Part shown: positions 1 to 20,470 of the stretch, piece by piece
How the letters are laid out: each line of letters opens with the position of its first letter
Numbering within the stretch: the first letter of the stretch is position 1
Source of the DNA: a virus
Length of the DNA: 20,470 nucleotides
Strand: one strand, 5' to 3'
Virus record (IMG/VR): IMGVR_UViG_3300035660_000102
Location: 1 to 20,470 of that record
Position numbers and translations under genes: made by a program
The notes under the pieces: model-generated
What the model saw: only the letters and a program-made list of their open reading frames with translations
What the model was told of the DNA's origin: nothing
Database searches by the model: none

Positions 1-438
1 CGCACCCGCTTCCTGGTACCAGACACTTAAGTTGGTCGCTTCTGGGTCCACCACGATCGCCGTATATGGTCCGTTTTCCCACATCCGCCCGGGATCGTTT
101 CCCGAGTAAAGAATGTAATCAGCAGGCACCAGGATGTCATCATCATTGACGATGCCCGTCACGGCCAGCAGAGGCGGAATATTCAACCGCCTCTTCCCGT
201 TTCCGTCGAAACGCTTCGCCTCGCTGAACGGGATAAACATGCCCAGCCGCTGGTCAATGAACTGGCTGGCCGCCTGGATGTGCCGCATCAGCGCGGCCTC
301 ATCTCCCCCGGTCATCGGGGCGAGATCCGCTACCAGGTCCGCAACCGTGCAATATGGCCGTTGAAAGGACGATCCGGCGCCGGATGGCGTCACTGCGGCT
401 GGGGGTGCGACCAGGGTTCCGTGGATGATTGTGCCCAT
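1..438 (-). CDS. Head-tail connector (gp6-like adaptor), C-terminus cut by window edge
   Basis: The reading frame is open from the ATG at 438 to base 1, giving 146 residues with no stop, so the gene continues off the left edge. I translated it by hand. After a low-complexity N-terminus comes TVADLVADLAPMTGGDEAAL, then MRHIQAASQFIDQRLG, then a strand-rich part with RFDGNGKRRLNIPPLLAVTG and a DDDILVPADYILY segment. This helical start (residues about 30-66), followed by the 'FDG-G...L..PPLL.V..I' motif, is the pattern of phage gp6-like or YqbG-type head-tail connector proteins, which form the ring below the portal. The ATG directly follows the TAA of the upstream gene (TAAATG), so translation is probably coupled. 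Its place after the capsid and structural genes fits a neck protein. The family assignment rests on pattern memory, not a search. Confidence 0.7.
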   Translation of the reverse strand, partial: MGTIIHGTLVAPPAAVTPSGAGSSFQRPYCTVADLVADLAPMTGGDEAALMRHIQAASQFIDQRLGMFIPFSEAKRFDGNGKRRLNIPPLLAVTGIVNDDDILVPADYILYSGNDPGRMWENGPYTAIVVDPEATNLSVWYQEAGA

Positions 439-1011
439 TTAACTCACCGTGAAACTCTCTGGATTATTAAATCCATAGCCGGCTAATTGTTGCCATAAAT
501 AGTAGGGACCGGCATCCAATAGAAATACGACCTTCCCATTATCGTCCGTGGATCCACGTGCGATCACGTCGGTCCCGGCCAGGTTGGTCGTCACCCAAAC
601 ATCCACGCCGTCCAGCGGATTTGTACCATCGTCCACGGTCACCTCCCAATTGATCGAGCCGGCTCCGAGGGTTTGAACATCGTCAATGTTAGTATCGAAT
701 AAACGAATGACGATTGCCTGGTCATCCCACTGCGCCCCCGCTGCATCATGGCACGCAATGATGACAGGATATTTCTGATCGTCCGGTATCAGTTCGGCGG
801 CCGTCATCGGGAGTTCATACAACCCTGTCGTGCCAATTTCCGTAGGGACGGCAGTGGTGGGATTTCTGATATCCCACGCCCCGCCGGTATGCCTGCAAAT
901 CTTGAAATCGCCAGCCGCCAAAGTCGCTCCGGATTTGCGAGTTGCACTGCCCGCCTCGAGCAGCGGGAAGACGATGGATGCAGCCACGCCTTGTTTTAAG
1001 AAGATCTCCAT
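439..1011 (-). CDS. Virion structural protein with C-terminal Ig-like/carboxypeptidase-regulatory-like domain
   Basis: A 190-residue protein with two parts. Residues 1 to about 110 form a beta-rich domain (LLEAGSATRKSGATLAAGDF, then a TEIGTTGLYELPMTAAEL stretch) of a kind I associate with phage virion surface proteins. Residues about 120-188 look like a Cna-B or carboxypeptidase regulatory-like sandwich, with VDDGTNPLDGVDVWVTT, then STDDNGKVVFLLDAGPYYL. Such domains decorate capsids and tails and are thought to mediate weak surface adhesion. Its ATG shares one base with the stop of the preceding gene (TAATG), and its TAA abuts the connector start, so the three genes form a tight translational chain. 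No signal peptide is visible. The structural role is inferred from position and fold pattern. Confidence 0.6.
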   Translation of the reverse strand: MEIFLKQGVAASIVFPLLEAGSATRKSGATLAAGDFKICRHTGGAWDIRNPTTAVPTEIGTTGLYELPMTAAELIPDDQKYPVIIACHDAAGAQWDDQAIVIRLFDTNIDDVQTLGAGSINWEVTVDDGTNPLDGVDVWVTTNLAGTDVIARGSTDDNGKVVFLLDAGPYYLWQQLAGYGFNNPESFTVS

Positions 1012-2582
1012 TATGCAACTCCTCTCGCTATGCCCTCTCCGAAACCAGCACCAGTAGCTTGCATGTGTACGCCAACACCCAAGCGAGATGCGCTTTGGAC
1101 CGCAATCGCGGTTGCCTCCTCGATTTGTTCCGCAACTAAGATACCAAGAGCTGCTGTAGTATCTCCAGGCGAGAAGATCTCAGTAATGCCTGCATAGGTG
1201 ATCCGTAAACCTGCCAGATCGTCTAAAGCCGTCCCTATCGCAATAGCATCTGCGGCAGTGATCCGGAGCCCGTTTGATATATCCGCGGCATTGGCAATTT
1301 CTGTAATACTTGCTTCTAGCGGACCTCCTACCAACTGACCTACAGAAATATCTACCCCATTTCCCGCTTCGATAATTCCTGCGAGGGTGATTCGTAATCC
1401 ATTCACGGTTTCTGCAGCGCTTACTATTTCAGCGATTCCAGCAAGTGTTACTGATAAGCCAGACTGTACGTCTGCTGCAGAAGCAATCTCAGTTATTGTG
1501 GTGTCTGTAATTCGCAACCCATCTGGTATTTCAGCAGCAGAACAGGCTTCGGTAATTGTCGCCACCTGCACCTGGATTGCATCCAAACTATCAGTGGCGG
1601 ACGCCGCCTCGGTTATGCCCGCCGCAACCGCTAAAATAACATCTTGAGCCGATATTGCAGAAGCAGCTTCGGTTATTCCAGCAGTCAAAGGAGGGAGCGT
1701 TGCATCTGATATTTCAGTAGCTGAGGCTGCTTCGATTATGGCGCTTGCGGTAATTAGCAGCCTGTCTGACGCTTCTGCGGCGGATGCTGCTTCTGCGATT
1801 GCCGAGGGCATGATTTGCATGGCAGATGGTGCCTCAATGGCAGTGGCCGCCTCGGCGATCTCTGATGGCTTGATTTGCGTGGCAGATGGAACATCGGTGG
1901 CGGAAGCCGCTTCGGTATCACTATCGGAGTAGATATTCACTTCTTTGATTGAAACGGCAACGACTCCCCAGTCCTCGCTTGTGCCGAATGTCCAGTAATA
2001 GCTTTTTGCCCCCGCTGCCCCTGCGTCTAATGTATATTGTGACCCTCCACCCCAGTTCCCATCATCATCGTTATAGACCACCGTTCCTGATTGAGGGGTG
2101 GGAGCCCATGTTTGTGCACCATCCGTTACGGCAGAAACTATCAAGCAATTGGCAGCGATTGTAGTAATGCTATCTGTTGGATTTGTAGAGGTGGCGCCAT
2201 TCAAACCGTGAACGGCATCAAGTGCTGAAGTTTTGCCGGAGGCAGCCGAATACCACGAAACATTGGCTTCCATCGCCAATCCCCCGCTGTTGGGAATGGA
2301 AAGAGAATAGGCCGAGCCCGTCGGAGGGTTCAGCATATACCAGATCTCGCAGCTGCACTCAGGGGAGGTCGTGCCTTTATGAAATGTATCCGCTTGTGTA
2401 AGCGCAATACCATTATAGGTAGGCGTGCCTCCCCCTCTGACAGTACTGCCAGCATATATTAACGCCACCACCATAACTGTAGTACCAGCCCCCAGCGTCA
2501 CGTTGGCCGCTAGGGGATTGGCAGTTGAAGTTGTGTTGGCAGTTACTGGAATACGTTGCTTGTCGCCAAACGCATGCGCCAT
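1011..2582 (-). CDS. Putative virion surface protein with 14 repeats of about 20 residues
   Basis: A 523-residue protein. Residues 1 to about 217 look like a beta-sandwich: a Ser/Thr/Gly-rich start, an EIWYMLNPPTGSAYSLSI segment, and strands ending near WGVVAVSIKEVN, resembling lectin-like or jelly-roll domains. Residues about 222-505 are a tandem array of roughly 14 units of 20 residues (one of 21, one of 23) with consensus ITEAASAxDxxxGLxIxxAx. The array is Ala/Ile rich and has almost no Lys or Arg, suggesting a fibrous or solenoid stalk. The tail 506-523 is glycine-rich. The ATG at 2582 has a CGGAG Shine-Dalgarno five bases upstream, 12 bases after the previous stop. Similar Ala-rich repeats occur in phage tail-associated proteins, but I cannot name a family. 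A tail or head fibre is an inference. Confidence 0.55.
   Translation of the reverse strand: MAHAFGDKQRIPVTANTTSTANPLAANVTLGAGTTVMVVALIYAGSTVRGGGTPTYNGIALTQADTFHKGTTSPECSCEIWYMLNPPTGSAYSLSIPNSGGLAMEANVSWYSAASGKTSALDAVHGLNGATSTNPTDSITTIAANCLIVSAVTDGAQTWAPTPQSGTVVYNDDDGNWGGGSQYTLDAGAAGAKSYYWTFGTSEDWGVVAVSIKEVNIYSDSDTEAASATDVPSATQIKPSEIAEAATAIEAPSAMQIMPSAIAEAASAAEASDRLLITASAIIEAASATEISDATLPPLTAGITEAASAISAQDVILAVAAGITEAASATDSLDAIQVQVATITEACSAAEIPDGLRITDTTITEIASAADVQSGLSVTLAGIAEIVSAAETVNGLRITLAGIIEAGNGVDISVGQLVGGPLEASITEIANAADISNGLRITAADAIAIGTALDDLAGLRITYAGITEIFSPGDTTAALGILVAEQIEEATAIAVQSASRLGVGVHMQATGAGFGEGIARGVA
1068..1919 (-). repeat. Degenerate 60-bp tandem repeat coding the 20-residue units
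   Basis: This is the DNA of the repeat array inside the 523-residue protein, codons about 222-505. Units are 60 bp apart except two (63 and 69 bp). They have diverged at the DNA level while the ITEAASA-type protein motif persists. The first seven units keep EAAS/EAAT/EACS most clearly; later ones drift to EIAS, EIVS and EIFS. Confidence 0.75.
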
Positions 2583-2594
2583 TACAGCTCCGAT

Positions 2595-3185
2595 TTACAG
2601 GCTTGCGGTGTAGCTCACGTTCAGCGTGTCAGTGGAAACAACCGTCTTGTCGCCACCGGTGAACACGCCGGCAGAGTAAAGTGTTCCAGCCGTGTTGTCG
2701 ATGGTGCTGACTGCACCGGTGAAATAGACCAGGAAGCAGCCTTTGACTGTTCCACCACCGGTGAAGACAAATGACAACGCAGCGGATAGAGCCTTGGAAC
2801 CGGAGGCGGCCCCAGACCATGCGCAGGTCTTACGTGGAGCGGTGTAAGTTGGAGCATTGGTAGCGCCAGCCTCTTTCCAAGTGCCATGCGAGGTCATCGT
2901 ATCGCCAACGACAGGTACTCCCGTATAATCCACCGAGCTAATCAGCCCCATGAAAGGACCGACAACTGTGTAGGCAGCCCCGGCGAGATAGGCGTCCAGC
3001 GCCACGTTCTTGCCGACGGTCGTGACTACGTTTTTGATGGTATCGCGCCATTTCAAATTGCCGTTTTTATCGAAGCATTCAACTTCGAAATGCCCGCGTA
3101 GGAGAGCAGCCTCCAGCATGACGCCGCTTCGTACAAGTGCGGCCTCGCTTTTTTCTTCTGCTTTTCCTTCCTCTTTGTATTTCAT
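2595..3185 (-). CDS. Phage virion structural protein, unclassified
   Basis: A 196-residue protein. After a charged N-terminus (residues 1-16, Lys/Glu rich) comes RGHFEVECFDKNGNLKWRDT, then NVVTTVGKNVALDAYLAG and a YTGVPVVGDTMTSH segment. This arrangement (F.v.c.D..GnlKW...i.N.Vt..G.n..LD.yl.G...GDTM.SH..W.E) recurs in many siphovirus structural genes of unknown biochemical role, found between capsid and tail genes. The rest is Ser/Thr/Gly-rich beta sequence, suggesting a surface-exposed sandwich. It lies three bases after the stop of the preceding gene. No catalytic motif is seen. Confidence 0.55.
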   Translation of the reverse strand: MKYKEEGKAEEKSEAALVRSGVMLEAALLRGHFEVECFDKNGNLKWRDTIKNVVTTVGKNVALDAYLAGAAYTVVGPFMGLISSVDYTGVPVVGDTMTSHGTWKEAGATNAPTYTAPRKTCAWSGAASGSKALSAALSFVFTGGGTVKGCFLVYFTGAVSTIDNTAGTLYSAGVFTGGDKTVVSTDTLNVSYTASL

Positions 3186-3188
3186 GTT

Positions 3189-3461
3189 TTATCTCCTTCT
3201 CTTCCCGCGCGCCGCCGAAGGCGCCTTCCCGCGCGCCGAGACCGCCTTCTCCGGCGCAGCTGGGGCTTCTGTCGTCTCGATCATTGGGTTCTCCGGCATT
3301 TCAGGCTTCTCTGCGGCCGCAGCCTTCGAGATTATGGTAGCCACCACGGCATACCGCCCCTCGATCAACGCCTGGCCGAATTTCTTGTCCACGTCATAAC
3401 TCTTGCCGGCCTCGAGCACACCTTCCGGCCCGGCGCTTAGGGTAAGCATTTTGATCTTCAT
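3189..3461 (-). CDS. Small phage structural-region protein with basic C-terminal tail
   Basis: I start at the ATG at 3461 (90 residues, MKIKMLTLSAGPEGVLEAGK...), because AGGAG lies five bases upstream. The frame stays open upstream to 3515, but that part only translates the G-rich palindrome into Arg/Glu/Gly runs. Residues 1-45 form a compact beta domain with the pattern K...L....GPEGVLEAGKSYDV....A..LIEGRYAVV, common in short proteins of phage head modules with no known function. Residues 46-90 are Ala/Pro/Glu then Arg/Lys rich (SARGKAPSAARGKRRR), so probably disordered and possibly nucleic-acid or capsid contacting. It sits three bases upstream of the next gene. Confidence 0.55.
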   Translation of the reverse strand: MKIKMLTLSAGPEGVLEAGKSYDVDKKFGQALIEGRYAVVATIISKAAAAEKPEMPENPMIETTEAPAAPEKAVSARGKAPSAARGKRRR

Positions 3462-3499
3462 CATTTCTCCTTTTCCTTTTCTCTCCTGCTCCCTTCCCC

Positions 3500-3583
3500 T
3501 TTCTCCCCTCTCCATCCCCTCCCCCCATTTTTGTTTCTTGAAAATGGGGGGACAGAGGGGGGCGGGAGGGATTGGGGGTAGGG
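3500..3583 (+). repeat. G/C-rich palindromic repeat, copy 1
   Basis: 84 bp in the gap upstream of the 90-residue gene. The core dyad is CCCCCCATTTT / AAAATGGGGGG around a nine-base loop, followed by a G-rich tail ending in GGGGGTAGGG. Copy 2 at 3606-3689 matches it at all but a few positions. Orientation is defined by the G-rich tail lying on the right of the plus strand. Confidence 0.85.
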
Positions 3584-3605
3584 TTTCCTCTACCCTCCCT
3601 TTCCT

Positions 3606-3689
3606 TTTCTCCCCTCTCCATCCCCTCCCCCCATTTTTCGTTCTTGAAAATGGGGGGACAAAGGGGGGCGGGAGGGGTTGGGGGTGGGG
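3606..3689 (+). repeat. G/C-rich palindromic repeat, copy 2
   Basis: A second 84-bp copy, 106 bp from the first in direct orientation. Differences are concentrated in the loop (TCG instead of TGT) and tail. The tail, GGGGTTGGGGGTGGGG, runs up to the stop codon of the 122-residue gene at 3690, so the repeat fills the intergenic gap completely. Confidence 0.85.
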
Positions 3690-4058
3690 CTACTCCACGG
3701 TCACGTGGAATGTCCCGGTCTTCGTATCTCCTCCGGCTGCAACCACGATCTTCACCCGGTCGGCGGCCGCCACGATCTTGTCGTTGACGGCGGTCCCGCT
3801 CCCGGCATACAGGGCCGCCACGCCGGCCGTGCTGTGCGTGGCTTGGCGCGGCGCCCGCGTCGCCGAAGCATTGACGTTATCCTCAGCCCAGATGGTCTCG
3901 CCAGTGGCCTCCAGCGTGATCGTGAAATCCACGCCGTCTGCGAAATCGGTCTTGCCATAACGCACCTGCGAGATGCGCCCCGAAAAAACGGGGGTGTAAC
4001 CGCTGCCGCTACCGTCAGCGGCGGTGGTAATCGAAACTGTATGGCGTTTGATTGTCAT
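3690..4058 (-). CDS. Phage head-module structural protein, unclassified
   Basis: A 122-residue all-beta protein: MTIKRHTVSITTAADGSGSG, a GRISQVRYGKTDFADGVDFT segment, an ETIWAEDNVNASATRAPRQA segment, and a C-terminus with ADRVKIVVAAGGDTKTGTFH. The pattern 'DFADGVDFTITLEATGE.iw...N.n.sat..PRq' is one I associate with short proteins after the capsid gene in siphoviruses; no function is known to me. The ATG at 4058 has a GAGGTGA Shine-Dalgarno four bases upstream. G-rich palindromes lie immediately on both sides (3606-3689 and 4082-4118), so it is an isolated cistron between hairpins. Confidence 0.55.
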   Translation of the reverse strand: MTIKRHTVSITTAADGSGSGYTPVFSGRISQVRYGKTDFADGVDFTITLEATGETIWAEDNVNASATRAPRQATHSTAGVAALYAGSGTAVNDKIVAAADRVKIVVAAGGDTKTGTFHVTVE

Positions 4059-4081
4059 GGTTCACCTCATTTCTTTTCGTT

Positions 4082-4118
4082 CCCCTCTCCATTTGATGTT
4101 ATTGCAAATGGAGAGGGG
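4082..4118 (+). repeat. G/C-rich palindromic repeat, copy 3 (perfect 14-bp stem)
   Basis: CCCCTCTCCATTTG (4082-4095) pairs perfectly with CAAATGGAGAGGGG (4105-4118) around a nine-base loop. A short G-rich tail follows on the plus strand to about 4130. It occupies the gap between the 122-residue and 322-residue genes. In the mRNA there is no U-run after the stem, so it is not a canonical intrinsic terminator. Confidence 0.85.
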
Positions 4119-4142
4119 TAAGGGGTGAGGCAGGAGACGTAT

Positions 4143-5111
4143 TTAGGTCGTCAGGTTGTTCAGGGCGATCGGCGCTACAGCTCCGCCAACCGCGGCTCCG
4201 TGCGTAAACACGTACGTCGCCACGTCGGTAAATTGGGTGCAGCCCACGGCCGTGTTGAGCCCGCTCAGCAGGATCTGGTGGTACATCGTTGCGCCATCTT
4301 CCAGCGCGTGAGTAATGCACGTCCCACCTTCACCGGCGCCCGAGTTCATCGCCAGGTTCCACCAGAGACAATCCTCGAATTCCAGTTGCCAGATTTCGGT
4401 GCCTGCCGCAATGCGCGCCAGCACTTTGCCGGGATCCACGGATTGGGATAGGAACTGGGTCTTCCGGAAATGGTTGCGCTTGCAGTTCGATCCGGAGAGG
4501 ATCAATTCGGCGTTGTGCGCCGTGCGTTCGATGGTAGCAACGCCGATCGCACAGCGCTCGAAGTAATTCTCCGGACCTGTTATCGTGCAGGAATACGCCG
4601 CCGCCCGCGCCGCCGGAACCACACTGAGCATCCCGGAGATGAAGACGTTCTTGAGATAGTTGCGCATCCCCGCCACGAGCAAAGCGCCTGAATCGGCGTT
4701 TGCCACGTTTTCGTTCTGGATGTTCAGGTTTTTGAAGATGCAAGCGCTGCCGGACAATGTCAATATCACGCCAATGGCGGCATCCGTAGCGCTCGTAATG
4801 CGGCAGCGCTGGCCCACGCCTGGCAGAGCACCGGACAGGCCGATCAGGTGGGTGTAACTCTTGTCCCACACCAGGGCGGCAGCCAGGTTATTGGCAGTCG
4901 CTCCACCAAGGATCAGCACCGCGTCGTTTTGGTCGCCGACGCATTTATCCTCGGCCGCTTCGAGCGTTTTCAAGGGTTGATCCAGGTTTGTACCCTTATT
5001 GTTGTCGCTGCCGTTCACGGGATCGACCAGGTACGTCTTGCTCAGCGGTCCCAACGGCAGATCCAGCACGTTCAGGTACTTCCTGAGATCGTAGGAATTT
5101 GCTTGTTTCAT
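4143..5111 (-). CDS. Right-handed beta-helix (pectate-lyase-like) virion protein
   Basis: The start is set at the ATG at 5111 (MKQANSYDLRKYLNVLDLPL, 322 residues). The frame is open upstream to 5186 but there only translates the tandem palindrome. An AAGGA Shine-Dalgarno precedes the ATG. After a short N-terminal anchor, TYLVDPVNGSDNNKGTNLDQ and PLKTLEAAEDKC give the entry motif of phage parallel beta-helix proteins ('VDpvnGsD.n.Gts...PlkTl..A'). Residues about 60-300 follow with repeated short strands and Asn/Gly turns, for example ACIFKNLNIQNENVANADSG. Such folds form trimeric head or tail fibres or glycan-binding spikes. Its place two genes after the capsid suggests a head fibre or capsid-attached spike rather than a tail spike. 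No catalytic residues could be assigned, so enzymatic activity is not claimed. Confidence 0.6.
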   Translation of the reverse strand: MKQANSYDLRKYLNVLDLPLGPLSKTYLVDPVNGSDNNKGTNLDQPLKTLEAAEDKCVGDQNDAVLILGGATANNLAAALVWDKSYTHLIGLSGALPGVGQRCRITSATDAAIGVILTLSGSACIFKNLNIQNENVANADSGALLVAGMRNYLKNVFISGMLSVVPAARAAAYSCTITGPENYFERCAIGVATIERTAHNAELILSGSNCKRNHFRKTQFLSQSVDPGKVLARIAAGTEIWQLEFEDCLWWNLAMNSGAGEGGTCITHALEDGATMYHQILLSGLNTAVGCTQFTDVATYVFTHGAAVGGAVAPIALNNLTT

Positions 5112-5126
5112 ATTATTTTTCCTTTT

Positions 5127-5174
5127 CTCTCCCCCCATTTTTGTTCTATAAAATGGGGGGAGTTGGAGGGGGGT
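5127..5174 (+). repeat. G/C-rich palindromic repeat, copy 4a (tandem unit 1)
   Basis: A 48-bp unit with stem CTCCCCCCATTTT / AAAATGGGGGGAG and an eight-base loop, followed by a GTTGGAGGGGGG tail. It is repeated head-to-tail in the next 48 bp with one difference. Confidence 0.9.
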
Positions 5175-5222
5175 CTCTCCCCCCATTTTTGTTCTATAAA
5201 ATGGGGGGAGTTGGAGGGGGGC
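5175..5222 (+). repeat. G/C-rich palindromic repeat, copy 4b (tandem unit 2)
   Basis: The second 48-bp unit, identical to 5127-5174 except for the last base. The near identity implies a very recent duplication. Together the two units fill almost all of the gap between the decoration-like gene (stop at 5226) and the beta-helix gene (start at 5111). Confidence 0.9.
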
Positions 5223-5225
5223 AGG

Positions 5226-5639
5226 TTATGCCTGCGGAGCCTTGCGGGCGCCGCCTTGGATCCAGGTGGCCGACAAGAAAATATTGCCCGAGTCGTTGCC
5301 GGATGGCGTGATCGTCGCCCGCAGATAACGCTTGGCGCCGATGTAGCCGATCTTGCGGGTTTCGTTATCGTCGCCGTAATCGAAGCTGGCCAGGACTTCC
5401 GTGCCCAGCAGGTAGGCGTCGTCCACGGCTGCATGGTCGCCCAGGGCAGCTTCATCGCCATCCTCTATCAGGACGGTGAAGGTGGCATTCGCATCGGTCA
5501 GCGCGCCCAGTTGAATGAGCAGTTCGTTGCCGGCGAAATTGGCCGTATCCAGGATCGCACTCACAAACGGGGTATTGTTCGTTACGGCCGCCACGGGCGC
5601 AAGCGCCGTGGTGAACTTGAGATTGTTGTGTAGGTCCAT
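5226..5639 (-). CDS. Capsid-associated structural (decoration-like) protein
   Basis: 137 residues from the ATG at 5639 (MDLHNNLKFTTALAPVAAVT), chosen because GGAG lies nine bases upstream. Upstream codons to 5762 only read through palindromes. The protein reads TPFVSAILDTANFAGNELLI, then a TDANATFTVLIEDGDEAALG segment, then a TRKIGYIGAKRYLRATITPS segment, an all-beta fold without charged runs. This pattern ('n.tp.vs.iiDt..f..le..i..G.ltDadatf.v.leDGD....a..v.d..LlGt.....yvG.KRY.R.t.tp') recurs directly after the major capsid gene in many siphoviruses, consistent with a capsid cement or minor head protein. The precise role is inferred from position. It is separated from the capsid gene by two G-rich palindromes. 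Confidence 0.65.
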   Translation of the reverse strand: MDLHNNLKFTTALAPVAAVTNNTPFVSAILDTANFAGNELLIQLGALTDANATFTVLIEDGDEAALGDHAAVDDAYLLGTEVLASFDYGDDNETRKIGYIGAKRYLRATITPSGNDSGNIFLSATWIQGGARKAPQA

Positions 5640-5659
5640 GTTCTTTTTCTCCTTCTTTT

Positions 5660-5730
5660 CCCCTCTCCATTTGCTGTATTTCTTGCCCCCGCTTTTTGGG
5701 GGGTGCAAATGGGGAAGGGTTGGGGGTGGG
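5660..5730 (+). repeat. G/C-rich palindromic repeat, copy 5 (nested palindrome)
   Basis: The outer arms CCATTTGC (5667-5674) and GCAAATGG (5705-5712) continue imperfectly into C-rich and G-rich flanks. The interior contains a second dyad, CCCCC (5686-5690) with GGGGGG (5698-5703). It looks like one palindrome nested in the loop of another. The tail GGTTGGGGGTGGGG is on the plus strand as in the other copies. Confidence 0.75.
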
Positions 5731-5734
5731 GCTT

Positions 5735-5790
5735 CCCCCCTCTCCAAATGGTGTTTTCCCATTTGGGGAGGGGTTGGGGGTGGGGTGGGG
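5735..5790 (+). repeat. G/C-rich palindromic repeat, copy 6, with quadruplex-capable tail
   Basis: CCCCTCTCCAAATGG (5737-5751) pairs with CCATTTGGGGAGGGG (5759-5773) with one G-T-type mismatch. The plus strand at 5765-5790 holds five runs of at least four G separated by one or two bases, which meets the usual G-quadruplex pattern. It lies just after the capsid gene stop at 5806 in the direction of transcription, so the G-rich strand is the template strand. Confidence 0.85.
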
Positions 5791-5805
5791 TGAGGCAGGA
5801 TCTGA

Positions 5806-7008
5806 TTACGCCAGCTTCACGCGGGCGAATGCCTCGCCTAGCACGGGCATGCCATCCGATTCCAGCCGGCCGATGAAACCGACCTGGTTGGTGGCCGCAT
5901 ACAGCTCGTTCAGGCGCTGGATGGCAAAGTCCAGCGCATCCGCGTACCACCAGAACGAGAAATCACCCAGCATGCCGACGTACTGCCCGGTCGTGAAAGT
6001 GTTGGGTGCATACTCGCTGGCGAAGACCGGGAAGCCCATCAGCCGGTCGGGTTCGCCCACGCGTATCGCATTCGGGTCCCAGATGTAATCGCCAGCGTCG
6101 TTCTGCAGCTTGGCGATCTGCTTGATCGCATCCCGGTGGAAGATCCAGCGCGCCTTCGGCCAGTAGCCCGCCTTCAGGCTGTACTTGGCCTCCAGCAGGC
6201 CGTCCGTCTGGATGCTGGTGGTGGTATTGCCGGTCGAAACGTCCCGGCTGGTCGGGATGCCGTCCGCCGAGGCGGTAAATACGCCCAGCGGTTGGTTGGC
6301 GCCCGAACCGGTCATGCCGGCCTTCTCGAATGAGACCTGGAATTTGTACGCCAGGCGCTGGATGACCAGGCTCTCTACGTCCGGGGTCAGGCGCAGCAGC
6401 TTGTTGCTGACTTTCAGCAGCTTGGCCAGCGGCTTGGGGGTCAGCTCGCGCTTGCCGAACGCCATCGTGCTGTCCGTGCCGCCGATCAGCAGCTCGCTGG
6501 TCCAGTCCGCATCCGCCGGGTCGGCTTCCAGGGTTGGAACGCCCAATGAAGCCGCGCTCGCCACCGGGTTGGGGGTGCCCCATTGCCGCATGTAGGTCAC
6601 GTTGTCGATCGCCTTGATCAACTTGTTGACGAATTGCTGCGGAGGGACGTAGTACCCGCCCTGGGTATCCGCGTCCGCCTGCAAGGCGCGCACTTCGGGC
6701 TGGACTGCGCCGGAACGCAGATAAGCATCCCAGGCCCGGTTGACCTTTTCGGCGGCCGGATTGGCGCGCCCCTCGCCGCCCGGCAGTTCCGGGGTGCTGG
6801 TAGGCAGCGCCAGGTCGCGCTCCAGCGCTTCCTGCTTCTCGATCATCGTGATCTGGGCGTCGAGCTTCTCCACATCCGCCATATAGGCGTTCCAGGAGTT
6901 CTGCTCTTCCGCCGTCAGGTCACGCTTTTCCTCGTCAGCGCGATCGATCGACTCACGCGCGTTAGCCACCAGGGTGGCCTTTTTCTGTCGAAGTTCGATG
7001 GATTTCAC
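5806..7008 (-). CDS. HK97-fold major capsid protein
   Basis: 400 residues from a GTG at 7008. AGGAG lies seven bases upstream, whereas the upstream in-frame ATG at 7095 only reads through AT palindromes. Residues 1 to about 60 are a charged helical delta-type scaffold (MKSIELRQKKATLVANARES, then DEEKRDLTAEEQNSWNAYMA). The mature domain begins near residue 106 with LQADADTQGGYYVPPQQF, the typical post-cleavage region of HK97 gp5-like capsids. It continues with the KRELTPKPLAKLLKVSNKLL spine-helix region and GAGYW-type A-domain sequences such as LKAGYWPKARWIFHRDAI, ending FIGRLESDGMPVLGEAFARV. It builds the icosahedral shell and is probably processed by the protease encoded just upstream. Length and order match the family. 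The exact cleavage site is not determined. Confidence 0.93.
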   Translation of the reverse strand: MKSIELRQKKATLVANARESIDRADEEKRDLTAEEQNSWNAYMADVEKLDAQITMIEKQEALERDLALPTSTPELPGGEGRANPAAEKVNRAWDAYLRSGAVQPEVRALQADADTQGGYYVPPQQFVNKLIKAIDNVTYMRQWGTPNPVASAASLGVPTLEADPADADWTSELLIGGTDSTMAFGKRELTPKPLAKLLKVSNKLLRLTPDVESLVIQRLAYKFQVSFEKAGMTGSGANQPLGVFTASADGIPTSRDVSTGNTTTSIQTDGLLEAKYSLKAGYWPKARWIFHRDAIKQIAKLQNDAGDYIWDPNAIRVGEPDRLMGFPVFASEYAPNTFTTGQYVGMLGDFSFWWYADALDFAIQRLNELYAATNQVGFIGRLESDGMPVLGEAFARVKLA

Positions 7009-7025
7009 GTTATTTCTCCTTTTCC

Positions 7026-7109
7026 TTGTTGTATGGCAAAATTTATTTTGCCCTTGTTGTATGGCAAATTTTATTTTGCCATCGTTATATGGCAAAATTT
7101 ATTTTGCCA
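7026..7109 (-). repeat. Three tandem 28-bp units of the AT-core palindrome
   Basis: Units at 7026-7053, 7054-7081 and 7082-7109 each contain an 18-bp dyad of the type GGCAAAATTTATTTTGCC (7035-7052, a variant at 7063-7080, and 7091-7108). They fill the gap between protease and capsid genes. The unit at 7082-7109 overlaps the 3' end of the protease gene and carries its TAA at 7099-7101. In the mRNA they would give three successive hairpins just upstream of the capsid Shine-Dalgarno. Confidence 0.9.
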
Positions 7110-7995
7110 TCGCCAGTTCCAGCCGCCGCCTGAGCATCTTTAGGCGCACCTGCACCATCTGCTCGGCAGCCTCCTCGCCGCCTGGCAAGGGCGGGATCTG
7201 GCTCTGAAGTTCTTGGAATTTCGAGCGCACAGAGACACTCGTTTTAGGGTATGCCGGGAAAGTCACCGGCGATACGTCATACAATCGTTTACACCCGCCC
7301 CGCTTCAGTGTGCGGGTGACCTTTTCATCTTTGGTCACCCATTCATCGCCCCCCTTCGCCACTGCAAACGAAAATGACATCTGGTCCACGTCGCCGCGCC
7401 GGATGGGTTCCAGCACCATGTCGTTGATCAGCGCCGTCGCCGGCGGCGTGATGTGGATATACAATCCTTTTTCGTCCTCTTTCACGGCCAGCGTCTGGCT
7501 CTTGGTTCGCCCCAGCACGATGTTGGTGTCATGGTTGAATAGGGCGCGCGTGTCGTCCTCCATACAGTTCTCGAAGAAGCCTGGCTCGATCATCTCTATA
7601 AAGTACAGGTCTTCCGAAGGCGAGTTGAACACCGCCGCATAACCATCAATGACCGGCGCAGTTGGCTCTCCTGCCAATCGCAGCTCGGCGAATCGCACCA
7701 CACGCTGCTCGATTTCCTGCTCCTCGCCGGATTTTTCCTCCTCAGCCGGCTCGAAGGAAATATATTCGATATCATTGTCCTTGAGCCATTGTTTGGCCTC
7801 GGCTACCGTGTATAGATCTTTAGGGAAGCGATAGGCCTGGACAGTCATCGTATCTTCCCCTTTGAGTTTTCCGATAATCATCACGACGCCGCCCTTCCCG
7901 CCCTTTGATTTCGGCAATTCTTTTCTCCGAAAACTATCATGCTCAAAATCATCCGGGTCTCGAACGCGCGCCGAGTGCTCAGATGGATATGGCAT
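7099..7995 (-). CDS. HK97-family prohead protease with N-terminal extension
   Basis: 298 residues; the ATG at 7995 has a strong GGAGGTGA Shine-Dalgarno four bases upstream. Residues about 1-85 form an accessory module (MPYPSEHSARVRDPDDF, and VQAYRFPKDLYTVAEAKQWL leading to DIEYISFEPA) resembling the small XkdF-like N-terminal segments seen in other phage proteins. Residues about 98-255 are the peptidase U35 domain: VIDGYAAVFNSPSEDLYF, the catalytic His in ALFNHD (H155), the catalytic Ser in MSFSFAV (S207), and the ending YDVSPVTFPAYPKTSV. It cleaves the capsid delta domain and itself during prohead maturation. Its last codons (AMAK-stop) are contributed by an AT palindrome. Its start overlaps the end of the upstream endonuclease gene by 17 bp. 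Confidence 0.9.
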   Translation of the reverse strand: MPYPSEHSARVRDPDDFEHDSFRRKELPKSKGGKGGVVMIIGKLKGEDTMTVQAYRFPKDLYTVAEAKQWLKDNDIEYISFEPAEEEKSGEEQEIEQRVVRFAELRLAGEPTAPVIDGYAAVFNSPSEDLYFIEMIEPGFFENCMEDDTRALFNHDTNIVLGRTKSQTLAVKEDEKGLYIHITPPATALINDMVLEPIRRGDVDQMSFSFAVAKGGDEWVTKDEKVTRTLKRGGCKRLYDVSPVTFPAYPKTSVSVRSKFQELQSQIPPLPGGEEAAEQMVQVRLKMLRRRLELAMAK

Positions 7996-8677
7996 TTGTC
8001 ACCTCCAATCGTTCTAACAATACAGATTCTGGCAATTCTTTGACTTCATGTTCCCAAAAAATTATTCGTTGCCATCCGTACTTTGACAAAATCTTTTCTT
8101 TTTCTTTATCTCTAAGAATAACATTATCTAAGTTGTGCCAATAATCTCCGAACACTTCAAGAATCACTTTCTGACCATTGCAATTAACAAAATCGGGGTT
8201 TATCTTTTCTATCCAAAACTTACCGTTGCCAACATATTCATAAGGCAAATTGTGTTTATTGATGATTTCCAAGAGTACTTTTTCTGGCTTAGTTGGCTTT
8301 TTGGTACAGGCGCGTCTCATATTTCGCGACCATTCAATCTTCTCATCTTCGTTTTTATTCGCCCAAGTTCTCTTTCCATTCGCGCTGACTATGAAAGCAA
8401 GTTTCTTCATTCCTTTCTCAGAAATATGCCATTCGAATAAAATGCCTCTTGCCTTCGAATACCATAGACCCCAACATTTCGCGTTACAAAAATGCCAGTT
8501 CTGATGGGCTACTTTGTAAGGAATTCTCAATAAGATATTCCCACAATGAGCACAATTCACGGCAATTCGATTACGTAATTTAGCAGCGCATTTTTCGATA
8601 CTCTCAGAACTCCTCTTAATACCGGTTACTCTCGGATCGCCTTTGATAAAAGATGTAGAAGTTTTATGGCGTGGCAT
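7979..8677 (-). CDS. Free-standing homing-type endonuclease, Vsr/DUF559-like PD-(D/E)XK fold with zinc finger
   Basis: A 232-residue protein in clearly AT-rich DNA compared with both neighbours. Residues 42-68 hold a zinc-finger-like set (C42, C45, C64, C68). A middle region rich in Lys, Arg and Asn (EKGMKKLAFIVSANGKRTWA) looks like NUMOD-type DNA-binding motifs. Residues about 129-225 match the Vsr/DUF559 nuclease pattern: KPTKPEKVLLEIINKHNLPY, then NPDF with D162, then VILEVFGDYWHN with E174 and H181, then GWQRIIFWEHEV. Such genes in phages are mobile endonucleases lying between conserved genes, here between portal and protease. The start has AAGGA nine bases upstream, 14 bp after the portal stop. 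The 3' end overlaps the protease start and covers its Shine-Dalgarno. The exact target site is unknown. Confidence 0.75.
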   Translation of the reverse strand: MPRHKTSTSFIKGDPRVTGIKRSSESIEKCAAKLRNRIAVNCAHCGNILLRIPYKVAHQNWHFCNAKCWGLWYSKARGILFEWHISEKGMKKLAFIVSANGKRTWANKNEDEKIEWSRNMRRACTKKPTKPEKVLLEIINKHNLPYEYVGNGKFWIEKINPDFVNCNGQKVILEVFGDYWHNLDNVILRDKEKEKILSKYGWQRIIFWEHEVKELPESVLLERLEVTNAISI

Positions 8678-8691
8678 CTTTCACTTTCCTT

Positions 8692-10794
8692 TCAAAACCA
8701 GGCCGCCGTCAGGCACTCACATCCGTTATGTGCAGGCGGGTGCCCGATATCTCCGGCTGGCGTCAGCGGCCCGTCAGAGCCTTCCGGTTGGTAATCCTGG
8801 CCGGCATCGATAAAATTCTTCTTCACGCTGATGACTTGCCCATCTAATGCTGAGCAATAATCGCAGGCGGTGCCGCTGGCAACCCAAACAATGGTAATGA
8901 TCCCGGCTGCCACATAAACGAATTTGGCAACCGCGTTCCCTTCCCTTACGCTTTCCCACATGGCGATCTCATCCGCCCGCGTATCTTCCCAGTCGTCCAA
9001 CTCGCCATCCAGGGCTTCGAGCGGGTCACCCTCCGCAGCCAGGGCCTCCGTTACCAGTTTGCGCACTTGCGCCTCCGATATGCCCACATGCCGGGTTGCA
9101 TAGCCGGCAATATATTCCTTGACGAATTGCTCCGTCCCGGCATCCCAACCGGTTGACTTGATCTCGTCCCCGGCCGCCCCTGCGATCATCTCGCCGTAAG
9201 CCGTCATCACCGGGGCAAACTGGCGCTGCATCCAATCCCGGTGCTCTCGATAGAACTGTTCCAGCCAGAGATTGAAACTCGCCGCATCCCGTACAGCGAA
9301 ATTTATTTCGCTGTCCCGCTTCGAACGAGCATCCCGTACAGCGAAATTTATTTCGCTATCCCGCTTCGAACGAGAACCAAGCATCTTCCTGGCCGCCTCT
9401 TTCACGTCATGCACCTCACGCCGCAGCACGCGCCTCGCCACGTCCCGGATCACCGGCCGTTGCGCCATCATCAACCTCCGCCGGTAAGCCACCACCGACC
9501 TCGCCCGTTCCTCTTTCTCTTCTCTCCCCCTATTTTCCGAACTTGAAAATGGGGGGAGCTGGAGGGGGGCTGTTCTAAGCGCAGTTTGGGAGCCGCCCCC
9601 GATGGGCGCCATATTGAACGGCATCCAATAAGTCTTTCCCTCCCCATCCGGCAGCGGGTTGCGATTCTCGAATTCTCTCCATTCATCTGCGTTGATCGTC
9701 CCATTCTGGCGCTGGATCTGGAGGGCAGTATTACGGCTCACGGCATCCCCGCGCAGTAGACCGTCAATCAGGTGCTCGAAAAAATAAATCCGTCGTTCCT
9801 CCTGAGTCAGCAGGGAAAGAGAAAGCGCCTGCTCCCACCTCACCAGCCACGGCCGCAGCGTATGCGTGACGAAGCTGAGCATGAACTGTTCGACGCTTGC
9901 ATAAGTCGCCGCCTGGCTGTGCTCCTCCAACATGGCCAGCGGCACCCGCAGGATACGGGCGATCTCGGCCACCTGGAAGCGCCGCGTTTCGAGGAATTGC
10001 GCATCTCCCGGCGGAATGCCGATCTCTTTTACCTGCATCCCCTCCTCGGCCACGAAGACGCCGTGCGATTTATCCGCGCCGCCATGTTCCTCTATAAATG
10101 ATGTCTTCAGGTTTTCCTGGGCTTTGGGACTGAGCTGCTTCGGATGCTCCAGGACGATCCCCGGCCGCGCGTCGTTGGCAAAAAACTTTCCGCCATACTT
10201 TTCGGTTGCCAGGGCCAGCGCCAGGGCGTTTCGGGCCAGATAGACCAGCGAATAACCTACCAGCCCGTCGAAGCCGAAGCCCGGGATGTGCATAATATCG
10301 TCAGCCGGAAAATCCCTCGGCGTCCCATCCGGCTTTCGATAATGGTAGATGCGCTTGCCATTCACACGCTCCACGCTCATCCGGTCCGGGCGCAGCGGCC
10401 AGAGTTCGATGATCTGCCCGCCATTATTGTAGATCTTCTGGCTAAAACAGTTGCCCCAGCTCACCAGGTGGCTTTGCAGCAGCTCACGGAAGACCATGCT
10501 TGTGTGCTCCGGATTAGGCGCATCGTGCACGAGAGTGTAATAAGGATGATCCACAGCGCGCTCTTTCCCGCCGCCCGACAGCCGCCGGTATAGGAACAAC
10601 GGCAGGCTTGATACTCCCTCTGAAAGAACCCGCACCCCCGCCAGGAACGTGGTCACGGTCAGGGCCGTGTCCGGGTCCATGTTGTCCCCCGTCCAGGTCT
10701 CCCCGTAACCTTTGATGATTTTCCCGGGCGGCTCCTGGCTCACCTTCCAATTCGATCCAATCGTCGCTCGCTCCTCGACCAGTCTGCGTAGCAT
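8692..10794 (-). CDS. Portal protein with C-terminal MuF-like (head morphogenesis) domain
   Basis: 700 residues from the ATG at 10794, which shares its A with the TGA of the upstream gene (TGATG). Residues 1 to about 400 are an HK97-type portal: LTVTTFLAGVRVLSEGVSSL, a LWPLRPDRMSVERVNGKRIY segment, DIMHIPGFGFDGLVGYSLV, and EIARILRVPLAML followed by a Gln-rich start of the crown helix. It forms the dodecameric DNA channel. Residues about 505-700 are a MuF-like minor head domain ending in a cysteine/histidine set (C644, C647, then GHPPAHNGCEC with H685, H689, C692, C694). Fusion of portal and MuF domains is unusual, since they are often separate genes. Two repeat-derived segments interrupt the linker: residues about 406-421 (G-rich palindrome) and 475-504 (two 15-residue units, RSKRDSEINFAVRDA). 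The frame is intact throughout. Confidence 0.9.
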   Translation of the reverse strand: MLRRLVEERATIGSNWKVSQEPPGKIIKGYGETWTGDNMDPDTALTVTTFLAGVRVLSEGVSSLPLFLYRRLSGGGKERAVDHPYYTLVHDAPNPEHTSMVFRELLQSHLVSWGNCFSQKIYNNGGQIIELWPLRPDRMSVERVNGKRIYHYRKPDGTPRDFPADDIMHIPGFGFDGLVGYSLVYLARNALALALATEKYGGKFFANDARPGIVLEHPKQLSPKAQENLKTSFIEEHGGADKSHGVFVAEEGMQVKEIGIPPGDAQFLETRRFQVAEIARILRVPLAMLEEHSQAATYASVEQFMLSFVTHTLRPWLVRWEQALSLSLLTQEERRIYFFEHLIDGLLRGDAVSRNTALQIQRQNGTINADEWREFENRNPLPDGEGKTYWMPFNMAPIGGGSQTALRTAPLQLPPFSSSENRGREEKEERARSVVAYRRRLMMAQRPVIRDVARRVLRREVHDVKEAARKMLGSRSKRDSEINFAVRDARSKRDSEINFAVRDAASFNLWLEQFYREHRDWMQRQFAPVMTAYGEMIAGAAGDEIKSTGWDAGTEQFVKEYIAGYATRHVGISEAQVRKLVTEALAAEGDPLEALDGELDDWEDTRADEIAMWESVREGNAVAKFVYVAAGIITIVWVASGTACDYCSALDGQVISVKKNFIDAGQDYQPEGSDGPLTPAGDIGHPPAHNGCECLTAAWF
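9284..9373 (-). repeat. In-frame tandem 45-bp AT-core palindrome pair inside the portal gene
   Basis: Units 9284-9328 and 9329-9373 differ at one base. Each holds the dyad AGCGAAATTTATTTCGCT (9295-9312 and 9340-9357). They encode RSKRDSEINFAVRDA twice without disturbing the frame. Compared with the intergenic GGCAAAATTTATTTTGCC form, the outer pair and the fourth pair have changed on both arms together. Confidence 0.9.
9534..9579 (+). repeat. G/C-rich palindromic repeat, copy 7, in frame inside the portal gene
   Basis: CTCCCCCTATTTT (9534-9546) pairs with AAAATGGGGGGAG (9555-9567) with one mismatch, followed by a CTGGAGGGGGG tail, very similar to the intergenic copies at 5127-5222. It encodes about residues 406-421 of the portal (APLQLPPFSSSEN) in the linker between portal and MuF domains. 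Confidence 0.85.
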
Positions 10795-10997
10795 CAACTA
10801 CCCCGTTTCGGTCTGCCTGTCCAATCGCGGTAAACAGGCGATAGCGGCGTCGTTAGCCATAGACTGAGCGCCAGCAGAATGCCGCCAACCACGGCCAGCG
10901 CCCAGTCCCATCCCAGGGCAATGCCCAGCCCGATGAAAATAAACACCAGGCCCGCCCAGAACATGATGTCCGTTGCTTCGATTTTGGCTGGTTTCAT
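10794..10997 (-). CDS. Small two-helix membrane protein
   Basis: 67 residues with two hydrophobic segments, about 11-30 (IMFWAGLVFIFIGLGIALGW) and about 33-52 (ALAVVGGILLALSLWLTTPL), then a short basic tail (YRDWTGRPKRGS). It has no recognisable catalytic motif and no known family that I can name; small membrane proteins between terminase and portal genes are common in siphoviruses but poorly understood. Its TGA overlaps the portal ATG by one base, so it is translationally coupled to portal. No Shine-Dalgarno is visible upstream of its ATG, because a chromosomal-type repeat (11000-11037) begins two bases before it. It is the first gene after the promoter at 11185-11213. Confidence 0.65.
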   Translation of the reverse strand: MKPAKIEATDIMFWAGLVFIFIGLGIALGWDWALAVVGGILLALSLWLTTPLSPVYRDWTGRPKRGS

Positions 10998-10999
10998 GT

Positions 11000-11037
11000 G
11001 TCATTGCGAGGCGGTGCTTTTCCGCCGAAGCAATCTC
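11000..11037. repeat. REP-like repeat of the CATTGCGAG...GAAGCAATCTC type
   Basis: The sequence starts GTCATTGCGAGG and ends CGAAGCAATCTCC, with an internal stem GGCGG (11010-11014) / CCGCC (11022-11026) and outer TTGC/GCAA arms. I recognise this as a dispersed repeat frequent in several bacterial chromosomes. Its presence in a phage gene cluster hints that the segment has resided in a chromosome. It lies within the presumed leader of the membrane-protein/portal transcript. Confidence 0.7.
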
Positions 11038-11184
11038 CTCATAAGCCAGAGAAAACAAAACGCCCACCACTGCGAACCTTACGATTCGCAAATGGCAGGC
11101 GGTAAACTCTGTCGTTCCCTATGTGCCGCCATCGGTGGCGATCAGGATTATTCACTGCCGCACGGATGGGGGTTATCAATGAAT

Positions 11185-11213
11185 ACTATAGCATAAAATT
11201 GCTATTTATGCAA
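11185..11213 (-). promoter_or_regulatory. Sigma70-type promoter for the membrane protein-portal transcript
   Basis: On the minus strand TTGCAT (11213-11208) is followed after exactly 17 bases by TATAGT (11190-11185). This is the best-matching promoter I found in the window, and it points toward the membrane-protein and portal genes. The expected start of transcription is near 11178, leaving a leader of about 180 bases. Confidence 0.6.
11191..11211. promoter_or_regulatory. Perfect inverted repeat inside the promoter (operator candidate)
   Basis: GCATAAA (11191-11197) and TTTATGC (11205-11211) are perfect inverted repeats separated by seven bases. They occupy the whole spacer and overlap the -35 box. 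A dimeric repressor bound here would block RNA polymerase. No cognate regulator is identified in the window, although the helix-turn-helix protein at 15681-16073 is a possible candidate. Confidence 0.45.
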
Positions 11214-11297
11214 TCAGTGTTTCGGTAGAAACGGGATTTCCAACCCTTGACTATTACGCCTTATGGCGAGTTTGCAAACCTAGAATGATGTTCTTGG

Positions 11298-11344
11298 TAC
11301 GGCAAAATTCATTTTGCCCCTCGCATCTTACACCCTCACCATCC
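11298..11344 (-). repeat. 47-bp direct repeat, copy A (downstream of the 143-residue gene)
   Basis: It matches 11834-11880 at 44 of 47 positions, and all three differences are C/T. It contains the AT-core palindrome (11301-11318) and a duplicate of the last codons of the large terminase gene (GMVRV-stop sense on the minus strand), here stranded outside terL. Confidence 0.9.
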
Positions 11345-11352
11345 GGTTTTCG

Positions 11353-11784
11353 TCAAGTGGATTGCGGTGGCGGCAGCAAAAACATTGACGGCGCCATCAT
11401 CTGCAACTCGTTCCCCGCCACCTGGGAAGCCATCCGGCCATCCGGCAGCATAAGATGGCTGAAAAAAGCAGACCGCGCCCCGACCACCACCGCATATAGG
11501 CACACGCTTTTAACATAGTGATAAAGCATCGTTGCCGCCTGCACTCTGGCAGCCATCACTTTGCCGGTTTTGGACTGAAGGACCGGCCATACGATCTTAA
11601 AAGCATCCTCCTCCATGCTGAAAACCAGCATGAATGCAGCCCGGCCATATCCATCGCTGCCGAAGCCCTCGGCTTGAACTATGCCCCCCAATTCTTCAAT
11701 CTGCCGTTTGCCCCGCTCCATCCAAACATCCGAGCCGCTTCGTCCGGTCTGCCAGAAATTCACCTCTTCGGCATATTTTTGCAT
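11353..11784 (-). CDS. Hypothetical protein in a repeat-bounded cassette
   Basis: 143 residues; the ATG at 11784 has AGGAG six bases upstream. I do not recognise a family. The N-terminus is hydrophilic (MQKYAEEVNFWQTGRSGSDV, then RGKRQIEELGGIVQAEGFGS). The middle is hydrophobic and helical (FMLVFSMEEDAFKIVWPVLQ, AARVQAATMLYHYVKSVCLY, then AVVVGARSAFFSHLMLPDGR), and the C-terminus is Met/Pro rich (LQMMAPSMFLLPPPQST). The segment around 85-120 could be an amphipathic helix rather than a membrane span. The gene sits between two 47-bp direct repeats, one of which overlaps the end of terL. That suggests an inserted accessory gene (a moron) carried with its own ribosome-binding site. I propose no function. 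Confidence 0.6.
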   Translation of the reverse strand: MQKYAEEVNFWQTGRSGSDVWMERGKRQIEELGGIVQAEGFGSDGYGRAAFMLVFSMEEDAFKIVWPVLQSKTGKVMAARVQAATMLYHYVKSVCLYAVVVGARSAFFSHLMLPDGRMASQVAGNELQMMAPSMFLLPPPQST

Positions 11785-11833
11785 CTAAGTCTCCTTTATC
11801 AACATCGGCGAATGCTTCTGTTTATTTGTTTCG

Positions 11834-11880
11834 TATGGCAAAATTTATTTTGCCCCTTGCATCTTACACCCTCACCATCC
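11834..11880 (-). repeat. 47-bp direct repeat, copy B (overlaps the 3' end of terL)
   Basis: The partner of 11298-11344. It includes the terminal GMVRV-stop codons of terL (11864-11880) and the AT-core palindrome GGCAAAATTTATTTTGCC at 11837-11854. The distance between copies is 536 bp, exactly enclosing the 143-residue gene. Confidence 0.9.
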
Positions 11881-14389
11881 CGCGCTCCTCATACACCGAC
11901 CGCCCACTCTCTCCCTGGTTGCGCAGCGCACGATCCAGACCCATCAGCAGCGCGACGATCCCATCGATCTTTTCCTTCGATTTCTCCTTGTCCGGCTTGA
12001 TATTACCCGCCGGGTCGGTCTTGGCGATCAGGTTGTCCGCCATCCAGGTTAGAATCGGGTTGCCGCCATGCGCCAGCTTGCCTGAGGCCACCAGCCGCTC
12101 CAGGTCTTTCATCGGCGGCGACATGCTGCGGTAGCCCTGCCCGAACTGCACCATCGGCACGCCGATTTTCTCGATCAACGATGTGACGCGCGCCGCCCCC
12201 CAGCGGTCGAAGGGAATCTCCATGATTTGGAACGCCTGGGCATCTTGCTCGATCTCCTCGAATATCCAATCGTAATCAATCGAGTTGCCCGGCGTGGCGT
12301 TGAGATAACCCTCGGCCAGCCACTTGTCGTAAGGCACGTTGTCATTCTTGCAGCGCTCGAGCAGATTGTCTTCCGGGATCCAGAAACGGGGGATGACAAA
12401 CCACGGCTCATCTTCCGTCAGTGGGGTGAAGACGTGGACCAGGGCGGTGATATCCAATGTCGAGGAGAGATCCAACCCTGAATAGCAAGGCCGCCCCGCT
12501 AAATATTCGGGCAGTTCCAAGCAGGCCACAGGTCCGGCGCAACGCCGCCAGGCATCCATCGCCATCCACTTGATCTCGCCCTGCACCCACACGTTCAATT
12601 CCTTCTGTAGAAAAGCGTTCAGCGCGCTGGTCATACTCTTAGCCCGCGCTGCCTTCTCCTTCATATCCGCCCATTTCTTACTTACCCCCAGCAGCGGATT
12701 CGATTTGGGCCAGACATTCTCATTCCGCCAGTCGTCTTTCAGGCTCCCATCATGATTTGTATCCAGCGTATAAATGATCCCAAACCAACTATCATCCTCT
12801 ACGATCCCCTCCAGGACCTGGCGCGTGTACTCGCGTTTCTCGAAACAGACTCCTTGCCGGCTGGTCCCGGCAGTGGTAATCGCAATGATCAACGGCTGCC
12901 GCCGTGATCCAGTGGATGTTTCGAGCACGTCCCAGACATCTCGGGTCTTGTGCGCGTGCAATTCATCCAATATCGCCGCATGGACGTTCAATCCATCCAT
13001 CGTATCGCTATCCGCGCCCAACGGCTCGAATTTCTGATCCCGATCTATCTGGTGCAGGTTATCCTTGAACGCTACCACCCCGTGCCGCCTCAGCACCGGT
13101 GACTTCTTGACCATGCGCACCGCCTCCCCATGCACGATGCGCGCCTGGTCACGTTTCGTTGCAGCTGTATTATGACTAAATAAGCCCTCGGCAAATAGAG
13201 TACTTGTTGTTGTCTCAATTGCTACAACTTCACGTTCCCCCAGAAACTCAATAGCTGTCACGCTCGGCCATTTGCAGCCGCGATTGGGAGCACGTCCCTC
13301 GTACCATTTATCAGCGGTTCTTAATAAACGTTCCGGTCGAATTTCTCCAAGAAACCGAAGGCATTCGTATGCCCCCGCGATCTCGAAATAGCCTGTTCCG
13401 CTTTTGTGCAGTCTGATTGACGATACATCGAAAAAGCGACGAATAAGTAATTCGCGGACCCGTTCCATCTCTGGACCAAGACGCTGTGCGAACGCAATCC
13501 GGAAACCAGAGCGAGGCCCTCTCCCATGAAAACAGCCTTCCCCATCAAATATTCCGGCGAGATAACCGGCATCCCTTGATACATCGTCGGACCACGGCAG
13601 ACCAAGGCTTCGGAGCTTGGTCCCCACGTGGAGTTTGTCAGTTCGAAGCCATTGTTGATTTGTAGAACCGCGCGTTCCTTTCCCTCGACAAAGCCATAGA
13701 TGCCCTTCAGAAGAAATGATTTCCCGCCCATCATTTAAGCGTATCCGGTAGCAGGGTAGAGAAACTCTGCCCATTGAAGTTACCGCAGCCCGACGAAATT
13801 TCCTTTGACATCCAAAGGACGGTGGATCCTGGTCAAATGCTATAATCGGACATCCCTTCGATAGTTCTCCAACGGGGCGCCACCGTAGATCTCCCCAAAG
13901 AACTCGTGTGGACGGATCCAGGCAATATACTTCCGCACCCGCCTCGCCGCCCGGGACTTCATCGGCAAACGCCAGGTAATTCCCGATTCCCGCCGCCCAG
14001 GTGGATTTGCCATTCTTCCTCGCAATTTCGATATAAGCGAACCGGAACCGACGCGTGCCGCTGGTATCCTCGCGCTTCCCACCCCTCTCAATGATCCAGC
14101 GCGGGTGCGGAGCGCGCTTCCAGCCAAAGATGCACCACGTGGTGAATTGCTGGCTTGGCTCCAATTCGATTGGCTGGCCAGCCCATTCTCCCTTCGAGTG
14201 ACAAAGTATCTTGAAGAAGTCGAGCGCGCGCTGCGCTGCCTTTTCATCGAAAACCAACCCGCGCTCGGCGCCGTGCTTCCGATCGTCCAGATGACGCTGG
14301 CACGCCTTTTTCACCAGGCGGCCAGCCACAACTTCCCCCCGCGCCACCTCGCGCGCATAACGCTCAGCTGGATGCAATTTGCGCGACAT
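11864..14389 (-). CDS. terL: Large terminase subunit (TerL), interrupted by an in-frame intein
   Basis: 841 residues including a 252-residue intein; about 589 after splicing, which fits HK97/lambda-type TerL. The ATPase domain has a Walker A-like IARKNGKSTW (G127, K128, S129), Walker B ILDE (473-476, D475/E476) and motif III ITTAG (504-508). The nuclease domain has SGLDLSS with D640, IPFDRWGA with D728 and KIDGIVALLMGLDRA with D809, the expected RNase H-like acidic triad. It pumps DNA into the prohead and cuts it at packaging ends. The intein begins at C156 and ends at N407. Joined exteins read GAEVY then TAATKRDQARIV, a normal TerL motif. The ATG overlaps the TerS stop by one base (TAATG). 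All key residues are present. Confidence 0.93.
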   Translation of the reverse strand: MSRKLHPAERYAREVARGEVVAGRLVKKACQRHLDDRKHGAERGLVFDEKAAQRALDFFKILCHSKGEWAGQPIELEPSQQFTTWCIFGWKRAPHPRWIIERGGKREDTSGTRRFRFAYIEIARKNGKSTWAAGIGNYLAFADEVPGGEAGAEVYCLDPSTRVLWGDLRWRPVGELSKGCPIIAFDQDPPSFGCQRKFRRAAVTSMGRVSLPCYRIRLNDGREIISSEGHLWLCRGKGTRGSTNQQWLRTDKLHVGTKLRSLGLPWSDDVSRDAGYLAGIFDGEGCFHGRGPRSGFRIAFAQRLGPEMERVRELLIRRFFDVSSIRLHKSGTGYFEIAGAYECLRFLGEIRPERLLRTADKWYEGRAPNRGCKWPSVTAIEFLGEREVVAIETTTSTLFAEGLFSHNTAATKRDQARIVHGEAVRMVKKSPVLRRHGVVAFKDNLHQIDRDQKFEPLGADSDTMDGLNVHAAILDELHAHKTRDVWDVLETSTGSRRQPLIIAITTAGTSRQGVCFEKREYTRQVLEGIVEDDSWFGIIYTLDTNHDGSLKDDWRNENVWPKSNPLLGVSKKWADMKEKAARAKSMTSALNAFLQKELNVWVQGEIKWMAMDAWRRCAGPVACLELPEYLAGRPCYSGLDLSSTLDITALVHVFTPLTEDEPWFVIPRFWIPEDNLLERCKNDNVPYDKWLAEGYLNATPGNSIDYDWIFEEIEQDAQAFQIMEIPFDRWGAARVTSLIEKIGVPMVQFGQGYRSMSPPMKDLERLVASGKLAHGGNPILTWMADNLIAKTDPAGNIKPDKEKSKEKIDGIVALLMGLDRALRNQGESGRSVYEERGMVRV
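13169..13924 (-). mobile_element. Intein in terL with a single LAGLIDADG motif
   Basis: 252 codons from Cys156 to Asn407 of the precursor. Block A starts CLDPSTRVLWGDLRWRPVGE. Block B is REIISSEGHLWLC, with its His at intein position 75. The homing-nuclease motif is DAGYLAGIFDGEGCF (precursor 273-287). Block F is VVAIETTTSTLFAEG, and block G ends FSHN followed by Thr408. Cys1, the block B His, the penultimate His and the terminal Asn are all present, so splicing should work. Only one LAGLIDADG motif is visible. That makes it shorter than typical two-motif inteins, so the nuclease may act as a dimer or be degenerating. The insertion lies between the Walker A and Walker B motifs. Confidence 0.9.
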
Positions 14390-14880
14390 TATTTCGTCAC
14401 CTTCACTCTCTTACCGAAAAACTCCTCTTCGAGTTTCTTGCTTTGCTCTTCGCTCGGCGGCACGGCTTTCACCCTCGACCGGCTGCTCGGCGTGATCCCC
14501 ATCTCGGCTGCCAGTTTATTCATCTGTTCCAGGCTTCTGTTGGCAATGGCTAAATAAGGATTCTGGATCGGATTATTGTTACTTGTAAGTATGACCTCGC
14601 CTTGTTTCTCGAGCTTCTTCTCCATAGCGCGCCAGCGAGCGTATACAATGCAATAACAGGCCAGGGTATCCAGATCTACTTCGGTCAGCATACCGATTCT
14701 ATGCATCTTGGCTGCCAATTCCTTCCATTTCTTCCGCGCCAACCCGGTCAGAAAATCCGGCGCCTGCGGCACGCGCCGAAACCTCGCCGGTTTTGGTTCA
14801 GCCTTATTCAGCGCGCGCTTTCCTGGATTCCCAGCTAATTCCTTTACCACTGTTGGCAGCGGCCTACGACCTTGTGTCAT
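14389..14880 (-). CDS. terS: Small terminase subunit, P27 family
   Basis: 163 residues: MTQGRRPLPTVVKELAGNPG, an AEPKPARFRRVPQAPDFLTG segment, LARKKWKELAAKMHRIGMLT, DLDTLACYCIVYARWRAMEK, and a C-terminal NPYLAIANRSLEQMNKLAAE with GITPSSRSRVK. The 'P......G.p...p.P..L....k..W......L...g.lt..D...l..yc..y..w' pattern is typical of P27-type TerS, including the final GltPssR motif. It binds packaging DNA through its N-terminal helical region and hands it to TerL. A purine-rich AGGGGAG precedes the ATG. Its stop overlaps the TerL start (TAATG), so the subunits are co-translated. Length is normal for the family. Confidence 0.9.
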   Translation of the reverse strand: MTQGRRPLPTVVKELAGNPGKRALNKAEPKPARFRRVPQAPDFLTGLARKKWKELAAKMHRIGMLTEVDLDTLACYCIVYARWRAMEKKLEKQGEVILTSNNNPIQNPYLAIANRSLEQMNKLAAEMGITPSSRSRVKAVPPSEEQSKKLEEEFFGKRVKVTK

Positions 14881-15098
14881 ATCTCCCCTTGTTTCATTTC
14901 GCGGTATAGCCCCCCCCGGCTGATTGCGCGGTTTATACCCCTATTCATAATTTCGCGGCCACGCGCGTAGAGCAAGCCAACCGGTAAATAATAGTTGTTA
15001 CCAGAGATTTTATATACTCTATCTTCCCCAACGGGATCTCCCGATTGCGCCCTTGCGACTATGACAGGAATGGCAGAGTGATTGTAGATTCGTATCAT
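14877..15098 (-). CDS. Possible small overlapping ORF between HNH gene and terS
   Basis: A 73-codon frame from an ATG at 15098, preceded by AGGAGG with eight-base spacing and ending in a TGA that overlaps the TerS ATG (ATGA). It would encode MIRIYNHSAIPVIVARAQSG and so on, ending in a basic REMNR/SRGGLYREMKQGEI-like region. It overlaps the 3' end of the HNH gene in another frame, and its apparent Shine-Dalgarno is the codons for the HNH motif KKEGG. The good signals may therefore be coincidental. It would explain the otherwise empty 138 bp between HNH and terS. No family recognised. Confidence 0.22.
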   Translation of the reverse strand: MIRIYNHSAIPVIVARAQSGDPVGEDRVYKISGNNYYLPVGLLYARGREIMNRGINRAISRGGLYREMKQGEI

Positions 15099-15378
15099 CG
15101 TTCGTGCCTCCTTCCTTCTTGGGGATAATATGGTCCACGTCACTCGCAAGGACCGGTTCCCCGTGGATTTGAAATGGGTCAGTGCAATTTGGATGCGCCC
15201 GCAGAAATACCGCCCGTATTTTACGCCAATGAGAATCATACCCACGTTGCGCTGGCGTGGTTCGAACGGCATTTTGCTGACGTTGGTGCTCTCTAGTATG
15301 CGCTTCGCACAGACTGCCACGATATACCCGTCGTGGACAGCCAGGCGCATTACAGCAGTGGGGCGGATGATGGGGCAT
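15019..15378 (-). CDS. HNH endonuclease next to terminase genes
   Basis: 119 residues. N-terminal cysteines (CCNAPGCPRRVYRGSLCEAH, with C9, C14 and C24) suggest a zinc knuckle. The HNH core is ASDVDHIIPKKEGGTNDDTN, then LQSLCHSCHSRK, with H83 of the DH motif, N97 and H106 as the likely catalytic or metal residues and C102/C105 binding zinc. Phages with HK97-type packaging often encode an HNH protein directly before TerS, where it assists TerL cleavage at packaging sites (as shown for HK97 gp74); the order HNH-TerS-TerL here fits that role. A free-standing homing endonuclease is the alternative, but position and small size favour packaging. It starts one codon after the TGA of the upstream gene. 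Confidence 0.88.
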   Translation of the reverse strand: MPHHPPHCCNAPGCPRRVYRGSLCEAHTREHQRQQNAVRTTPAQRGYDSHWRKIRAVFLRAHPNCTDPFQIHGEPVLASDVDHIIPKKEGGTNDDTNLQSLCHSCHSRKGAIGRSRWGR

Positions 15379-15381
15379 AGA

Positions 15382-15684
15382 TCAACCAGTCTTTCTCTTC
15401 AGCACCTTCTCCAACCTCTGATCGCTCAGTGAGAAGTGCACCCCCTGCCCGCAATGGACGCAAAACATGCTGTGCCCCTCGCGGATGATCAGACTGCCTG
15501 CTTGCAGGAGAAACAAATCGTCGCCAAACAGATCGTCGCCTATCCGATACAACCGCCCGATCTCCTGTCGGCAGAGCGGATTGCGGCACATAACCGGATC
15601 ACCGTGGTGCTTTGCCATTTGTGTCTGTTCGCGCGACTCAGTGGGCGTGTCGGTTATTTGATTATTATTTCTATCCATGCTCAT
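15382..15684 (-). CDS. Small zinc-ribbon-like protein
   Basis: 100 residues. After a polar N-terminus comes VMCRNPLCRQEIGRLYRIGD and later SMFCVHCGQGVHFSLSDQRL, giving a C33-x4-C38 and C75-x2-C78 set that probably holds one zinc. The ending (RLEKVLKRKTG) is basic. This architecture suggests a nucleic-acid or protein contact role, but I recognise no named family. The start ATG overlaps the TGA of the upstream helix-turn-helix gene (ATGA). A 15-bp tandem duplication (15511-15540) encodes GDDLFGDDLF between the cysteine pairs, lengthening the loop by five residues. Confidence 0.55.
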   Translation of the reverse strand: MSMDRNNNQITDTPTESREQTQMAKHHGDPVMCRNPLCRQEIGRLYRIGDDLFGDDLFLLQAGSLIIREGHSMFCVHCGQGVHFSLSDQRLEKVLKRKTG

Positions 15685-16073
15685 ACCTCCTTCCGCCTGA
15701 TCTGCACGTACCCGTCCTCGATGCAGAATCGCGCCTTCGGGTGGTCAACCGAGTGCTTTCTCAGGTAGCGCTTGGCCGTCTCGGTGCTCACGTCCAGCTC
15801 GAGGGCGATCAGGTTACATGCCATATTGAACATCGGCGCCCCCTTTCGCCGGATATACTCCGCGAGAAACTGCACGGCCGCTTTCTCCGCGCCCTGGTTG
15901 AACGCTACCAGATCTGTTTGCTTCAAGCCCTGACTGGGCTTCTCGATCTGTTTGCGTTCTTTCGGCACTGGTCTGGCTTTCTTTTTCCCAACGGGATGTA
16001 CTACCGGCGCATCCCCCGCCAGATACTCCCGATGCGCCCTGCGATGCGTCCTCAGCACTTGTTTTTCGGTCAT
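15681..16073 (-). CDS. Helix-turn-helix DNA-binding protein, putative
   Basis: 130 residues. The N-terminal half is very basic (LRTHRRAHREYLAGDAP, and GKKKARPVPKERKQIEKPSQ). Residues about 62-106 are helical and end in MFNMACNLIALELDVSTETA and KRYLRKHS, which reads as a helix-turn-helix with the recognition helix near STETAKRYL. A short C-terminal wing (ARFCIEDGYVQIRRKEV) suggests a winged domain. The ATG at 16073 has GAGG six bases upstream. A CA/TG dinucleotide tract lies just upstream. It may act as a late-gene regulator or a packaging DNA-binding factor; both are inference. It is coupled by ATGA overlap to the zinc-ribbon gene downstream. Confidence 0.5.
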   Translation of the reverse strand: MTEKQVLRTHRRAHREYLAGDAPVVHPVGKKKARPVPKERKQIEKPSQGLKQTDLVAFNQGAEKAAVQFLAEYIRRKGAPMFNMACNLIALELDVSTETAKRYLRKHSVDHPKARFCIEDGYVQIRRKEV

Positions 16074-16106
16074 CCATTGCCTCGATGTTTCACAGATTTA
16101 GGCTGG

Positions 16107-16147
16107 CTCACACACACACGCACACACTCACACACACACATATACAT
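16107..16147. repeat. CA/TG dinucleotide tract
   Basis: About 40 bp of nearly pure CA repeats with a few interruptions (CG, CT, TA), in the 102-bp gap between the 145-residue gene and the helix-turn-helix gene. Such tracts are rare in phage genomes and prone to slippage. In the mRNA the sequence is (UG)n, 30-70 bases upstream of the downstream start. Confidence 0.85.
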
Positions 16148-16175
16148 ACTTAATTGATGGGACTGGAATTTACTC

Positions 16176-16613
16176 TCAAATCACCGCATGGGGTGGCGGG
16201 ATTGTGGTCGTCATATTTTGCAATCCTCCATCAGCAAACAATGTTTCACGGACCGGGATCCTGACCCTTTGCCCACCACGCGCGTAGACCCTATCCCCGT
16301 CTGGCCAAGGATGGGCTTTGGCTTCCAAATTAGCCAGGTTTTGGATTGCTTGCAGCAGCCAGGCTGGCAACTGGTGCGGCAGCCGGGAAAGTTTTCGTTT
16401 ACAGGTCAGACAGATCGGCGACAATCCAAGCCGAATTTGGGTCTCCGGCTTTCGTGGCTCGTATCCCGTCGCGATCATCTGTGCCAAGCGCGGATTGGGC
16501 TTTCCCTCCGGTGTGAGCACGCCATAGGCAATTGAAACCTTCGGCCAGGATTTCAATTCTGCATGTTTTTGGCTTAGTTTTTCGGCCAGATGTATCAATG
16601 ATCGACTTTTCAT
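16176..16613 (-). CDS. Hypothetical phage protein
   Basis: 145 residues from the ATG at 16613 (MKSRSLIHLAEKLSQKHAEL). It has a helical N-terminus, then SWPKVSIAYGVLTPEGKPNP, RLAQMIATGYEPRKPETQIR, and LSPICLTCKRKLSRLPHQLP with a single CxxC. The C-terminal half is Leu/Ala rich, then ends RVRIPVRETLFADG and a Pro/Thr tail. I do not recognise the family, and there is no complete zinc site or catalytic motif. Its ribosome-binding region (AAGG before the ATG) is in the 3' arm of a perfect 7-bp hairpin (16622-16640), so its translation may be restrained. Its position is in the cluster of small genes between the nuclease and packaging genes. Confidence 0.5.
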   Translation of the reverse strand: MKSRSLIHLAEKLSQKHAELKSWPKVSIAYGVLTPEGKPNPRLAQMIATGYEPRKPETQIRLGLSPICLTCKRKLSRLPHQLPAWLLQAIQNLANLEAKAHPWPDGDRVYARGGQRVRIPVRETLFADGGLQNMTTTIPPPHAVI

Positions 16614-16621
16614 TTTTCACG

Positions 16622-16640
16622 CCTTGTAAATCCTACAAGG
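16622..16640 (-). promoter_or_regulatory. Hairpin overlapping the Shine-Dalgarno of the 145-residue gene
   Basis: In the minus-strand transcript CCTTGTA pairs with TACAAGG around a five-base loop. The 3' arm carries the AAGG that precedes the ATG at 16613. Pairing would hide the ribosome-binding site. No U-run follows, so a terminator is less likely. Confidence 0.4.
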
Positions 16641-16681
16641 TCAAATCTAGCCCCTTCTAGGAGCTATTTGCCAAACGGGAA

Positions 16682-17197
16682 TCATGCGCTTTCCGCCTTC
16701 CTATTGTCAATCGTCATCGTCTTTTCTTTCCATGCCAAGTAGACGTGACCAATGCCTTCTCCATCCATCCAGGCCGCCCGTGCCACATAGCGTCCATCGC
16801 TGGGAGCATATTCCAAGCATTCCTCCATTTCCGGGATGCGCCCCATTTGCTCGAACTCTATCCGGTGGGTCAGATTCGGCAGGAACATATCCTGTACCTT
16901 GCGCACCTCGAATGACGCAGCAACCCTTTTCATAGCCTGGCCAATGCTCTCCGCTCGCATCCGTGCCGGCCGGTTGTTATATAATCCCCGGTCAATTTCA
17001 TCCACCACCGCCGGCAGTGGAAACTTGGGATCATTGTTCCACTTCCACTGTTCGCCGGGATGCACCTCGCGTTGTCGTGCTTTCCTTTTTCGCCATTGAT
17101 AGCTCATTGAGTTTTCTTTGCGCGTCTTTTGACCTCGAACGGGATGAATGCGCTCTATACATCTTAGATTCGCTGCCCGCTCCGCCGTGACTGCCAT
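16682..17197 (-). CDS. Hypothetical phage protein
   Basis: 171 residues if started at the ATG at 17197, which has GGAGG eleven bases upstream. A shorter start at 17107 (MSYQWRKRKARQREVHPGEQ, 141 residues) has only a weak AAAGAAA and is a real alternative. The region 31-60 is basic with Trp residues (WRKRKARQREVHPGEQWKWN). The rest alternates helix and strand, including PAVVDEIDRGLYNNRPARMR, AESIGQAMKRVAASFEVRKV, and ECLEYAPSDGRYVARAAWMD, then GHVYLAWKEKTMTIDN. I recognise no family or active-site motif. It is followed 68 bp later by the next gene. Function unknown. Confidence 0.5.
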   Translation of the reverse strand: MAVTAERAANLRCIERIHPVRGQKTRKENSMSYQWRKRKARQREVHPGEQWKWNNDPKFPLPAVVDEIDRGLYNNRPARMRAESIGQAMKRVAASFEVRKVQDMFLPNLTHRIEFEQMGRIPEMEECLEYAPSDGRYVARAAWMDGEGIGHVYLAWKEKTMTIDNRKAESA

Positions 17198-17302
17198 TTA
17201 TAAACTGGCCTCCGTGGATTATTCGCGGTCCGGATGTAAGCCCGGAACGTTCGGAGCAGGCTAATACTATCTAGGATTAGTAGCGGGTGCGGACATAAAT
17301 GC

Positions 17303-17491
17303 TCATAGCAGCTTCGGTTGCTTTGGGGTGATGACCAGGTCCACCTTGCTGGCGTCTTTCTCAGTGTAATCCGCCAGCTCATCGGCGGCGGCCATGCTAT
17401 CCTCGTTGATCGCCATACTGAAAGAGATCGTGATCCGCTTCGTGACAAAATTTGCCTTGCCCGATGTAACTGTTGAGGATGGGAATTCCAT
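17303..17491 (-). CDS. Hypothetical small acidic protein
   Basis: 62 residues; AGGAG six bases before the ATG at 17491 supports it as a real gene. The sequence is MEFPSSTVTSGKANFVTKRI, TISFSMAINEDSMAAADELA, then DYTEKDASKVDLVITPKQPK. It has a beta-type start, an acidic helix in the middle and a beta-type end, and no cysteines. I do not recognise a family. Gaps of 105-125 bp flank it on both sides without an obvious gene. Confidence 0.45.
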   Translation of the reverse strand: MEFPSSTVTSGKANFVTKRITISFSMAINEDSMAAADELADYTEKDASKVDLVITPKQPKLL

Positions 17492-17616
17492 TTGATGCTC
17501 CTATCTGTGTAATCTGTGACTATGCGTAACTGGAACCTATGTTAGCCTGCCTTTTTCGGTTTGCTTACCTGGCTATCACTCATGGCTATTCTCTTTCATT
17601 GCCGGTGGTATTAGGC

Positions 17617-17871
17617 TCAAGAACGCATAAAAAGAGAACAACCCGGATTTTCACAGAAATGGTCTATTAACGGATGTCCACACGCCCGGCAGGCATTCCC
17701 TTGAGTCGGTGTTGGCCGGCTTGTATTTGCCAGCCGAACCAACTCATCCAATTCGGCAATTTCTCCGGGGCCAGCCATATAAAGGCCAGAAAGGGGTTCG
17801 ATCTCTTTGCCATCTTTTTTGATAGTAGCAAAATTACCAAAATCTTTCTTTATCATGATTAATGTATACAT
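17617..17871 (-). CDS. Small zinc-ribbon protein
   Basis: 84 residues from the ATG at 17871, which has GAGG four bases upstream; the upstream in-frame ATG at 18066 only reads the nuclease gene in another frame. MYTLIMIKKDFGNFATIKKD is a beta-type start. IAELDELVRLANTSRPTPTQ follows as a helix. The C-terminus NACRACGHPLIDHFCENPGC has C-x2-C and C-x4-C pairs, a compact zinc ribbon close to the end. It lies 31 bp after the PD-(D/E)XK nuclease gene. The role is unknown; small zinc ribbons in such clusters often contact nucleic acid or a partner enzyme. Confidence 0.5.
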   Translation of the reverse strand: MYTLIMIKKDFGNFATIKKDGKEIEPLSGLYMAGPGEIAELDELVRLANTSRPTPTQGNACRACGHPLIDHFCENPGCSLFMRS

Positions 17872-17902
17872 GTTTCCTCGTTTCTGGCGAAGCGTACGCC
17901 GC

Positions 17903-18523
17903 TCATGCCGTCTCCTTCGATTGGAAGCAACGCCCGCAGGTGCAGGCTGGCTGTGGGCCGCCATCAATGGCCGCCAGGATGGAGCGGGCTTTCTCCTCCA
18001 GGATCTCCTGGCGGGAAGCGTCGGGGTAGACATCCAGGAAGAACTCCCGGAAGGTTTCGGTGTCAACGTAATCCATCACGGCATGTTTATATCCGCCATA
18101 ACGGAGGTACATCTGCACCTGGTCGTAATGGTCCGGCAGCGCCCGGCGACTGCGCATCACTAGGTTGAAGTCCTCGTTGTTGATGCTCTTGATCTCCAGC
18201 AGGTCACTGTCTGGCGTCTCCCCATCGGTATGGCCGCGGAAGCGGTTGTCGAAATCCGCCACGACCTCCTTCTCCGACCCGGTCAGGTAGACCTGGGCGG
18301 CTGCCAGGCGAGTATGGGCATCCGCCTCGAAAAGATAGCCCCGGTAGCAGCGCCGGGCGGTCGATTCCCCCATTTCAGTCCGGCGACCGAGCAGGCATTC
18401 CCGGTACAGACGCAGCGGGCATTTGCCGATCCCGCTCATGCCCAGGTACTTGCGCTCCGGCTCGAAGCCGGAATGCTGCATCAACCAGGCAATGGTCTGG
18501 CGCTTGGCGACGATGGCATCCAT
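17903..18523 (-). CDS. RecB/Cas4-like PD-(D/E)XK nuclease
   Basis: 206 residues from the ATG at 18523, one base after the ParB stop; the frame stays open upstream to 18568 through a nine-base G run. The nuclease core is FDNRFRGHTDGETPDSDLLE with the following IKS: the Asp of GHTDG, Glu and Lys of LLEIKS, and QVQMYLRY as the last motif of the RecB fold. This set (D-ExK-QxxxY) is the signature of the PD-(D/E)XK superfamily. An early cysteine (MSGIGKCPLRLYRECLLG) and a late cluster (ACTCGRC) resemble the four-cysteine iron-sulfur site of Cas4/AddB-like exonucleases. It may process DNA ends in recombination or replication. There are no CRISPR repeats or other cas genes, so it is not a CRISPR Cas4. 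Confidence 0.8.
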   Translation of the reverse strand: MDAIVAKRQTIAWLMQHSGFEPERKYLGMSGIGKCPLRLYRECLLGRRTEMGESTARRCYRGYLFEADAHTRLAAAQVYLTGSEKEVVADFDNRFRGHTDGETPDSDLLEIKSINNEDFNLVMRSRRALPDHYDQVQMYLRYGGYKHAVMDYVDTETFREFFLDVYPDASRQEILEEKARSILAAIDGGPQPACTCGRCFQSKETA

Positions 18524-18524
18524 G

Positions 18525-20369
18525 TCAGCCCCCCCCCATTTTCGCCGTAACGACCACCGTCTTCCCATCCAGGCCCTGATATTCCTCCAAGCCTTTCAGG
18601 TAGGGCCGAGCCAGGTACAGCCAGTTGTCCGGGAGCTTGACGCCCCAGGTTTTCGCCACGCCTTGCAGGTGCTTTGCCGTGGCCAGCGGGCCATTCTTTT
18701 TGATCGGGAAATTTACAATGTGATCCAGCGCCCGATCGGCCATTTCTTGTCGCAGCAGCTCGAGCTGCTGCCCCTTGCTGGCTGCCTTGAATTTCTTATC
18801 AGGATCCCTTTGGAGCAGCGCCAACAGCGGTTCGACCTTTTCTACGCCTGCAAAGGCCGGGGCGAAGACCGGCGCAGCCACGTTCTCGATGAAATTATTG
18901 CTTTGCATCCGGTTCTCCAATTCGATATTCTGCTGCCGTCGTCCTTCTGCATACTTGCTTTCCTGCGCGCTGCGATCGTTATCCTTCTTACGTTTCTCGA
19001 TCAGCTTATGGGCCTTCTTGCCGACGGCGATCGCCTGCACAGTATAGCTGTCGGTGAAATCATGCTTATTGCCATACATGGTCTGGGGATCGTTGTGTTT
19101 CGCCTGCAGGCAGACGTCGCTGCGGGCATCGAAGAGCTCTTTGATTTTGCCTTTGTCGTTCCACTGACTCTTGAGCGCAAAGGTTTCCTTCCCGTGCTCC
19201 TTCGGATCGTAGACCGGGATACTGAGTTCTTTTGACAGCTGCCGGAGCTCGGCCTGGCTCCAGGCTTTGACCTTGCGCTTGTGGCAGGCCGCGAAAGCAC
19301 AATAGTGCTGCTTGTCAATCCGGGCATAGAACGGGCAGGCCGGGCAGGCCGGCGGAGCGATCAAATGCACCAGGCGCTCGATGTCGTTCTCGGGGGCGCC
19401 ATCGGCGATCAGTTTCTGCACAAGTTCTGGCTTCCTGAGACAAAGTACCTTATTCCACTTCCTCAGATTGGCTCGCAGCTCGGCGGTAAATTCCTGGCCG
19501 AGCGCCTTGGCTTCCTCGGCTTCGCTGATCACGGGCAGCAGATCGTTCGGGAAGTCCTTCTTGCTCATGGCCAGCGGCCATAATCCGATTCCGGCCTGCG
19601 GCGCATCCTGGTCCCGCCAGGAGCCCCACATCTCGACGCCTTTCATGTTTCTTTTCAACTGGCTATTGACAACCTCCTCGATATCTGCATTCGGCTTGGA
19701 GAGCTGACTGGTCATCTCCTTCGCCGCTGCCTCGCCCGCCGCGCGCTGGACGGTGAGCAGCTTGCGCGCCGTCCCGATCGTCATCTCGCCGGCAGCCAAT
19801 TTCTCCTGGGCCACCGGCGGCAGGTCCAGAAGCCGCACCGTGCCGCGCACCGTGGCATCATTCACGCCGAAGAATTCCCCAGCCTTCTGGCTGGTTACGT
19901 GAAACTCATCCATGTAGCATTTCATCGCCGCCGCCTGCTCGACCGGGTTCAGATCCTTCCGTTGGATGTTCTCACTGATTGCCATCTCGAACATCTGCAG
20001 ATCGGTCAAACCCTGCACATCAAGCGGCATCTCATGGAAACTGCCGCCGGCTTTCATTGTCGTGCGGACCATCTCTACCAACGCCGGAGGAATGCCGTCT
20101 TCAAAGCCGATTTCGATGCTGGCTAGCAAGCGGAATGCCAGCAGCCTCCGGTGTCCGATGGCCAGTTGGTATTCCCCCTCTCCAAATGGTGTACTTCCAT
20201 TTGGGGAGGGCTGGGGTGGGGCGGGTGGGGCGGGACGTCCTACCGGCACCTGCAAAAGCCCATCCCTTGCGATCGAGAACGCCAGCTCCTCGATGCCGGC
20301 CGGATCGTTGCCCTGGCGCGGCTGCCAGGGATTAGGCTCGATATGGTCAAGCTTGATGTTCTCGATCAT
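18525..20369 (-). CDS. ParB-like DNA-binding protein, long form with zinc-type cysteines and an in-frame palindrome
   Basis: 614 residues. The ParB N-domain is KLDHIEPNPWQPRQGNDPAG, IEELAFSIARDGLLQVPVGR, YQLAIGHRRLLAFRLLA and ISENIQRKDLNPVEQAAAMK, with GHRR (72-75) and ENIQR (133-137) as the nucleotide-binding boxes. A helix-turn-helix follows (TSQKAGEFFGVNDATVRGTV, about 159-178). Residues 342-362 hold CPACPF...C....C (C342, C345, C357, C362), a probable zinc site. The remaining 250 residues are helical and unrecognised. ParB-family proteins bind DNA and hydrolyse CTP. No ParA is visible, so partition is not assured; a role as nucleoid-like or replication protein is possible. Residues about 46-65 (APPAPPQPSPNGSTPFGEGE) are a palindrome insertion between two strands of the ParB fold. 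The ATG overlaps an upstream stop (ATGA). Confidence 0.82.
   Translation of the reverse strand: MIENIKLDHIEPNPWQPRQGNDPAGIEELAFSIARDGLLQVPVGRPAPPAPPQPSPNGSTPFGEGEYQLAIGHRRLLAFRLLASIEIGFEDGIPPALVEMVRTTMKAGGSFHEMPLDVQGLTDLQMFEMAISENIQRKDLNPVEQAAAMKCYMDEFHVTSQKAGEFFGVNDATVRGTVRLLDLPPVAQEKLAAGEMTIGTARKLLTVQRAAGEAAAKEMTSQLSKPNADIEEVVNSQLKRNMKGVEMWGSWRDQDAPQAGIGLWPLAMSKKDFPNDLLPVISEAEEAKALGQEFTAELRANLRKWNKVLCLRKPELVQKLIADGAPENDIERLVHLIAPPACPACPFYARIDKQHYCAFAACHKRKVKAWSQAELRQLSKELSIPVYDPKEHGKETFALKSQWNDKGKIKELFDARSDVCLQAKHNDPQTMYGNKHDFTDSYTVQAIAVGKKAHKLIEKRKKDNDRSAQESKYAEGRRQQNIELENRMQSNNFIENVAAPVFAPAFAGVEKVEPLLALLQRDPDKKFKAASKGQQLELLRQEMADRALDHIVNFPIKKNGPLATAKHLQGVAKTWGVKLPDNWLYLARPYLKGLEEYQGLDGKTVVVTAKMGGG
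20176..20234 (+). repeat. G/C-rich palindromic repeat, copy 8, in frame inside the ParB gene
   Basis: CCCTCTCCAAATGG (20176-20189) pairs with CCATTTGGGGAGGG (20197-20210), followed by a G-rich tail to about 20234. It is nearly the same sequence as copy 6 at 5735-5790. It adds about 20 residues rich in Pro and Gly, at the point where ParB proteins normally have a short turn before the YxLxxGHRR strand. Confidence 0.85.
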
Positions 20370-20470
20370 GCCGGCACCGCCTGTCGATCAGATGCTACGC
20401 ATAATGAGTATTTACCCAATCCATCTTCGATTACGATATATTCACCATTAATTGGATGGCTCAGGCGTGT
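20366..20470 (-). CDS. 3' end of an unknown gene upstream of the ParB gene
   Basis: The frame is open from the right edge to a TGA at 20366-20368, which overlaps the ParB ATG (ATGA). The visible 34 residues read TRLSHPINGEYIVIEDGLGK, then YSLCVASDRQAVPA. The sequence has a plausible beta-type composition, and the overlap is the same coupling type used elsewhere in this cluster. Only the C-terminus is present, so no family can be given. Confidence 0.5.
   Translation of the reverse strand, partial: TRLSHPINGEYIVIEDGLGKYSLCVASDRQAVPA

Follow-up and report, generated by a model that had tools for sequence, protein, structure and literature searches.

The DNA analysed here, called the window, is the whole 20,470-nucleotide stretch of the virus record IMGVR_UViG_3300035660_000102. 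Its minus strand carries a parB-like gene (18525..20369) encoding a protein of 614 residues with ParB_N and HTH_ParB domains (Pfam PF02195, 4e-8, and PF17762, 1.5e-15; TIGR00180). The ParB fold was checked with Foldseek, which returned ParB and Noc structures. Within this gene, positions 20172..20231 (minus strand) encode, in frame, 20 ParB residues, APPAPPQPSPNGSTPFGEGE. The segment contains a palindromic core, CCCTCCCCAAATGG-AAGTACA-CCATTTGGAGAGGG (20176..20210, minus strand), which carries the C.A mismatch of the repeat family characterized below. A covariance model of this family matched the ParB copy on the minus strand at 20172-20222 with a score of 62 bits, this copy being part of the training set. 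The presence of a palindromic repeat in frame in ParB, as stated in the original prediction, was thus confirmed. The extra residues had been placed at 46-65; the stretch exists, but it is shifted by one and spans residues 47-66.

An intergenic copy was said to repeat the same sequence almost base for base at 5735-5790. Such a copy is indeed found there, and its 35-nt core (5738-5772) is identical to that of ParB (20176-20210) at 32 of 35 positions. However, the C-rich heads of the two copies are unlike, the ParB copy having a doubled CCCCACCC. When the consensus core was searched with 3 mismatches allowed, only the sites at 20176 and 5738 were recovered in the window, against 0.00 in dinucleotide shuffles.

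Hairpin strength was considered as stand-alone evidence and dropped. Synonymous-codon shuffling of the first 200 codons can produce stems stronger than the ParB hairpin, in a stretch that is rich in C and G. Since the hairpin alone is unexceptional in such a context, the case for the element in ParB rests on family membership and not on stem strength. The same shuffles could be taken to mean that a codon-biased, Pro/Gly-rich loop merely looks palindromic by chance or composition. This reading is refuted by the family match: the core is shared with the intergenic copy and the family consensus never appeared in the shuffles, leaving a negligible probability for a compositional origin.

The loop was then compared between ParB proteins. 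The observation named beforehand as refuting the prediction was not made: in the homologue alignment that had been set as a check, the 20 residues of the window were missing from all nine ParB relatives, the closest three of which are 69-79% identical. Where the window protein reads GRP, 20 residues and YQL, these three hold 7 or 12 other residues: GRP-IPNVDGK-FQL, a 7-residue loop, in G001 (IMGVR_UViG_3300035660_000035, 79% identity), GRP-TPISPSSVKGTI-FQL in G008 (71%) and GRP-TPTPPPSGKGAI-FQL in L098 (69%). The six further relatives are more distant and display other loops at the same place, that of L102 being long and unrelated. Among those listed, GenBank phage ParB relatives reach at most about 32% identity and are too distant to inform on the loop. 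A covariance-model scan of seven relative loci, including L097 and L098, did not find the element in their ParB genes.

In net length, the window loop exceeds that of G001 by 39 bp and those of G008 and L098 by 24 bp. Both differences are multiples of three and neither corresponds to the length of the element. Comparison with the relatives reveals neither a clean empty site nor a target-site duplication. Because the relatives carry 7, 12 or other residues at this position, the data indicate that a hypervariable loop was replaced or lengthened, and not that a conserved one received an insertion. Of the claimed insertion at a loop of a conserved fold, the in-frame location in a loop therefore stands, but the loop already varied and the insertion is not a clean one.

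In L098, the loop (TACCCCTACCCCACCACCTTCTGGTAAGGGGGCTATA) has a C-rich 5' side and a G-rich 3' side, and so does the similar loop of G008. As the length differences are not those of the element and these two loops are C-rich, they may represent an element remnant or a C-rich precursor, as judged from their sequences. In another pair of phages (G005 1538 and G007 16858), the flanks of a copy are about 94% identical, and the inner arms differ yet still pair, which suggests that the inner stem of the palindrome can turn over fast. It is conceivable, though unlikely, that the common ancestor of the window, G001, G008 and L098 lineages already had an element in this ParB loop. The element would since have decayed in the relatives, and the copy of the window would be the best preserved one or would have been refreshed by gene conversion from the intergenic copies. 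Both the C-rich and G-rich sides kept in L098 and G008 and the fast change of inner arms elsewhere are consistent with such an ancient occupancy. However, the loop of G001, the closest relative, is not C-rich, and the covariance model detects no element in L097 or L098.

The structure of the N-terminal 230 residues of ParB was predicted with AlphaFold2 (mean pLDDT 87). Strands 43-46 and 67-71 flank the loop, which has a pLDDT of about 50 (mean of 51 for residues 51-60), and the helix after strand 67-71 starts at the GHRR motif. This segment of low pLDDT between two predicted strands supports the assignment of the family palindrome to a loop of the ParB fold. The motif follows strand 67-71 and is thus near the loop in sequence, so that the peptide could have gained a function in ParB, for instance by changing CTP binding or partner contacts. 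We consider this very improbable, as the loop is free to vary in both length and sequence from one relative to another, the predicted confidence is low and the same type of peptide is found in unrelated proteins.

On the minus strand, the covariance model matches nine places in the window, with the portal gene among them. The stop codon of the capsid gene is followed, about 20 nt further on, by the intergenic copy sharing the ParB core (5734..5786, minus strand, 78.6 bits). A second intergenic copy (5657..5732, minus strand, 54.7 bits and folding) has an enlarged inner palindrome. The other intergenic matches, also on the minus strand, are a copy with ATTTG inner arms (4079..4131, 65.2 bits), two copies of the TCCCCCCA subfamily (3608..3690, 38.1 bits, and 3515..3568, 30 bits) and a tandem pair of TCCCCCCA-subfamily copies (5126..5222, detected by the covariance model). 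The palindrome family found at one gene junction differs among three related phages (window 4079-4131, G005 1050-1099, G007 16390-16439), as if some hairpin were needed or tolerated there.

The portal protein gene (8692..10797, minus strand; PF04860, 5e-101; phrog_12) contains two in-frame palindromic insertions. The first, APLQLPPFSSSENRGREE, is a superfamily copy at about residues 410-426 (9520..9570, minus strand, 30.7 bits). The second belongs to a different family; it is a palindrome repeated in tandem (2 x 45 bp) and encodes residues 475-504 (RSKRDSEINFAVRDA twice; 9284..9373, minus strand). Both insertions are missing in five portal homologues, namely those of the host-genome loci L219, L221 and L223 and those of G005 and G007, which are 69% identical to the window portal over 400 residues. 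A pattern search with the GAAATAAATTTC palindrome of the portal gene matched no other viral contig. Another palindrome, GGCAAAATAAATTTTGCC, is present in several intergenic copies (window 6995-7110 and 11280-11891), and the tandem repeat of the portal gene is similar to its core.

Two other genes of the window displayed features of a different kind. The large terminase gene (window 11864-14389) is interrupted in frame by an intein-like segment that spans about residues 155-405 and includes a LAGLIDADG-like domain, and relatives align only on either side of it. A free-standing gene encoding a Vsr/DUF559-like endonuclease (window 7979-8677) separates the prohead protease gene from the portal gene; its product is possibly a homing endonuclease.

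Scanning IMG/VR with patterns and reading whole records yielded 127 non-redundant copies of the element, mostly from phage records. The family consensus is [AG]CCCCACCCC[CT]RRC-CCCTCCCC-variable inner stem-purine-rich loop-GGAGAGGG-G; it ends with GGGGAGA and is about 50 bp long. In 37 aligned copies, 93% of the cells pair, with far lower values for slid structures, and 64 cells changed on both sides, compared to 22.5 in shuffles. The inner stem measures 5.3 bp, versus 2.6 bp after swapping arms between copies. A C.A mismatch occupies one outer-stem pair in 30 of the 37 aligned copies, the scan patterns having favoured that form, and in 20 of 31 whole-record copies, which carry part of the same bias. 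With its C-rich head, its stem of 13-15 bp, the common C.A mismatch and a purine-rich loop, the element is, on these sequence features, a member of a REP-like superfamily. Rfam has no family for it and returned sub-threshold matches only, nearly all to microRNA families. A published description was not found in the open-access literature searched (most subscription papers lie outside it), nor did any paper match when a piece of the repeat was used as a text query.

According to ORF-based gene calls, and not annotation, 52 of the collected copies lie between two same-strand ORFs and 38 adjoin one. The median distance from the upstream stop codon to the element is 5 nt, and in 11 cases the stop overlaps the first base of the element. 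Typically, an intergenic phage copy is preceded by a stop codon and followed by a start codon, with its C-rich side at the upstream end. This placement would suit a selected inter-cistron RNA hairpin acting as an mRNA stabiliser, a processing site or a translational spacer, in which case the ParB copy would regulate the parB message. The covarying stem and the different palindrome families at the same junction in related phages point in the same direction. However, such a hairpin is not needed in the middle of a gene, where the in-frame copies sit, host copies in genes run in both orientations, and the parB genes of relatives lack the element. A role of this type thus appears rather improbable.

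In-frame copies were also found in other genes. Among phage proteins, they are absent from homologues for a primase-like protein (G003 compared with L063) and a head protease (L080 compared with L066), and a protein of 1,700-1,900 residues has one in L064 and L075 and none in L081 and G006. Host genes with in-frame copies encode an Eco57I-type methylase (which has a second such peptide too), an amylosucrase-like enzyme, a zinc dehydrogenase (two genomes), CofE, CofD, CinA, a GHMP kinase and ValS; absence in homologues was compared for ValS. The ValS loop preceding TLADSWIWA (L160-L182) carries different repeat-like peptides depending on the genome (TPxPSP, SGNQVSGNQ or QTVDGGQKT), with four peptides of the TPxPSP type and many variants in 23 Chloroflexota genomes. 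This loop is a possible hot spot for coding repeats. Since it holds different repeats in different genomes, the sites of the element are loops that were already variable. The sense phage copies inside long ORFs show a frame preference: 8 of 9 are read in the frame giving PxPSPN..GEG at the start, for an open-frame expectation of about 36%. The corresponding p value is about 0.002, or about 0.004 with one shared site counted once, in a small sample that includes two L082 copies (one at 562) without homologue comparison.

Of 61 genomes from one family of the Chloroflexota, 56 contain the superfamily according to the covariance model. The search of the repeat against host and phage genomes, which had also been proposed as a check, was therefore positive on both sides, with most of the collected copies coming from phages. 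Set apart at the outset by its occurrence in a phage, the repeat is carried by phages but also by Chloroflexota chromosomes, where it is found in frame too. Exact-pattern searches had suggested phage-specificity, which the covariance-model matches ruled out. Similarly, restriction to the sense strand holds for most phage copies and was ruled out by the host copies, found inside genes in both orientations. The exact AAATGG arm pattern was found in one contig only among 84,980 genomes; this contig belongs to a Chloroflexi MAG, and the pattern lies there in phage-like structural genes. Portal relatives were present in 7 of 120 genomes of that MAG's family, the one in which the superfamily was detected (five matches at 41-50%, the others at 27-33%). 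Because of this pattern, the portal relatives and the frequency of the superfamily in host genomes, the host of the window phage is likely a member of the Chloroflexota.

A Y1 transposase (PF01797) was not found in 22 virus records; the host genome G010 gave six PF01797 matches. The element might be mobilised by a host enzyme. In E. coli, TnpA-REP depends both on a bulge in the stem and on the GTAG motif (PMC8266576). As in this system, a conserved stem mismatch makes the hairpin asymmetric and could allow strand-specific recognition (PMC8266576), but the element has a single C.A mismatch and no GTAG motif. GTAG/CGTC REPs are also short multi-copy stem-loops located mostly between same-strand genes and often touching a stop codon, with some copies inside ORFs and complementary stem variants (PMC3733652). 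Intragenic REPs, as well as others that provide a gene with its stop codon, have been described (Di Nocera et al. 2013, PMC3733652). Unlike them, the element has a C-rich head and a G-rich tail, occurs on phages and hosts and has no linked RAYT that we could find. Moreover, no terminal GTAG or CGTC tetranucleotide is conserved in the aligned copies.

The element had also been compared with the Rickettsia palindromic elements (RPEs), which measure about 150 bp and, in Rickettsia, frequently lie within genes in the correct frame (Ogata et al. 2000, 2002, as summarized in PMC10969869). As far as that summary describes them, both are palindromic repeats found between genes and in frame in unrelated protein genes, where the peptide is apparently tolerated. 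The element likewise forms a multi-copy palindromic family with a covarying stem, and lies in frame where homologues lack it in ParB, the portal, the primase-like protein, the head protease and the large phage protein. However, in this comparison of descriptions, it is about 50 bp long instead of about 150 bp, belongs to Chloroflexota and their phages, is mostly intergenic and sits in already variable loops. The comparison holds for behavior but not for descent. RU elements, intragenic MITE-like repeats of enterobacteria, are also small open-frame repeats inside genes, but those described measure 103-168 bp and differ in sequence (PMC2759123). The element behaves like RPEs and REPs, yet fails one defining feature of each (size and tag, respectively).

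Altogether, the 60-bp stretch of ParB is most probably a copy of a REP-like element common to Chloroflexota and their phages, which settled in a turn and is tolerated as a loop. This is based on family membership, the open frame, absence from relatives, the loop in the predicted structure and recurrence in other genes. In phages, the usual site of the element is the gap between two same-strand genes. One copy would have moved into the ParB gene, possibly at the cost of some residues present there before, and would now occupy the turn that separates two beta-strands directly ahead of the GHRR motif. Being of suitable length and in frame, it would be translated into a loop rich in Pro, Ser, Gly and Asn, probably disordered and tolerated by ParB, the protein presumably still working and the effect on it being neutral. 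Points that speak against this scenario are the length differences of 39 and 24 bp, the missing target-site duplication and clean empty site, the C-rich loops of L098 and G008, which may stem from an older element that decayed in relatives, and the lack of a detected transposase.

More tentatively, with slightly less than an even chance of being right, Chloroflexota and their phages may share one mobile palindrome superfamily that has repeatedly turned coding. It would fill hypervariable loops of unrelated and even essential proteins (ValS, CofD, CofE, CinA, ParB, portal), mainly in one frame, with phages carrying it between hosts.

Coding palindromes are best known from Rickettsia, and their role in creating new protein segments is a standing idea. 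To our knowledge, natural test sets for coding palindromes that generate protein segments are few. Peptides of the PTPSPN...GEGG type in metagenome proteins call for caution, since they can be translated repeats and not conserved domains. The superfamily described here counts many copies per genome, spans many species, hosts and phages alike, and offers direct comparisons of proteins with and without the segment.
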